A stretch of DNA of 64,000 nt, taken from contig DS990592.1 of NCBI GenBank assembly GCA_000155695.1, forward strand, positions 4,229,820 through 4,293,819, given 5' to 3'. The translations under genes and the position numbers were made by a program. The stretch is from Verrucomicrobiia bacterium DG1235 (GTDB taxonomy: Bacteria > Verrucomicrobiota > Verrucomicrobiia > Opitutales > Opitutaceae). The notes beneath the pieces were generated by a model that saw nothing but the letters and a program-made list of their open reading frames with translations, was not told where the DNA came from and made no database searches. Positions 1 through 64,000 of the stretch are shown in pieces (the stretch's first letter is position 1; the number at the start of each line of letters is the position of its first letter).

Positions 1-180
1 AGATGGACCGGTTCTTGAGTTCAGATAAATCGATTTTTACGGGTTTTGAAGACATAGGATGTTCGCTGAGGAGAGAGGAATACTACTATCCTCGATCTAT
101 AAAAATGCAACAAACGACTAAGTGGTTTTGGGTATGCTGTTGAGGATTATCGAAGCTTTTACCTCTCATATGTTATCTGG
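1..180. other. Window-edge stretch, no assignable gene
   Basis: The only open stretch is on the + strand, from an ATG at 3 to a TGA at 143 (46 codons), and it may be the tail of a gene that begins outside the window. It has no recognisable domain and ends in an aromatic, Cys-containing tail. The DNA is AT-richer than the neighbouring genes. I cannot assign it. Confidence 0.2.
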
Positions 181-1116
181 CTAGCGAGCGATTTCGGCGA
201 TGGTGGCGTTTCCGTTTTGATCGACCTCGATGATGAGCGGGGTTTCCACGATGCGAGCGGGAGAGGTCGGATACTGACGGAAAGTGATGGTGGCGGATGA
301 CGGTAGTCGGTTCTGTTTCATTTGGGCGCTATTGACGTCGTAGCGATTGTGGTGGTCTTGGTTGACGAGCTCGATTTGGGCGATGGATACCGCTTCGGCT
401 TCGGATAGGCCGTTTCGGAGGTCGATTTGGGCGACTTGATCGACGATTTTCTGGTAGTTGCTTGTTGGCAGACCTCCGAAGCCGTTTCGCCGGCTTTGCT
501 CGATGGCGTGTCCGAGGTAAGCGAGAAGTCGTTCGAGATCCGTGTCGCTTGTTAGTGTTTGGGCGGTGCGGATTTTGATGATTTGGCTGTTTACCCCTGA
601 GACAAAAAGTTGACCTCTCTTTTGGGTGAGAGCCTCGGTGTATTGAAAGCGAGCGTGGAGAAAGGGCGTGTCGACCAGTGAAACAGTGCTGGTGGGGCCG
701 GTTTCGAGATTTGTGTAAATGCGTTTTTTCGAGGCTTGGCTGAGGTCGCTTATGGCGTCTTGGAAGCTCCTTTGGATGACTTCTGAGTCGATGCCGGTTG
801 GAATGATGCTGGCTTGTAGGTCGTAGACAAATACGTCGATGCGGGTGTCTGCGTTTCGATAGGTGATGGCGAGTCCGAGTCCGGGGGAGCGTTCTTCGAG
901 CTCCACCACTGGCTGTCGAAAAAGGCTTCCCAAGGCGCCTGGAAAGTAGATGCCCGTCTTGTCGTCGAAATAGGGAGCGGGGGCGAGTTCCAGGTTTGTT
1001 CGGGGATTGGCTACCTTTACGCTCGAGCAGGAAGTGAGGAGGATGCCGGCGAGCACTCCGAGCACTGTCAACCCTGTCCGGTAGAGGGCGGGGAGGCAGC
1101 TTTTGCGTGGATTCAC
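181..1116 (-). CDS. Hypothetical lipoprotein
   Basis: I do not recognise a family for this 311-residue protein. It starts at GTG. Residues 13-29 form a hydrophobic signal segment ending in a lipobox (LLTSC), so Cys30 should be lipidated and the protein exported to a membrane of the envelope. The mature part is polar, with no further membrane segment. It lies downstream of the urease genes on the same strand, but about 150 bp separate it from ureD, so co-transcription is uncertain. Nothing in the sequence ties it to urea metabolism. Confidence 0.75.
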   Translation of the reverse strand: MNPRKSCLPALYRTGLTVLGVLAGILLTSCSSVKVANPRTNLELAPAPYFDDKTGIYFPGALGSLFRQPVVELEERSPGLGLAITYRNADTRIDVFVYDLQASIIPTGIDSEVIQRSFQDAISDLSQASKKRIYTNLETGPTSTVSLVDTPFLHARFQYTEALTQKRGQLFVSGVNSQIIKIRTAQTLTSDTDLERLLAYLGHAIEQSRRNGFGGLPTSNYQKIVDQVAQIDLRNGLSEAEAVSIAQIELVNQDHHNRYDVNSAQMKQNRLPSSATITFRQYPTSPARIVETPLIIEVDQNGNATIAEIAR

Positions 1117-1186
1117 AGGGGAGTGGAGAAGCGAGAAGGGTTTTTACGGTCTGGTGGGGCGGTAGAAGAATATACGCCTGAGACAG

Positions 1187-1210
1187 AAGAAAAACGGCAG
1201 GGCGTTTTGT
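1187..1210 (-). terminator. Weak candidate terminator after ureD
   Basis: On the minus strand, AAAACG and CGTTTT (6 bp, 6-nt loop) are followed by a pyrimidine-rich TCTTCT stretch. It lies about 60 bp past the ureD stop, where the urease operon should end. The stem is short and AT-rich, so this is only a possibility. Confidence 0.25.
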
Positions 1211-1266
1211 TCATGTTTTTTCCGGTAAATACGAGCTTTTGGTAGAGGGGTGTGCCCGTGGAAGAC

Positions 1267-2124
1267 TCACTGTCTTCTCAGCTCGGTGGGGTTCCGGCCG
1301 ATCTCCGCGTAAAAGCGTTGGCGAGCGAAGGCGATGGCTTTGCGAGCGGTGATTGGATCTTTCGCAAGTAGCTTGATATTCCAGCAGGGGCCATTGGCGA
1401 GTTGGCTGGAGCCGATTTTCAGGCCTTCGCTTTGTTTTTCGTAGATGGCTCTCCAGAAAGTGGCTGAATTTGAGAGGCGTTCGGAGACGAGTAGAATTGA
1501 AACGTAGAAGGGGTAGGTTTCTCCCAAATCGTTGGTCCAAGAGCTCGCGGAGTTTCGCCGTGGTTCGATAGTGTGTTTTTCGAGAAGGGATAGCGCTCCT
1601 TCGTAGCGTAGGGAGAGTCGGTTGCGAAAGCGTCTGAATGTGAAGGCTTCGCCGTGCGCGATACGACCTGGGGAGATGGCTTCGATGAAGAAGAGTTCGC
1701 CGCCCCTATCAACCGAGATCGTGGTCCTTTGGGTGAATGAGCTATCACCTTGGAGGATGAGCCACTCCGGATTATTTTCCAGGAAGGCGTTCGCCTCGAT
1801 GGTGAAGCGTTGGTTCCAGTTTGCCTCTTCGTTTGAATCCATTTTATGAATACGAAGTGAAGAGGGGTTTGAGACAGTGATGGCTGCTTCTGACTTGGTC
1901 CGGATGCTTAGGTCTACGGAATCGCCTGCCAGCATGCCGGCAGTTGGGCACATGAGATTGAGGAGCAGGCTGTTTCCATCCCAGTAGGGCTTTGATATGT
2001 GGATGGGCGTTTTGAAGTCCTTTTGCGTGAGTACGCTCTTGCCTGTCACGTCTTTCTCGCAGCAGGCATGAAGATAGCCTGATACGTGGGGACGAGAGGT
2101 TGGAAAGGCAGGTGGTGTATTCAC
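1267..2124 (-). CDS. ureD: Urease accessory protein UreD (UreH)
   Basis: UreD is the scaffold of the urease maturation complex: it binds apo-urease and recruits UreF and UreG so that nickel can reach the active site. The 285-residue length is normal for the family. Residues about 45-75 contain the typical TAGML.GD segment (CPTAGMLAGDSV), followed by a serine-rich SNPSSLRIHKM stretch. The start is GTG, 23 bp after the ureG stop. It is the last gene of the leftward ureAB-GAF-CEFGD operon. The family assignment is clear from these motifs and the position. Confidence 0.93.
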   Translation of the reverse strand: MNTPPAFPTSRPHVSGYLHACCEKDVTGKSVLTQKDFKTPIHISKPYWDGNSLLLNLMCPTAGMLAGDSVDLSIRTKSEAAITVSNPSSLRIHKMDSNEEANWNQRFTIEANAFLENNPEWLILQGDSSFTQRTTISVDRGGELFFIEAISPGRIAHGEAFTFRRFRNRLSLRYEGALSLLEKHTIEPRRNSASSWTNDLGETYPFYVSILLVSERLSNSATFWRAIYEKQSEGLKIGSSQLANGPCWNIKLLAKDPITARKAIAFARQRFYAEIGRNPTELRRQ

Positions 2125-2147
2125 AGGTTGGATATTTAGAATCTGCT

Positions 2148-2771
2148 CTAGAATAGGTATTCCTTTTTTAGCCAGGCTATGACGTCGTCGAGCCCTTTGT
2201 GAGACTTGAGGTCGCAGAAGAGGAAGGGGCGATCTCCTCGCATTTTTTTGGAGTCGCGATCCATGACGCCAAGGTCTGCTCCGACGTAGGGAGCGATGTC
2301 GATCTTGTTAATGATCATAAGGTCGGAGTACTGGATGGCGGGGCCGCCCTTGCGGGGGATCTTGTCTCCCTCGGCGACGTCGATGACGTAGATGAAGGCG
2401 TCGACGAGCTCGGGCGAGAAGGTGGCGGACAGGTTGTCGCCGCCAGACTCGATGAGTACGGCTTGTGTGTCTGAGTGGCGTTCAAGAAGCTCGTCGATGG
2501 CGGCCATATTCATGCTGGTGTCGTCGCGGATGGCGGTGTGCGGGCAGCCGCCTGTTTCGACGCCCATGACGCGATCTGCTTCGAGGGCCTTGTTGCGGAC
2601 TAGGAATTCGGCGTCTTCGCGGGTGTAGATGTCGTTGGTGATGGCGACGAGTTTGTATTCGGATTTCAATGCTTCGCAGAGGCGGAGCAGCAGCATGGTC
2701 TTGCCGGAACCTACGGGGCCGCCGATTCCGATGCGGACGGGGCGTGATATGTTGTTGGATGGTTGGGTCAT
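2148..2771 (-). CDS. ureG: Urease accessory GTPase UreG
   Basis: UreG is a SIMIBI-class GTPase that carries nickel and hydrolyses GTP during urease activation. The P-loop GGPVGSGKT is at residues 17-25. The nickel-binding Cys-Pro-His motif is present ([11 protein letters not shown]), and [13 protein letters not shown] gives the guanine-specificity NKID. The 207-residue length is standard. Its ATG overlaps the ureF stop by 4 bases, so the two are probably translationally coupled. There is no histidine-rich N-terminal extension of the kind some UreG proteins use to store nickel. Confidence 0.97.
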
Positions 2772-3457
2772 GATATAAAGAGTCTTGAAAAAGCGTGTTC
2801 GTGGCGTTGGGAGGCGATGTCAAGAGTTGGTAGGAAGGCTCCGGCGAAGTCCCGCTCGATGGAGAGGGAGTTCTGGATTACGGGTTCGATTTTCTGTAGT
2901 GATTCTGTGAGCACGGTTTGGGCGCCTTCTTGTCCGATCCGGATGAGCTTTAGGGATGCGGCGCAAGGGGCGGCGAGGGTTTGGTAGCTCCAGGCTACGA
3001 GTGCGGCTTCGAGCGGGGTTTCGAGATCGACGTTTTCGCAGGCGAAGATCGTTATGTGATGGGGCGTGATTCGCTTTTCCAGTTTTAGCTGCTTGAGCTC
3101 CGCGAAGAAGGGGCTGGGCCGTAGCTTGCTGAGGAGTCGCAGGCGTTGTTTTCCTTGAGCGGAGCTGGCTTGACGGAGTTCTTTGCAGGGTTTTGAGGCG
3201 GAGATTTCTTCGTCGAGCTGGCAGATATCATCGAATTTGAGCTTTGCTGCCGCATCGTAGGTGAAACGTAGATACGGGAGTTCGAACTCTTGCAGGTTGA
3301 GGAAGACGATGCTTTCTAGGTATTGAAGGAGGGAGGGGGCGTCATGGACCTCGCCGCTTGCGCAAAGCTCTTCTAAGCCGTAGGAGTGAGCGTAGGATCC
3401 AATGGGAAAGAGTGGATCCGTGGTCTGCAGCATTGCCTGGAGCCAGGGGAAATTCAT
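2768..3457 (-). CDS. ureF: Urease accessory protein UreF
   Basis: UreF is an all-helical protein that bridges UreD-urease and UreG and acts as a GTPase-control and fidelity factor in nickel insertion. The N-terminal [19 protein letters not shown] segment (residues 13-31) is the family hallmark. The C-terminal [11 protein letters not shown] tail matches the conserved UreF end that contacts UreG. The length, 229 residues, is usual. The gene ends by overlapping the ureG start and begins 20 bp after ureE. Confidence 0.95.
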
Positions 3458-3477
3458 CGCGGAAAAACAGCTTCGGA

Positions 3478-3909
3478 TTAGTGGTGATGGTGGCCGCTGG
3501 CTGCTGTTGCGGGTTGGAAGACTTGGCGTGCTTCTTGGTAGGGAATCTCGTTGCGGTCGAGGAGTTGGCGAACTGCGGGGTCGTCTTCGGCTACCACGAA
3601 ATTGGCTTCAAAAGCGGCGGGAAAATGCATATTCCCTACCATCCAGCCGTAGAATGCTCCTGTGGTTCCGTCGTGAAATGGAATTTTCAATACGGGCTCG
3701 GGGTCTTGCTCGATGAGGTAGACGCTGTCTTTGGTTTCGTGAAATGCGGTGCCGTGCTTGAGTGGGTGAGGGAGATCGAATCCGAAGTCTGTTCCGTCAG
3801 CGGCGGTGGCTCTAAAGCGTCGTTTGGCGAGTTTTCGGCGGTCGACAGGGAGCTGTATTTGTTTTTTGGATTCGGGGAAGCCGGGTAGGTGATTGGTGAT
3901 GAGTTGCAC
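3478..3909 (-). CDS. ureE: Urease accessory metallochaperone UreE
   Basis: UreE delivers Ni2+ to the urease maturation complex. The 143-residue protein has an N-terminal peptide-binding-like half with the LPVDRRKLAKRRFRA segment and a C-terminal metal-binding half with the GNMHFPAAFE stretch, whose His is the conserved bridging nickel ligand. It ends in GHHHH, a short version of the histidine-rich tail common in UreE. The gene sits 12 bp after ureC, so it is part of the same transcript. Confidence 0.93.
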   Translation of the reverse strand: MQLITNHLPGFPESKKQIQLPVDRRKLAKRRFRATAADGTDFGFDLPHPLKHGTAFHETKDSVYLIEQDPEPVLKIPFHDGTTGAFYGWMVGNMHFPAAFEANFVVAEDDPAVRQLLDRNEIPYQEARQVFQPATAASGHHHH

Positions 3910-3921
3910 GAAGGGAGGGTT

Positions 3922-5655
3922 TTAGAAGAGGAAGTAGCGTTGGGCGAGGGGGACTTCGGTGGCGGGCTCGCAAGTGAGGAGGGTGCCGTCTGCTTTCACT
4001 TCATAAGTCTCGGGATCGACTTCGATCTTTGGGGTGGCGTCGTTGTGGACGAGGTCTTTCTTGCTGATGTTGCGGGTGCCTTTGACGGCAACGAGTCGCT
4101 TTTGGAGGTGCAGCTGGTTGTTGTGGGATTCGTCGAGGAATTCCTGGCTTACGAAGGTGACCGAGGTGCTGTACTTGGCTTTTCCGTGAGCGGCGAATTG
4201 CTTGCGGTAGAAGGTTGGCTGGGGTGTGGGGATGGACGCGTTTGGATCTCCCATATTTGCGAGAGCGATAAGACCGCCTTTAAGGACGAGCTCTGGCTTC
4301 ACGCCGAAGAAGGCCGGTTTCCAGACGACGATGTCGGCGAGCTTTCCGACTTCGATGGAGCCGACTTCGTGTGCGGCTCCGCAAGCGATGGCGGGATTGA
4401 TGGTGTATTTGGCGATGTAGCGAAGGGCGCGGAAGTTGTCGGCTTCAGGATGCGTATCCGAATCTAGCTTACCGCGCTGGACTTTCATTTTGTGGGCGGT
4501 TTGCCAGGTGCGGGAGATGACTTCGCCGACGCGTCCCATGGCTTGGGAGTCGGAGGACATGATGGAAAAGGCTCCTAGGTCGTGAAGGATATCCTCTGCG
4601 GCAATGGTGGAAGGGCGAATGCGGGATTCGGCGAATGCGACGTCTTCGGGAATCTTGGAGTCGAGGTGATGACAGACCATGAGCATGTCGAGATGCTCGT
4701 CGATCGTATTCACGGTGTAAGGACGTGTGGGATTAGTGGAAGAGGGGAGTACGTTGAGCTCGCCGCAGACTTTTATGATGTCGGGGGCGTGTCCGCCGCC
4801 GGCTCCTTCGGAGTGAAAGGTGTGGATGACGCGGTTTTTGAAGGCGGCGATGGTGTCTTCGACGAATCCGGACTCGTTGAGGGTGTCGGTGTGGATGGCT
4901 ACTTGTACGTCCATTTCGTCGGCGACGGAGAGGCAGACATCTATGGCAGCGGGGGTGGTGCCCCAGTCTTCGTGAAGCTTTAGCCCCATGGCTCCGGCGG
5001 CGACTTGCTCGCGGAGGGCGTCGGGGTTGGATGAGTTTCCTTTGCCCATGAAGCCTAGGTTCATGGGGTATTCCTCGGCAGCTTCGAGCATACGGTGGAT
5101 ATTCCAGGCGCCGGGCGTGCAGGTAGTGGCGTTGGTGCCTGTGGCGGGTCCGGTGCCGCCGCCGGTCATGGTGGTGACGCCGGAGGCGAGGGCTTCGTCG
5201 ATTTGCTGGGGGCAGATGAAATGGATGTGGGAGTCGAAGCCACCTGCGGTAACGATGTGTCCTTCTCCGGCAATGACTTCGGTGGAAGCTCCTACTGTCA
5301 TTGACGGGTGGATACCGTCTTGGATAAGGGGGTTGCCTGCGTGTCCGATGCCGACGATGCGTCCGTTCTTGATGCCGATGTCGGCTTTGATGACGCCTTG
5401 GATGGCGTCGAGGATGGTGGCGTTGGTGATGACGAGGTCGAGGGAGTCGGCCCCGGCGGCTTTAGGGGATTGGCCCATGCCGTCGCGGATGACTTTGCCT
5501 CCGCCGAATTTGACTTCGTTTCCGTAACCGCCGTTCTCTGCGATCAGGTCGCGTTCGACTTGTATCAGGATTTCGGTGTCACCGAGTCGAACTTTGTCTC
5601 CTACGGTGGGGCCGAACATTTCGGCGTACTGGCGTCTGTCGATTTTGAGGCTCAT
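3922..5655 (-). CDS. ureC: Urease alpha subunit UreC
   Basis: This is the catalytic subunit of nickel urease, hydrolysing urea to ammonia and carbamate in the cytoplasm. All metal-site residues are visible at a constant +9 offset from Klebsiella numbering: His143 and His145 (SHIHF), the carbamylated Lys226 and His228 (GLKLHED), His255 (AIHTDT), His281 (TFHSEG), the flap His329 (CHHL) and Asp369 (SSDSQ). The 577-residue length is normal. It follows a GAF-domain gene rather than following ureB directly. No residue suggests loss of activity. Confidence 0.98.
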
Positions 5656-5677
5656 GGCTGTTTTCGGGAAAGTTTAA

Positions 5678-6163
5678 CTAGAGGGTGGGTTCGAAGAGGA
5701 ATGATGTGAGGGTAGCGATGGTGCGGAGGTAGTTTTCATCTTCGGCGCTCCAATGGCGAATACTGCGGCGGTTTTCGCAGCAGATGATACCGATGGGCGT
5801 AAAGTCCTTGTGCAGTATAAAATCGAGAAGGGAGCGGATTCCGTTGGGAATGAAGTAGGAGTCGGTGAATTCTTTGGTGGCGTTTTGGATGCGTGCGTTG
5901 GGGGCGTTGACCAAGTTATCTTCGACTATGGCGCGGAAGTAGTTTGGGTATTCGCTTCGTTTAAGGAGGAGTCCTTTTGAGTAGGAATTATCGATGGCGT
6001 CGAAGCGGCTTTGGCACTCGATTTGGCTGAGGTCTGAATCGAAGGTCCAAATGCTGACGAGATCGGCGTCGAGGTCCTCAGCTGCGTCTTCGCAGACTGC
6101 GTTGAAGATCTCTTCCTTTCGAGCTGAAGCTCTTTGGCTTAGGAGTTGCTTGGTCCTGCGCAT
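5678..6163 (-). CDS. GAF-domain protein inside the urease operon
   Basis: This 161-residue protein is almost entirely one GAF domain. It starts with a short helix (RRTKQLLSQRASARKEEIF), then a core with DLVSIWTFD, and ends with the GAF signature GIRSLLDFIL...GIICCENR...W.AEDENYL. GAF domains bind small ligands such as cyclic nucleotides, haem, nitrogen oxides or 2-oxoglutarate, and often sense state for an attached output domain. There is none here, and no membrane segment. The gene is 22 bp upstream of ureC and 24 bp downstream of ureB, so it is co-transcribed with the structural subunits. Its ligand and its role in urease control are unknown. Confidence 0.85.
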   Translation of the reverse strand: MRRTKQLLSQRASARKEEIFNAVCEDAAEDLDADLVSIWTFDSDLSQIECQSRFDAIDNSYSKGLLLKRSEYPNYFRAIVEDNLVNAPNARIQNATKEFTDSYFIPNGIRSLLDFILHKDFTPIGIICCENRRSIRHWSAEDENYLRTIATLTSFLFEPTL

Positions 6164-6187
6164 TGGTGTGCCGCCTATGCTCTTTGA

Positions 6188-6496
6188 CTAGAGGGGACCA
6201 TCGATTTTGTTGTTGAGGCCGTAGACCTCGCGTTTGCCGGCGAGGGCTACGAGCTCGACTTCTTTGGAGTCGCCCGGTTCGAAGCGAACGGCGGTGCCAG
6301 CGGCGATGTTGAGGCGGAAGCCGCGGGCAGAGGCGCGGTCAAATTCGAGCGCGGAGTTGACTTCGAAGAAATGAAAGTGGCTGCCGACTTGGATAGGTCG
6401 ATCTCCGGTGTTGCTCACCGCGAGGGTGAGGGTGGCGAGGCCTTTGTTGGCTTCGAGTGGCGGGCCGTCGGCTGGGATGATCTCTCCGGGGGTCAT
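6188..6496 (-). CDS. ureB: Urease beta subunit UreB
   Basis: UreB is a non-catalytic structural subunit of the (ABC)3 urease assembly. The 102-residue protein begins with MTPGEI and contains the conserved [11 protein letters not shown] segment, then the [24 protein letters not shown] stretch typical of the family. Its ATG overlaps the ureA stop by 4 bases. That the beta and gamma subunits are separate genes (not fused) is the usual bacterial arrangement. Confidence 0.97.
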
Positions 6497-6795
6497 TGGA
6501 TGGGATTGTGTACGGTTACGAGTTTGGTGCCATCGGGGAAGGTCGCCTCGACTTGGACTTCGTGGACCATTTCCGGAACACCGTCCATAAGGTCATTTCG
6601 TTTCAGGAGGGTGGCTCCATAGCTCATCAGTTCTGCCACGGATTTGCCGTCGCGAGCTCCCTCGAAGATTTCGTAGGTGATGATGGCGACCGCTTCCGGG
6701 TAGTTGAGCTTGAGGCCACGGGCCTGTCTTCTGCGAGCGAGGTCGGCGGCGACGACGACCATGAGTTTCTCTTGTTCGCGAGGGGTTAGGTGCAT
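6493..6795 (-). CDS. ureA: Urease gamma subunit UreA
   Basis: This is the gamma subunit of urease, 100 residues, beginning [13 protein letters not shown], the classic UreA N-terminus, and containing the [20 protein letters not shown] helix-forming segment. It is the first gene of the leftward operon. The 330 bp upstream separate it from the divergent urtA, so one intergenic region probably controls both urease and urea uptake. Confidence 0.98.
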
Positions 6796-6976
6796 AGGGG
6801 AGATGGCGAATGGTCTATTTTAAGCAGTGAGGTTAAGAGGTATAAATCAGCTCGCTGAGGGAGTGCGAGTCGGAATCTGATTTGAGCAATTATTAGGCCA
6901 TACTCCTTTGTTCTTCTGTATGTTGGGTCAGTTTCAGCGCTATGCTCGTTATTAATCCAAACACGGGCTCGGGATG

Positions 6977-6997
6977 CGCGTTTTTCATGGAAACGCG
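6977..6997. promoter_or_regulatory. Inverted repeat upstream of urtA
   Basis: CGCGTTT (6977-6983) and AAACGCG (6991-6997) form a perfect 7-bp dyad with a 7-bp spacer. It lies about 40 bp upstream of the sigma-54-like element, which is a plausible place for an activator or repressor site. The binding protein is not known. Confidence 0.35.
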
Positions 6998-7021
6998 GTT
7001 TTATACGACAGTTTTAAAGGA

Positions 7022-7039
7022 TTGGCCCAACTGATGCTA
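7022..7039 (+). promoter_or_regulatory. Sigma-54-like promoter element for urtA
   Basis: The segment TTGGCCC-aactga-TGCTA has GG and GC dinucleotides with exactly 10 nt between them, as in -24/-12 promoters (consensus TGGCACG-N4-TTGCW), though the -24 half is imperfect. It would give a leader of about 80 nt before urtA. Nitrogen-scavenging operons are often sigma-54 dependent. This is inference from pattern and context. Confidence 0.35.
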
Positions 7040-7126
7040 GAGAAGCCCTCGTGGTTTATGACGTGTCCCTATTCACGATTGTACAGCCATCTGACTCAGA
7101 AAAACCCAACCTCCAACAGATAAATA

Positions 7127-8374
7127 ATGAACGATCTCAAGAAACTAACCCTAGGCCTTGGCTCAGCTGCTGCGCTTTTTACCTCTTCGCTTGTCGCACA
7201 AGATACGGTGAAAGTCGGCGTTCTTCACTCTCTTAGCGGGACGATGGCGATTAGCGAAACTTCACTTCGCGACATCTTGCTTTTCACTTTTGACGAAATC
7301 AACGAAGCCGGTGGCGTTCTTGGAAAGAAGATCGAACCAGTCGTGGTCGACGGCGCTTCTGACTGGCCGACCTTCGCGGAAAAGGCGGAGCAACTACTCG
7401 CTCAGGATAAGGTGTCTGCAACTTTCGGTTGTTGGACTTCTGTGAGCCGCAAGTTCGTTCTTCCTGTCTACGAAAAGTACAACGGTCTTCTCTTTTATCC
7501 GGTACAGTATGAAGGCGAAGAGCTGTCTCCAAATATCTTTTACACGGCTGAAGCGGTCGGACAGCAAGCGATCCCAGCGGTGGACTTCCTACTAGAAGAA
7601 GGCTACACTAAGTTCTATCTTATCGGCACTGACTACGTCTACCCGCAGACGACGAACCTCGTTCTTTTCGAGTACCTCAAGTCCAAAGGTATCCCGGAAG
7701 AAAACATTGGCGGTGGACTTCGCAAGGAAAACGGCGAGGTGATCTCTGCTGGCAAGTACACTCCTTTCAGCCACACCGACTATCAGCAGATTGTTGCGGA
7801 TATCAAGAGCTTTGCCGCTGGCGGTGATGCGTGCGTTCTCAACACAGTGAATGGCGACTCTAACGTTTCCTTCTTCAAGGAGATTGCTGCTTCCGGACTC
7901 ACGGCAGAGGATTGTCCGATCGTTTCGTATTCACTTTCCGAGGACGAGTTCCGTAGCTTGCCAACAGCTGACTTGGTGGGGCACCTCGGATGCTGGACTT
8001 ACTTCATGTCGCTCGATACTCCTGCCAACAAGGAGTTTGTTGCGAACTTCCAGAAGTGGCTTGAGACCAAGGCGCCTTCCAGCGTACAGAAGGAAGGTCG
8101 TGTAACATGCTCTCCTATGGTTCTCTCCTACAATGGCGTGTATCTCTGGAAAGCTGCGGTAGAGCGGGCAGGAACCTTCGAGACGTCTGCCGTGATCAAG
8201 GAACTCGAAAAGGGTATTTCGTTCGACGGGCCTGGCGGCACAGTCACCACGCAGGAGAATCATCACCTCACCAAGAACGTATACATCGGCGAGATTCTCG
8301 AAGATGGTCAGTTCGAGATCCTCGAGTCGTTTGATAACGTTTACGGCGAACCCTTCCTGAAGGGGACATTCTAG
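7127..8374 (+). CDS. urtA: Urea ABC transporter, substrate-binding protein UrtA
   Basis: UrtA is the periplasmic binding protein of a high-affinity urea importer of the branched-chain-amino-acid (HAAT) type. The 415-residue product has an N-terminal signal peptide (cleavage likely after about residue 25, LVAQD) and the family segments [31 protein letters not shown] and [11 protein letters not shown]. It opens the urtABCDE operon, which faces away from the urease genes. The sequence closely follows known UrtA proteins, and the adjacent urease supports urea as the ligand rather than an amino acid or short amide. Confidence 0.97.
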
Positions 8375-8401
8375 TCGTCTCTTGCTTTTATAATTTTCTT
8401 G

Positions 8402-8450
8402 GGCTCGCCCGGCCCTATCCCCATCAGGCCTGGCGAGCTCATTTTATTTC
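8402..8450 (+). terminator. Hairpin between urtA and urtB (possible attenuator)
   Basis: Arms 8402-8414 and 8427-8439 pair over 13 positions with one mismatch and one G-U, around a 12-nt loop, followed by ATTTTATTT. It sits in the 106-bp gap between the binding-protein gene and the first permease gene. Such hairpins commonly stabilise the upstream mRNA or partly stop transcription, giving more binding protein than permease. This is predicted from sequence only. Confidence 0.55.
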
Positions 8451-8480
8451 TCCCTCCTCCAATTTTGTCTCTGCTCTCTC

Positions 8481-10106
8481 ATGAAGAAAGCCCTATTGCT
8501 TTTTTCGTTTGTTTGGACCGTGCTTGCGGGTGCTGTCGAAACAGTCGAAATACGAACGCTTCTCGAAGATCTAGCCCTTGAGCGGATCGATGATCAGGAA
8601 GCCACTCTGCAGGAACTTGCCGATTCGGGCGATGAATATGTGACTGCCTTTGTTGACGCATGGCGCGTGGGCGAGATTCGGGAATATCAGCAGGCAGGGA
8701 CCGAGCTATTTCTCGTACAAGAGGTATCTGGAAAATACATACGCGTGTCGACTGGCGAAACTATCGATATCAGCTCGGAAGTCTACGAGTCTTTAGACAA
8801 GAACCGCGCTCCTCGAAAGTTGCGTCGTTTGTTGACTCGAGTAACCGATACGATTGGCCTCGCATCGAAGAATGTGAATACAAGAGTGGAGGCCGCACTG
8901 AAACTAGGTGCGAGTCAGAGAGCGGAATATTTGCCCGAGCTTCAGAGGCGTTTCGAAAATGAGAAGAACGCGAAGGCCAAGAGAGCCTTTGAGGAGGCAA
9001 TCATGATCAGCTTGCTTGCGAACGCGGAGACGTCGGAAGAGTTGATCGGAGCGGTTATCCGCTTGGGCGAGCTACATTCCATACGCGCCAAGGACAAGAT
9101 ACTGGCGATCGTCGCTTCCGCGGGTGAGTCTGGTGACGAAGCTTTGCAGGTGGCGGCTCAAAAGGCGAGTGACATGATCTCGGACCATGAGGAGTTGCTC
9201 AAGCATGCGGGAAGCTTTTTTCGTGGATTGAGCACTGGTAGCGTGCTGCTGATGGTTTCTTTTGGCTTGGCTATTACCTTTGGGTTGATGGGCATCATCA
9301 ACATGGCGCATGGCGAGTTTATCGCGATCGGCGGCTATACGTGTTATGTGGTTCAGGGCTATTTTTCCAACTGGTTTGGAGAAAGCAGTCCAGCATTTCA
9401 GTGGTTTTTCTGGGTATCCTTGCCGGTCAGTTTTGCTGTGGCGGGCGGGATCGGGTTTGTTTTGGAGAAGGGATTCTTCCGTTTTCTCTACAAACGTCCC
9501 CTTGAGTCATTGCTGGCGACTTGGGGCCTTTCGATGGTAATGCGTCAGGCGTTTCGTTTGAAATTTGGCGCGGCTAATGTACAGGTAGCCAATCCTGATC
9601 TTCTGTTAGGAAATTTTGAATACGCTGGCATTTCAATGAGCTATGCTCGCTTGTTCGCGATCGCGTTCGCCGGTTTCGTTTGTGTGCTTACTTGGCTGTT
9701 GCTCACGAAAACGAATCTCGGTCTCTATATTCGGGCGGTGATGCAAAACCGAAACATGGCGTCCAGTCTGGGAATTCCAGTGAAGCGTGTGAATTCTATG
9801 ACCTTTGCTTTCGGTTGCGGTTTGGCAGCGATGGCGGGAGCGGTTCTCACACAGATAGGCAATGTCGGTCCGACGATGGGACAGGCTTATATCGTGGATA
9901 GTTTTATGGTGGTCGTGGTTGGCGGAGTTGGAAACCTTCTCGGGGCTGGAATCTCGGCAATGGGGATTGGCGTATTCGATCAGTTCCTACAGCCTTTGTT
10001 TGGTCCAGTCATGGGCAAGATAATCGTGTTGGGTATGATCATTCTCTTCCTGCAGTGGAAGCCGGGTGGCATCTTCCCGACGAAATCTCGAAGCATGGAT
10101 GACTAG
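8481..10106 (+). CDS. urtB: Urea ABC transporter, permease UrtB
   Basis: UrtB is one of the two inner-membrane permeases of the urea importer. The 541-residue protein has a signal-like N-terminus and a long extracytoplasmic helical region (about residues 20-235, with repeated ALKLGAS/AKRAFEEA-type helices), as is common in UrtB, then the LivH-like permease domain with GLMGIINMAHGEFIAIGGY near residue 275 and VVVVGGVGNLLGAGI near the end. The gene follows urtA after a hairpin and is 18 bp from urtC. Confidence 0.95.
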   Translation: MKKALLLFSFVWTVLAGAVETVEIRTLLEDLALERIDDQEATLQELADSGDEYVTAFVDAWRVGEIREYQQAGTELFLVQEVSGKYIRVSTGETIDISSEVYESLDKNRAPRKLRRLLTRVTDTIGLASKNVNTRVEAALKLGASQRAEYLPELQRRFENEKNAKAKRAFEEAIMISLLANAETSEELIGAVIRLGELHSIRAKDKILAIVASAGESGDEALQVAAQKASDMISDHEELLKHAGSFFRGLSTGSVLLMVSFGLAITFGLMGIINMAHGEFIAIGGYTCYVVQGYFSNWFGESSPAFQWFFWVSLPVSFAVAGGIGFVLEKGFFRFLYKRPLESLLATWGLSMVMRQAFRLKFGAANVQVANPDLLLGNFEYAGISMSYARLFAIAFAGFVCVLTWLLLTKTNLGLYIRAVMQNRNMASSLGIPVKRVNSMTFAFGCGLAAMAGAVLTQIGNVGPTMGQAYIVDSFMVVVVGGVGNLLGAGISAMGIGVFDQFLQPLFGPVMGKIIVLGMIILFLQWKPGGIFPTKSRSMDD

Positions 10107-10124
10107 TACGGAGGGATTTCACTG

Positions 10125-11270
10125 ATGAAGCTATTTGATAATAAGATCGAGTTTGGCGGGTATTTGAGCGCTTGCGTGGTGCTGCTCCTGATCCTGCCGG
10201 CGATGAACGCGTTTTTTCCGGAAGGGAGTTCGATGCATTTCTCGTCCTTTCAACTGTCGTTGTGGGGCAAATACATCACCTACGCCGTAATGGCGATGAG
10301 TTTGAATTTGCTCTGGGGTTATACGGGCTTGCTTTGCCTGTGTCAGAGTTTGTTTTTTGCTCTCGGGGCATATGCGTTTGGCATGTACCTGATGCTACAT
10401 GTCGGAGTGGATAGCGTGTACAACACGGCATTGCCGGACTTCATGGATTTCCAGGGATACACGGCTCTGCCTTGGTACTGGGCTCCGTTTGAGAACGGCG
10501 CGTTTGCGATTGCGGCAACGTTGTTGGTGCCAGGTGTGTTGGCGTTTGTGTTCGGGTTTTTAGCCTTTCGCTCTCGAATTAAGGGCGTCTATTTTTCGAT
10601 CCTTACTCAGGCGCTGACGTATGCGGCGAGTCTTTTCTTCTTTAAGAACAACTTGGACTTGTTTGGTAACAATTTCATTTTGTTCGGTGGAAACAACGGA
10701 CTTACGGACTTTAAGGAAATTTTTGGATACGACGTGAACGCCGCGTCGACTCAGCGTTGGATATTCGTGATGAGCGCGATATTGATGCTTGTGGTCTATC
10801 TTGTTATCTCGTGGTTACTCCGGACGAAGTTTGGCAAGGTACAGCAGGCAATTCGTGATAGCGAGAATCGAGTACGGTTTTCGGGGTATTCAACAACGAC
10901 CTACAAAATGCTGATCTTCGTGGGGACTTCTATGGTAGCGGGTATTGCCGGCGCCTTTTATGTTCCTCAGGTTGGCGGAATCAACGCTAACGAGATGTCT
11001 CCTGCCAAGTCGCTGGACGTGGTTGTTTGGGTTGCCTTAGGTGGACGCGGGACAAAGTTTGGCCCTATTATCGGGGCGATTGTGGTGAACATCATTAAGA
11101 GTTTCACAACAAGGATGTATCCAGATTATTGGCTCATTATCCTCGGAGCGATTTTTATGCTCGTGGTACTTTTCATGCCGAACGGATTGGTAGGCTTGCC
11201 GAAGCAGCTCGCTCCGGTTTGGGCGCGTATTCGCGGTAATTCTTCAACCTCAGCAATCGCCGCTTCCTAA
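10125..11270 (+). CDS. urtC: Urea ABC transporter, permease UrtC
   Basis: UrtC is the second, LivM-type permease of the urea importer. The 381-residue protein is mostly transmembrane. It has the conserved [20 protein letters not shown] segment (about residues 56-75) and the [26 protein letters not shown] region, ending with [15 protein letters not shown]. Its stop overlaps the urtD start by one base (TAATG), which indicates coupled translation. Confidence 0.96.
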
Positions 11271-12061
11271 TGGCTCACATACCTCCGAAAAAGCATACTC
11301 CTCTTATCCTCAGCGTTGAAGGCGTTGAGAAGTCTTTCGATGGATTCAAGGCGATCAACGATCTGAACTTCTACCTTGAAGAGGGTGAGCTCCGCACGGT
11401 GATTGGTCCGAATGGAGCGGGTAAGAGTACTTTCATGGATTTGATTACGGCTCGCACGAAACCGGACGCGGGCAAGATCAAGTTTCACTTAGACAATGGG
11501 GAAGACGTGGATTTGACTCGAGTGCGAGAGCACGATGTCAGTCAGCTTGGAATCGGTCGCAAGTTCCAGAACCCGACGGTTTATAGTTCTCATACGGTTT
11601 ACGATAATCTGAAGCTATCGCTCGCTGGCGAGCGTGGGATATTTCACTCGCTCTTTTATCGCGAGAAGCCTGCGGATCGGGATAAGATCTATAGCGTTCT
11701 CGAGACGATTCGCTTGGTGGACAATGCTGAGGATTTGGCGGGCGCCCTTTCGCACGGTCAGAAGCAGTGGTTGGAGATCGGGATGCTGCTTGCTCAGGAT
11801 CCCAAGATCATGCTGGTCGACGAGCCTGCGGCTGGGATGAGCGACGAGGAAACCGAGCGCACAGGGGAGCTTTTGTTGAGTCTGGCGGGTAAGCACAGTT
11901 TGATCGTGATCGAGCATGACATGGAATTTGTCCGTCAAATCGCCAGTCGCGTTACGGTTTTGCACCAAGGGCATGTCCTGAAGGAAGGCAGTTTCGATTT
12001 TGTTAAGAGTGACCCGCAAGTGATCGAAGTCTATCTCGGTCGCCAAACCCGTAAACACTAG
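11270..12061 (+). CDS. urtD: Urea ABC transporter, ATPase UrtD
   Basis: UrtD is one of the two nucleotide-binding subunits of the urea importer, LivG-like, 263 residues. It has Walker A GPNGAGKS, a signature region in the variant form LSHGQKQWLEIGM, Walker B IMLVDEPAAGMS and the switch His in IVIEHDMEF. The start overlaps urtC and the gene is followed 12 bp later by urtE. Confidence 0.97.
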   Translation: MAHIPPKKHTPLILSVEGVEKSFDGFKAINDLNFYLEEGELRTVIGPNGAGKSTFMDLITARTKPDAGKIKFHLDNGEDVDLTRVREHDVSQLGIGRKFQNPTVYSSHTVYDNLKLSLAGERGIFHSLFYREKPADRDKIYSVLETIRLVDNAEDLAGALSHGQKQWLEIGMLLAQDPKIMLVDEPAAGMSDEETERTGELLLSLAGKHSLIVIEHDMEFVRQIASRVTVLHQGHVLKEGSFDFVKSDPQVIEVYLGRQTRKH

Positions 12062-12073
12062 TAAATTCAAAAA

Positions 12074-12829
12074 ATGGATACACAAGTCCAAGAGGAAGCG
12101 GGAGCTGTCCAAGAGAACGAATCAATGCTCCTTTCGGTCCGAGACGTCTATGCGGGTTACGATGAGTCGATGATCCTAAAGGGCGTGTCGATTGACGTTC
12201 CTGAGAAAAAGGCTGTCGCCTTGCTCGGGCGAAATGGGGTCGGCAAGACGACTTTGCTGAATACGATACTGGGCTTGGTCGCTACCAAGAATGGTTCTAT
12301 CGAGTTTACGGGAAGGACGATTCAAAAAATGGCTCCTGATACGAGAGCTCGACTTGGAATCGGGTATGTGCCCCAGGGGCGCGACATTTTTCCAGGACTT
12401 ACGGTTTGGGAAAATCTCAACGTAAGCCTGCGGGTTGCAAATGCTGGGAAAGAGGCGGCTGCTCGCCTAGAGTCTGTCTACGAGCTTTTTCCGGTGCTGA
12501 AGGATATGCTCAAGCGCAAGGGAGGCGTTCTTAGCGGAGGGCAGCAGCAGCAGCTTGCGATTGGTCGCGCTCTTTTGTTGAAGCCGAAGCTGCTCATTCT
12601 CGACGAGCCGACGGAAGGAATTCAGCCGTCGATCATAGACCAAATCGAGGACGCGATCTACGCGATTCGAAAGAAGGGAGAGATGAGTGTCATCCTCGTG
12701 GAGCAGTACATTGATTTCGCCCGCAATGCTTGTGAAAGCTTCTACATTCTCGAGCGTGGCTCGGTGGTGCAGAATGGAGCCATATCGCTGCTCGATGATG
12801 ATATGGTGGAGAAGTACCTGACGGTGTAG
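12074..12829 (+). CDS. urtE: Urea ABC transporter, ATPase UrtE
   Basis: UrtE is the second, LivF-like nucleotide-binding subunit of the urea importer. It has Walker A GRNGVGKT, signature LSGGQQQQLAIGRAL, Walker B LLILDEPTEGIQPS and VILVEQYIDFA. The 251-residue model includes about 17 poorly conserved N-terminal residues; an internal ATG at 12125 (MLLSVRDVYAGY) aligns better with the family start and cannot be excluded. It is the last gene of the operon and is followed by a clear terminator. Confidence 0.96.
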   Translation: MDTQVQEEAGAVQENESMLLSVRDVYAGYDESMILKGVSIDVPEKKAVALLGRNGVGKTTLLNTILGLVATKNGSIEFTGRTIQKMAPDTRARLGIGYVPQGRDIFPGLTVWENLNVSLRVANAGKEAAARLESVYELFPVLKDMLKRKGGVLSGGQQQQLAIGRALLLKPKLLILDEPTEGIQPSIIDQIEDAIYAIRKKGEMSVILVEQYIDFARNACESFYILERGSVVQNGAISLLDDDMVEKYLTV

Positions 12830-12852
12830 TCTTGTGAGCTTTTGATTTTCGG

Positions 12853-12892
12853 AAATGCGTATTCGTCTTGTCCGGGCGGATACGCATTTTTT
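12853..12892 (+). terminator. Terminator of the urtABCDE operon
   Basis: AAATGCGTAT (12853-12862) pairs with ATACGCATTT (from 12880), and the second arm runs into six T residues. It lies 24 bp after the urtE stop in the sense orientation. Confidence 0.75.
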
Positions 12893-12919
12893 GTCGTTTC
12901 GTGCGTTGGTTCAGCGTGC

Positions 12920-12950
12920 AAAAAAGCCTCCACCGAGAGGTGGAGGCTTT
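12920..12950 (-). terminator. Terminator of the porin gene
   Basis: A perfect hairpin, AAAGCCTCCACC / GGTGGAGGCTTT with a 4-nt loop, is followed on the minus strand by TTTTTTGC. It is 30 bp past the porin stop and faces the urt terminator, so the two convergent units are insulated from each other. Confidence 0.85.
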
Positions 12951-12979
12951 GAGTGAAAGGTTCGATTTCTTTCTAGGAA

Positions 12980-13957
12980 CTAGAAAGTGAAGAGAGCTTC
13001 AACAGCGAATTCTGTGAGGTCTTCTCTCCAAGTGCCTCGGTCAGTCTGGCTGACTTCGGTGACGAGCGCCAGGTTGTCGGTGACGGCGTGGATGTAGGCG
13101 AGAGTCATCTTGTAGTCTTCGTCCTTGATCTGGCCGGAACCTACCATTGCGGATGCCGCGAGGCTGGTGTAGTCACGCTTGTCGTTGCTAATACGAGCAG
13201 TGAAAGTACCCTTGTCGCCGGTAGCGACGGAGTACATGACGAGCCACTGCTGAATGTCGCTGTAGGTGTCGCTGTAGTTGTTGTACTCAGCGGCAAGCGT
13301 GGAGGCCCCGAACTCGTAGGAGCTCCAGAAGTTGATGAGTTCGCGGTCTTCGAGTCCTGCGTTAGCAGAGTCGATTGCGTAACCGAGGTAGAATGTCCAA
13401 CCGTCCGCAGGAGTGAGGACGAGCTTGGATTCGATACCCATGTCGTAGTCATCGCTGTCGCTGCTGATCGAGCCGTCGTCATCGTAAACGGAGTCTACGA
13501 GCGCGAGGCCGAGAGCACCCCAGTCATCGCTGAAGTCGATGGTCACACCGTTGTGGTAGCCAGGGATGGTTGTACCGTAGGCGTAAGAGTACTGGTAGAG
13601 ACCGGTAGGCTCTGCGGTTTCCCAACCATGGTAGCTGAGGAACTTACCAGCAGTGATGGAAGTGCCCTGACCGAGGTCGTAAGTGATGAACGCCTGCTCG
13701 AGGTCGAGCTCGTTTGTTTCGCCGCGCTGGTAGTCGATGTCTACTTGACCGGTGATTTGGTCGAAAGAGTAGAGGAAATCGAGTTCCATCTGGTCTAGGT
13801 CGAACGATGTCGAGTCGCCGTCTTTGTCGTCAGCGTGGTACAAGGACATGTCGAGGAAACCTGTGATAGACAGGTTGTCGTTGATTTCGATCTGACCGTA
13901 AAGGGCAGAGCTGGATAGCAGCGCACCGGCTGCGGTTAGACTTAGTAGTTTGTTCAT
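12980..13957 (-). CDS. Outer-membrane beta-barrel porin
   Basis: The start is taken as the ATG at 13957, which gives a typical signal peptide (MNKLLSLTAAGALLSSSALYG); an in-frame upstream extension to 14122 has no export signal at its front. The mature protein of about 300 residues consists of alternating polar/apolar strands rich in Asp, Ser and Tyr and ends in Phe (ALFTF), the C-terminal aromatic residue of outer-membrane barrels. It resembles carbohydrate-independent porins often annotated near nutrient transporters. It converges on the urt operon, so it may let urea or short amides cross the outer membrane, but the substrate is not shown by the sequence. Confidence 0.85.
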   Translation of the reverse strand: MNKLLSLTAAGALLSSSALYGQIEINDNLSITGFLDMSLYHADDKDGDSTSFDLDQMELDFLYSFDQITGQVDIDYQRGETNELDLEQAFITYDLGQGTSITAGKFLSYHGWETAEPTGLYQYSYAYGTTIPGYHNGVTIDFSDDWGALGLALVDSVYDDDGSISSDSDDYDMGIESKLVLTPADGWTFYLGYAIDSANAGLEDRELINFWSSYEFGASTLAAEYNNYSDTYSDIQQWLVMYSVATGDKGTFTARISNDKRDYTSLAASAMVGSGQIKDEDYKMTLAYIHAVTDNLALVTEVSQTDRGTWREDLTEFAVEALFTF

Positions 13958-14297
13958 TGATCTGAGTTTTAGGTAGTGACGCCTGTAGCAAGCTACTAGC
14001 GAGGAGATATTAGGTAGATTGGTTAGATCCTGAAACGCTTGTCTGGTTCTGTTCGAATTGGCTAAAAAGCAATTTAATTGCCAATAGGAGAGAAAGATAA
14101 AAATTTCCGTAATATTTTCCAATATGAAAGTTTCTGCTCAAAAACAGACATTTCATAAAGGAATTTCGTCGCAAGTAGCATTTGGGGGCCGGAATTTAGG
14201 TATGAACAATTAGATGATCAAGCTTTATTAGCTTAACCCTCTAAAGAGTTCTTTTGCAGCCTCTTAGACGCGAATTTATAGCACCGAGAATTCGGAC
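13958..14297. other. AT-rich gap upstream of the porin, downstream of gyrA
   Basis: This 340-bp stretch holds the porin leader and promoter region and the end of the gyrase transcript. It is visibly AT-rich around 14060-14250. A short AAGCT/AGCTT hairpin at about 14221-14235 has no T-tract. I saw no RNA gene and no convincing promoter hexamers. Confidence 0.4.
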
Positions 14298-16760
<2,463 letters not shown>

Positions 16761-16828
16761 GGAGAGTGATTATAAAATGGATACGGATTGCTGTTTTGAT
16801 CGCGGCACGAGGCCGCTTCCCACGAGGA

Positions 16829-19417
<2,589 letters not shown>

Positions 19418-19529
19418 TTAAATGAAAGGTCCCGCGCGTGCGCGTGCAAGGCCTTTGTCGAATTTTGGTGAAATGAGGCGTTCTAGGGTGCTTACAAGGC
19501 CCGTTCTTAAACTCCCATAGGGCTGTGTA

Positions 19530-19545
19530 TTGACTTTCTGGTCAA
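19530..19545. promoter_or_regulatory. Dyad upstream of the Rrf2-type gene
   Basis: TTGAC (19530-19534) and GTCAA (19541-19545) form a 5-bp inverted repeat with a 6-bp spacer, 31 bp before the regulator's ATG and in the gap shared with gyrB. The first arm could also serve as a -35 element. An autoregulatory site is possible but unproven. Confidence 0.3.
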
Positions 19546-19576
19546 AACGGATGTCGAATGGCTGCGATTTCTACCT

Positions 19577-19990
19577 ATGAAGCTCTCCGTCAAACTCGAT
19601 TACGCCTGCCGCGCCCTTGCCAGAATGGCTTCCCGTCGTCCTTCCGGCGAGCTTTCTAGGATCGAGGAGCTGGCTGACGTGGAGGCGATTCCTGCGAACT
19701 ACCTTGTGCAGATTCTTGGGGAGTTGCGCAACGGGGGCTTGATCGAGAGTCGCCGTGGGAAGCAGGGTGGGTACCTTTTGGCCCGCGCTCCGGAGGAAAT
19801 CACCTTGCGCGAAGTGATCGCGTTGGTGCAGGGGGATGTGTTTGGATCGGTGGCCAATCCGGTGGGCGGTTCTGGATCGACCGTCGCCAAAACGTGGAAA
19901 GTGTTGCAGGATTGTTTCGAACAGAAAGCCAGTGAGTTGACTGTGAGGGACTTGATGCCGGACACGACTGATGAAATGTATTATATATAG
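19577..19990 (+). CDS. Rrf2-family transcriptional regulator
   Basis: This 137-residue winged-helix protein begins with the family signature MKLSVKLDYACRALARMA and contains IPANYLVQILGELRNGGLIESRRGKQGGYLLAR, the recognition helix and wing. IscR and NsrR bind an Fe-S cluster through three spaced Cys residues near the end of the wing; this protein has only Cys residues at about 11 and 115, so it cannot hold a cluster in the same way and is closer in type to CymR-like members. Its target is unknown; a dyad sits in its own upstream region. Confidence 0.9.
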   Translation: MKLSVKLDYACRALARMASRRPSGELSRIEELADVEAIPANYLVQILGELRNGGLIESRRGKQGGYLLARAPEEITLREVIALVQGDVFGSVANPVGGSGSTVAKTWKVLQDCFEQKASELTVRDLMPDTTDEMYYI

Positions 19991-20077
19991 GGCATTCGTT
20001 TGGCTCCGGTAAGATGCGATCTGCTGGATTGAAGGTTTGACGCTGTCGAATCCGACTCGCTGAATAGGCGGACTCCT

Positions 20078-20785
20078 ATGGTATCCGATGCCCTGACCAA
20101 GATGTTGATCCTCCAGGATCGCGATATGAAGCTGCAGCAAGTCGAGGACGCGTTGCTTACAATTCCGCAAGAGCGAGAGGCGTGTAAGGCCAAGATCGCC
20201 AAGCTTAAGGATGACATAGAGTCGGCTCGTCAGCGTATCAAGGAACTGGAGACGCGTGGAAAGACGATCGAGACTGAGATGGCTTCGATTGAGGCTCAGA
20301 TCGTAAAATACAAGAACCAGCAGCTCCAGGTTAAGAAAAACGAAGAATACCAGGCCCTCATTCATGAGATTGAAGGCGCGAGTAAGAAGATCTCTGACTT
20401 AGAGTCGGACGAGTTGGAGGTGCTTTACGAGCTCGACGAGGAGCGTAAGCGTTTCGAGGAGGAAGAGGTGAAGGCGATGGAGTTTATCGCTCTGGAGGAG
20501 ACGCAGATCATTCGTCTCGATGAAAGGGAGGCCGAAGTGAAGGGTGAGCTGGAATCCGCTCGCTTCGCCAAGACGGCAGCCGAGGGTGAGCTAGACAATC
20601 CGTCTCGGTCGAAATACACCCAGGTGGCGCGCGGGCTGAAGTTTCCGGTGATCGTAGCTCTCTCCGGGCATAGCTGTTCAGGCTGTCACATGCGCGTTTC
20701 CAACGCGATCGACTCCGAGGTGAAGGCGGCTCAGGAAATTACCACTTGCGACAATTGCGGGCGGATACTCTACTACGGGGACTAG
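20078..20785 (+). CDS. Coiled-coil protein with C4 zinc ribbon (CT398-like)
   Basis: The 235-residue protein has a long helical hairpin (about residues 5-170, heptad-like, rich in Glu, Lys and Gln) followed by a zinc ribbon with CSGCHMRV and CDNCGRI (residues about 200-225). This is the architecture of the C4-type zinc-ribbon family to which Chlamydia CT398 belongs; members are reported to interact with sigma-54 and secretion components, but the function is not settled. Its TAG stop lies inside the first helix of the RNase P RNA gene that follows immediately. Confidence 0.8.
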   Translation: MVSDALTKMLILQDRDMKLQQVEDALLTIPQEREACKAKIAKLKDDIESARQRIKELETRGKTIETEMASIEAQIVKYKNQQLQVKKNEEYQALIHEIEGASKKISDLESDELEVLYELDEERKRFEEEEVKAMEFIALEETQIIRLDEREAEVKGELESARFAKTAAEGELDNPSRSKYTQVARGLKFPVIVALSGHSCSGCHMRVSNAIDSEVKAAQEITTCDNCGRILYYGD

Positions 20786-21228
20786 TTTCGGAGCCGCGCG
20801 TTCGCTCCGTTGTTCTTTTTAGAGTCTACGGGGAGGAAAGTCCGGACGCCATAGGGCGGGATTCCTCGCGAAAGCGGGGGAGGGTCGTTTCAAGGCGACC
20901 CGACGGCCAGTGCCACAGAGAATATACCGCCCTCCTTCGCCATGGCTTCGGCGGGCAGGCCCTCGATTTGAGGATCTGTTTGGTGAAGGAAGGTAAGGGT
21001 GAAAAGGTGGGGTAAGAGCCCACCGCGGTTCAGGTAACTGGACTGGCAGGGTAAACCCATTCCGGCGCAAGGCAAAATAGGGGACCTGGACTGCCCGTCC
21101 ATTAAGGGTCCCGGGTATGCCGCGTCACTTCGCAAGAAGGGGCTCTCGCTTCGGCGAGGCGCAGATAAATGAACGCGATTCTGGTTTCGGCCAGAATACA
21201 GGATCCGGCTTACAGGCTCCGAAACTAG
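20782..21228 (+). ncRNA. rnpB: RNase P RNA, bacterial type A
   Basis: This is the catalytic RNA that trims 5' leaders from tRNA precursors. The ends pair perfectly over 14 bp (CTAGTTTCGGAGCC at 20782-20795 with 21215-21228) to form helix P1. The conserved core elements are present in order: GAGGAAAGTCCGGAC near 20832, CACAGAGAATATACCGCC near 20915, AAGGTAAGGGTGAAAAGGTG near 20989, GGTAAACCC near 21050, and CGGCTTACAGGCTCC at the 3' end. The overall length of about 447 nt and the P-helix layout fit type A. The exact ends are estimated from helix P1. Confidence 0.95.
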
Positions 21229-21419
21229 TTACTTCATGGGGAATCAGGCCCTGTAGGTTCCTGAAGTTCAGTGGGCTCTGAAGCTCATCAGCCATGAGGA
21301 AATCGGCAGGCTCTCGGGTAGTGGGTGGTGGGTTTCCGCAAATTGATGAACTTTGAGTTTAGGGGTCCGTATACGAATAAACCCTTATTCTTGTTCAGGA
21401 ATAACGAGGCTAATATTAC

Positions 21420-21896
21420 ATGAAGACCCTGTCATTTAGATCAAAAAATCGCTTTTCGTCGCATCAACGTCGCCGTTTGGGACGGCGTTCGGGGGCCATG
21501 CTTGTGGAGGCGATGGTCGGAATTTTTTTGATCGGCATATCGCTGACGGGAGTCTTTTCGGCCCTGGGGCGCAGTTTGGATCTGATCGAGGAGGCTCGCG
21601 ACAGCACCCGTGTCGCTCAGATAATTCAAAGCGAGTTGGAGGATCTTCGAACCTTGAGCTGGAGCGAGGTCGACGCCTTGGCGGAGTGGGATGTCTATGT
21701 CCCGAACTCGAGTTTTTCGGAGGAGTTTGGAAATCGCTACACTTGCTATCGCTACATTTTCTCCAAGTCGTCGGATCAGTACGGCCTGCGGGTTTATGTG
21801 CTTTGGACGAACAATAGCGGTCGGACAAAGTATGACTACTTTGAAACTTGGTATACGGAGGGAGGGTTCAATGACTACTACTACCGGTCTTTCTAG
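21420..21896 (+). CDS. Minor pilin, PilV/GspI-like
   Basis: The 158-residue protein has a basic leader, then a prepilin-type site and hydrophobic helix (SGAMLVEAMVGIFLIGISL, residues about 21-39), with the conserved Glu five residues after the cleavage point. The rest is polar and Tyr-rich, ending in GGFNDYYYRSF. It is the first of three consecutive prepilin-like genes that overlap or abut, so it is probably a minor pilin of a type IV pilus or pseudopilus. It overlaps the next gene's start by 26 bp. Confidence 0.75.
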   Translation: MKTLSFRSKNRFSSHQRRRLGRRSGAMLVEAMVGIFLIGISLTGVFSALGRSLDLIEEARDSTRVAQIIQSELEDLRTLSWSEVDALAEWDVYVPNSSFSEEFGNRYTCYRYIFSKSSDQYGLRVYVLWTNNSGRTKYDYFETWYTEGGFNDYYYRSF

Positions 21897-22476
21897 ATCC
21901 TTCTCGCGGTTTCGCAAGGGAGCTCGGCGAGGCTTCACGATGATCGAATTGATGGTGGGTCTCACCGTGGGCGGTTTGGTGCTGGCGATCAGCACGGGGA
22001 GCTTGTTGTTTTTGGCGCGTGGAGCTGCCAGCATCGGCAACTACCATGATATGAATATGCGCAGTCGCCTTATGCTCGACAGGTTTGCCTCGGATGCTCG
22101 CATGGCAGTAGATGTGAACTTGGCGAGTGGCACGACGGTTTCGTTGGATGTCTACAATAGTAGTGGGGGGTTGGATACGGTTGTATACACTTATAATTCC
22201 ACGACTTTGATGTTTTCGCGTATTCTGTATCCAGATGGGGATTTGTCGGTCGCTGTACCGGATGTGATTTTAAATGACGTTGAGGAGCTCGAATTCACGT
22301 ATTTCAACATGATTTACGACAGCTCGACGAAGGAGCTCGAGGAGACGACGAGCTTGCTCGAGATCAAGGAGATCCAACTCGAGGCGCTGATGAAGACGAG
22401 CGCATTGAATGCGGTGAACACGAACCAGATCATTTCCGCTCGGTATATGATGCGTAACAAGAAGGTGAATACGTAG
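21871..22476 (+). CDS. Minor pilin, PilW/GspJ-like
   Basis: I take the ATG at 21871, which has a GGAGGG ribosome-binding site 5 bp upstream; the frame is open further back but that part is non-pilin-like. The product is 201 residues with a prepilin peptidase site and helix (RRGFTMIELMVGLTVGGLVL) at about residues 19-38. It has GF at the cleavage site and Glu at +5, as in PilW/PulJ. The globular part holds a KNKKVNT tail. Its TAG stop overlaps the GTG start of the next gene by one base, so they are coupled. Confidence 0.8.
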   Translation: MTTTTGLSRSFSRFRKGARRGFTMIELMVGLTVGGLVLAISTGSLLFLARGAASIGNYHDMNMRSRLMLDRFASDARMAVDVNLASGTTVSLDVYNSSGGLDTVVYTYNSTTLMFSRILYPDGDLSVAVPDVILNDVEELEFTYFNMIYDSSTKELEETTSLLEIKEIQLEALMKTSALNAVNTNQIISARYMMRNKKVNT

Positions 22477-23834
22477 TGAAAATAGGATTGGATTCAAGTA
22501 AGCAAGGTTCGGTGATCGTTGGGGCTTTGATCATTGCGGTGCTCGCGGGAACGCTAGCAGCGGCCGTTTTTAATGCTTCGATGACCGAGATGAAGATGTC
22601 CCGGCGACATCTTGAGCTGCAGCATGCGGTAACCTTGGCTGAAGCGGGACTAGAGGAAGGCGTTAGGGCTATGAAAAACGCTGACTGGTCGACTTGGACT
22701 TCCTATGGAACCTATGGTCGGTTCAAGCACCTTTCGGGCTCGGCGGCCGGTGTGCACGCAGGAGTCGGACGGACGGGGGAGATCAAGATTTACGTGCACG
22801 CGAATCCGTCGGATCCGTCGGTCGCTGCTGAGGCTAGCATTTCCAGCGCGGCGACGGGTGATACGATTCGTCGGCAGATTCGAGTCAATATGGATGCCGG
22901 ATCTCTTTTCGACAACGGGGTGGTCTCCCGTCAAAGCACGACTTTCAAGGGAGGAAATGTGCTGATAGATAGCTATGACTCCCGCCTTGGGGGTTACACG
23001 AGCACGTCGTATGTGAATCGGTTTGCCAATGGTACGGTGGCGACTCTGGCGGTGCTCAATGACGCGATCGATATTGGGAATGGCGATGTACGAGGATATA
23101 TCGCCACTGCAGGAGGGACGGTTGACATCGGCTCTAACGGCACGATTCATGATTATCTTGGTGGTCCTTATGGATCGAAGCACAAGGATATGAGTCGCGT
23201 GACTACGGATTTTTATGCGGATCTACCCACTGTTACTGCTCCGGATTCGACTGGCTACACTTCACTGGGGAATATCACGGGATCGACGACGATTGGTGGA
23301 GCAGGAACTCAGGGGTACATTATTGACAACATCAACCTTTCAGGTGGCTCGACGCTGACAATTGCGGGCGACGTAAAGCTCATCATCACCGGAGATGTGA
23401 ACATCACGGGCAATGGGATGATCAGCATGGTTAGCTCTGCATCGATGGAGATGTATCTCGACGGTTCGATGAAGATTGCGGGCAACGGAATGGCAAATGG
23501 TTCGAGCTCAGCTGAGAACGCTGTGATCTACGGTATGAACCCAACTGACGGCGCGAAGGAGATCACGCTAGGCGGAAACGCCGTCCTTTATGCTTCGGTG
23601 TACGCGCCGACCTACAATTTCGATATTCATGGCGGTGGGTCGAGTGGAGATATGTTCGGGGCGGTAGTGGGCTATGAGATCACGATGAACGGTGGGGCCA
23701 ATTTTCACTACGATGAAGCCTTGTCCGAGATGGCGGGCAGCGACAATTTCACCATTGAGTCTTGGCGAGAGCTGAGGGGTGTGGGAGAGCAGCTTCCTTT
23801 TCATACGCCTGCGGATCTCGCGGCGCATTTTTAG
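22476..23834 (+). CDS. PilX-like pilus protein with beta-rich C-terminal region
   Basis: This 452-residue protein starts at GTG, overlapping the previous stop. Its N-terminus has a hydrophobic segment GSVIVGALIIAVLAGTLAAA (about residues 11-30) followed by an amphipathic helix ending in TLAEAGLEEGVRAM, as in PilX N-terminal domains. From about residue 150 it is Gly/Asn/Thr-rich with repeated strands (GSTLTIAGDVKLIITGDVNI, GNGMI, GGNAV), the pattern of a solenoid of beta strands, similar to the DUF7305 regions seen after PilX N-termini. It is probably anchored in the inner membrane or built into a pilus tip. Confidence 0.65.
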   Translation: MKIGLDSSKQGSVIVGALIIAVLAGTLAAAVFNASMTEMKMSRRHLELQHAVTLAEAGLEEGVRAMKNADWSTWTSYGTYGRFKHLSGSAAGVHAGVGRTGEIKIYVHANPSDPSVAAEASISSAATGDTIRRQIRVNMDAGSLFDNGVVSRQSTTFKGGNVLIDSYDSRLGGYTSTSYVNRFANGTVATLAVLNDAIDIGNGDVRGYIATAGGTVDIGSNGTIHDYLGGPYGSKHKDMSRVTTDFYADLPTVTAPDSTGYTSLGNITGSTTIGGAGTQGYIIDNINLSGGSTLTIAGDVKLIITGDVNITGNGMISMVSSASMEMYLDGSMKIAGNGMANGSSSAENAVIYGMNPTDGAKEITLGGNAVLYASVYAPTYNFDIHGGGSSGDMFGAVVGYEITMNGGANFHYDEALSEMAGSDNFTIESWRELRGVGEQLPFHTPADLAAHF

Positions 23835-23957
23835 CCCAAGCTCCCCGTCGGTTTCCATTCGCTGGGATTCCTGAAAAAGCGGGGCTTCAAATTCTTCTTC
23901 ATCTTTCTGGCTATAGCCTTGACAATGGCGCCGCCGGCGGGAATATCCGCTCCCCTT

Positions 23958-24218
23958 ATGGCAAATACCAAGTCAGCAATTAAGAACAACCGCAAGACGA
24001 TCGCGCGTACTCTGCACAATCGTTCTCGCAAGACTCGTATCAAGACGCTGGCCAAGAAGGTAGCAGCACTCGCTGCCGACGGTTCTGACAAGGAAGCGCT
24101 CAAGGCCGCCGCGATCAATTACGTATCCGCAATGGATAAGGCTGCGAAGACCAATCTCGTACACGCTAACAAGGCGAGCCGCGCGAAGGCTTCTGTCGCG
24201 GAGTACATCGCTGGTTAA
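23958..24218 (+). CDS. rpsT: 30S ribosomal protein S20
   Basis: S20 binds 16S rRNA early in small-subunit assembly. The start at 23958 gives the family N-terminus MANTKSAIKNNRKTIAR; an earlier in-frame ATG adds an unrelated 13 residues. The 86-residue product is Lys/Arg-rich and helical throughout. The DNA just upstream lacks an obvious Shine-Dalgarno sequence. A terminator follows at 24245. Confidence 0.96.
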   Translation: MANTKSAIKNNRKTIARTLHNRSRKTRIKTLAKKVAALAADGSDKEALKAAAINYVSAMDKAAKTNLVHANKASRAKASVAEYIAG

Positions 24219-24244
24219 TCCATTTTTTCCTCCTCCCATCCATG

Positions 24245-24284
24245 AGCCCCCATGCGTTTCTGACGATGGGGGTTCTTTCTTTTT
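24245..24284 (+). terminator. Terminator after rpsT
   Basis: CCCCCAT (24247-24253) pairs with ATGGGGG (24266-24272), extended by weak pairs on both sides, and is followed by TTCTTTCTTTTT. It ends 18 bp before the next start. Confidence 0.8.
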
Positions 24285-24301
24285 CATCCCAAGCCTGAAC
24301 A

Positions 24302-25114
24302 ATGAGCACCAAAAAGGAATTTATCTCGTTTCCGCCGGGCTACCTGGGCAGCCGGCCGGAGAAGTTTCCCCTCATCGCGAACGACGAGGGATTGTTCGCC
24401 ATCAACAAGCCGGCGGGGCTCGCCTCGTTTCAGCATGAATGGTCCCTTGGCAAGCCGGATATTTCCATGGCTCTGAGGCGCGAGCTTTTGAATGAGAAGC
24501 CGCAGCTCAAGAAGCTCGGCATCGAGGGGCTCTATCGCGCCTACAATCTCGATTCGGAGCTCAGCGGAGCGCTTGTCTTCGCCAAAAACGAGGAGTTCGA
24601 GAAAATCCTCAAGAATGCGGTGGGCTCCTCGCAGCTCGTCTTTCGATTCCATTTGCTGGTGAAGGCTGAGACCGAGGACCGTGAATTTGTCTGCGATTTG
24701 CCTTTGATGAATCATCATCAGGCCAAGCGTATGATCGTGTCGCACCGCTCCGGTAAAAAGTGCGAGACCCGTTTCCGTTTTCTCCGCGGGTTTGGGCAGT
24801 ACCAATTGTGGGAGGCGGAGACCACGAGCTTGAGGGTCCACCAGGTCCGTGTGCACGCGGCGGAACGTGGGCTCAATATTGTTGGCGAGGATTTCTACAG
24901 TGACGGGGAGGAGATCTACTTGTCTCGAATCAAGCGTGACTACATGTCCGGCCGAGGACGGGAGAAACCGCTCTACGGCTCGCTCTGCGTCCATTTGGTA
25001 GAAGTGGAGTTCCGTATTCCGGATTTGAAGCTCGAATCGATTCTCGCCCCTCTGCCGAGTCGTTTCGAGACCTTGCTCAAGCGTCTCGACGAGTACCGAG
25101 GAGGACGTGGTTGA
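24302..25114 (+). CDS. Divergent RluA-family pseudouridine synthase
   Basis: The 270-residue protein has the RluA-type fold signature: INKPAGLASFQ at residues 34-44, then LYRAYNLDSELSGALVFAKN around residue 84, and SLRVHQVRVHAAERGLNIVG near residue 180. In typical enzymes the middle motif is HRLD..TSG; here His and Arg are Tyr82 and Asn (YNLD) but the catalytic Asp84 is kept. RluA enzymes convert uridine to pseudouridine in rRNA or tRNA. There is no S4 RNA-binding domain. The target is unknown, and the altered motif leaves activity open. Confidence 0.8.
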   Translation: MSTKKEFISFPPGYLGSRPEKFPLIANDEGLFAINKPAGLASFQHEWSLGKPDISMALRRELLNEKPQLKKLGIEGLYRAYNLDSELSGALVFAKNEEFEKILKNAVGSSQLVFRFHLLVKAETEDREFVCDLPLMNHHQAKRMIVSHRSGKKCETRFRFLRGFGQYQLWEAETTSLRVHQVRVHAAERGLNIVGEDFYSDGEEIYLSRIKRDYMSGRGREKPLYGSLCVHLVEVEFRIPDLKLESILAPLPSRFETLLKRLDEYRGGRG

Positions 25115-25231
25115 TCTCCGGTCGAAGCGGGTCGCTAGTGAGCTCCGCTACTTTGTGCAATTTCTGCTTTACAGGCTTAGGGGGAAGGCGCAGATTCTCG
25201 GGCTTTTCCTAATTTTCAAGGGACAAAATCA

Positions 25232-25327
25232 ATGGGTAATCTTAAGAAAAAACGCAGACTAAAGATGTCAAAGCACAAGCGTCGCAAGCGCTTGAAGTCA
25301 AATCGCCACAAGAAGAAGGCCTGGTAG
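25232..25327 (+). CDS. Small basic ribosomal-type protein, AURKAIP1/COX24 domain
   Basis: A 31-residue [22 protein letters not shown]..., consists almost wholly of Lys and Arg and ends KKKAW. It matches the short AURKAIP1/COX24-domain proteins, which include mycobacterial ribosomal protein bS22 (MGSVIKKRRKRMSKKKHRK). An AAGGGA ribosome-binding site lies 9 bp upstream of the ATG. A terminator follows about 120 bp later. A role on the ribosome is inferred from the family; the gene is short enough to be missed by standard gene callers. Confidence 0.8.
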
Positions 25328-25800
25328 ACTGAGTTTTCGACTCGGGGCGCCACTTCGCAAACCTATCGGTCCGCGAAAAGCTCCAAAGCTGAAAACCGTC
25401 GACTTGTCCCCAAACCGGCTGGCGCCCGACTGTATCGCATTTCGAGCCCGAACTCTAAGAGTTCGGGCTTTTTCTTGTCGATGCTGGCGAAAGCCACCCC
25501 TACGTGTTCCCTTGCAAAGCGGTATCGGGGAAGCTGTTGAAATGTGCTTTTTTCAAAAACGAGCTCGTGTAGGGATTAGGTAGCTTTGGCCGCTACTATT
25601 TGAGTACTTGCTCGCCAAGCCCGTGGGGGCTGGGGCTCAGCTATCAAGTTTCTCTTAGGGTGGAAAATGCGCATCTCCAGATGACGAATGTCGACGGTTC
25701 CGCATAAGATCACTCTATAGGCCTCAATGATGTCGGAGCTTGGCCGATAGCCAGATATGCACCTCAAGGCGGACAGCGCCTAGGGGGGTGTGAACCGACA
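25328..25800. other. Gap with a possible structured RNA, a terminator and a pil leader
   Basis: The first part (25345-25427) can be closed by an 8-bp helix GGGCGCCA/TGGCGCCC with smaller internal helices; a strong terminator follows at 25445. From 25476 to 25800 I see no convincing gene, only the region upstream of the pilMNOPQ-like operon. A 63-codon minus-strand frame at 25576-25767 has no supporting features. Confidence 0.45.
25445..25475 (+). terminator. Strong intrinsic terminator
   Basis: AGCCCGAACTC (25445-25455) pairs perfectly with GAGTTCGGGCT over 11 bp with a TAA loop, followed by TTTTTC. It ends the transcript that carries the small ribosomal-type gene. Confidence 0.9.
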
Positions 25801-26832
25801 ATGATCTCAGCCAAAAAGAACAATTTTATCGTAGAATTCCGCGCCTCTACGATTCGAGCCGCTCGTATCAGCTCGGATACCGCTCCCACCGTTATCGAAA
25901 AAGTCGTCGAGATTGATCTCTCCAAGGAGGAGTCTCCAGCGACTATTATTCGGGAATTCTCTGGTGCGAAGCCAACGGGCTACCTGCACGCGTCCTGCTC
26001 GGTGTATCCTCAAGATAGGATTGTCCGACAGGTTCTCTTGGATGCTCAGAGAGGCAAAGAGGTGGAATTCGTCGTCGACTATCTCAAAAACACGGTGGGC
26101 GTGGATCCAGAAGCGTTTTCTGCCTATTGCCTATCCACGCAAGACGGCGGCGATATCGAGCTGTCGGCGTACAACAAAAAGGATGTGCTCTTGTGCGGAA
26201 CATCGAAGGCTAGCGTCGCGGAGATTCAAAACCGTCTTGTAGATAGCGCGATTTATCCGCGCCGCCTCGAATTGGGAACGATTGGCACGATAGGCGTTTT
26301 GAAAAGCGAGATCGGTGATGACGCGAGCCGCTCGCCCATCCTTTTCCTTGAGATTGACGTGGATTCGACGAACGCGGTCATCGTTGGCCCCAAGGGAGTG
26401 GAGATGGCTCGCCGCATCGACTGTGGCTCCACTTACATTGTCCAAGCTCTTAAGGAGGAGATGAACCTGAAGGACGAATCGGCGGCGGAGAAAATTCTGA
26501 AGTCGCAGGATTTCGATTTAGGACCGATAGCTCCTAAGCTCTTGAGAAAGCTGCTTCGCGAACTGCAAAGCTCGATTGGGTTCTTCGAGGTTCAAACCGG
26601 AAGCTCTGTTTCGGAGCTCTACTGCTTGAAGGATGGCAGGATTCTTCCTTGGCTCGAAAACAGCATTTGTGATCTTCTCAATATGTCGCCGCTTAGATTC
26701 GACATAGGAAAGTGGCTTGAGGTAAATAACATAACGTTTCAGTCTGATGACTGTATCCAAAAACTGGACTCGACTTGGGTTAGTCTGTTTTCGCTTGTTA
26801 TGGAGTTTGGCAAGGGAAGGGAGGCGTCATGA
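25801..26832 (+). CDS. PilM-like actin-fold pilus assembly protein
   Basis: I infer PilM from position and from weak pattern: a 343-residue soluble protein with two actin-like halves (FIVEFRASTIRAARI at residues 9-23; SPILFLEIDVDSTNAVIVG near 180; LLRKLLRELQSSIGFFE near 250), leading a five-gene set whose other members look like PilN, PilO, PilP and a secretin. PilM is a cytoplasmic ring component that recruits PilN. The sequence is divergent; GspL-like is an alternative. Its stop overlaps the next ATG by 4 bases. Confidence 0.6.
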   Translation: MISAKKNNFIVEFRASTIRAARISSDTAPTVIEKVVEIDLSKEESPATIIREFSGAKPTGYLHASCSVYPQDRIVRQVLLDAQRGKEVEFVVDYLKNTVGVDPEAFSAYCLSTQDGGDIELSAYNKKDVLLCGTSKASVAEIQNRLVDSAIYPRRLELGTIGTIGVLKSEIGDDASRSPILFLEIDVDSTNAVIVGPKGVEMARRIDCGSTYIVQALKEEMNLKDESAAEKILKSQDFDLGPIAPKLLRKLLRELQSSIGFFEVQTGSSVSELYCLKDGRILPWLENSICDLLNMSPLRFDIGKWLEVNNITFQSDDCIQKLDSTWVSLFSLVMEFGKGREAS

Positions 26833-27443
26833 TAAAGGTCAAGAAAAAGTCTGCTTCTGAACGCACCTTTAACTGGCGGCCTAATTTTAGAAGCTACGAA
26901 GATTTGCCCGATATGCGGGCAGTGCGCACTCAAATTTTCGTCCCTGCTGTTGCTATCTGTATCGCGGCAGTTTTCGCGATATATATTCTGTTTCAGGAGT
27001 ATCGGGCGATGAGTATCGGCGAGAGTATAGTGAAGCTGGAGGAGGAGATCTCTTCTTATGAAGCGCGGCACGACGAGAAAGTGAAGCTTAACGCCGAATT
27101 TATGGGCATCGTACGAACGATGGATGAAGTCATTGAGTTCACTTCGGATAATCTTGTAGGAAGCGATTTTCTCTTAGCCCTATCTTCGCGGCTCGTTGAG
27201 GGCATGTATTTAACTCGAGTCGAGTACTTGGAGAATAAAGCGACAATTGAGGGCAGTGTTCAGGTTCCGGCTGAGGAAGCATCGCGATTGGTGAATGACT
27301 ATCTTAAATCCATTGAAGAGGCGGACTCTCTGCAGGGCCTGTTGACTGAGTACAAGCTTACTAGTCTCGAGAGGGATGGAAGCGGGAATAACATATCGTT
27401 CCGAATTGAAGTGACGAGAAAAGAAGAGGAGGAGAAAAAGTGA
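26829..27443 (+). CDS. PilN-like inner-membrane assembly protein
   Basis: The 204-residue protein has a cytoplasmic N-terminus, one membrane helix (about residues 35-55, IFVPAVAICIAAVFAIYILF), a coiled coil (SIVKLEEEISSYEARHDEKVKL) and a periplasmic domain ending in a charged EEEEKK tail. This is the PilN layout. It overlaps both neighbours (ATGA with pilM-like, GTGA with pilO-like), so the set is translated as a coupled unit. Confidence 0.65.
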   Translation: MIKVKKKSASERTFNWRPNFRSYEDLPDMRAVRTQIFVPAVAICIAAVFAIYILFQEYRAMSIGESIVKLEEEISSYEARHDEKVKLNAEFMGIVRTMDEVIEFTSDNLVGSDFLLALSSRLVEGMYLTRVEYLENKATIEGSVQVPAEEASRLVNDYLKSIEEADSLQGLLTEYKLTSLERDGSGNNISFRIEVTRKEEEEKK

Positions 27444-28030
27444 CTCTTGATGGAATTATAGCTTATTTGAAGAAGAACTATATCATAGCGATATGTGGAG
27501 TTGTCGTTTTGCTGTGTCTTGGCGTTCATCTAGTTAGGAGCGAGCAGATTACTCGCCTTGCTGCTGATTACGATGATCTGAGTGTGCGCCGTACCCGGAT
27601 TCTCAAGAATCTTAAATTCGCCTCGGAGATTGATGCTGATCTCGTCGAAATGAAGTCGATGCTCGAGGAGGTTGAGGGGCGTTTGTTTTCGCCAGAGGAT
27701 CTTGCCACGAATCAGCGTTATTTCTATCAAATCGAATCTTCTACTGGCGTAGAAATGACGAGTATCCAACAATTGATAAAGCCCTTGCCAGTAGGAAAAA
27801 AGAACAAAAAGGAACGCAAGCGGGCCGAGCGTTCTCAGTTTCAGGAGATAGTTTATGATATGGCTCTGGAGGGTACTTATCGTGAAGTTCTCGCTTTTCT
27901 AAGAGAGCTCGAAGGGGGTGAAGCCTTTTCCGCGTTGGATGGATTTTCGCTCGTATCTGCGAAGAAGCTTGCTGCTGAACCGGAGGTTAGCATGCGACTG
28001 ACCTTGAATGTATTTGGGAAGAAGTCTTAA
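27440..28030 (+). CDS. PilO-like inner-membrane assembly protein
   Basis: The 196-residue protein starts at GTG, overlapping the previous gene. It has one membrane helix near the N-terminus (IIAICGVVVLLCLGVHLV, residues 16-33), a coiled coil (DLSVRRTRILKNLKFASEI) and a C-terminal periplasmic domain with ALEGTYREVLAFLRELEGGEAF, which matches the ferredoxin-like PilO domain. PilN and PilO normally pair to form the alignment complex spanning the periplasm. The TAATG overlap links it to the next gene. Confidence 0.65.
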   Translation: MTLDGIIAYLKKNYIIAICGVVVLLCLGVHLVRSEQITRLAADYDDLSVRRTRILKNLKFASEIDADLVEMKSMLEEVEGRLFSPEDLATNQRYFYQIESSTGVEMTSIQQLIKPLPVGKKNKKERKRAERSQFQEIVYDMALEGTYREVLAFLRELEGGEAFSALDGFSLVSAKKLAAEPEVSMRLTLNVFGKKS

Positions 28031-28494
28031 TGAAAAGTTGCTATAGTATACTGTTTTTGTGTTTCTCCTTTTCGCTGATTTTGGTCGAAGCTGAAGGAGC
28101 AATCATGTCGTCTGAAAAGCGTATCGAGAGCTTGGATGCAGTTCGGAAATTGCTATCCAATGAAGTGAGGCCAGTCGAGTCCGCAATGCTCGAAAGAGCG
28201 TCTAGCCCATTTGTTCCTAATCTTGGAAATGTTGTAATTGCTGAGGAGGAAGAAGAAGTCGTTCTGTCTGATGAGGAATTGCTGACGGCTTTATCTGATT
28301 ATATAAATCCAACTGGGATTTTTATGTTTGGTGGCGAGTTCTATCTGATTTTTAAGGAGAAAAAACTAAAAATTGGCTCCGAGTTGAGGGTTAATTTTAA
28401 CGGCGGTGAATACACTGTCACTATATCCGATATCACCGGTTCGACTTACAAGGTCCGTAGGGGCGAGTCGGAGTTGCAATTGAAACTAAAGTAA
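28030..28494 (+). CDS. PilP-like periplasmic protein
   Basis: The 154-residue protein has a signal peptide (SILFLCFSFSLILVEAEGA) without a lipobox, then a variable acidic linker (EEEEEVVLSDEELL) and a small beta domain at the end (VNFNGGEYTVTISDITGSTY). PilP bridges PilNO to the secretin, and this gene lies between those two. PilP is usually a lipoprotein, so the missing lipid site is unusual; a GspC-like role is also possible. Confidence 0.5.
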   Translation: MKSCYSILFLCFSFSLILVEAEGAIMSSEKRIESLDAVRKLLSNEVRPVESAMLERASSPFVPNLGNVVIAEEEEEVVLSDEELLTALSDYINPTGIFMFGGEFYLIFKEKKLKIGSELRVNFNGGEYTVTISDITGSTYKVRRGESELQLKLK

Positions 28495-30243
28495 ATGCGT
28501 ATTATGAAATTCAACATCACAATCACACTGGCAGCAGCTGTTACCGCTGTTGGGATGACAAATCTTTATGGTCAGGAATCCGCTCCGTTAGGAGACGTTC
28601 GAGATGGATTGCAGGAGAGTGAAGCAGCTCCTGCAGAAAGTCCTCCTTCAGGTCCGGCTTTGACTGACATCGACCGACTCTTTGAGGATCCACAAGCAGA
28701 GGAAGAGGTAGCTCAAGGAGAGGAGCAGAATGGGGTGTCCTCCTTGGACGACGCGTTTGCTTCTCCACTGGGACAGGAGATGACTCTGGATGCTTCTGAC
28801 CTTATTTCAGTAGATTATCCCAACGAAGAGATTCGAACTGTGCTGCGAAACGTGGCGGACTTGTATTCGTTGAACTTGGTCGTTCCAGATACTCTCATAG
28901 GCACGACATCGATTAAACTACGCGATGTTACGTGGCGTCAGATCTACTCTGTTGTGCTGGACCCCGTTGGATACACGTTTATCGAGGAGGGTTCGATCAT
29001 CAAGATCGTCAGCCGCGACGCGCTTAATATCGAACCGCCTATAACTGAGATCTTCATGGTCAATTATGCGGAGGCAGATTCTATCGCGAGCACTCTGCGT
29101 AATCTAGTTGATTCCAGCAAGGGTGGAGCTGTACAGGTGGATACGCGAAGCAACGCGTTGATCGTTTCGGAGCGCGCTTCGAAAATGGAAGACATTCGCC
29201 AGGTCGTCGAACGTCTCGATAAGCCAACGCAGCAGGTCTTTATCGAAACTCGATTCATCGAAGTTACGAACACGGATGTGAAGAACATTGGTGTTAACTG
29301 GTCAACACTCCGCAATTATGGAGTCAGCGTTGGCAATATCAATAAACAATGGGGGGACAGTTTTCAGAGACAACGTTCGCAAGGATCGAACGAAGATAAA
29401 AATGCTTCAACCAATGTGGAAGGAGTAACGTTTGAGGGTAGCGACTCGTCTCTTGAGGGTGTTGGCGTTAGGAATGGTATCCTTCGAAACAACCTGACGG
29501 GTGAGACTATCATCGATGCCACATCTGTGGGCGAAAGCACTCTCATCTCAAGCGCGGTCAAGGACTTGTATTCACTTGTTGATACAAGCGGATTGAATCG
29601 CTCTTCTTCGGCAGTATTTACCGCGGACCAATTTGGTTTTGTACTGAGCGCGCTTAAGGAGCAGGGTGGTAGTCGTCTTGTTTCTAACCCGACTGTTGTC
29701 ACTCTGAATAATCAGGAGGCGATGATATCTGTCGGCGAACAATTCCCGATTCCGAACTATCAGTATAATGAAGAGACGGGCGGATTTGAAGTCAGTGGCT
29801 TCGAGTTTAAGGATATTGGAATTATTCTCAAGGTGACTCCTTCGGTAAATCATACCGGGCTCATAACCATGAAGGTCGTACCAGAGGTGAGCAGCAGAAC
29901 CGGTGAGCGTAGCTTCGGTGGAGCTGGAAATGCATCGATTCCAATTATCTCTACTCGTCGTACAGAAACGCGAATCGCTTTGAAAGATGGTTTTACTATG
30001 GGTATTGGTGGCTTAATGGAAAGCACAGGGACCGAGGATAAAAACCATGTGCCTGTCCTTGGAAAGGTTCCCGGATTGGGCCGTCTTTTCAAGCATGAGT
30101 CAAAATCTGAAACGAAGCGTAATCTGCTGATCTTCATCACTGCTCGAATTCTTCCAAGCGAGGAAGCGGATTTTGAAGATGTATTCTCGCAGGAGATGAT
30201 GGAGGCTACTGGCGTAGATGCCGTTTCCTTGAAGAATCGATAG
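28495..30243 (+). CDS. Secretin, PilQ/GspD family
   Basis: Secretins form the outer-membrane ring through which pili or secreted proteins pass. The 582-residue protein has a signal peptide ending near LYGQES, an acidic linker, an N0/N1 domain (IRTVLRNVADLYSLNLVV; VQVDTRSNALIVSERASKM), then the C-terminal secretin core with SNPTVVTLNNQEAMISVGEQ, VTPSV and TRRTETRIALKDGFTMGIGG. No AMIN domain is visible. Its start follows the previous stop directly. It ends the operon and is followed by a terminator. Confidence 0.9.
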   Translation: MRIMKFNITITLAAAVTAVGMTNLYGQESAPLGDVRDGLQESEAAPAESPPSGPALTDIDRLFEDPQAEEEVAQGEEQNGVSSLDDAFASPLGQEMTLDASDLISVDYPNEEIRTVLRNVADLYSLNLVVPDTLIGTTSIKLRDVTWRQIYSVVLDPVGYTFIEEGSIIKIVSRDALNIEPPITEIFMVNYAEADSIASTLRNLVDSSKGGAVQVDTRSNALIVSERASKMEDIRQVVERLDKPTQQVFIETRFIEVTNTDVKNIGVNWSTLRNYGVSVGNINKQWGDSFQRQRSQGSNEDKNASTNVEGVTFEGSDSSLEGVGVRNGILRNNLTGETIIDATSVGESTLISSAVKDLYSLVDTSGLNRSSSAVFTADQFGFVLSALKEQGGSRLVSNPTVVTLNNQEAMISVGEQFPIPNYQYNEETGGFEVSGFEFKDIGIILKVTPSVNHTGLITMKVVPEVSSRTGERSFGGAGNASIPIISTRRTETRIALKDGFTMGIGGLMESTGTEDKNHVPVLGKVPGLGRLFKHESKSETKRNLLIFITARILPSEEADFEDVFSQEMMEATGVDAVSLKNR

Positions 30244-30280
30244 TATTTAGTTTTTCAATACGTAATTTGCTTTCCTAAAG

Positions 30281-30310
30281 CGCCCTCCAGAGATGGAGGG
30301 CGTTTTTTTT
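30281..30310 (+). terminator. Terminator of the pilMNOPQ-like operon
   Basis: CGCCCTCCA and TGGAGGGCG pair over 9 bp with a 4-nt loop and are followed by eight T residues. Confidence 0.92.
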
Positions 30311-30319
30311 GCGCAAAGG

Positions 30320-30739
30320 CTATTCGCCCATAACGGTGATAACAAGTGATCGACTGTGTGGGGCGGTACGATGTTCCCAGAGGAAGAGGCCCTGCCAGGT
30401 TCCGAGCATCAGGGATCCTTGGGAGAACGGGATAAGCTCCGAGCTGCGCGTGAGGGCCATTTTGATGTGACTGGGCATGTCGTCCGGACCTTCGTAGGTG
30501 TGCGTGAAATGGGGGTCGTTGTCGGGGACAAGGCGGTTGAGAAATGCTTCAAGGTCATGCCGGGCGCTAGGGTCCGCATTTTCCATGAGAACAAGGCTGC
30601 AGCTGGTGTGTCGGCAGAAGATGGTCACTGTCCCGTGCTGCATGCCGCTTTCGTGGAGGGCGTTGCGCGCTTGGTCAGTGATTTCAGTTGTGCACTGACC
30701 GTGGGTGCGAACCTGGATTTGAGTTTGATAGACAGCCAT
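30320..30739 (-). CDS. YjbQ family protein (UPF0047)
   Basis: A 139-residue single-domain protein with the family's conserved motifs: VTIFCRHTSCSLVLMENAD near residue 45, DDMPSHIKMAL near 95, and LGTWQGLFLWEHR near 120. The histidines and aspartates form a metal site. E. coli YjbQ can rescue thiamine auxotrophs by weak thiamine-phosphate synthase activity, but the natural role is unsettled. It lies 18 bp after the HtrA-like gene on the same strand and may share its transcript. Confidence 0.93.
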   Translation of the reverse strand: MAVYQTQIQVRTHGQCTTEITDQARNALHESGMQHGTVTIFCRHTSCSLVLMENADPSARHDLEAFLNRLVPDNDPHFTHTYEGPDDMPSHIKMALTRSSELIPFSQGSLMLGTWQGLFLWEHRTAPHSRSLVITVMGE

Positions 30740-30757
30740 GGTCGGCGAGTCTGTCGT

Positions 30758-31759
30758 TTATTCGCTTTCGAGCAAGAGTGTGATTTCCATTTCTTCGTCA
30801 CCTCGCCGAATGATGAAACTTGTGAAGCTATCTGCGTCGCTGAAGAAAATCGCGTCTCGCAGGGTATTGATCTGGGTGACGTCAACTCCCTCGAATTGAA
30901 TGATTTGGTCTCCTGCTTTCAGCCCGCTTTGGCTTGCGGCGCTGCCTTCGTCGACTTCGTTGACGACTATGGATCGGCTCAAGCTTGTGGGATCGGTTTT
31001 TTCGGAGAATCGCGCTCGAATGATTGGGTGGATGAAGCTTTTGGTCTCGCGCAGTTGACTTACGATATGCCGTAGGGAATTTGTGGGTACGAGATAGCTT
31101 GAATTGATATCAGGAAGGGAGGCTACGCTAATGCCGATCAGTTCTCCCTCGCTGCTAAAAACCGGCGAGCCCCCTTCGGCAGGACCGGAGGGTATGCTTA
31201 TTCGCGTGTAGGTGAAAGGGAAGTCTATGTCGCTAAAGCTGCTTTCGCGTCCGGTGACGAGTCCTAGTTTCGGGGTAGGGTTGAAGTCGAGAGGGCTGGT
31301 AATCGCATAGGCAAGAGATCCGATGGCGGGTGCCTTTGCTACTTGGTCAAGATTTATGAAGCGAATGCCGGCTGGAGGTTTGGCGACTTGTACGAGACCA
31401 AGGTTGGATCGGGGGTCTGAAGCGATGGGAACGGCTAGTAGTTGCATACCGTCTTTTTCGATTCGTATTCTCGGTCCTTCTTGAAGGGGTACGGCATTAG
31501 TGAGCACGGTTCCTTTTTCGTCGATATAGAAGCCGGACAGAACAGTGAGGGCGACTTGTTCTTTGCCGTTCGAATCCTGAGTTTTGGCGGCGACCTTTAC
31601 TTTAACGACGGCGTCCTTGTATTGTTGATACAGGCGGACGAGTTGGTCTTCGATTTGAACGAGCTGATTGTGTCCCTCGTTTCCGTTTCCGTGGCTATGC
31701 GGGCTGAAACAGGCTATCATCAGGCCTGTCGTTGCGAGAAATCGGGCTGCTCGAGGCAT
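30758..31759 (-). CDS. HtrA/DegP-like protein with PDZ domain, catalytic triad lost
   Basis: The 333-residue exported protein has a signal peptide that may be a lipobox (GLMIAC, residues 12-17), a trypsin-like domain (about 45-230) and one PDZ domain (about 245-325, SQSGLKAGDQIIQFEGVDV). The places where HtrA has its triad read TNAVPL (His absent, residues 87-92), SDPRSNL (Asp replaced by Asn119) and PAEGGSP (Ser replaced by Glu196). It is therefore probably not a protease. It is the third gene after an ECF sigma factor and a putative anti-sigma factor, separated by only 2 bp, so a role as envelope-stress sensor or substrate-binding partner is plausible. Confidence 0.8.
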   Translation of the reverse strand: MPRAARFLATTGLMIACFSPHSHGNGNEGHNQLVQIEDQLVRLYQQYKDAVVKVKVAAKTQDSNGKEQVALTVLSGFYIDEKGTVLTNAVPLQEGPRIRIEKDGMQLLAVPIASDPRSNLGLVQVAKPPAGIRFINLDQVAKAPAIGSLAYAITSPLDFNPTPKLGLVTGRESSFSDIDFPFTYTRISIPSGPAEGGSPVFSSEGELIGISVASLPDINSSYLVPTNSLRHIVSQLRETKSFIHPIIRARFSEKTDPTSLSRSIVVNEVDEGSAASQSGLKAGDQIIQFEGVDVTQINTLRDAIFFSDADSFTSFIIRRGDEEMEITLLLESE

Positions 31760-31761
31760 TT

Positions 31762-32325
31762 TTAGTAGCTCGGTTTCGCGCTGATGACTTTCGCTCCTAG
31801 GGATTGAGCTTGCGACCCGTGGGAGAAGGTGACGGGCGTTGCGTTCAGCTGGTAGTCGTTTTTCGAATCGTATCCCGTGTCCAGGGTGTTGATTTGATAG
31901 ACCGTTCCCAATGCCTCCAGCTCGGCTTCGGCGACGGCATCGCTACGCTGGGAGTGGACGACGAAGAAGGATTCTGGTTCCTCTCTTTCATTTGACTGGG
32001 CTATAGGCGTGAGCGGTAGAGCGGCGTCGCTTGAAGTAGAGGTGAGCAGGTGGGAAGTATTGCTAACGGCAAAAAATGTGATGGCGACCGCTCCGACTGC
32101 GGCGACCGGTGGGGCAGCCTTGCGAGCTGCGATCATGCAGGCGCGTCGGAGTCGCGTATGGAGAGGCTGGATACGGACGAATGTGGAAAGCTGCCTGCTG
32201 CGAAATTGCTGTTCGAAACTTTGCCAAAACGCGGCGTCGGGCGTTTCCAGGCGCTTGAGCTTGATGAGTTGGCTCAGGCGTTGGTCAGCTTTCGCGGCGG
32301 CTGTTCTGTGGGATTTGGCGTTCAT
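31762..32325 (-). CDS. Putative single-pass anti-sigma factor
   Basis: I infer this from context. The 187-residue protein has a cytoplasmic Lys/Arg-rich N-terminal region (residues 1-65, DQRLSQLIKLKRLETPDAAFWQSFEQQF), one membrane helix (about 70-90, PPVAAVGAVAITFFAVS) and a periplasmic tail of about 95 residues. That layout is typical of anti-sigma factors such as RseA. The gene starts 12 bp after the ECF sigma gene and is followed at 2 bp by the HtrA-like gene. No zinc-binding HxxxCxxC motif is present. Confidence 0.6.
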   Translation of the reverse strand: MNAKSHRTAAAKADQRLSQLIKLKRLETPDAAFWQSFEQQFRSRQLSTFVRIQPLHTRLRRACMIAARKAAPPVAAVGAVAITFFAVSNTSHLLTSTSSDAALPLTPIAQSNEREEPESFFVVHSQRSDAVAEAELEALGTVYQINTLDTGYDSKNDYQLNATPVTFSHGSQAQSLGAKVISAKPSY

Positions 32326-32337
32326 CGGATCAAGCGT

Positions 32338-32967
32338 CTATTGGACGTAGTCTTTCAATTCGGCTTGTAGAAATTGTTTCGCGTAGTGGAGGCGAGAGCG
32401 GACGGTACCGACGGAAGTGCCGACAATATCGGCGATTTCCTTGTGGCTGAGGCCATCGATCTCGTAGAGCGTGATGACGGTGCGATGCTTCACGGAGAGC
32501 TTTTGAAAGGCGTCGTTGAGCTTCTCTTGGAGCTCGTTCATGAGGGCCTTCTTGTCGGAATCGGAGTCGGTGGTGAGTTGCTCGATAAATCCGGCGGAGT
32601 GGTCTTCGTCGTTCATCTTCTCGAAGCTGAAGAAGCGGCGCAGCTTGTTTTTTCGAAGATGGGTGAGGGTGGTATTCAGAGCGATGCGGTAGAGCCAGGT
32701 GAAGAAACTGGATTTGCCTTTGAAGCGCCCGACGGATTGGAAGGCCTTGATGAAGGCGTCCTGGGTGAGGTCGGACGCGTCCTCTCGATTTGAGGTGAGG
32801 TTGTAGACGACGGCGTAAATGCGTTCTCGGTATTTGGTGACGAGCTCGTCAAATGCGTCTACATCACCGGCCTGCACCTTTTGCACGATGACAAGGTCGT
32901 CGTCGGCCTCTTGTCGCCGTTCGGGCGTAGAGACCAAGGTCTTGGTTATGGCCTTGCTGATGCTCAT
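32338..32967 (-). CDS. ECF RNA polymerase sigma factor (RpoE-like)
   Basis: The 209-residue protein has sigma region 2 (AFDELVTKYRERIYAVVYNL, then DLTQDAFIKAFQSVGRFKG and WLYRIALNT) and sigma region 4 with a helix-turn-helix (YEIDGLSHKEIADIVGTSVGTVRSRLHYAKQFL). A poorly conserved N-terminal extension of about 25 residues precedes region 2. It heads a three-gene leftward unit with an anti-sigma-like membrane protein and a triad-less HtrA-like protein, which recalls rpoE-rseA or algU-mucA-mucD units that respond to envelope stress. Confidence 0.93.
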   Translation of the reverse strand: MSISKAITKTLVSTPERRQEADDDLVIVQKVQAGDVDAFDELVTKYRERIYAVVYNLTSNREDASDLTQDAFIKAFQSVGRFKGKSSFFTWLYRIALNTTLTHLRKNKLRRFFSFEKMNDEDHSAGFIEQLTTDSDSDKKALMNELQEKLNDAFQKLSVKHRTVITLYEIDGLSHKEIADIVGTSVGTVRSRLHYAKQFLQAELKDYVQ

Positions 32968-33061
32968 CTAGGTTTGCAGGTGAAAAGTTGGGAATCCTGA
33001 ATATATACGCAAAAACGCCCGAATTTGAAGCCGCTTTTTTACTTTACCGTCAGTTGGCGAC

Positions 33062-34078
33062 CTAGAGAGCGGCGACTTGGTTCCAGAGCAGGTCGCTGAT
33101 GGTGCGCAGGTAGGGTGCGGAGGAGTTGTTTTGGAATGGGGCGATGGCGTCGCGGCCTTTGGTGATTTCGTCGAAGATGGCTTGGCGGACTTCTTCGAAG
33201 ATTCCCATTTCGCGGAGTTTTTCTAGCCAGTGGGGGACGTCGGCTTCGATTTTGCCGGAGAGGGAGTCGCGCAGGAGCTGGGCTTGGTCGTCGGGCAGGC
33301 GGTCGCGCATGAGGATGAGGGGCATGGTGGGCTTGCCAGTGGCGATATCGGTACCGAGGGTTTTGCCGATCTTCTCCTGCGAGCCGAAGAGGTCGGTCAT
33401 ATCGTCATAGATTTGGTAGGCGATGCCGAGGTGTCGGCCGAAGGCGCCGGCGGCTTGCACGTAGCTGTCTTCGAATCCGGCGAGTCGAGCGCCGAGATGG
33501 CAGGAGACGCGGAAAAGCTCGGCGGTCTTGAGGTCGATGACGCGGAAGTAGGTTGCCATGTCGAGGTCTGGGTCGCCGCGTTGCATGGTTTGGAGGATTT
33601 CTCCGGTGCAGACTTGGCGCATGGAGACGGCGATGTCTCGGCAGACTTCGTTGGTGGGGAATTGGGTGGCGAGGTAGACGGCGTGCGAGAAGAGGGCGTC
33701 TCCGAGGAGGACTGCGGTAGCGTTGTTGTATTTTTTGGCGACGGTGGCGCGGTTGCGGCGAATGTCGGCCTCGTCCATGATATCGTCGTGAACGAGGGTG
33801 GCGAGGTGGACGGTTTCGACGACGGCGGCGAGGCGGACGAGTTTTTCGTCGACTTGGCCGTCGTTTTGCCAGCCGCTGAAGAAGATGAGGGAGGGACGGA
33901 TGCGCTTACCTCCGGTGTCGATGCTGTAGGCGGCGTGTTCGCGGATCTCTGGCTCGAATTGTGAGATCTGTTCCATCAAGAAGGCGTCCAAAGCCTTCAA
34001 ATGGGGCTGGAGCAATTGAAACAGCTCGGGGAGTTGCTTCGCAGGCTCTGTTATGGGCGTTTGAGGCGGGTTTTGCAT
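33062..34078 (-). CDS. Polyprenyl diphosphate synthase (long chain)
   Basis: This trans-isoprenyl diphosphate synthase extends allylic diphosphates with isopentenyl diphosphate to make the side chain of quinones. Both Asp-rich motifs are present: LVHDDIMDEADIRR near residue 97 and YQIYDDMTDLFG near residue 218, plus GGKRIRPSLIFFS near residue 56. The 338-residue length and the small residues ahead of the first Asp-rich motif suggest a long (octaprenyl-like) product; the exact chain length cannot be read from sequence. The palindrome at 34179 lies 100 bp upstream of its start. Confidence 0.92.
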   Translation of the reverse strand: MQNPPQTPITEPAKQLPELFQLLQPHLKALDAFLMEQISQFEPEIREHAAYSIDTGGKRIRPSLIFFSGWQNDGQVDEKLVRLAAVVETVHLATLVHDDIMDEADIRRNRATVAKKYNNATAVLLGDALFSHAVYLATQFPTNEVCRDIAVSMRQVCTGEILQTMQRGDPDLDMATYFRVIDLKTAELFRVSCHLGARLAGFEDSYVQAAGAFGRHLGIAYQIYDDMTDLFGSQEKIGKTLGTDIATGKPTMPLILMRDRLPDDQAQLLRDSLSGKIEADVPHWLEKLREMGIFEEVRQAIFDEITKGRDAIAPFQNNSSAPYLRTISDLLWNQVAAL

Positions 34079-34250
34079 CGGTAGTTAAGAGGAAGCAGTA
34101 TGCATCGCATACGACGCTGCCATTGCAAACTCGAATGCGCCGAGGAGACATCGCTTCGGATTTCGTCCGTGGGAAGTGGCGCAATCTGATGTCTAACGTT
34201 AGACATCAGATTGCGCTTATTGGGGATGGAGGTTTGCGCGGAGGGAGAGG
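34079..34250. other. Gap between the PaaX-like gene and the prenyl synthase
   Basis: This 172-bp stretch contains palindrome copy 1 (34179-34216) and otherwise nothing I recognise. There is no T-tract after the palindrome on either strand. Confidence 0.6.
34179..34216. repeat. 38-bp perfect palindrome, copy 1
   Basis: The half GCGCAATCTGATGTCTAAC (34179-34197) is followed directly by its exact reverse complement (34198-34216), with the centre at TAAC|GTTA. It lies 34 bp past the stop of the PaaX-like gene. A copy with two changed positions per half lies at 35063-35100. It has no loop in DNA; as RNA it would make a stem of about 17 bp. It is not a standard terminator because no T-tract follows. 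Confidence 0.97.
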
Positions 34251-35033
34251 TCAGGAGCAGAGAATGTCTCGCCAGGGGCTAAAGGCAGAGCGGCGTTTTT
34301 GCCAACAGAGCTGGCCTTGGTAGTTTGCTGGATGCAGGGGAGATGGGAGGAGTGGGTCTGAGCTCATCACAGATCGCCAGAGTTCGGATTCGTCTCGAAA
34401 CCATGCTGCGAAATCCTGTGATGAGAACTGCGCAGCAATTGGGGTTCGGTTTTCGAGAAAGCGCAGGTATTCCTCCTGGAGGTTGGCGATGTGAGTAAAA
34501 TCCCAAGCCTTTTCGACGATGAGGGCGTCGGTCAGGTTTCCGAGTGGTTTGCCTTCGATGAAAATTACCGAGCGAGGATCTATGTTCAGCGAACCGAGTT
34601 GCGTTGACCAATCTTCGTACTTGCGGGCAGTGAGCCAGAGGCTGCCTTGCAGGTGCCCGAATTTGTTTTCCTGAAGCCAGCGATTGAGTCGCTTTCTCTC
34701 TTTTCGCTCATCTGCCGGTAGATCGAATGTCAGGGTTCGCCAGTTGCCGGACCAGTCTTGGTTCCAGAAACTAGTGGGATCGATTGATTCGGGAAGAGAG
34801 GCTTTGCCAGTCTGGGTGAGTTGTGGGACCCATGCTATTTTTTCGCTGCTATCTTGCCAGCTGATCAGCCCTTTCTCTCTCATAGACCTCATGTGGCGGA
34901 GGTAGGAGGATGACTTTTCCCAACCGCCGAACGAATTTAGGGATGAGTGCAGACGGTGGGCGTTGGCGAAGGCGTCGAGGCCGGTCATGAAGACCAATTC
35001 CAGTATGTCTTTGGATTTCTGGCTCAGTGTCAT
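34251..35033 (-). CDS. PaaX-family protein flanked by palindromes
   Basis: The 260-residue protein has the three-part PaaX layout: an N-terminal winged helix (about residues 1-85, with SYLRHMRSMREKGLISW), a Cas2-like ferredoxin-fold domain (about 93-170, WRTLTFDLPADERKERKRL and FGHLQGSLWLTARKYEDW), and the PaaX C-terminal part (WDFTHIANLQEEYLRFL; SDPLLPSPLHPANYQGQ). PaaX represses phenylacetate catabolism in enterobacteria, but no such genes are nearby. It lies 30 bp from one 38-bp palindrome and 34 bp from another, and a 14-bp palindrome covers its start codon. Its role here, regulator or part of a palindrome-associated element, is not known. Confidence 0.8.
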   Translation of the reverse strand: MTLSQKSKDILELVFMTGLDAFANAHRLHSSLNSFGGWEKSSSYLRHMRSMREKGLISWQDSSEKIAWVPQLTQTGKASLPESIDPTSFWNQDWSGNWRTLTFDLPADERKERKRLNRWLQENKFGHLQGSLWLTARKYEDWSTQLGSLNIDPRSVIFIEGKPLGNLTDALIVEKAWDFTHIANLQEEYLRFLENRTPIAAQFSSQDFAAWFRDESELWRSVMSSDPLLPSPLHPANYQGQLCWQKRRSAFSPWRDILCS

Positions 35034-35043
35034 TCCGGAATGA
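35030..35043. promoter_or_regulatory. 14-bp palindrome over the PaaX-like start codon
   Basis: TCATTCCGGAATGA is a perfect palindrome that includes the start codon (ATG reading leftward from 35033). Such a site would let a bound protein block translation start or early transcription. Binding is not shown. Confidence 0.5.
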
Positions 35044-35062
35044 AACGGGAACTAGGGGTTTG

Positions 35063-35100
35063 GCGCAATCCAATGTCTAACGTTAGACATTGGATTGCGC
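35063..35100. repeat. 38-bp perfect palindrome, copy 2
   Basis: The half GCGCAATCCAATGTCTAAC (35063-35081) is followed directly by its exact reverse complement (35082-35100). It lies 29 bp upstream of the PaaX-like start. Compared with copy 1, the pair TG in the left arm is CA, and the right arm carries the matching change, so the dyad stays perfect. Confidence 0.97.
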
Positions 35101-35162
35101 AAAAGAGGGTGGCTTGGAGTTGGGAGGGTGGGTCTTCTTTGGGGGAGTTTGGTTTACGGGGG

Positions 35163-36158
35163 TTAGACGATGCGGAGCTTGGTGAGGTCTTGTCCGTCGA
35201 TGATGCCGATGGGGCGGTTGCTGGAGTCGACGACGATGAGGTCGTCGATGCTGTGCTTTTCGAAGGTTTTGAGGGCTTGGGCGGCGTAGGAGCCGCCGGC
35301 GATGGTGATGGGCTTGGGGGTCATCACGCTGCTGGCGGGGCTTTCGAGGAAGTTGGGGTGGCTGAGGATGTAGCGGCGGATGTCGCCGTCGGTCATGATG
35401 CCGGCAAGGGTGCCGTCTGTTTCCAGGAGGGCGACGCAGCCGGAGCTTTTGGCGGACATTTCGGCGAGGCAGTCTTTGCAGGTGGCGTCTTTTTTGAGGG
35501 CGGCGAGGCGCTTGGTGGAGCGCATGATTTCCTCGACCTTGGGAGCGAGGACGCGGCCGAGGGCGCCGCCGGGGTGAAATTTGGCGAAGTCTTCGCGGGT
35601 GAGGGCGTTGAGTTCGAGGAGGACCATGGCGACGGCGTCTCCGATGGCGAGGCTGGCGGTGGTGCTGGCGGTTGGGGCGAGCTCGAGGGGGCAGGCTTCG
35701 CGTTCGATGGCGTAGAGGAGGGTGGCGTCGCACATTTTGGCGAGGCTGGAGTCTGGCTTGGCGGTGACGGCGATGGTCTGGACGTCGAAGCGTTGGACCA
35801 TGGGGAGGAAGCGGAGGAGCTCGGCGGTTTCGCCTGAGTTGCTGAAGGCGACGACGGTGTCACGCTGGCGGCAGAGTCCGAGGTCGCCGTGGAGGGCTTG
35901 CACGGGGTCGAGGAAGGTGGAGGGGGCTCCGGTGGAGTTTAGGGTGCCGACGAGCTTTTGGCAGATGTGGGCGTTTTTGCCGACGCCGCTGAGGATGAGC
36001 TTGTTTCCTCGGGCGAGGGTTTGGTGGAGCAGGCTGACGACTTGGGCGAAGCGGGCGTCGAGGGAGTCGCGGGTGGCGTGGAGGGCGGCGATTTCGATGT
36101 CGAGGCAGCGTTGGCCTTTGGCGATGATTTCGGGTGTTTCCATGGGTGTGGGCTGCAA
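35163..36158 (-). CDS. kdsD: Arabinose-5-phosphate isomerase (KdsD/KpsF/GutQ family)
   Basis: This enzyme interconverts D-ribulose 5-phosphate and D-arabinose 5-phosphate, the first step to Kdo in lipopolysaccharide. The 331-residue protein has an N-terminal SIS domain (LSGVGKNAHICQKL; STFLDPVQALHGDLG; VAFSNSGETAELL) and two C-terminal CBS domains (residues about 210-330). The conserved TASTTASLAIGDAVA and FAKFHPGGALG segments are present. KdsD and GutQ cannot be told apart by sequence alone; absence of sorbitol genes favours Kdo synthesis. Confidence 0.92.
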   Translation of the reverse strand: MQPTPMETPEIIAKGQRCLDIEIAALHATRDSLDARFAQVVSLLHQTLARGNKLILSGVGKNAHICQKLVGTLNSTGAPSTFLDPVQALHGDLGLCRQRDTVVAFSNSGETAELLRFLPMVQRFDVQTIAVTAKPDSSLAKMCDATLLYAIEREACPLELAPTASTTASLAIGDAVAMVLLELNALTREDFAKFHPGGALGRVLAPKVEEIMRSTKRLAALKKDATCKDCLAEMSAKSSGCVALLETDGTLAGIMTDGDIRRYILSHPNFLESPASSVMTPKPITIAGGSYAAQALKTFEKHSIDDLIVVDSSNRPIGIIDGQDLTKLRIV

Positions 36159-36233
36159 AATTGTTTATTTGGGATTTAGGACTTGGAAACGCGGCTCGGG
36201 TTGCTGTCTTATTCGATCAAGGAACGGTACTAA

Positions 36234-37031
36234 ATGACGCTAAGGGCTAAGGCTTCCAGACTAATTTTTTTGATGCTTGCGGGGTTTGCCCTTTTGGCGG
36301 GCTGCGCTCAGCAGGGTTCGCTGGAGGTGTTGGACGAGGATGATGATCCGGTGTTTCGGCGGGCTCGTGATCTCTACGCTCGCGGGATGGAGAACGAGGC
36401 TTTGGAGAACTTCCTGAAGCTGATCCAGAAGCGAAACGGAAATGCGCCTGAGTCTCATCTGGATGCAGGCAACATTTACTTGAAGCATTTGCGCGATCCG
36501 GTTTCGGCGATCTACCACTTCAAGCACTATGAGGCTTTGTTGAGGCGAAGCGGGCGAGAGGATGCGCAGACGCGCATCAATTTGGTGGAGGAGCGAATCA
36601 AGAGCGCGACGAAGGAGTTCGCGATGACGTTTGACGCGAAGGTGTACAAGGACCCGCTGGAGCGTCTTAAGCTTTTGGATACGATCGAGGCGTTACGTTC
36701 GGAGAACGAGATTTTGAAGCGGCAGCTTAAGGATGCGCGGGGGCGTCTGAACGGGAGTGGGGATGCCTCGTTGGAGTATCAGCGTGAGTCGGTTGTCGCT
36801 AAGCCGGTGCGTACTTTGAGAGCGGATACGCAGAGTAGGGTGGCACCGTCGCGTCCAGAGCCTGCTGGGGCGACGCGCAGCTATACGACCAAGCCGGGAG
36901 ATTCGCTCTACAAGATAGCCCGTTTGGTTTACGGCGACGGTAGTCGCTGGCGCGAAATCTTAAATGCGAATCGGGACCTGATTCCCGATGAGGGAAGTTT
37001 GAAGGTAGGGATTACGATACGTATCCCTTAG
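36234..37031 (+). CDS. LysM-domain lipoprotein
   Basis: The 265-residue protein has a lipoprotein signal (FALLAGCAQ, Cys23), a tetratricopeptide-like helical region (about residues 40-115, DLYARGMENEALENFLKLI), a coiled coil with KLLDTIEALRSENEILKRQL, a variable linker, and a C-terminal LysM domain (YTTKPGDSLYKIARLVYGD...ILNANRDLIPD). LysM binds peptidoglycan, so the protein probably links the envelope layers. It has an AAGGA ribosome-binding site 10 bp before the ATG. Confidence 0.85.
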   Translation: MTLRAKASRLIFLMLAGFALLAGCAQQGSLEVLDEDDDPVFRRARDLYARGMENEALENFLKLIQKRNGNAPESHLDAGNIYLKHLRDPVSAIYHFKHYEALLRRSGREDAQTRINLVEERIKSATKEFAMTFDAKVYKDPLERLKLLDTIEALRSENEILKRQLKDARGRLNGSGDASLEYQRESVVAKPVRTLRADTQSRVAPSRPEPAGATRSYTTKPGDSLYKIARLVYGDGSRWREILNANRDLIPDEGSLKVGITIRIP

Positions 37032-37046
37032 GGTTCCAGTTTCGTT

Positions 37047-37502
37047 TTAATCGACGCGCAGGATGCGGCGATCGCCGGCGTTTTGGCTGAGGGATTTGCC
37101 GATGAGCTGGGCGCCGAGGGGTGACTTGGAGTTGAGCACGGTGACTGGACCGGAGTCGGTTTCGATTTCGATGCCGCCGTGGGCGGGGCCGATGAAGAAT
37201 TGTTCTCTTCCGTTTGGTCCGAGCGTGGCTACTAGCGATCCCATAGAGATGGGGCCTGTGTGTGGCTCGGGCGGGAGGATGAGGTTGTGGTAGGCTTGCA
37301 GGGCTGCCTTGAGGTCTTTGGCGTAGCCTGCTTGCGCGGTGGCGACGTATGAGGTTTCGAGGGCGTGGGTGTCGTATTTGTTTTCTGGACGCGACTCGTC
37401 GTCTGTGGCGTCTTCGGCGCTTTCGAGGGCGGCTTTCGACGCGACGGCGAGCTCTTGCTCGATGATGGCAATAATGCGGGCGACTAAGTCTGATTTGGAC
37501 AT
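37047..37502 (-). CDS. GreA/GreB-family-like protein
   Basis: The 151-residue protein has an acidic N-terminal helix pair with DESRPENKYDTHALETSYVA, a segment repeated in a subfamily of Gre-like proteins, and a C-terminal FKBP-like GreA/B domain (SMGSLVATLGPNGREQFFIG... SPLGAQLIGKSLSQNAGD). Full GreA has a longer coiled coil that reaches the RNA polymerase active site; this one is shorter, so transcript-cleavage activity is uncertain. It lies 16 bp from the thioesterase-like gene on the same strand. Confidence 0.8.
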   Translation of the reverse strand: MSKSDLVARIIAIIEQELAVASKAALESAEDATDDESRPENKYDTHALETSYVATAQAGYAKDLKAALQAYHNLILPPEPHTGPISMGSLVATLGPNGREQFFIGPAHGGIEIETDSGPVTVLNSKSPLGAQLIGKSLSQNAGDRRILRVD

Positions 37503-37517
37503 GGCGGGATCGGGGGG

Positions 37518-37985
37518 TTAGGCCGGATCCAGATCACGCGTATCGTACTCGCAAGTCAACTTCGAGGTATCGCCGAGTTCATCGCTGAGCACTGTTTCGA
37601 GGGTGACGGTGGCTCGGGCTTTGCGAGAGAGCATTCGCAGAAATTGCTGCCATTCCTTGTCCGGCGGGAGCGAGCAGGTGGCGCTGATGGTGGGCGAGTT
37701 TGAGTCTACCTCGCGTTTTTTGGAGTAGTTTGCCTGCGAGAGGGTGGTGAATGGCTTGTAGTTGAGCCGCTGAAGGGAGACCTGCAGGAATGCCCAGCTG
37801 GCGAGGTTGCAGAGGTTGAGTCCGCTGAGGTCTGAAAACCCCTCGTCCATGACCGTATTGGCGAATTTAGGTACGGAAATCTTTAGCGACTTGTCTGTCG
37901 CTTCGATTACTTGGCAGTTGATTGCTTTGGATAAAGGTATCCTCGTGTGGAGGAATTCTTCGACGCGTTTTAGGGGCAGATCCAT
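37518..37985 (-). CDS. YiiD C-terminal-type hotdog thioesterase-like protein
   Basis: The 155-residue protein has the organisation of the YiiD C-terminal (hotdog) family: an N-terminal helix (LPLKRVEEFLHTRIPLSKAI), an NTVMDEGFSDLSGLNLCNLASWAF central helix and beta strands ending in TCEYDTRDL. Hotdog folds act as acyl-CoA thioesterases in many proteins, but the substrate is unknown and the family is weakly characterised. It sits next to the Gre-like gene. Confidence 0.6.
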   Translation of the reverse strand: MDLPLKRVEEFLHTRIPLSKAINCQVIEATDKSLKISVPKFANTVMDEGFSDLSGLNLCNLASWAFLQVSLQRLNYKPFTTLSQANYSKKREVDSNSPTISATCSLPPDKEWQQFLRMLSRKARATVTLETVLSDELGDTSKLTCEYDTRDLDPA

Positions 37986-38074
37986 TAGGTGTCAAAGATG
38001 GCGCAGGCCCTGTAAGTTGTCGAATGACGGCGCGATTTTGCTGTTGGAACTTCCCTACAGCCTGCGAGTTACGT

Positions 38075-39646
38075 TTAGTCTCGTTGTATCCAGAGAATCC
38101 AGTCTCCGGGCTCAGGGGTGAGGAAAATGGTGGAGGCTTTGGTGATTTCGACTTTGCCTTTCCACTGTCCGGAGCTGGGGCAGAACCACGCTGCGGTTCC
38201 GTTGCTAAAGGGTAGTTCAAGGTTGAAGGTGGTGAAGATGTCGCTGGCTCCAGCGTTTTGATCTGAGTAGAAGCCTTGGCCGTTTTTTCCTGTATGCCCG
38301 GCGTGGGAATCGGGATTGGCGATGTAGACGATGCATTGGTCGCCGTCGGTCGATCGCATGGCTTTAACGAGAAGGGGCTTGTTGCCTCCTATCGCGTCGT
38401 CGGGGATCCATCCAGCTAGCGATCCGCAGGTTTCGCGAAGGAAGGTTTGGATGTGGAGTATGTCGTCGGCTCCGGCGTGGAGGCGTGCGGCGTGGCAGGC
38501 GTCGTAGTAGGGGATGATTCCGGACTTGTGGCCGGTCCCTTGGCCGCTGGTGTCGAGTCCGTGGTAGGTCGGGTGGGCGCCTGAGAGGAGGACTCCCCAA
38601 AAGAGGCGGCGAAAGTAGTATCGTGGCTGAAGCGGCGCGAGCTTGTGCTCGGAGCGGTCCTTGTCGAGGACGAGTGGCTTATTGGTGAGCTTTCGGTTTT
38701 CCTGGACGAAGGCTCCGTCCACTTGGCCGAGGGAGGCAAGTGAGGTGAGGCTGCACCATTTTTCTCGGTCGAAGAGGAAGTTCGCGTAGCGCGGTTGACC
38801 GCAGGTGATGAGCGAGTGCCAAGGGGCTTGTTCGTAGAATGCTTTGCCGAGGCGCGAGAGGGCCTGGAGGGTGACGGCGCTGTCTTTGGCGGGGTCAATT
38901 TCTGAGGCGAGGCTCCAGTGGACGTTTGCGAGCGAGCTGAAGCGTTCGATGATGTAGTTTACGGCGAGGTGGGTGAGTGGATCTCCTTCTTCGTAGCGGT
39001 CGAGCTCGTTGCGGTCTTGGGCGAGGACATCGACTTGAAACTGAATTTTCGGAAAGTGCTCGAGGGCGTAGAGCAGTCTTTTTTCAACTTCGTCCCAGAA
39101 GGGTAGGTTTAGTTGTTTGCGGTGTTCGTCGTAGAAGTTCGCGGAGGATGTGGCGCTTTTTGGCAGACGGGTTCGGATCTTGGTGAATCCGGCTTGGGCT
39201 GCTTGGTTGATGTAGGCTTGCCAGTTTGTTTGGCCGGGCTGGAGAAGGGCTTCTGCGATGTCTCCGAAGTGAAGGTAGGGGGCGCCGCTGTCGTATTGGA
39301 ATTGTCGGGGATCGAGCTGCGAGGCGCGGAGTTTGCCCGGAAGATCTGAGTCTTCTACTTGGATGCGTCCGCTGGCGACGCCTTTGCCTGCGGAGCTTTT
39401 CGCTTCCCAAGTCCATTCGCCTGCTTCGGGAAGGTAGCAGCGAGCGACAGCTTTGCCGTCGCTGCAGGCGAATGCGTGAGCTGAGATTCGGGCGCCAGAG
39501 GGTAGGTTGAATGTGAGGTTTAGCGGGAGTGTCGGGATCTTGGCGGTGACGACATGTTCGCCGGAAAACTCGAGTTCGTGGCATCCGCCACGTCGAGCAT
39601 TTTGGGATCCACTGCTTACGACTTCCTTGGTTGGTGAGGCTGGCAT
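38075..39646 (-). CDS. DUF5060/DUF4038 glycoside-hydrolase-like protein (GH140-related)
   Basis: The product (524 residues from the ATG at 39646) has a beta-sandwich N-terminal DUF5060 part (ELEFSGEH... AEGWTW-like strands), a TIM-barrel DUF4038-like core starting FHFGD-like (PYLHFGDIAEALLQPG) and a C-terminal collagen-binding-domain-like strand region (TPEPGDWILWIQ). GH140 members act on plant-pectin side chains. No signal peptide is visible, so it would be cytoplasmic. The frame stays open upstream to a TTG at 39736, which would overlap the DUF5069 gene by 23 bp; I prefer the ATG. The acid-residue motifs (LASEIDP; LVLDKDRS) differ from the usual NE and E patterns, so activity is uncertain. 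Confidence 0.7.
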   Translation of the reverse strand: MPASPTKEVVSSGSQNARRGGCHELEFSGEHVVTAKIPTLPLNLTFNLPSGARISAHAFACSDGKAVARCYLPEAGEWTWEAKSSAGKGVASGRIQVEDSDLPGKLRASQLDPRQFQYDSGAPYLHFGDIAEALLQPGQTNWQAYINQAAQAGFTKIRTRLPKSATSSANFYDEHRKQLNLPFWDEVEKRLLYALEHFPKIQFQVDVLAQDRNELDRYEEGDPLTHLAVNYIIERFSSLANVHWSLASEIDPAKDSAVTLQALSRLGKAFYEQAPWHSLITCGQPRYANFLFDREKWCSLTSLASLGQVDGAFVQENRKLTNKPLVLDKDRSEHKLAPLQPRYYFRRLFWGVLLSGAHPTYHGLDTSGQGTGHKSGIIPYYDACHAARLHAGADDILHIQTFLRETCGSLAGWIPDDAIGGNKPLLVKAMRSTDGDQCIVYIANPDSHAGHTGKNGQGFYSDQNAGASDIFTTFNLELPFSNGTAAWFCPSSGQWKGKVEITKASTIFLTPEPGDWILWIQRD

Positions 39647-39713
39647 GTATACAAGAGACAGGTTGGGGACGCTCGCAATTTCGGGAGCGATGGGCAAGAG
39701 TGTCCCTTGTATG

Positions 39714-40154
39714 CTAGAGGATTCGTTCCTCGTCAAACTCGATCATGTCGGCGAAGGTCATGAGGTCTTCGCGGTCTTCTATCCCCATCTTTCGTTTAGC
39801 GGATTCGAGGGCGTCGCGTCCCATGGGACTGAGGCCTTTCTGGACGAGTTCACGGTTCCATTTGGCGACCTTGAGGTCTTCAGGGAGAATTTCCGTGAGG
39901 CGCCGATCGATCTCAGCGTCGTCCGAGCTTTCTCGCACGATGGACTCTACGTCGTCTGGGTTGATGCCGAGGTGCAGGCAGAGGAAGCGATCGAAACCTT
40001 TTTTATAGTTGCGTTGGTAGGATGCTCCCAGCTCGCCTTTGACGAACTTTTTCGCTTTGGCGATGAAGCGTGGAAGGTGGAGAAGGCCGCATGTGTGCGG
40101 GATGTAGGGTGATGGAAGGTCGTGATGGATGATTCCGGTATCTGGTCGTGACAT
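39714..40154 (-). CDS. DUF5069 domain protein
   Basis: The 146-residue protein has the DUF5069 pattern: PRFIAKAKKFVKGEL near residue 28, GFDRFLCLHLGI near 53, and a C-terminal helical half. The family is found mainly in Verrucomicrobiota, Planctomycetota and relatives and has no known function. It lies between the glycosidase-like gene and the cystathionine gamma-synthase gene on the same strand. Confidence 0.75.
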   Translation of the reverse strand: MSRPDTGIIHHDLPSPYIPHTCGLLHLPRFIAKAKKFVKGELGASYQRNYKKGFDRFLCLHLGINPDDVESIVRESSDDAEIDRRLTEILPEDLKVAKWNRELVQKGLSPMGRDALESAKRKMGIEDREDLMTFADMIEFDEERIL

Positions 40155-40181
40155 GGTGGCGCGGTGTTATTGGTATGAGGT

Positions 40182-41681
40182 TTAGGCGTCTAGTCCTTGT
40201 TTGAGAGCGGCGATGATTTCCTCTGCTGACTCCGCTCCGATAGCGAGGCGGAGGAGCTCGGGGCTGATGCCTGCGCGGGCGAGGGTTTCGCGTCCCGATT
40301 TTGAAGTGACGATGGAGTAGTGGGCGAGGTAGATGTAGGGGCAGAGGAGGGTCGTGCTCATTCCGAAGCTGGGGCCTTTGGGAAGGGGAGTGGCGTCGTA
40401 GAAGTGTGCGAGGGGACCGTCGTATTCGAAGGATATGAGTCCGCCGACGGAATCGGGGGCGCGGGCGATTTTCTCGAAGTTTGCTCGGGACCTTTCGCTT
40501 TTTGCCCAGTGGACGGCTTTCACTTTCGGGTGCGACTCGAGAAAGGCGACGACTTTGGCTGTGGTTTGGTTCGTTTTTTGAACGAGGCTTCCGTATCCGG
40601 GAAGTTGGTACGCTAGGCGGGCGAGGTCTCGTGGGTAAGGTGGCTCGATATCGTCTCGCAGGAAGGCGAGGAGCTCGTTTCGATGTGGACAGAAATGGGA
40701 CACGGCGGTTGCTCCGAGCATGACGTCGCCTTCGTTGGCGGCGTATTTTGTAAGGCTGTTTACGATGATGTCCGCGTGGGGTGTGATGTCGATGTTGGCT
40801 GGGGAGGCAACAGTAGGGTCGACGATAAAAATTGCTCCGTGCTTTGTCGCTATTTCGTGGATACGATCGAGGTCCATCGTTTGGATGAGCGGATTGGTAG
40901 GGGCTTCGGTGACGATGCCTGCGATGGTATCGCCGCGTTCGTCAAGGGCTGCCTCAAGAGCGTCGAGATCGAAGATGTCTAGGATTTCGACATTTGCGGC
41001 GTGGCTTCCGCTGAGCTTGTCGAGGATGTGCATGGTGTCCGTGTAGAGCCAGCCTAGCTTGATCCAAGAGTCGCGTCCTTTGGGGGATTGTATGGAGCGG
41101 ACGGCTTCGAAGGCGGCGAAGAAGGCGTTCATGCCGGTGTTGGACAGAACGATAGAATCCTCGTCGACTCCGTATAGGGGAGTGAGCGTTTTGAGGATTT
41201 CCGCTTGGGCGTCGCCTTCGAAATTGTTTTCCGGCTGGATCTCTCCTCGCAGTCCTTCGGCGACGAGGTAGTCCTCGGCTTGGCGGGATGAGAGGAAGCC
41301 GCCTACGTGTTGGAGGAAGCTCTTTGCCTGCTGGTTGAGTTCTGGGTCAGTCTGTATCCGGACGCCAGATACGCCTCGATGTTTGAGGAATTTGCTGGGC
41401 GTGGGGGCGAGGTGTTTTTGGAGCCGTTTGGCCATGCTCTCGGAGGAGGTGGGCCAGATCGAATGGTTGGGCGTTTCGAAGAGTTTTTGCCAGTGGGCTT
41501 CGATTTCTCTGAGGCAGGTGTGTAGGACGAAGCGTGGGTAGCCGGAGGTCAGCTTTGCCATGGTGTCCGATTTTTTCTCCTCGTATCCGACGACGTCAGT
41601 CATGGTCGGAATGCTCACTGACACGGCGTGTAGGGAGTCGGGTATGGCTTGGCCTAGGGGGATGTGTTGTCCGGCGCTCAT
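40182..41681 (-). CDS. Cystathionine gamma-synthase, fungal STR2-like
   Basis: This PLP enzyme of the Cys/Met family would join a homoserine ester with cysteine to give cystathionine in methionine synthesis. The 499-residue protein is about 100 residues longer than bacterial MetB because of an N-terminal segment with HAVSVSIPTMTDVVGYEE and TSGYPRFVLH, which I recognise from fungal STR2 enzymes. The PLP lysine lies in NSLTKYAANEGDVMLGA. Gamma-lyase or other Cys/Met activities cannot be excluded from sequence. Confidence 0.85.
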   Translation of the reverse strand: MSAGQHIPLGQAIPDSLHAVSVSIPTMTDVVGYEEKKSDTMAKLTSGYPRFVLHTCLREIEAHWQKLFETPNHSIWPTSSESMAKRLQKHLAPTPSKFLKHRGVSGVRIQTDPELNQQAKSFLQHVGGFLSSRQAEDYLVAEGLRGEIQPENNFEGDAQAEILKTLTPLYGVDEDSIVLSNTGMNAFFAAFEAVRSIQSPKGRDSWIKLGWLYTDTMHILDKLSGSHAANVEILDIFDLDALEAALDERGDTIAGIVTEAPTNPLIQTMDLDRIHEIATKHGAIFIVDPTVASPANIDITPHADIIVNSLTKYAANEGDVMLGATAVSHFCPHRNELLAFLRDDIEPPYPRDLARLAYQLPGYGSLVQKTNQTTAKVVAFLESHPKVKAVHWAKSERSRANFEKIARAPDSVGGLISFEYDGPLAHFYDATPLPKGPSFGMSTTLLCPYIYLAHYSIVTSKSGRETLARAGISPELLRLAIGAESAEEIIAALKQGLDA

Positions 41682-41800
41682 GGTTAGGATTAGGCGGGCA
41701 CTTTAGGGTGAGGCGTAGGCTTGTCCAGCGCTAGATCGTCTGGGCGTATTTCTGTCGGTTTCGGTTTGATGCGCTCGCTGGCGTCGATATCACCGACCGA

Positions 41801-42556
41801 ATGAAATTCGTTTCTTGGAATGTGAATGGTATCCGCGCGATCATGAAAAAGGGCGCGATGGACTTTTTCGACGGGTGTGACGCGGACTTTATTTGTCTGC
41901 AGGAAACGAAGGCGACTGCCGATATCGTGAAGGATTTCGACTGGGGCGTGTCCAAGACGGTGTTGGCAAACGAGGCCGAGAAAAAGGGCTATTCCGGGAC
42001 GGCGATCATCGCGCGGACTGAGCCGGAGTCGGTATCCTATGGCATTGGCATTGAGAAGCACGACGGCGAGGGGCGAGTCGTGACGGCAGAGTATCCGGAG
42101 TTTTTTATCGTGACGGTGTATACTCCGAATGCTCAAAACGAGTTGCGGAGACTGCCGTATCGACAGGAGTGGGATCGTGATTTTCTCGCTTACGTGAAGG
42201 CTTTGGAGGCGACCAAGCCGGTGATTTTTTGCGGTGACTTAAACGTGGCCCATACGGAAGACGATTTGGCGAACCCGAAAACGAACCGGAAGAACGCCGG
42301 GTTTACCGATGAGGAGCGGGCGGGCTTCGACGATATCGTGGCGGCTGGATTTGTGGACACGTTTCGCGAGTTCACCCAAGGGAAGGGGCACTACTCGTGG
42401 TGGAGCTACCGTGGCGGCGCGCGTTCCCGTAATGTTGGGTGGAGGATCGACTACTTTATGATTTCGGAGTCGCTGCGTCCGCAGCTGAAGTCCGCCAGCA
42501 TTTTGCCGGAGGTTCTCGGGTCGGACCATTGTCCGGTAGAAATGGTATTTGGCTGA
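41801..42556 (+). CDS. xthA: Exodeoxyribonuclease III
   Basis: ExoIII/ExoA-type AP endonuclease, acting in base-excision repair. The 251-residue protein shows all family motifs: [13 protein letters not shown] at the start, FICLQETKA (catalytic Glu), [40 protein letters not shown] and the final GSDHCPVE. The arrangement WNVNG/QETK/GDLNVAH/GSDHCP is that of the Xth branch. It converges on hppA with a 28-bp gap. Confidence 0.97.
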
Positions 42557-42584
42557 GACTGGAGGCGACGGGCTCGCCCTTGCT

Positions 42585-44732
42585 CTAGAATATAGAGTAG
42601 GTGAGGGTGATGCCCGCGGTGACGATGGCGACCATGGTCATCAGCTTTATGAGGATATTGAGGCTGGGGCCGGAGGTGTCCTTGAAGGGGTCGCCGACGG
42701 TGTCTCCGATGACGGCGGCCTTGTGAGCGTCGGATCCTTTGCCGCCCATGTTGCCCTCCTCTATGTATTTCTTGGCGTTGTCCCAGGCACCTCCAGAATT
42801 GGCCATGAACACGGCTAGGACGAAGCCGGTGGTCAGTCCGCCGGTAAGGAGGCCGACGACTCCGGCGGGACCGAAGAGGAGGCCGATGGCGACTGGCGCG
42901 ATGACGGCGATGAGGGCGGGAACGATCATTTCCCGCTGGGCGCCGAGGGTGGAGATTTCGACGCAGCTTGCGTAGTCTGGAACCGTATCACCTTTTAGGA
43001 TACCGGGATCTGCTTTGAACTGCCTGCGAACCTCCTCAACCATATCTTTGGCGGTGCGGCCGACTGCGTTCATGGTGAGACCGCAGAAGAGGAAGGCCAT
43101 GAGACCGCCTACGAAGAGGCCGATCAGCACGCGCGGGTTGAGGAGGTGCAGCTCATGCGTTTGGATGTAGTTCGCGAGCATTTCGTTCGCGTTCTTGTAG
43201 GATTCGATATTCGGGTTTGCGAAAACGTAGGAGGCCAGCAGGGCCATGGCGGTGAGGGCTGCGGATCCGATGGCGAAGCCTTTGCCGATGGCGGCGGTGG
43301 TGTTGCCGAGCGAGTCGAGGGCGTCGGTGCGTTGGCGGACTTCCGGCGGGAGTCCGCTCATTTCGGCGTTGCCGCCGGCATTGTCAGCGATGGGGCCGTA
43401 GGCGTCGGTTGCGAGGGTGACTCCAAGTGTGGAAAGCATGCCGACTGCGGCGAAGCCGATTCCGTAGAGGCCGTGGGCCATGTTCGACAACTGGAATCCG
43501 GAGGCGAAGGTATAGGAAAGCATGATGCTGACGCTGACCGCGAGGACGGCGACGTAGGTGGAAATCATGCCGGTTCCGAGTCCTGAAATGATAACGGTGG
43601 CCGGGCCTGTTTCGGCGTTGGCGACGATGGTTTGCGTCGGTTTGAAGTCGGATGATGTGTAGTACTCTGTCGCTTTTCCGATGGCTATGCCCGCGATGAG
43701 GCCCATGACGATGGCTCCCCAGATTCCCCATGGATTTGGAAGGTCGAACAAGTGGATGGCGACCGCAGAGGAGGCGGCGATGCCGAGTGCGCTAAAGTTG
43801 ACCCCGCGGTCCAGCGCGGAGAGGAGGGCGTGTTGAGAGCTGCCTTCTTTGGCGTGAACGAGGTAGATGCCGATGATGGAAAGGAGTATGCCTAGTCCGG
43901 CGACGACCATAGGGGCGACGGCTGCTTGCAGCTGAAGCTCGGGATCGTAGGCGAAGGCGGCTGCGCCGAGTGCGGCGGTGGCGAGAATGGATCCGCAATA
44001 GGATTCGTAGAGATCGGCTCCCATGCCTGCGACGTCGCCGACGAAGTCGCCCACGTTATCTGCTATAGTGGCTGGGTTTCGCGGGTCATCCTCTGGAATG
44101 CCCGCTTCGACCTTGCCGACGAGGTCTGCCCCGACGTCGGCCGCCTTCGTGTAGATGCCGCCGCCGACACGTGCAAACAGGGCTTGAAGCGAGGCTCCCA
44201 TGCCAAAGGAGAGAAGCGCGGTGGTGATGAATGGCATGTTTGGAGCTCCTTCCTTGTAGTGTATCTGCGTGAGCACTACAAACCAGATGCTGATTGCGAG
44301 TAGTCCCAAACCCACTACGCATAGTCCCATGACGGCTCCGCTTCTGAAAGCGACGCGTAGGCCTCTATCCAGAGATTCGCTGGCTGCTTGGGCGGTGCGG
44401 CTGGCGGAGGCGGTGGCGGTCTTCATGCCGAAGTATCCCGAAAGTCCGGATAGCAGTCCGCCGCTTACGAAAATGACCGGTGTCCATGGATTTTGGGCGT
44501 GCAGGGCGTAAGCGAGGATTGCGAAGAGGATTGCTAGGACGATGAAGGCAAAGGTAACGACCTTGTATTGTTGCTTTAGATACGCTCTCGCTCCTTCGCT
44601 GACGTAGCCGGCGATTTCCCGCATGCGGGCAGAACCTTCGTTCTGCTTGGTCATTTGGCGGAAAAAGAGAAATGCGAATAAAAGGCCGATAAGTGCCGAC
44701 CCGGGAGCGATCCAGAAGAGCTTTGGAGTCAT
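42585..44732 (-). CDS. hppA: Membrane-bound proton/sodium-translocating pyrophosphatase
   Basis: HppA hydrolyses cytoplasmic pyrophosphate and pumps H+ or Na+ across the inner membrane. The 715-residue protein has about 16 membrane helices and the substrate motifs [40 protein letters not shown] and [11 protein letters not shown]. The [10 protein letters not shown] site has Ala rather than Lys, which is the K+-dependent form, and K+-dependent enzymes include the Na+ pumps. Two ACTTAT-type dyads lie about 95-140 bp upstream. Confidence 0.97.
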
Positions 44733-44826
44733 CGCTTGATGGTAGTGCTAAGGTTGAGAGTGATCTCATCGAGGGCCTGTGGGAATGATCAGCCCAAGGA
44801 GACGTTCTTTCGAATAGCGCAAGATA

Positions 44827-44873
44827 ACTTATAAGTAAAGCATAACAAAATTAGCAGAACTTATCTATAAGTT
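44827..44873. promoter_or_regulatory. Paired ACTTAT/ATAAGT dyads upstream of hppA
   Basis: A 10-bp palindrome ACTTATAAGT (44827-44836) and a longer dyad AACTTAT-ct-ATAAGTT (44858-44873) have centres about 34 bp apart, close to three helical turns. They lie 95-141 bp before the hppA start. No regulator is known. The lengths make chance possible for each alone, but the shared half-site makes the pair notable. Confidence 0.45.
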
Positions 44874-44927
44874 TGTGTGCTTGACGCGAGAAGCGCAGCG
44901 ATGACCGGCTCCGGTGGAGCGTTCGGA

Positions 44928-45239
44928 TCAGTCTTTGTTCGAGTCTTCCGACTCTTCGTTGGAGTTGGGGAATCCGATGTAGTGGTCTTTCGGGTAGGCG
45001 GGACGGCGCTTTGAGCGCGGCTTCATGAGAGTACCGAGAATGCCGCCGAGAGCGAGTCCGATTGCCAGGCCAAGGGCCATGCCGACAAGTGGCTGCTGCT
45101 CAAGTTTCGTGGCTCCGATGAGTCCGAACGCAACACCTAGGACGAGACCGATGTTTACTCCGAGCGGGAACTGAGCACGGCGCTGCGAAAGGCGGGGGCG
45201 TACGCGGTCTGAGCTTCTGACTATGAGTAGGTCGTCCAT
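44928..45239 (-). CDS. Small glycine-zipper membrane protein
   Basis: The 103-residue protein has a basic N-terminal region (DRVRPRLSQRRAQF), two hydrophobic helices with repeated small residues (GVNIGLVLGVAFGLIGA and GMALGLAIGLALGGILGTLM) and a charged C-terminus (ESEDSNKD). Glycine-zipper helices tend to form oligomers in membranes. I do not recognise a family. It lies between hppA and the divergent propeller gene, about 195 bp upstream of hppA on the same strand. Confidence 0.65.
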   Translation of the reverse strand: MDDLLIVRSSDRVRPRLSQRRAQFPLGVNIGLVLGVAFGLIGATKLEQQPLVGMALGLAIGLALGGILGTLMKPRSKRRPAYPKDHYIGFPNSNEESEDSNKD

Positions 45240-45489
45240 TTTCGGATGGGGCTGGTTCGACGTGTCGGTGCGTCGTTTACCAGTTTTTTACTATAGCGGT
45301 TTGGAGCGGTTTGTCGATAGGGACTTTGATGAAGGCGCTGTGGGGAGAACTTGCTGGAGGGAAGGACTCACTTCGGGGCATGGCGTTCTATTGAAAGGGT
45401 GCCGGGACGGATGATTGAAATCGCCGCCGTACGATTCTTGGATGAGATAGCGGTCGATTTTGATTTTTGAATCGCGCAACTAATCGCTT

Positions 45490-46899
45490 ATGTACCGCTA
45501 CTCCAATTTGGATAAACAAGCTCCCGGCTTTTTCGAGGCTTTCGTCGATATCGGTTCTGCTGATGAAGCCGGTCGCGTTTTTTACGATGTAGGCGAGCAA
45601 GCTTACTTTATGCGTGGGCCAAGTGGCGGCGCGGAATCGGCGAGCTGTTTCCTCTATCGGACGATGGAGGGGGACTTCATTTTAAGCGCCCGGATTCGAA
45701 AGGGCAGCGACGCCGGGACGTGCGGACTGCTTCTCGCTACGGAGAGTGGCGACGAAGTTTGTCGGCTATCAGCGGCGAGTGGCTTGTCTCCGATCGCGTC
45801 GATGGGCGAGGAAGCGGGAAGCGCGGTTGGTCTTGAAGGCAGCGATGTGCTGCAGCTTGAGCGAAAGGGCGATGCGATTGTATTCTCTGCGACCCGAATG
45901 GGGGAGGAGTACGTTCGCCTGGAGGAGAAGTTGGCAGGTGTGGTTGGCTCCTTGCGAGTCGGGTTGTTTGCGGGAGCGGGTTCGGAGGTGTTTTTTGGCG
46001 ATGCGCGCCTGACGGTGCCGGCTTGGGAAGGTTTGGTGCCGTATACGGATTTTCTGGGAAGTCGTCTTGAGTTGCTCGATATCGAAACGGGCGATCGCGA
46101 GATCGTCTATTCGACGAAGGAAGGCATCGAAGCGCCGAACTGGACTCCTGACGGGAAGACTTTGATATATAACAGTGGTGGCAGGCTGTACCGCTTCGGG
46201 TTGGCTTCGGGCGTATCCGCTGAGATGGATACGGGCTTTGGCATTCGAAACAACAATGACCATGTGCTGAATTGGGGAGCGGATATGATCGCGATTAGCC
46301 ATCATACTGAGGAGCACGACGGCAAATCGATCATCTATAAGTTGCCAGTTCGAGGAGGGATACCTGAGCAGCTCACCTTGCAGGGACCCTCGTTTCTGCA
46401 TGGCTGGTCTCCAGATAACAAATACGTCATCTACACTGCAGAGCGCGGCGGGAAGTGGAATATCTGGCGTACGACCACCGACGGTAAAGGAGAAGAGGCT
46501 CAGCTGACAGATTCGCCGGGCTTGAGCGACGGATCTGAATACAGTCCTGATGGGAAGTACATTTACTTCAATTCGACGCGTAGCGGCTTGATGCAGATTT
46601 GGCGAATGAAGGCGGACGGCAGCGAGCCCGAGCAGGTGACGGATGATCAGTATAACAATTGGTTTCCGCATCTGTCGCCCGATGGGAAGACACTGGTGTT
46701 TCTCTCCTACGGGCAGGACGTGGAGCCGGCCAATCATCCGTATTACAAGCATGTGTTTTTGCGAACGATGCCCGTTTCGGGTGGGGCTCCGAGGATTGTG
46801 GCTTATCTTTATGGAGGCCAGGGCACGATCAATGTGCCAAGCTGGTCGCCCGATGGGCGTAAGGTGGCTTTCGTGAGCCACACCGTTCTAGACGCCTAG
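45490..46899 (+). CDS. TolB-like WD40 beta-propeller protein
   Basis: The 469-residue protein has an N-terminal beta-sandwich of about 170 residues (GDFILSARIRKGSDAGTCGLL) and then a propeller with PD40 repeats: TPDGKTLIYNS, SPDNKYVIYTAERGGKWNIW, SPDGKYIYFNSTRSGLMQIW, SPDGKTLVFLSY and SPDGRKVAFVSH. TolB has a similar propeller, but here no signal peptide is visible, so it would act in the cytoplasm. The ligand is unknown. Confidence 0.8.
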   Translation: MYRYSNLDKQAPGFFEAFVDIGSADEAGRVFYDVGEQAYFMRGPSGGAESASCFLYRTMEGDFILSARIRKGSDAGTCGLLLATESGDEVCRLSAASGLSPIASMGEEAGSAVGLEGSDVLQLERKGDAIVFSATRMGEEYVRLEEKLAGVVGSLRVGLFAGAGSEVFFGDARLTVPAWEGLVPYTDFLGSRLELLDIETGDREIVYSTKEGIEAPNWTPDGKTLIYNSGGRLYRFGLASGVSAEMDTGFGIRNNNDHVLNWGADMIAISHHTEEHDGKSIIYKLPVRGGIPEQLTLQGPSFLHGWSPDNKYVIYTAERGGKWNIWRTTTDGKGEEAQLTDSPGLSDGSEYSPDGKYIYFNSTRSGLMQIWRMKADGSEPEQVTDDQYNNWFPHLSPDGKTLVFLSYGQDVEPANHPYYKHVFLRTMPVSGGAPRIVAYLYGGQGTINVPSWSPDGRKVAFVSHTVLDA

Positions 46900-46944
46900 G
46901 GTGCTCATCAGGCCGAATTCGCCAAAATTTTTCCGAAAAGAGGT

Positions 46945-46977
46945 TGCGCATTCCCGCTTAATGACTACAAATGTAGG
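46945..46977 (+). promoter_or_regulatory. Candidate promoter with TACA-N2-TGTA dyad
   Basis: A TTGCGC hexamer (46945-46950) is 16-17 bp from TACAAA (46967-46972). The -10 element overlaps CTACA-AA-TGTAG (46966-46977), a dyad of the TACAnnTGTA type bound by BlaI/MecI/CopY-like repressors in other bacteria. No such regulator is in the window. A terminator 94 bp beyond the dyad would give a short transcript. Confidence 0.4.
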
Positions 46978-47070
46978 AAGCAAAACCTTTGGTATGTGTG
47001 TGATGGGCTAAGAACGAACAACAAGCGTATACGTGATGGGGCGGCGCGGGAAACGCGGCCTCAGCGAGTG

Positions 47071-47122
47071 AAGGAGACCCCCGGTGTGTTGGAAGGAAGG
47101 GAGGGGTCTCCTTCCTGTTTTT
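47071..47122 (+). terminator. Hairpin terminator upstream of the SufR-like gene
   Basis: AAGGAGACCCC (47071-47081) pairs perfectly with GGGGTCTCCTT (47103-47113) over 11 bp, followed by CCTGTTTTTA. It lies 73-124 bp before the chosen start of the SufR-like gene, so it could end a short RNA from the candidate promoter at 46945 or act as an attenuator. It is 172 bp past the propeller-gene stop and may simply end that transcript. Confidence 0.7.
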
Positions 47123-47194
47123 ATGAGGGTTGGCGGAGCGGAGGGGCGGGAATTTTGGCTCGACTTTTTAAGAAAGAAAAAGCTTTTAAAAATC

Positions 47195-47854
47195 ATGCCG
47201 CTTAAGAATGGGAGCTACAAGGGAGCCAATTGGGCTACGCGTCGCGCTTTGCTGGACATGTTGAAGCGGAGTGGCGAGCTTTCGAGCATTCAGATGGCGG
47301 GTGAGTTGGGGGTCTCGTCGATGGCGATTCGGCAGCACATGCAGGAACTCGAGTTGGCGGGTGATGTGGTTTCGGAGAACCGAGCCAAGGGCAAGGGGCG
47401 TCCCACGAAGTTTTGGTCGCTCACGCCGGCGGCGGATCGGCATTTTCCGGATCGTCACCGGGACTTGATTTTGGATTTGCTCGGCAGCGTGGAATCGGTG
47501 TTGGGCGAGGAGGCGATGGACAGATTGCTCGACGAGCGCGGGGCTTCTCAGGCCCGGATTTATGGCGAGCGGGTGGGGAAGCAGGAATCCTTAGCCGAGA
47601 AAGTGGCGGAATTGGCCAAGCTTCGCAGCGAGGAAGGCTACATGGCTGAGGCCAGCGAGACGGAGACGGGGGAATTGAGACTCGTGGAGAACCACTGTCC
47701 GATTTGTTCTGCGGCGAGCGTCTGCAAGGGGCTTTGCGCTCGGGAGCTGGAGGTGTTCAAGCGTGTGCTTGGTCCTGACTGCGAAGTAGAGCGCGTGGAG
47801 CATTTGCTATCTGGCGGGCGGCGTTGCGCCTATCAGATTCGCTCCACTCAGTAA
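47195..47854 (+). CDS. SufR-like winged-helix regulator with Cys-rich C-terminus
   Basis: The start at 47195 (MPLKNGSYKGANWATRRA) was chosen because the upstream open frame has no family-like residues. The 219-residue protein has an N-terminal helix-turn-helix (LSSIQMAGELGVSSMAIRQHMQELELAG) and wing (GKGRPTKFWSLT). Its C-terminal part has a Cys cluster (NHCPICSAASVCKGLCARELEVFKRVLG... CAYQI). SufR binds an Fe-S cluster through similar Cys residues and represses the suf operon; no suf genes are in view. The assignment is by architecture. Confidence 0.8.
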   Translation: MPLKNGSYKGANWATRRALLDMLKRSGELSSIQMAGELGVSSMAIRQHMQELELAGDVVSENRAKGKGRPTKFWSLTPAADRHFPDRHRDLILDLLGSVESVLGEEAMDRLLDERGASQARIYGERVGKQESLAEKVAELAKLRSEEGYMAEASETETGELRLVENHCPICSAASVCKGLCARELEVFKRVLGPDCEVERVEHLLSGGRRCAYQIRSTQ

Positions 47855-47857
47855 CGG

Positions 47858-48379
47858 CTAAGCTCGGTTTGAGAGCAGGAGATCCGCGTAGATGTTTAGC
47901 CCTTCGCACTCGAAGGTGAAGCGGTATTGCTCTGCGGTGCCGGCGGTGCTGATGGCCATGCGTTTGCCCTGCACTACGGTGGGGAGAGTGAGAGTGGAGG
48001 GGAGCCCGAGGTCCGCTAGCTTGTTTTTGAAAGTGCCGGCGAACATGTTTGTGAGCTCGCCGCAGACGTCGCGGATCACGTCGTCGTCCAGATCTTCGAG
48101 GTCGAGCCCGGTTATTTTGGTAGCTCCGCGGACGGCGAATTTCTCCGTCATGAAGAGGTAGCAGACGCCGTTTATTTCGCCAGCGAAGCCGACTGAGGAG
48201 GCGAACATGCGCTTGGAGTCGTCCTTTGCGGGATCGATTTTCGGGCTGAAGGCTTGTTTGCCGGAATAGGATTCGTGGCCGACATACTCGCACTGCATGC
48301 TAGCCATCGTGTCTATCACTTTGGTGAGAGATGAGCTTAGAAATTCGTGGATTTTTCCGACGGGGACAGAAACGGACAT
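47858..48379 (-). CDS. CheX-like chemotaxis protein
   Basis: The 173-residue protein has the CheX/CheC fold: FAGEINGVCYLFMTEKFAVRGATKITG, then IRDVCGELTNMFAGTFKNKLADLG, whose E..N motif is the phosphatase helix of CheC/CheX. CheX dephosphorylates CheY-P. The gene converges on the SufR-like gene with a 3-bp gap. No cheA or cheY is nearby; a similar gene is at 54470. Confidence 0.8.
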   Translation of the reverse strand: MSVSVPVGKIHEFLSSSLTKVIDTMASMQCEYVGHESYSGKQAFSPKIDPAKDDSKRMFASSVGFAGEINGVCYLFMTEKFAVRGATKITGLDLEDLDDDVIRDVCGELTNMFAGTFKNKLADLGLPSTLTLPTVVQGKRMAISTAGTAEQYRFTFECEGLNIYADLLLSNRA

Positions 48380-48591
48380 TTGCGTGGGATTCTCTATTAT
48401 CGGCTACTCGTATTGAGGGCTGCTTGGGCCCGTTTAGGCAAGATCGGCATTTTGCGTCGGTCAGACTTGCGGGCTAGCGGTGGTTCGGCGGTGTTTGTGG
48501 ATTAATCGGAACAATTCCCTCTAACTGAGATGTTTGCGAGTCTGATTAGCGGGAAATTTACGGCTGTCTAAGCTTGTCTGGAAAATCGGCG

Positions 48592-49932
48592 TTAAAGCTG
48601 GAGAAAATTGAGAGCGAGGCTCGCGAGGCTCAGGAAGAGGAAGAAGCCTACGACATCGGTAACAGTGGTTACCATGATCGATGAGGCAAGCGCTGGATCC
48701 ACTTTGACGGCTCTTAGGCCAATTGGGACCAGCACGCCTGAGAGAGCGGCTGCCACCATGTTCAGCAACATGGCGAGGCTGACGACTGCTCCGAGGACCC
48801 AGCTTCCTTGCCACAGCCAGGAGATCAAGCCGACGGTGAGGCCGATGACCATGCCGGCAACGACGCCGATAATGATTTCTTTGACGAGGACGCGGCGCCA
48901 CTCGTTGTCTTCTATTTCGCCGAGGGCGAGGGAGCGGACGACGATGGTGAGGGTTTGGGCTCCGGCGTTTCCACCCATGCCGCCGACGATGGGAAGGAAG
49001 GCGGCGAGCATGGCGTATTTGAGCAGGGTGTCCTCGAACATGGAAACGACCCATGCTGCGAGAAAGGCGGTGCCGAGGTTGACCAGAAGCCAGGGAAGCC
49101 GGTTTTTTACGGAGCGTCTCCATGGAGTGGTGACCATTTCCTCTCCGCTCAGACCGACCATGCGCTGCATGTCCTCGGTGGCCTCTTCTTGGATAACGTC
49201 GATGACGTCGTCCGAGGTCACCAGTCCGACGAGCTTGCCGAAGTCGTCTACGACGGGGAGGGCGAGGTAGTTGTATTTCTGGAAGATGTTGGCGATTTCC
49301 TCCTGATCGGCATTGACGGTGATGGAGCGAACTTCGCTGATCATGACTTCGGATACCTTGAGGCGGAGGTCGCGGAAGAGGAGGTCTCGCAGTTTGAGAA
49401 CGCCTTGGAGGCGACCGTTTTCGTCGATTACGTAGATGTAGAGCGCGTTGTGCTGATCTTGGTCTTCTTCGCGTCTGACTGCTTCGCGCGCTTCCGACAA
49501 GGTCATGGAAGTGAGGACGGCGTTGACCTCACTGCGCATGATGCCGCCAGCGGTGTCTTCCGGATACTCGAGCAGGGTGGTGATCCCTTCCACGTGTTCG
49601 TCCGGTAGCTGGTCCATGATATCCTGGAGGCGTTCCGGGGAAACTTGTCCGAGGGCGTCGGCCGCATCGTCGGAATACATTTCCGGGATGATTTCCGAGA
49701 CGCGATCAAGGCGCATGTTTTCGAGGAGATCGGTTTGGATCTCCTGAGGCAGCTCGGTGAGGATGTCTGCGACTTGCTCGTCTCCGAACTCGCGGAGCAC
49801 CTGGCGGATTTCGCTCAGTTCGCGATCTTCCAGCTCTTCGGCGATATCGCTAGGATGCATTTCTTTCAGCCGATTGAGATCTCGGTCGAAAGCGTTGCTC
49901 ACGGTCTGGATCTTTTCTTCCCGCTCATCCAT
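48592..49932 (-). CDS. mgtE: Magnesium transporter MgtE
   Basis: MgtE is a Mg2+-gated Mg2+ channel of the inner membrane. The 446-residue protein has an N-terminal MgtE_N domain (about 1-130, HPSDIAEELEDRELSEI), two CBS domains (about 135-255, LPVVDDFGKLVGLVTSDDVI), the connecting plug helix, and five membrane helices from about residue 285 with the conserved FLPIVGGMGGNAGAQTL pore segment. Confidence 0.96.
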   Translation of the reverse strand: MDEREEKIQTVSNAFDRDLNRLKEMHPSDIAEELEDRELSEIRQVLREFGDEQVADILTELPQEIQTDLLENMRLDRVSEIIPEMYSDDAADALGQVSPERLQDIMDQLPDEHVEGITTLLEYPEDTAGGIMRSEVNAVLTSMTLSEAREAVRREEDQDQHNALYIYVIDENGRLQGVLKLRDLLFRDLRLKVSEVMISEVRSITVNADQEEIANIFQKYNYLALPVVDDFGKLVGLVTSDDVIDVIQEEATEDMQRMVGLSGEEMVTTPWRRSVKNRLPWLLVNLGTAFLAAWVVSMFEDTLLKYAMLAAFLPIVGGMGGNAGAQTLTIVVRSLALGEIEDNEWRRVLVKEIIIGVVAGMVIGLTVGLISWLWQGSWVLGAVVSLAMLLNMVAAALSGVLVPIGLRAVKVDPALASSIMVTTVTDVVGFFLFLSLASLALNFLQL

Positions 49933-50065
49933 AGCTGCTTGTTAAGACAAATTGTAGGTTGGGCAGCAAGTCAGGTGTTTTAAGATCGCGCAAAAAAGGT
50001 TTGGCTGTGTTTGTCGAGTTAGGGCCGGGTCTGTATTGCTTGGTCTTTCTTGTATTCGAAATCGT

Positions 50066-51040
50066 ATGCCAATATTTCCTTTTTCAGAGTATCGTTGCCC
50101 TTGGTTGCTCAGGGGGAAGCATTTGGAGACAATTGCGCCAAATGTGAGTCGCCGTCGCATTTTGGCGCCTTATCGGCGCGAACGTCTTGAATTGCAGGAC
50201 GGCGATTTCATCGATCTTGATACCTTAGATCGTGGCAGTAGGGAAAGATCTGATACATGCTTGCTTGTTCTGCATGGGCTTGAGGGCTCGTCGGACGCTC
50301 CGTACGTGAAGAGTTTTGGCAAGGCGCTGGGATCTTTGGATTGGGATCTGGTGGCGATGAACATGCGTGGGTGCAGTGGGGAGATGAACCGGGCGGCTCG
50401 TTTTTACCATAGTGGCGAGACGGGGGATCTTCGGGAGGTGATCGAGTATTTGGGAAAGCGATACAAGCGTATCGGTTTAGTGGGTTTCAGCCTTGGGGGA
50501 AATGTGGCGCTGAAGTATATGGGCGAAGATCCGGAAGGCGTTTCGGATCAGGTGATGGCGGCGGTAGCGATTTCCGCTCCGGTTGATTTGGAAGGGTCGG
50601 CGCTGAGTATCGGGCAGGAGTCCAACACGGTTTACATGCGCCGCTTTATTAGGCTTCTTAGCAAGAAGATTGAGGAGAAGGCGCGGGTGTATCCACAAGA
50701 GGTGGATGCCGAGGGGTGTCGCGAGCTGCAGGATTTTCGGGCGTTTGACGGCAGGTACACCGCTCCCTTGAACGGGTTTTCGAGCGCGGAAGATTATTGG
50801 CGTCGGAGCAGCGCTTTGAATTGGCTGGCGGATATACGACGTCCGTCGCTTCTTTTGAACGCTCGCAACGATCCGTTTCTTTCCGAGTCGTGTTTTCCGG
50901 AGGAGATCGCTTTGGCGAGCGACGCGTTGTATTCGCTATTTCCTGACAGGGGCGGGCATCTGGGATTTCCCTGTTGGCGGCGAAAGGGGCGGGCTTGGCA
51001 CGAGGCTGCCGCCTTGGAGTTTCTGGGGCGTTTTCTTTAG
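50066..51040 (+). CDS. YheT-family alpha/beta hydrolase
   Basis: I take the ATG at 50066 (MPIFPFSEYRCPWLLRGKHLETI). The 324-residue protein has the family PNV/RERLELQDGDFIDLDT N-terminus, LLVLHGLEGSSDAPYV (oxyanion region), VAMNMRGCSGE, the nucleophile elbow GFSLGGNVALKY, and GRYTAPLNGF and DRGGHLGFP near the catalytic Asp/His. YheT members are putative esterases or lipases with unknown natural substrates. Its TAG stop overlaps the SRAP stop by 4 bases (TTAG). Confidence 0.9.
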   Translation: MPIFPFSEYRCPWLLRGKHLETIAPNVSRRRILAPYRRERLELQDGDFIDLDTLDRGSRERSDTCLLVLHGLEGSSDAPYVKSFGKALGSLDWDLVAMNMRGCSGEMNRAARFYHSGETGDLREVIEYLGKRYKRIGLVGFSLGGNVALKYMGEDPEGVSDQVMAAVAISAPVDLEGSALSIGQESNTVYMRRFIRLLSKKIEEKARVYPQEVDAEGCRELQDFRAFDGRYTAPLNGFSSAEDYWRRSSALNWLADIRRPSLLLNARNDPFLSESCFPEEIALASDALYSLFPDRGGHLGFPCWRRKGRAWHEAAALEFLGRFL

Positions 51041-51771
51041 AGCCCGAGGTCGAGTTGCGAGAGGGGGTTGCTCGCGGGCGCCTCGAGGCAGGCGGGACCG
51101 TCGCTGCGATTGTTGTTCACGATCGGGTTGGCGGGACGGCAAACCATGTGATCGGATTCGACGGGAGCGAAGAGCTCGTGTTGATCCGCTGGGCTAAGTT
51201 TCGGAACGTCGGTTTCAAGCCATTGCGCGATGCGGTCTCCGTCCAGAATGACGGGCATTCGTTCGTGGTACTTGGCCATGAGCGCGTTCGCGTGGGTGGT
51301 GAGTATGGTGAAGCTGTCGAATTGCTGGTTGTGTTCGCCGACCCATGTTTCCCAAATTCCGGCCATGAGGAAGACGGACTCGTCCGCTAGGCTGAAGAAG
51401 TAGGGGAGGTTGGCTCCTTTGTGTTTTTTCCACTCGTAGAATCCGTCTGCGGGAACGAGACAGCGTCGCCTTTGGAAGGCGGCTCGGAAGGAGGGTTTTT
51501 CGGCGACGGTTTCGGATCGGGCGTTGATCATCGGCGTCTGTGTCTGAGGGGTCTTCGACCAACTCGGAACGAGCCCCCAGCGGAGGCGAGCAATTTGCAG
51601 CAGTTCAGGGTTTTCGAAGGATTTGCGCAGGACTAGGTTTTTCTGAGTCGGGGCGATGTTGTAGCGCGGGACTTCCTCCGCGATGTCTTCGGGAGCGGAT
51701 TCCAATGCGTAATCGCCTAGTTTTTCGGCGATGCTGCTCAGTCCTTTTCTCAGTGTATAACGCCCACACAT
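51037..51771 (-). CDS. SRAP-domain (HMCES/YedK) protein
   Basis: SRAP proteins form a covalent crosslink with abasic sites in single-stranded DNA through Cys2 and protect them during replication. The 244-residue protein begins MCGRYTL with Cys2, and has the conserved NARSETV segment, RCLVPADGFYEWKK and TTHANALMAKYHERMPVIL. The length is typical. The C-terminal tail (about residues 215-244) is unconserved. Confidence 0.95.
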   Translation of the reverse strand: MCGRYTLRKGLSSIAEKLGDYALESAPEDIAEEVPRYNIAPTQKNLVLRKSFENPELLQIARLRWGLVPSWSKTPQTQTPMINARSETVAEKPSFRAAFQRRRCLVPADGFYEWKKHKGANLPYFFSLADESVFLMAGIWETWVGEHNQQFDSFTILTTHANALMAKYHERMPVILDGDRIAQWLETDVPKLSPADQHELFAPVESDHMVCRPANPIVNNNRSDGPACLEAPASNPLSQLDLGL

Positions 51772-51859
51772 GCTTGGCCTCGAAGGTTAAGCTAACGCAA
51801 GTCGTTTACAATCCGTAATTAGTCGATTTTGTAAAAAAATCTGACGCTAGGGATTTGAC

Positions 51860-53314
51860 TTAGTTTAGCTCCGCTTCATCCAAGAGCTTTTGGATACGAG
51901 GCTCGGGCTTTTTGCTGGCGCGTTTGGCCCGCTTGTTGGCGATGTCGAGCGCTGCGATCCGGTAGGCTTCTCCGAGCGTGGGGAAATTGAGGATGTTTTC
52001 CAAGAAGCAGTCGATGTCGTTGCCGTTGAGAATTGCCATCTCTCCGACGTGCACGAGATCGGTGGCGCCTTCCGCGACGATATGGACGCCGAGGAGGCGT
52101 TTTCCTTGGGGATCGGCGATCATTTTGAGCATGCCGTCCTGTATGCCGGCGATCTGCCCGCGGGCGACTTCCTCGAAGTTGGCTCGGCCGATTACGATGG
52201 CGTCGCCGTATTTTTCGCGGGCTTGTTCTTCGGACAAGCCGACCGAGGAGAGCTCGGGAACGGAGTAGATGCCGATCGGCACGAGTTCGATGGCGTCTTT
52301 TGACTTTTCGCCAAGCATGTGGTCGATGGCGCGGCGTCCTTGCTCCATGGATACTGAGGCGAGGGAGGGAGGGCCGATCACGTCACCGACGGCGTAAATG
52401 TTTGGTACGGATGTTTGGTAGTCGCCGTCGACGGCTATGACGCCGTTTCGGCCGAGCTCCATTTCTACGGAGTCGAGGTTAAGCGGCTCTACGTTTGCGA
52501 GGCGGCCTTGGGCGACGAGCATTTTGTCGCTGAGGAGCTCTTCGCCGCTATCGAGTACAGCGCGTACTTGAAGGCCGTTCCACTCGACGCTTTTGGCTTT
52601 TGCATTGCCGATGTAGGTGCCGCCGTTGCGGGTGAAATTGTCGAGGAATTTTTCGGTGAGCTCCGGCTCCATGAACATGAGGGGACGCGGGGTGCGATCG
52701 ATCATCGTCACTCTAACGCCAAGCAGGGAGAAGATGGACGCGTATTCCGAGGCGATGACTCCGGCGCCGATTACGGTCAGCGAGCGTGGGAGGTAGATCA
52801 TGCTGAGGATGGAGTCGCTATCGAGGATGTGCTCGTGATCTACGGGGATGTCCGGGGGAGTTCGTGGTCGGGAGCCGGTGGCGATGACGACGTTTTTCGT
52901 TCCGAGGATGATTTTCGTCCCTTTGACGGTGGTGACGAGCACGGTGTTCTTGTCGATGAAGCTGGCTCGGCCGAGGTAGACTTTTCCGCCGCTGGTTCCG
53001 ATGTGCTGCGAAATGAAGGAGGTGTAGGATTGGAGGACGGTGTCGAGGCGTCTCATTAAAGTGGATACCTCCATGTCGTCTTTGAGCTTAAAGTCGAAGA
53101 CGTCCGCGTTTCGCTTGAGCGTGGCGATGGTGAGGGCGGCTTCTCGCAGCGTCTTGCTGGGGATGGTGCCGAGGTGCACGCAGGTACCGCCGACGGCGCG
53201 CTCGCGTTCAACGATGGCGACTTTAAGTCCGGCCTTGGAGGCTTGGTCTGCGGCTTTTTGTCCGCCAGGGCCGGAGCCTATGACGATGAGATCGTATGTT
53301 TCGTCTGGGGTCAT
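51860..53314 (-). CDS. sthA: Soluble pyridine nucleotide transhydrogenase
   Basis: SthA moves electrons between NADPH and NAD+ through FAD. The 484-residue protein is in the E3 flavoprotein family (GSGPGGQKAADQASKAG at 13-29; second nucleotide-binding site VIGAGVIASEYASIF near residue 182). The first active-site Cys45 is kept (GGTCVHLGTIPS), but the second, at 50, is Thr, as in SthA enzymes and unlike disulphide reductases. Its start overlaps the stop of the HDOD gene upstream by 4 bases. Confidence 0.93.
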   Translation of the reverse strand: MTPDETYDLIVIGSGPGGQKAADQASKAGLKVAIVERERAVGGTCVHLGTIPSKTLREAALTIATLKRNADVFDFKLKDDMEVSTLMRRLDTVLQSYTSFISQHIGTSGGKVYLGRASFIDKNTVLVTTVKGTKIILGTKNVVIATGSRPRTPPDIPVDHEHILDSDSILSMIYLPRSLTVIGAGVIASEYASIFSLLGVRVTMIDRTPRPLMFMEPELTEKFLDNFTRNGGTYIGNAKAKSVEWNGLQVRAVLDSGEELLSDKMLVAQGRLANVEPLNLDSVEMELGRNGVIAVDGDYQTSVPNIYAVGDVIGPPSLASVSMEQGRRAIDHMLGEKSKDAIELVPIGIYSVPELSSVGLSEEQAREKYGDAIVIGRANFEEVARGQIAGIQDGMLKMIADPQGKRLLGVHIVAEGATDLVHVGEMAILNGNDIDCFLENILNFPTLGEAYRIAALDIANKRAKRASKKPEPRIQKLLDEAELN

Positions 53315-54171
53315 AGTTCCATGGCGGATACGACCGCTTTGACGTCGTCTTTCTTGCTGAGGAGGTCTTGGTAGTCGTCCTGGTAGAAGTTGAGGTACTC
53401 AACGACGGGATCGCGGGCGAGCTCGATGATGTTGGTGCCCGCTGGATTGACGATCCAGTTTGCGAATCGTTGTGAGAGATAGGTGGCGGCGCATTCGTCT
53501 TTGAAGTTCGGGGCGCTCGCGTACTTTTGGTAGTAGACGGTGGTGGTTTGAAGCTGACGCGGCAGCTTCCAGTCGATGGCGACTTTGGTGGCGACCTTTG
53601 GGCTGAGTCCGGCGACGAGCTGTTTGAGCTCCTTGTCTTCCAAGGTGACTCCGACCTGTTGCTGCACGTTCGATATGAGCTGTAGGCAAATGGGGCGTCC
53701 GACCGAGTGGAGCAGTCCGCAGAGGAATTGTCCTTCGACGTTGCGGCGGCGCTTGCGGGCGATCTCGCGTCCGTAGGCTGCGGCGGCGAGGGCGTGTCGC
53801 AGGAGGCTCTTGATCTGCGTCTCGAAGCCGGGGGCTTTGAAGATGTCGCTTTGGATGGAGACGGCGATGGCGATTTCCCCGAGCAGTTTCATGCCGAGGC
53901 GGGTGACGGCCTGCTGGAGGGATACGATGGGTTCGCCGCTGGTGTAGCTAGCGGAGTTGGCGATGCGCAGGACGTGGCTGGCGATGGATTGGTCGCCGTG
54001 GATGAGCTTGGAGAGCTCTGCCATGTCGGCGTTCGGGTCTTTGGAGAGGCTGAAGATTTTGCCGGCGACGGATGGCATGACGGGGAGCTCCAGCTTGCCT
54101 TCCTTGATGCCATGGATGATGGCGTTGGCTACCGTTTTTACGGGAGAGCTTGTATCTTGCTGGTCGGTCAT
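53311..54171 (-). CDS. HDOD-domain protein
   Basis: The ATG at 54171 was chosen; an upstream TTG at 54297 adds a low-complexity proline-rich segment. The 286-residue product is a single HDOD domain (LPVMPSVAGKIFSLSKDPNADMAELSKLI near residue 30; HVLRIANSASY; QAVTRLGMKLLGEIAI; FLCGLLHSVGRPI). HDOD proteins are related to HD phosphohydrolases but usually lack the metal ligands and act as adaptors in signalling. It is coupled by an ATGA overlap to sthA, which is an odd pairing. Confidence 0.85.
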   Translation of the reverse strand: MTDQQDTSSPVKTVANAIIHGIKEGKLELPVMPSVAGKIFSLSKDPNADMAELSKLIHGDQSIASHVLRIANSASYTSGEPIVSLQQAVTRLGMKLLGEIAIAVSIQSDIFKAPGFETQIKSLLRHALAAAAYGREIARKRRRNVEGQFLCGLLHSVGRPICLQLISNVQQQVGVTLEDKELKQLVAGLSPKVATKVAIDWKLPRQLQTTTVYYQKYASAPNFKDECAATYLSQRFANWIVNPAGTNIIELARDPVVEYLNFYQDDYQDLLSKKDDVKAVVSAMEL

Positions 54172-54469
54172 TTGCTGCGACGTGTGGGTAGGAGGTGGAG
54201 GAGGGGCTTCGCGGATTTCGCGCTGAGGTAATACACCTTTTTCTTTCTTCGGCGCAACTTCATGTCTTATTAAGTAAATTTCGCGTTTGCCCGCCAAGAG
54301 TTGCGCTCAGCTGGAGCTCTCTATAACTCCCTGCGAGACAGCGTGTTTGGCGTTATTTGAGCGTTTTTACGCAGGATGTTTGGTGAATTTGTTCAGAAGC
54401 TCTTGCAGGTGACGATTAGAGTTTGTCCCCCAAATTTTCCAAGTTGCCGCCTTTCAAGGATTTAAAGCC

Positions 54470-55000
54470 ATGCACGATATGCCCACTGAAATTATTCCGA
54501 CAGAACGATTAGACAACCTCGCTCGCGAGGCGGTGGTGACTGTTTTCGACTCGATGGTCGACGAGGTCGTGACTTGGCAAACGCGGGAGTGCCTGATTTC
54601 GGATCCCTCTTCCGACATGTTGACGAAGCTTCCGATTCAGGACGGCTTGTACGCGATCGTGGTGAGTTGGGTGGGAGATGCGAATGGCAAGGTAATGCTG
54701 GTACTCCCCAAGGCAGCGGCGGAGCGCTTCGCGATGAAGCTATTCGATGTGCCGAGCCTAGATTGGCTGGAAGGGGACAGCGAGGAAGCCTTGCAGGATA
54801 CGCTGGGCGAGTTGGGAAATATGATGGTGGGTCTTGTGAAGGGAGGTCTTACGAAGTGGTATCCGAGCTTGATGCTCACCACTCCAAAGGTACTGAAAAA
54901 CAAGCGGATGAAGGTGGATAGTGCTTCGATGAGTTTTCGCCGTCAGTATTTATTCGAAGGGCTCGGCTCCGAGTTGATGATCGATTTTTGCTGCGAGTAG
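54470..55000 (+). CDS. Second CheX-like protein
   Basis: The 176-residue protein has the CheX/CheC fold, with IVVSWVGDANGKVMLVLPKAAAERFAMKLF and then TLGELGNMMVGLVKGGL, whose ELGN carries the E..N phosphatase motif, and a C-terminal FEGLGSELMIDF. It is divergent from the protein at 47858. It may be a CheY-P phosphatase or a stator-like regulator. It precedes a DUF1835-like gene and the cheV gene. Confidence 0.7.
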   Translation: MHDMPTEIIPTERLDNLAREAVVTVFDSMVDEVVTWQTRECLISDPSSDMLTKLPIQDGLYAIVVSWVGDANGKVMLVLPKAAAERFAMKLFDVPSLDWLEGDSEEALQDTLGELGNMMVGLVKGGLTKWYPSLMLTTPKVLKNKRMKVDSASMSFRRQYLFEGLGSELMIDFCCE

Positions 55001-55076
55001 CGGCTGGGTCGTTGCGATTTTGAGTAGAAATCGGATTTGACGATGCGCTGGAATGGGCACACCTATTGCCTGACCA

Positions 55077-56075
55077 ATGCGGATTTTTACAAATGAAGTA
55101 GCTACGGTTAACGCTCTTGAAAGGGCGGACAATCGAGTAGAGGCGGTTGCGTGGGAGGATCCGCTCGCCTTTGGCCGTTTGGTTTCCGGGAATGATTTAG
55201 ATGCGTTCGCAACGGCTCGTTCGTTTGCCTATGCTGCGGCGAACTGGGACGAGGACAATGTGATCGAGGCTGACCTGAAGCTTCGCAATGAAGAGCTCAA
55301 GGAGGCGTTCGGATCTGGCGGCGAGGTTTGCTTGCTTTTTGGCGGCTCGCTTGTCGATCAGTTACGCCTGGCGCAGATTCTTAGCTGGTTGAGCGAGCGT
55401 TCAGAGGATGAGCGGGCTCAGGCTCGTCTGATGTTGGTGGATGGCTCGCTATCGGTTTTCGAAGGGGGAGCTTTGCTCGAAATCGCTCGAGTGGCGGAGC
55501 CGCTCTCGGCTGGGATGTTGGGGCTGTACTCGCGAGCGTGGGATGCGGTTTCGGGAACGAATCCGCTCGCGGTGGAAGCGGTGCTTGAGCGGGCGGCTGC
55601 CGAAGGTTTTTCGTCGCTGGCTACTGGCCTGAGCCGTTGGCTGCAGGAGCTTCCTAGTGTGGAGAACGGTCTCTCGATCACGCAGATGCAGATTTTGGAT
55701 GCGGTAAGGCTAGGCGTCTCGTCGCCACAAGCTTTGTTCGAAGCGGTGCAGGCCACTGAAGCGCCGCGGTTTCGAATCAACTGGGAGTTTTGGCAGTTAC
55801 TCGACGGGCTTTGCGCCAGCGAGCAACCGTTGCTCGAAGTGGCGGGTGGGGGTGACTTTTTGTGTCCTCCGGCGGAATTAGCGTTTGAGGCGTTTCATGC
55901 TCAGTCGTTTAAGTTGACAGAGCGGGGAGCGGCGATTTTGGAAGGGCGTGGCAATTGCCTGAACGGTCCTTTTCCCGAGCGTTGGCTGGGAGGCGCGAAG
56001 ATCGATGCGGAGTCGCCATTCTTTTGGGACTACGCGAATCGGCGCGTGGTCGGATTGGCGTCGAAGCAGGCTTAG
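55077..56075 (+). CDS. DUF1835-like protein
   Basis: The 332-residue protein has the plan of DUF1835 proteins: an N-terminal DPLAFGRLVSG segment, LFGGSLVDQLRLAQILSWL near residue 95, and a C-terminal TERGAAILEGRGNCLNG...ERWLGGAKID...W block that is conserved in that group. No membrane segment is present. The biological role of the family is unknown. It converges on cheV with a 4-base stop overlap (TTAG). Confidence 0.65.
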   Translation: MRIFTNEVATVNALERADNRVEAVAWEDPLAFGRLVSGNDLDAFATARSFAYAAANWDEDNVIEADLKLRNEELKEAFGSGGEVCLLFGGSLVDQLRLAQILSWLSERSEDERAQARLMLVDGSLSVFEGGALLEIARVAEPLSAGMLGLYSRAWDAVSGTNPLAVEAVLERAAAEGFSSLATGLSRWLQELPSVENGLSITQMQILDAVRLGVSSPQALFEAVQATEAPRFRINWEFWQLLDGLCASEQPLLEVAGGGDFLCPPAELAFEAFHAQSFKLTERGAAILEGRGNCLNGPFPERWLGGAKIDAESPFFWDYANRRVVGLASKQA

Positions 56076-57037
56076 GCGAGCTGGCCGACTTCGATGGTGA
56101 GGGAATCGATGAGCTCCACGATTTCCGCTACGTCCGGCTTGGCGAGTTGGGCGTCTGCTCCGACGGAGTGGCACTTGAGCGACATCTCCTTGTTGATGAG
56201 CGACGAGTAGACGATGATCTTAGGCGGATGGTTTGAGCAAACGTCCTGTTTGATCCGTCGGCAAAGGGTGAGGCCGTCCATTTTTGGCATTTCAATGTCG
56301 GTGAGGACTAGGTCATAGGGACCGTCTCCCTCGTACTCGCCGCTGTCGATCTTCCTGCAAAGATGGTTGAAGGCGTCTTGGCCGTTTTCGAAGGCGTCAA
56401 GCTTCAGGTACCCGGAGCGGCGCAGGATATCTTCCGTGATGCCTCGGACCACTTTAGAGTCTTCGGCATAGAGGATGCGAATCGCTTCCCGTTCCGGGCG
56501 GCTTTCAATGGCTTCGAGATCGGTGCCGTTGCCGTGGGTGGAAGGGAAAAGGGCGATCATGAGGCGCTCGAGGTCGAGAATGACGATGATGTTGTCGTCG
56601 AAGGTAACGGTGCCAGTGGAGTAGCCGCCGGCGCCTTCGCAGGTGACGCTTTGGTTCATCGGCTCGAAATTCTCCCATGAGGTGCGGTGGATTTTCGAAA
56701 TGCCATCGATGAGGAAGGCGGTGGTTTGCTTGTTGAAGGTCGTAACGAGGATGAGCTGGCGCTCGGGGTCGATGCTTTCCGGATCGAATGGAATTCCCAA
56801 GGTCATTTTAAGATCCATGAGCATGATCGGCTTTTCCTGGATGTGGATCATGCCGATGGCGCCGTAGGGCGCTTGGGCGACGCCGGCAACGGACACGCTG
56901 GTTCGGGCGAGGACTCGCTGTACTTTTGATACGTTGATGCCGTAGCTGACTTCGCCGAGGTAGAATTCGATGAATTCGACTTCATTCGTGCCTGATTCGA
57001 GAAGGATTGAGTCTCTTGAACTACTGAGCGTGCTCAT
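56072..57037 (-). CDS. cheV: CheV-type chemotaxis coupling protein
   Basis: CheV combines a CheW-like coupling domain with a response-regulator receiver. In this 321-residue protein, the CheW part spans about residues 20-170 (EFYLGEVSYGINVSKVQRVL; GAIGMIHIQEKPIMLMDLK) and the receiver about 190-315 (RILYAEDSKVVRGIT, phospho-accepting LTDIEMPKMDG, and AKPD with the conserved Lys). It links chemoreceptors to CheA and allows feedback. The receptors and CheA are not in the window. Confidence 0.93.
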   Translation of the reverse strand: MSTLSSSRDSILLESGTNEVEFIEFYLGEVSYGINVSKVQRVLARTSVSVAGVAQAPYGAIGMIHIQEKPIMLMDLKMTLGIPFDPESIDPERQLILVTTFNKQTTAFLIDGISKIHRTSWENFEPMNQSVTCEGAGGYSTGTVTFDDNIIVILDLERLMIALFPSTHGNGTDLEAIESRPEREAIRILYAEDSKVVRGITEDILRRSGYLKLDAFENGQDAFNHLCRKIDSGEYEGDGPYDLVLTDIEMPKMDGLTLCRRIKQDVCSNHPPKIIVYSSLINKEMSLKCHSVGADAQLAKPDVAEIVELIDSLTIEVGQLA

Positions 57038-57251
57038 TGTCTATGGGGATTGGATGAAAAAGGGAATGGGGGCTTGGGGCCGACCTTTGTTTTATCGGCG
57101 GTTAGAGTCATTTTTTTAGTCGTAAAGCAGTCAAACTAGGGTGGATACGCCAATTTCGCTACGTAGTCTCTTTGGTTGGCCAAACGATAAAATGCGGTGA
57201 AGCCGCTTTCGCGTAGATTTTTCAGGGCTATCGGGCCATCTTGCCAAACGA

Positions 57252-60113
57252 ATGAAGACATACGCAGTAGGACAGCGATTTGTAAGTGAGCCGGAGCCGG
57301 AACTAGGGCTTGGCTTGGTAGAGGAGGTCGACGGGTACCGCGTTGGTTTGAATTTTCCCGCTTCCGGGGAGAAGCGCATCTACGCTGCGGGAGCAGCGGT
57401 GCTGAAGCGGGTGATCTTTCGCGAGGGTGAACGGGTCAATACGCTTACCGGCGCTTCGTTCGCGGTAGAGGCAATGGAGGAAGTCGATGGAATTTTCGTT
57501 TACTCAGGCGAGGGGCAGAGCGCTCGGGAGGACGAATTGGTGGCGGCAGGGAGCTTTAGCCATCCGCAGGACCGACTGATGTCGGGACAGGTTGAAGACA
57601 GTGAGGTCTTCGACCTTCGCCAGAGGGCTTTGCTGATGCAAAACAAGATTCGCAGCTCCGAGCTTCGCGGTTTCTTTGGAGGACGACTCGATCTCATCCC
57701 GCACCAGTACTACATTTTAAAAGAGGTGTCCTCTCGGCAGCTTCCGCGCGTCCTGCTCTCGGACGAGGTCGGACTCGGAAAGACGATCGAGGCCTGTTTA
57801 ATTTTGCAGCGTTTGCGAGCGGTGGGCCGCGCTCAACGAGCTTTGATTTTAGTGCCGGAGCCGTTAGTCCACCAGTGGTTTGTGGAGTTGTTGCGTCGTT
57901 TTGGCTTGTGGTTTGGCATTTTCGACGAAGAGCGCTGTCGCGCGCTCGAAGCGAGTAACGAAGGCGGGAATCCTTTTCTAGACGAACAGCTCGTGCTTTG
58001 CAGCGTGGACTATCTCGCCAATAGCGAGGTTCGCAGTTGGCAGGCGATCGAAGCCGGTTGGGATATCGTGATCGTTGACGAGGCTCATCACCTCGAGTGG
58101 TCGCCGGAGGAAGTGAGTCCGGAGTACGCTTTGGTTGAATCGCTGGGAGAAAGGAGCCCGGGGCTTCTGCTGTTGACCGCTACTCCGACGCAGCTCGGTC
58201 TTGCGGGTCACTTTGCTCGGCTTCGACTGCTGGATCCTGATCGGTATTCAGATTTGGATACGTTTCAGGAGGAGATGTCTGGTTTTGAGAAAGTGGCGGA
58301 GATTGCAGCGAAGATTATCGACGAGGATGAGCTGGACAATTCCGACGCCGCGGCTTTGCAGGATATATTTCACCGTGATCAAGATGGGTTGAAAAAGCGT
58401 CTTGCCGACCTTTCGGCGAAGAAGCCCGGAGCTCGCGATTCTTTGATTAAGGCTTTGCTTGACGAGCATGGAACGGGCCGAGTGGTATTTCGCAATACGC
58501 GGGCGAACATGAAAGGTTTTCCCAAGCGCATGTATTGTCCGGCTCCTTTGAAAAGCGAGGGCAACCAGACTTTGCTTGCCAAGCTCGTGCGCGAGCTCGA
58601 GGCGGAATCGACCGATAGCGAGTCGGATATTCGATACAATTTTAAGGGCGATCCGCGATTGGTTTGGCTGGTTTCCTTTCTTAAGGCCCGCAAGGGAGTG
58701 AAGACTTTGCTGATCTGTAAATCTCGCCAGAAGGCGATCGCTTTGGAGACGGCATTGAGAGAGAGCTTGAACATCAGTATCGGGCTGTTTCACGAGGAGC
58801 TGCAGCTGGTGCAGCGGGACCGAAACGCGGCTTGGTTTGCGGAAGAGGATGGGGCGCAGGTTCTCATTTGTTCGGAGATCGGCAGTGAAGGTCGCAATTT
58901 CCAGTTCGCCCAGCACTTGGTGCTTTTTGACCTGCCGATCAATCCTGGTTTGCTTGAGCAGCGTATCGGACGTTTGGACCGTATTGGCCAAACCAGTACA
59001 ATTCAGATTCATGTGCCCTATGTTGTGGGATCGCCGCAAGAGGTCGTGGCCGAATGGTGTCACCAGGGCTTGGATGGTTTTGAGAGTTGTGTGCACGGAG
59101 GAGCTGAGTATCTGGCCCGATTTGGCGAGCGACTTGTGTCATTGGCGATTGAATACGGATCGGGAAAGAAGGCGAAGCGAGATAAGCTCGAGGCCTTCAT
59201 TGACGAGACGCAGGCGTTTCGTTCAGAGCTTTCGGCTCGTCTCAGCAAGGGGCGAGATCGCTTGCTTGAGCTGAATTCCTTTAACGGAGAGGTGGCGAAG
59301 GAAGTCGTGCGAGAGGTGCGGAAGGCGGAGAACGATTCGAACTTGAAGAGCTTTCTCTTCGATCTTCTGGAGTTCTATGGAGTGCGGGTGGACGAGCAGG
59401 AAGATGGTGATGTGATTCTGGATCCGTCTCATGCTTACGTGGAATCGTTTCCCTCGCTTCCGGCAGAAGGCACGCTCGCCACGTTCGAGCGTAGGCGAGC
59501 AATAACGCGAGAGGACATGATGTTTATTACGCAGGACCACTCCTTGGTGAGTGACGCGATCGATTTGCTCGTGACCTCCGAGAAAGGGGTATCCGCATTT
59601 TCGCTACATGAGAGCGATGATCCGGGGCTGAGTTTGGAGGTGGTTTTCGTATTGGAGACGGTGGCCTTATCGCATCTTCATGTAGATCGATTCCTATCTC
59701 CGACACCGATTCGCGTGGTGGTGGATATTCGCGGAAACGATTTATCCGAGGAACGAGATCTGGCTTGGGTTGAGGAGAATCTTGAGCCGGGGGATATCAA
59801 TCGATTTCTCGAGCGGCCAGGCTTCAGTCGCGAATTTCTCGAGGCGATGATTGGGGGCGCGGAAGAGATCGCTGAAAAGCGGGTCAAGCGCCTGAAGACA
59901 GCTTTCAAAACGAAGGCCAAGAAGGTGCTTCAACATGAGATTGAGCGGTTGATGGACCTGCAGAAGATCAACGACAATGTGCGGTCCGAGGAGATCGCTA
60001 TCGCGAAGGCTGAGTTGCAGGGGGTGAATCAGGCGATTGATGATTCATGCCTGAGACTTGATTCGCTGCGCCTGATTGTGGAGGGCGAGGTCGATGGGTT
60101 GCAGAAAGTGTAG
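57252..60113 (+). CDS. rapA: RNA polymerase-associated Snf2-type ATPase RapA
   Basis: RapA is a Swi2/Snf2 ATPase that helps recycle RNA polymerase. The 953-residue protein has the N-terminal beta-barrel domains (GQRFVSEPEPELGLGLVEEV at residues 7-26), Walker A DEVGLGKT at 171-178, DEAH box IVDEAHHLEW, LLLTATPTQL, the second helicase lobe (LLICKSRQKAIALE), and LEQRIGRLDRIGQT. The C-terminal part is coiled-coil rich. Length and order match E. coli RapA (968 residues). Confidence 0.95.
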   Translation: MKTYAVGQRFVSEPEPELGLGLVEEVDGYRVGLNFPASGEKRIYAAGAAVLKRVIFREGERVNTLTGASFAVEAMEEVDGIFVYSGEGQSAREDELVAAGSFSHPQDRLMSGQVEDSEVFDLRQRALLMQNKIRSSELRGFFGGRLDLIPHQYYILKEVSSRQLPRVLLSDEVGLGKTIEACLILQRLRAVGRAQRALILVPEPLVHQWFVELLRRFGLWFGIFDEERCRALEASNEGGNPFLDEQLVLCSVDYLANSEVRSWQAIEAGWDIVIVDEAHHLEWSPEEVSPEYALVESLGERSPGLLLLTATPTQLGLAGHFARLRLLDPDRYSDLDTFQEEMSGFEKVAEIAAKIIDEDELDNSDAAALQDIFHRDQDGLKKRLADLSAKKPGARDSLIKALLDEHGTGRVVFRNTRANMKGFPKRMYCPAPLKSEGNQTLLAKLVRELEAESTDSESDIRYNFKGDPRLVWLVSFLKARKGVKTLLICKSRQKAIALETALRESLNISIGLFHEELQLVQRDRNAAWFAEEDGAQVLICSEIGSEGRNFQFAQHLVLFDLPINPGLLEQRIGRLDRIGQTSTIQIHVPYVVGSPQEVVAEWCHQGLDGFESCVHGGAEYLARFGERLVSLAIEYGSGKKAKRDKLEAFIDETQAFRSELSARLSKGRDRLLELNSFNGEVAKEVVREVRKAENDSNLKSFLFDLLEFYGVRVDEQEDGDVILDPSHAYVESFPSLPAEGTLATFERRRAITREDMMFITQDHSLVSDAIDLLVTSEKGVSAFSLHESDDPGLSLEVVFVLETVALSHLHVDRFLSPTPIRVVVDIRGNDLSEERDLAWVEENLEPGDINRFLERPGFSREFLEAMIGGAEEIAEKRVKRLKTAFKTKAKKVLQHEIERLMDLQKINDNVRSEEIAIAKAELQGVNQAIDDSCLRLDSLRLIVEGEVDGLQKV

Positions 60114-60212
60114 GGTAGATTAGTAGCTTTGATAGTTGGCCGGCTCGGCGCGATAGGTTGATTCCAAGTCTTTCTGGCGCTAGCGTGGTGGCTTGTTCAA
60201 ATTCGAATAGCA

Positions 60213-60794
60213 ATGAAACGGATAGTATTAATTGGTGATCAGATTAGCGAGGACTACAGCCCTGTTTTGGCGGCTCTTCTCAAGGACAAGGCGGAGCTGT
60301 GGCTTGCTCCTAAAAACTCGGGTACATCCGTCGATTTGCTGAATGGTTTGCGTGAATGGGTTTTGAAGCGACAGCCTGAAATCGCTGTGTTCGCGTCACG
60401 AATTTTGGATACGCGGAAAATCTGTTTCGGCGAGAACGAGCGGCTGGTTCCCTTGGAGACGTTTACGCGGAATGTGCGCTGTATTTTGAAGATTGCTTTG
60501 GAGCATAGCGCGACGGTGCCGGTGTGGGCCACGATGCCGCCGGTGGATCCGCGTCGTGTGAAAAGTCAGGACGAGTTTGGATACGACAACGAGACGATTT
60601 CGCTCTACAATGAGGAAGCTAAGGCGGTTGCCCGATTGCTCGGCGTGGAGGTGATCGATGTGTACGGGTTTGTTAAGTCGGCGGCTCGTGACGATTCGGC
60701 GCGGCCCGATGGGGTGCGTTTCGATCAACGGAGCAGCGACTATCTGGCTTCCAAAATAGCGGGGCGGCTCCGCGACATTTGCGCGAAAGCCTAG
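60213..60794 (+). CDS. SGNH-fold protein with altered catalytic residues
   Basis: The 193-residue protein has the SGNH/GDSL hydrolase plan: an N-terminal strand and loop LIGDQIS (residues 6-12), an LVP/NVRCIL helix, WATMPPVDPRR near residue 105, and a C-terminal DSARPDGVRFDQRSSDYLA. The nucleophile Ser in GDS is Gln10 here, and the DxxH of the last block reads DGVRF, with Arg169 in place of His. Both catalytic positions are thus changed, so it is probably a non-hydrolytic relative. It lies 99 bp after rapA on the same strand. Confidence 0.65.
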   Translation: MKRIVLIGDQISEDYSPVLAALLKDKAELWLAPKNSGTSVDLLNGLREWVLKRQPEIAVFASRILDTRKICFGENERLVPLETFTRNVRCILKIALEHSATVPVWATMPPVDPRRVKSQDEFGYDNETISLYNEEAKAVARLLGVEVIDVYGFVKSAARDDSARPDGVRFDQRSSDYLASKIAGRLRDICAKA

Positions 60795-60905
60795 GGATTA
60801 CCCGTATCGTTTTGCGTTTCCCAGGAGGAAATATGCAAAAATCTGACTAAACTGAGCGCTATACTCTATTGTCTTGGTGTGTATTTGCGCTAAAACAGTA
60901 GGCAG

Positions 60906-61175
60906 ATGTCTTTTGAGAGCGCGATACCTTTGAACCGATTTGCCTATGGCCGAGATGTAGATTTCGACCTAGGGTCGCGTGGCGGTAGCGCTCATGGCCG
61001 ACCGTCTGAGGAAAAGGCGGCTCGTAAGCAGTCGGTGAATATCTCTGAGGACACGCTGCTTAAGGTGGCGCGGGCGAAGTTGCACCGAATGGTGGACCAA
61101 AGATTAGGCTACGACCAGCGCGGCGCCTTAGCTGGCGATTCGGTTGTTGGCAGCTTGCTCTCCACCAAGGCTTAA
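60906..61175 (+). CDS. Hypothetical small protein
   Basis: An 89-residue hydrophilic protein with no membrane segment and no family I recognise. It is charged, with a central RPSEEKAARKQSVNISEDTLLKVARAKLHRMV stretch that could form a helix. It is open for its full length with codon use like the neighbours, which supports that it is real. It lies between the SGNH-like gene and the DUF4126 gene. Confidence 0.5.
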   Translation: MSFESAIPLNRFAYGRDVDFDLGSRGGSAHGRPSEEKAARKQSVNISEDTLLKVARAKLHRMVDQRLGYDQRGALAGDSVVGSLLSTKA

Positions 61176-61262
61176 GCCCGGTTTGCGAAGCTTCGATTTC
61201 CTTCTTTTGCCGAGTCCAAATTCGACTGGCAATCTATCGATGAAACGGCAGCGTTTACTTTC

Positions 61263-62477
61263 ATGGATCTGAATAGTCTCCTCTACGCCTTCGGACTTTC
61301 CGGCTTTTTCGCATCCCGCGCCTTTTTGCCAGCTTTCGCTGCAGCTTTTGCGATGAAGTATGGCACGAGTCTGCCTTGGCTGAAAGGGATCGATTTCATT
61401 CAGGAGATGGCGAACGCTCCAACTTGGTTCACGCATCCGGCAGTGGTTTGGGGACTCGGGGCGCTTGCGGTGGCGGAAATGGTGGCGGAGCGCTCGCCGG
61501 AAATTCGCGAGCTCTTGGACCAAGGACTGGTCTACGTAAAGTCCGGTCTTTCAGCGGCGACGAGCTATGGTTTGCTCAGCGCGACTGATGTGGCGTTTGC
61601 GGGAGAGGTCGTCTCTCAGGCGGGGATCCTTGATTCGATCCCGGCGGCGATTTCCGGTGGGTTGACCTTCTTTCTGAGCATGACGCGCAATGGCGTGGTG
61701 GGAATTTTGAGCGAGGCGGATGAGGATGATTCGCTGGGGTTGCGGAAGTTTATTAGCTGGTGCGAGGAGCTTTGGGCGACTTTTGGAGTGTGGATTTTGT
61801 TGGCGATTCCGGCGGCTGTGCTGGTGCTCAATGGTGTTGTATTCGGCGTGCTTTGGCTGATCCGCAGGCGTCATGAGAGCAAGATGGAAGCGGCGCGGAT
61901 CGAGTGCCCGAATTGTAAGACGCGTATTCACTGTTTCGCGACAGCCTGTATTTCCTGCAATACGCCGAATCCAGATCCGGTGGCGCTCGGTTCTCTGGGC
62001 GGAATGCTAGAGGGGAAGGAGGGTGATCCGATCGCCCAGAAGGTGCGGCTGATCGAGCTGAAGCGGTCGCCGAAGTCGGGCGAAAAGGTTAAGGGGCGTG
62101 GAGCGGATATCGTCTGCAAGGAAGACGGTGTCGCTATTTTCGGAGACAAGGTCGTGAACGAGCGCTATTTCGAGACGGTGGATGGCCGACTGCCGAGGGT
62201 GCTGCTGATCTCCGCAGCGCTAGGTTTCGTGCCTTTACTGGGGTTGATCGCAGGTGTGATCTACTACCGTTTTCAGCTGGTGGCGCCTTACCGTCGCTAT
62301 TTGCCTTGGAGTAAGGGCTTTTTGACGAAGTGGCTGGTGCGTCTCGTGTTGCTGCTGTTGGCAGCTTTGCAGATCGTGGGATTTGGTATTTTCGCCGTGC
62401 CGCTGATGGCGTTCATCAATCACTGGATGTATCGATCCGCGTTTCGGTCGGACCTGAAGAAAAAGGATCTGGCCTAG
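61263..62477 (+). CDS. DUF4126-domain membrane protein
   Basis: The 404-residue protein starts with a DUF4126-like membrane region (about residues 1-200: ALGLSGFFASRAFLPAFAAA-type helix, ATDVAFAGEVVSQ), with helices at about 175-200 (VWILLAIPAAVLVLNGVVFG). A short zinc-ribbon-like motif follows (ECPNCKTR... CISCNTPNP near residue 215), then a charged linker and two more helices near the C-terminus. The role of DUF4126 is unknown. Its TAG shares a CTAG with the stop of the next, convergent gene. Confidence 0.75.
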   Translation: MDLNSLLYAFGLSGFFASRAFLPAFAAAFAMKYGTSLPWLKGIDFIQEMANAPTWFTHPAVVWGLGALAVAEMVAERSPEIRELLDQGLVYVKSGLSAATSYGLLSATDVAFAGEVVSQAGILDSIPAAISGGLTFFLSMTRNGVVGILSEADEDDSLGLRKFISWCEELWATFGVWILLAIPAAVLVLNGVVFGVLWLIRRRHESKMEAARIECPNCKTRIHCFATACISCNTPNPDPVALGSLGGMLEGKEGDPIAQKVRLIELKRSPKSGEKVKGRGADIVCKEDGVAIFGDKVVNERYFETVDGRLPRVLLISAALGFVPLLGLIAGVIYYRFQLVAPYRRYLPWSKGFLTKWLVRLVLLLLAALQIVGFGIFAVPLMAFINHWMYRSAFRSDLKKKDLA

Positions 62478-63175
62478 GCTTGGTAGAGCTTGGCTGCTTG
62501 GAGCATGTAGGCGTTTTGGCGAGGGGCGGAATGCTCGTCGCCGGGCTCGCCTTGCCCGTTTTCGCTTTCTGAGGATGCGAAGACTTGGCGGGCGGAGGTG
62601 ATTTCGCCTTTTGACTTGTCGCTTGGGTCTTCACCAGGGCCGCTTACGCGGTTTTGGTTTTTCTCAGCCTTGTCGGAATTTTTGGCGGTAGCCTCGTTCT
62701 CCATTGTGGAGGCGGCAGCGGCAACCTTCAGGTCTTGTCCGGAAGGGTCGCTCGGCGCCAAGGCTGCGGCTCGGATTTGTTGGGATTTGCGAAGTGTTTC
62801 CTCTGGAGTCCTGCCAGGAGAGGTGTCGATTTTCACATTTCCGCCGATCGCGTATTGGCGACCATCGGGTCCGGTTTGGAAAGTGTAATTGGGTCCGCCC
62901 ATGGCGAGGCTGCCAGCGGCGGCCATATGAGCTTGCTCGTGAGCGCGGACTTCGGCGTCGCGTTGCTTGAGCTCCTCGACCTGCTTTTTTTCAGCATCGT
63001 CGAGCTGCTGCGGATTGGAAAATTTTTCTTCCTCGGCTTTCTCTGAACCTTTGTTCGATAGCTTGGAACCCTGCTCGTGATCGTGAGAATCCGGCGCAGC
63101 GGAAAACCGCTCGCTTTGTGGGCGACGATTTTGTCCGTAGGTTGCGAAACTCGCGCTGCTGATGGAGTCGATCAT
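62474..63175 (-). CDS. SprA-related putative metalloprotease
   Basis: The ATG at 63175 (MIDSISSASFAT) is preferred, with AGGA 10 bp upstream; the frame also runs back to 63220. The product of 233 residues has an N-terminal low-complexity region and the family core RAHEQAHMAAAGSLAMGG (HExxH-type HEQAH, around residue 85) followed by YAIGGNVKIDTSPGRTPEETLRKSQQI. It matches the putative metalloprotease CJM1_0395 family, called SprA-related. No signal peptide is visible. The function is unknown. Confidence 0.8.
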   Translation of the reverse strand: MIDSISSASFATYGQNRRPQSERFSAAPDSHDHEQGSKLSNKGSEKAEEEKFSNPQQLDDAEKKQVEELKQRDAEVRAHEQAHMAAAGSLAMGGPNYTFQTGPDGRQYAIGGNVKIDTSPGRTPEETLRKSQQIRAAALAPSDPSGQDLKVAAAASTMENEATAKNSDKAEKNQNRVSGPGEDPSDKSKGEITSARQVFASSESENGQGEPGDEHSAPRQNAYMLQAAKLYQA

Positions 63176-63257
63176 GAAAAGAGTCCTAAGGGACCAGGCC
63201 TTGGTCTTTTCATCGGTCAATTAGGGGAGTGGTTGAGCTGCGGGTGGTAATGGGGCT

Positions 63258-63298
63258 GTAAAATTGCAGAGCCCCCGGCTTTTGGCTGGGGGCTCTGG
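63258..63298 (-). terminator. Terminator of the 70-residue gene
   Basis: CAGAGCCCCC (63268-63277) pairs with GGGGGCTCTG (63289-63298) over 10 bp, and the minus-strand reading continues GCAATTTTACA. It is 50 bp past the stop at 63348. Confidence 0.6.
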
Positions 63299-63347
63299 TT
63301 CAATTAGGGTTTTTGGCCCCGGTATTTTTTAAATCTTAGACAAATCG

Positions 63348-63560
63348 TTATGCGTGTGAGCGTTTCTTCAACTGGCGTGGTTTCAAACGGGAGCCAGTAC
63401 CCCGGCGGAGCTCAAGCGCACCCAAGAATCCGAGCGCTGCAATGACAGCAGTGCTCGCAGTTAGCATTTTTGAACCGCTGTAGAGGTTCAGAAGTCCGAG
63501 AAGCGTTACGAACGCTATCAAGGCTGCTACGATTATGTGTCTGGTGTAGTGTGTGTTCAT
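63348..63560 (-). CDS. Small two-helix membrane protein
   Basis: A 70-residue protein with two hydrophobic helices (HIIVAALIAFVTLLGLLNLY and SKMLTASTAVIAALGFLGAL) and a basic C-terminus (KPRQLKKRSHA). No family is recognised. It lies divergently from the LysR-type gene and ends before a terminator hairpin, so it is likely a real gene despite its length. Confidence 0.6.
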   Translation of the reverse strand: MNTHYTRHIIVAALIAFVTLLGLLNLYSGSKMLTASTAVIAALGFLGALELRRGTGSRLKPRQLKKRSHA

Positions 63561-63600
63561 GTTGTTGAGCCAGTATTGCTGGTCGTTTGTACTATATCGG

Positions 63601-63621
63601 ATTTCATTTATAAGTTGAAAT
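63601..63621. promoter_or_regulatory. Dyad in the LysR divergent promoter region
   Basis: ATTTCA (63601-63606) and TGAAAT (63616-63621) form a 6-bp inverted repeat with a 9-bp spacer, 33 bp before the LysR start. LysR proteins commonly bind such T-N11-A-like dyads next to their own genes. Confidence 0.4.
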
Positions 63622-63654
63622 ACTTAATAATTATGCAATCCATAGGTTCAGACT

Positions 63655-64000
63655 ATGGAATTGCATCAGCTCAGGTATTTTTTGGCGGTGGCGGAGGCGG
63701 GAAACTTCACTCGCGCGGCGGAGAAGTGTTTCGTTTCGCAGCCGTCCCTAAGCGCTCAGATCATAAAGCTTGAGGGAGAGCTCGGGCAGAAGCTCTTCAA
63801 TCGGCTTGGACGGAGGGCAGAGCTAACTCGGGCGGGCACCTTCTTGGAGTCGCGAGCTCGCACGATCTTGATGGAGGTGGAGAATGCGGAGCGGCAGATC
63901 AAGGAGAACGAAGAGGATATTCGCGGGATCGTTAAGGTCGGGGTGACGCCGTCGGTGACGCCGTATTTGATTCCGCCGGTGATTCGGATGTGTCGGGAGC
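63655..64000 (+). CDS. LysR-family regulator, truncated by window end
   Basis: The first 115 codons of a LysR-type regulator are visible. The N-terminal winged helix has MELHQLRYFLAVAEAGNFTRAAEKCFVSQPSLSAQI, then KLEGELGQKLFNRLGRRAELTRAG, and the linker helix. VGVTPSVTPYLIPPVI begins the effector domain. The form of the helix-turn-helix is like OxyR-type members, but the part with the redox Cys residues is outside the window, so no name is given. Confidence 0.93.
   Translation, partial: MELHQLRYFLAVAEAGNFTRAAEKCFVSQPSLSAQIIKLEGELGQKLFNRLGRRAELTRAGTFLESRARTILMEVENAERQIKENEEDIRGIVKVGVTPSVTPYLIPPVIRMCRE

Follow-up and report, generated by a model that had tools for sequence, protein, structure and literature searches.

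We describe a family of PaaX-like genes in Verrucomicrobiota that are bracketed by long palindromes, each gene by a sequence of its own, with further copies of the palindrome dispersed as solo sites through some of the same genomes. The arrangement looks like an undescribed counterpart of the REP/RAYT repeat systems of bacteria, and full-text searches of an open-access library, in which subscription papers and preprints are mostly absent, yielded no published description of it. The point of departure was a 64,000-nucleotide stretch of DNA (the window) from the genome of a Pelagicoccus (G000; 5.78 Mb in 6 contigs, the main one of 5.51 Mb). Throughout, G labels denote genomes, L labels loci and S labels the numbered solo sites of G000.

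An initial annotation of the window had reported a lone PaaX-type gene between two perfect 38-bp palindromes, each about 30 bp from an end of the coding sequence. The palindromes are indeed there, 34 bp beyond the stop codon and 29 bp ahead of the start codon, respectively (Table 1). They differ from each other at four positions, two per arm, and the changes are matched, leaving both perfect. DNA folding predicts a stable single-strand hairpin for the downstream bracket (-19 kcal/mol, z -9.54) as well as for the upstream one (-19.2 kcal/mol, z -9.68), and the 16-bp palindrome core occurs twice in the window, while two matches were reached in 0 of 100 shuffles (mean 0.09, allowing up to 3 mismatches). 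The PaaX-like gene has the gene for a KpsF-type isomerase on one side and that for a polyprenyl synthase on the other, the three sharing the minus strand, and the centre of its downstream bracket is about 119 bp ahead of the prenyl synthase start. Four surrounding genes were identified (prenyl synthase, KpsF-type isomerase, a LysM protein and an ECF-type sigma factor), and neither phenylacetate genes nor cas genes are among them.

Table 1. Features of the bracketed PaaX-like gene in the window.
Feature	Position	Strand	Sequence or basis
Downstream bracket, 38-bp perfect palindrome, CTG variant	34179..34216		GCGCAATCTGATGTCTAAC / GTTAGACATCAGATTGCGC
Upstream bracket, 38-bp perfect palindrome, CCA variant	35063..35100		GCGCAATCCAATGTCTAAC / GTTAGACATTGGATTGCGC
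PaaX-like gene, 260 aa	34251..35033	-	Pfam and AlphaFold model, nearest solved fold 8a39
Cas2-like PaaX_M domain, residues 92-162	34548..34760	-	Pfam PF20803, E 1.3e-13
Asp104 codon, just past the first strand of the Cas2-like domain	34722..34724	-	Invariant in 64/64; putative metal-site role

The PaaX-type identity of the protein and its Cas2-like middle domain, both proposed in the initial annotation, were upheld by domain searches and modelling. The PaaX_M match is above the Pfam cut-off, PaaX_C reaches 21.3 bits, slightly under its cut-off of 22, and the NCBIfam PaaX equivalog scores 41.2 bits, far below its cut-off of 264.55; the window protein is a member of the PaaX fold family outside the phenylacetate regulators as NCBIfam defines them. 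PaaX_M (21 of 21) and PaaX_C (16 of 21) are the only Pfam domains detected in 21 proteins at E 0.01. The layout comprises a helical N-terminal part, a Cas2-like middle and the PaaX C-terminal domain; in PaaX itself, the N-terminal part is a winged helix. With the AlphaFold model (mean pLDDT 84.7, from 21 sequences) as query, the best Foldseek matches were E. coli PaaX (8a39, E 2.4e-9) and 3kfw (E 2.6e-7), followed by the putative regulator 3l09 (E about 2e-3) and, later and weakly (E 0.046 and above), by Cas2 of Cas1-Cas2 complexes.

Twelve residues are invariant in all 64 aligned proteins: W90, W94, W98, D104, R113, G126, Q129, S131, D226, P227, L229 and L233. Strand 98-103 of the model directly precedes D104, and in Cas2 the metal-binding Asp stands at the end of the first strand; on this correspondence we propose Asp104 as the metal-site residue of the Cas2-like domain. 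The alignment sets Gly of E. coli PaaX against D104 (an Asp follows two columns later), Leu against R113 and Ala against Q129; so aligned, this repressor apparently lacks the Cas2-position Asp. The protein 3kfw has Thr at D104 and Arg at Q129 and keeps R113. The DPLLP motif is conserved and common to the window family and E. coli PaaX. An HUH-like triplet occurs in 4 of the 64 proteins, there is no His among their columns conserved at 80% or more, and the best Tyr column reaches 61 of 64.

Bracketing by palindromes recurs across Verrucomicrobiota. A protein search of the genus returned 18 PaaX-like genes in 6 of 8 genomes, many with long palindromes on both sides that are alike within a gene and unlike between genes, others with one palindrome or none at the threshold applied. 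A profile search of 372 genomes of the order, from 100 genera, found relatives in 17 genomes and 12 genera, and 20 named loci come from Pelagicoccus, other Opitutaceae, Verrucomicrobiaceae, Prosthecobacter and unclassified Verrucomicrobia. At the level of the phylum, the Pfam PaaX_M model matched in 75 of 383 genomes (61 above the cut-off), and many of the weak matches, of about 110-200 aa, are judging by size and score probably real CRISPR Cas2. Searches of plasmids, phages and viral contigs returned no relatives of the PaaX-like gene.

The bracketing was then quantified by taking the best palindrome within 260 bp of each gene and calling it strong at a score of at least 9. Among 65 rows, which count L198 and L068, duplicates of each other, separately, 53 have a strong palindrome on at least one side and 12 have none; in 29 both sides carry one, and taken singly the upstream side does so in 43 of 64 and the downstream side in 39 of 64. 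None of 384 dinucleotide shuffles reached that score. Since the threshold had been fixed after part of the data was seen, 20 further PaaX_M genes, a selection of those above the cut-off and without an earlier locus, were taken unseen: 18 have a strong palindrome on either side, 13 on both and 2 on neither, and 3 of 120 real control windows from their loci reached score 9. Palindromes scoring at least 12 are rare elsewhere: 20 loci of 6.8-13 kb contain just 2 that are not brackets (a set in which L217 and L218 overlap L056 and L058, and L209 is without a PaaX-like gene).

Individual loci show variations on the arrangement. The genome with the label G640 has 10 PaaX_M genes by family search, and all 8 of those examined have a strong palindrome beside them, on one side or both, with a different sequence for each gene; in its clade a distance of 6-11 bp between the upstream palindrome and the start codon is frequent, as is overlap of the downstream palindrome with the stop codon. 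At L042 (G007:C23) the two brackets (175454-175489 and 176418-176453) are alike, with GCGCAA...TTGCGC ends and an AACGTT centre, and their inner arms pair at only 2-3 of 10 positions, an instance of bracketing without palindromy. Finally, L173, L176, L177 and L179 are PaaX-like genes with matching surroundings in four genomes, and at L179 the outer sequence of both brackets differs from that of the other three.

Each gene has its own palindrome. A comparison of brackets started from 84 genes, of which 63 had a usable bracket and 21 were dropped. Brackets of the same gene are identical at a fraction of 0.876 of positions (42 genes with both) and those of different genes at 0.363, so that the two brackets of a gene have changed in concert, and the similarity of palindromes tracks that of the proteins (Mantel r 0.50, with 0 of 2000 permutations as high). 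Along the 14 positions counted from the centre, the arms form Watson-Crick pairs in 49 to 63 of the 63 genes, with two to four common pair types. Counting leftwards from the centre, base two is a purine in all 63 and base three an A or C in 61.

The palindromes are also repeated where the gene is present. A degenerate pattern, searched in a draw of 372 genomes of the order that left out G002 and G006, matched 16 times in G000, 27 in G003, 34 in G004, 11 in G007 and 4 in G005, brackets included; these are the five Pelagicoccus of the draw with PaaX-like genes, and the pattern is repeated only there, while G001, which has no PaaX-like gene, gave 0. The remaining 366 genomes comprise 13 with one match, G163 with two and the rest with none, and in their matches the inner arms pair at 2-6 of 9-12 positions, compared with 7-11 of 10-12 in G003, G004 and G005 and 2-7 of 10 in G007, in each case among the matches listed. 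The reversed pattern gave a single match in 4 of 372 genomes. Palindromes that are common without any link to PaaX genes, the outcome that the initial annotation had named as fatal to its proposal, were thus largely not found. Moreover, 33 of 35 solo copies (all 16 of G000 and 19 of G003, G004, G005 and G007, taken among the matches listed) have their closest counterpart in a bracket from their own genome; L207 and L142 are the exceptions. Outside the genus, the palindrome of G371 occurs there 7 times at up to 3 mismatches, twice as a bracket and 5 times elsewhere, and a search of 11 other genomes found no copy. In G371 the bracket arms (L241, L242) read CCGCAATCCCAAAC... and four of the solo copies listed (L239, L240, L243, L244) read CGCCCAAAC...; the inner part is common to both and the outer part differs, as if the solo copies derived from a shorter core. 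Two imperfect palindromes of one type lie 357 bp apart at L215 (G007:C31:60-95 and 417-452), on a contig without a PaaX-like match in the genus protein search, and are perhaps a shortened unit.

G000 contains 18 palindromes in total, the 2 brackets and 16 solo copies; 17 have the exact 14-bp core, which is absent from 7 other genomes of the genus, and one has an altered core. Eleven of the 18 are identical over the full 38 bp, 2 have the CTG form, 13 are perfect palindromes, and some, such as L018 and L023, are half-changed. None of the 16 solo copies falls within a called gene, the calls coming from a simple codon-usage script that leaves large uncalled stretches at some sites (L017; at L026 the right neighbour is absent). 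Four solo copies lie between convergent genes, 5 between codirectional and 6 between divergent ones, and for 1 the two neighbours were not both called. The convergent share is 4 of the 15 sites with both neighbours called, against 4 of 31 window gaps longer than 60 bp, and the neighbours of these four include uvrB, recJ, a sodium symporter and a bile-acid-type transporter. We also observed, post hoc, that 14 of the 18 copies lie in 4.1-5.5 and 0-0.87 Mb of the main contig.

Comparison with related genomes shows that most sites come and go, and that at a few the place or gap persists while the sequence changes. At the site in the window the PaaX-like gene is present in G000, G003 and G007; in G004 it lies beside kpsF, with the prenyl synthase gene on another contig; and in G001, G002, G005 and G006 kpsF and the prenyl synthase gene adjoin directly without it. 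The upstream palindromes of the four occupied sites align on an AAC/GTT centre and differ in both arms. The initial annotation had held that a gene in the same place without palindromes would tell against the association: G003, G007 and G004 do have palindromes there, of other sequence, but in G007 and G004 a clear one is found upstream only, the downstream one not being clear, and the 12 rows mentioned above have no strong palindrome on either side.

The flanks of 10 of the 16 solo sites of G000 were searched in 7 relatives, and 27 site-by-relative pairs were obtained from six of the sites. In 21 pairs the relative retains both flanks, and one of these has a palindrome, S25 in G003, which aligns in position and belongs to the type of G003 itself. 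The other six pairs match on one flank only: G007 has a palindrome at S23, G004 a PaaX-like unit at S20, and four have neither. The S23 palindrome of G007 (L142, not assigned to a resident gene) stands before the same gene at a similar distance, with the other flank on another contig, and the aligner does not place the pair together. At S20 one and the same gene has next to its 3' end a whole PaaX-like unit in G004 (C85 near 43700; L039, L133) and a solo palindrome in G000 (L020), and the other flanks of the two genomes do not match. Hairpins of score 10-12.5 that lack this centre occur in G005 at S11 and in G004 and G002 at S23, and in S21 of G003, counted as pair 28, there is no palindrome of this kind but a hairpin of score 12 that resembles a terminator. 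Over the 28 comparisons, therefore, 2 relatives have a solo palindrome, 1 has a whole unit and 25 have neither, so that most G000 sites are palindrome-free in relatives, including those with PaaX-like genes.

Places shared between species are few. L206 (G004) and L213 (G005) are one locus, with palindromes in the same gene gap, each of its own type and not placed together by the aligner. A search for a regulon through common neighbours was unsuccessful: when 15 sampled loci were compared with the 16 of G000, 4 matching rows longer than 80 bp emerged from 3 locus pairs, none of which has both palindromes in the same gap. L199 and L214 have a neighbouring gene stretch in common, in inverted arrangement. 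Several PaaX-like units occupy the same conserved surroundings in different genomes or species, and the gene itself is thus not visibly hopping. Alignment revealed no clean empty sites or target duplications at S11, S13, S16, S23, S25 or the kpsF site, as the intergenic flanks are too diverged for a target duplication to be readable.

Among the systems considered, the comparison with REP palindromes around RAYT genes, first drawn in the initial annotation, fits best. On balance we favour a gene-plus-palindrome system that works like RAYT/REP with an unrelated protein, one that is probably a nuclease spreading or homogenising its own palindrome. As in RAYT/TnpA-REP units (REPtrons), a gene goes with cognate palindromes that have dispersed copies in the same genome, the repeat is specific to genome and gene, and the dispersed copies are extragenic (in Pelagicoccus and G371, with gene context from G000). 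RAYT genes persist without obvious hopping, and so does the PaaX-like gene. The two differ in that the PaaX-like proteins have a PaaX/Cas2 fold, without a conserved HUH motif or the His/Tyr pattern of Y1 transposases, and in that their palindromes are often perfect and loop-free. The HUH motif and a GTAG tag are features of known REP/RAYT systems (PMC8266576, PMC3733652); a GTAG or CGTC tag stands beside the palindrome in 1 of 35 Pelagicoccus copies (two of the 35 being brackets). PMC3733652 also reports CGTC-tagged REPs that have no associated transposase and whose spreading enzyme is not known; these share with the present palindromes dispersal with no known spreading enzyme, and differ in the CGTC tag, which is theirs.

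Other systems resemble the unit in part. Like the Cas2 of CRISPR adaptation, it has a ferredoxin-like domain with an Asp at the end of the first strand, with weak fold matches, but in the window protein this domain is central and belongs to a longer chain that also has the C-terminal domain of PaaX. IS200/IS605 elements carry hairpin structures at their ends and in this they are similar; the window unit, in contrast, has no HUH transposase and its ends are near-identical full palindromes.

In the RAYT/REP-like system that we favour, the PaaX-like protein would recognise its own palindrome, presented either as duplex or as extruded hairpin; the protein would probably be a dimer, with one N-terminal DNA-binding part for each arm. 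It would act through the Cas2-like domain with its invariant Asp104, Arg113, Gln129 and Ser131, the Asp104 site cutting or joining, and the outcome would be that palindromes are copied to new intergenic sites or that older copies are overwritten, either of which would keep one sequence among the copies in a genome. The gene would owe its persistence to being flanked by the very palindrome to which it is tuned, and template switching in the hairpin may help to keep the arms perfect, as the half-changed L018 and L023 suggest. More tentatively, and as a possibility that we would not call probable, the PaaX-like proteins of Verrucomicrobiota may be metal-dependent hairpin or cruciform nucleases that drive palindrome populations by intergenic insertion, perhaps at hairpin tips, and overwriting; insertion combined with overwriting of old copies would make gene and palindrome change together. 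Against the RAYT/REP-like reading count the lack of any insertion with clean borders at the sites aligned and a gene that is not visibly hopping; the S25 place and the L206/L213 gap, common to species pairs as conserved operators would be; nearest solved folds that are PaaX and putative regulators, with an Asp judged from alignments that show another one two columns away in E. coli PaaX; and the 12 of 65 and 2 of 20 genes without a strong palindrome, together with L042, whose inner arms hardly pair.

The main rival, which we consider unlikely though it deserves serious weight, is an autoregulated PaaX-type repressor with a regulon, in which the palindromes are operators, solo copies mark target genes, and co-evolution of repressor and operators makes the palindromes change along with the protein. 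The protein does have the whole-length fold of E. coli PaaX, with PaaX_M and PaaX_C domains and the DPLLP motif, the upstream bracket is close to the start codon, and similarity of palindromes follows that of proteins. The shared places (S25 in G000 and G003, a palindrome before the same gene at S23 in G000 and on one flank in G007, the gene gap common to G004 and G005) count for it as much as for the RAYT/REP-like reading. The 3' bracket of the window, too, could serve the prenyl synthase gene ahead of whose start it lies, which is how the initial annotation had framed its alternative of an autoregulator with a second operator. Binding sites known for the PaaX repressor lie in promoters, and its binding is relieved by an aryl-CoA; the palindromes, if they are sites of the putative PaaX-like DNA-binding protein, are not limited to promoters. 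Against the rival, 3' brackets exist as well, often over the stop codon, and the convergent solo sites, uvrB and recJ among their neighbours, are no scarcer than convergent gaps in the window. These two observations weaken a reading as operators only, and the second-operator alternative with it, which we nevertheless keep as the main rival. Nor is the identity of 11 of 18 G000 copies over 38 bp like the graded operators of a regulon, and most sites are palindrome-free in relatives, those with PaaX-like genes of their own included. The window family further differs from E. coli PaaX in its brackets on both sides, its dispersed copies, its score far below the equivalog cut-off, and its Asp104, Arg113 and Gln129, which are unmatched in the alignment.

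A role in chromosome organisation, where a dedicated protein binds dispersed palindromes and shapes the chromosome in the manner of MatP/matS or Noc, seems to us improbable: dispersed copies outside called genes and the apparent clustering of copies in G000, seen post hoc, would suit it, but the pattern matches range from 4 to 34 among species of one genus, a single genome can hold several bracketed families, and the palindrome sequence varies from species to species. Least probable of all are passive hairpins, terminators or mutational products beside a bystander gene, because, even if template switching turns imperfect palindromes perfect and so fits the matched arm changes and the half-changed L018 and L023, and the palindrome continues into the flanks in three copies, few palindromes reach score 12 other than beside the gene, and the likeness of solo copies to brackets and the co-variation of palindrome and protein require the protein.

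The best-studied REP palindromes are tied to a single enzyme family, the HUH transposases (RAYT). Here a family of another fold, annotated as transcription regulators, has much the same anatomy in many genera. The Cas2 fold serves in the formation of CRISPR memory; if the PaaX-like protein acts on its palindrome, it would add a new repeat-spreading activity on that fold. Were the nuclease reading true, REP-like replicating repeats would have a second, non-homologous origin, and some annotated PaaX regulators would be DNA-rearranging enzymes. Should the protein be a repressor instead, the family would offer dozens of natural protein-site pairs in which both partners have changed specificity over some 38 bp, a direct route to reading how recognition evolves.

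The flanks of the palindromes provide a lead on how new copies might arise. In 3 of 35 copies the flanks extend the palindrome by at least 5 bases, where 0.35 were expected and 19 of 5000 permutations reached as many; total flank complementarity is weak, being matched in 227 of 5000 permutations. Insertion into hairpin tips would leave such a trace, and we take it as a lead only. The centre of the palindrome, GTCTAAC/GTTAGAC, resembles the R boxes of integron attC sites; it was rejected as an attC site on sequence grounds, the motif being at the centre and not at the outer ends. Known structured RNA was likewise discarded, an Rfam search over 9 loci of solo sites yielding one tRNA only. Two solo palindromes have short tandem repeats to their right, with a unit like CTCGTTTGTCCGGCTAGG in L014 and GGTT in L025.
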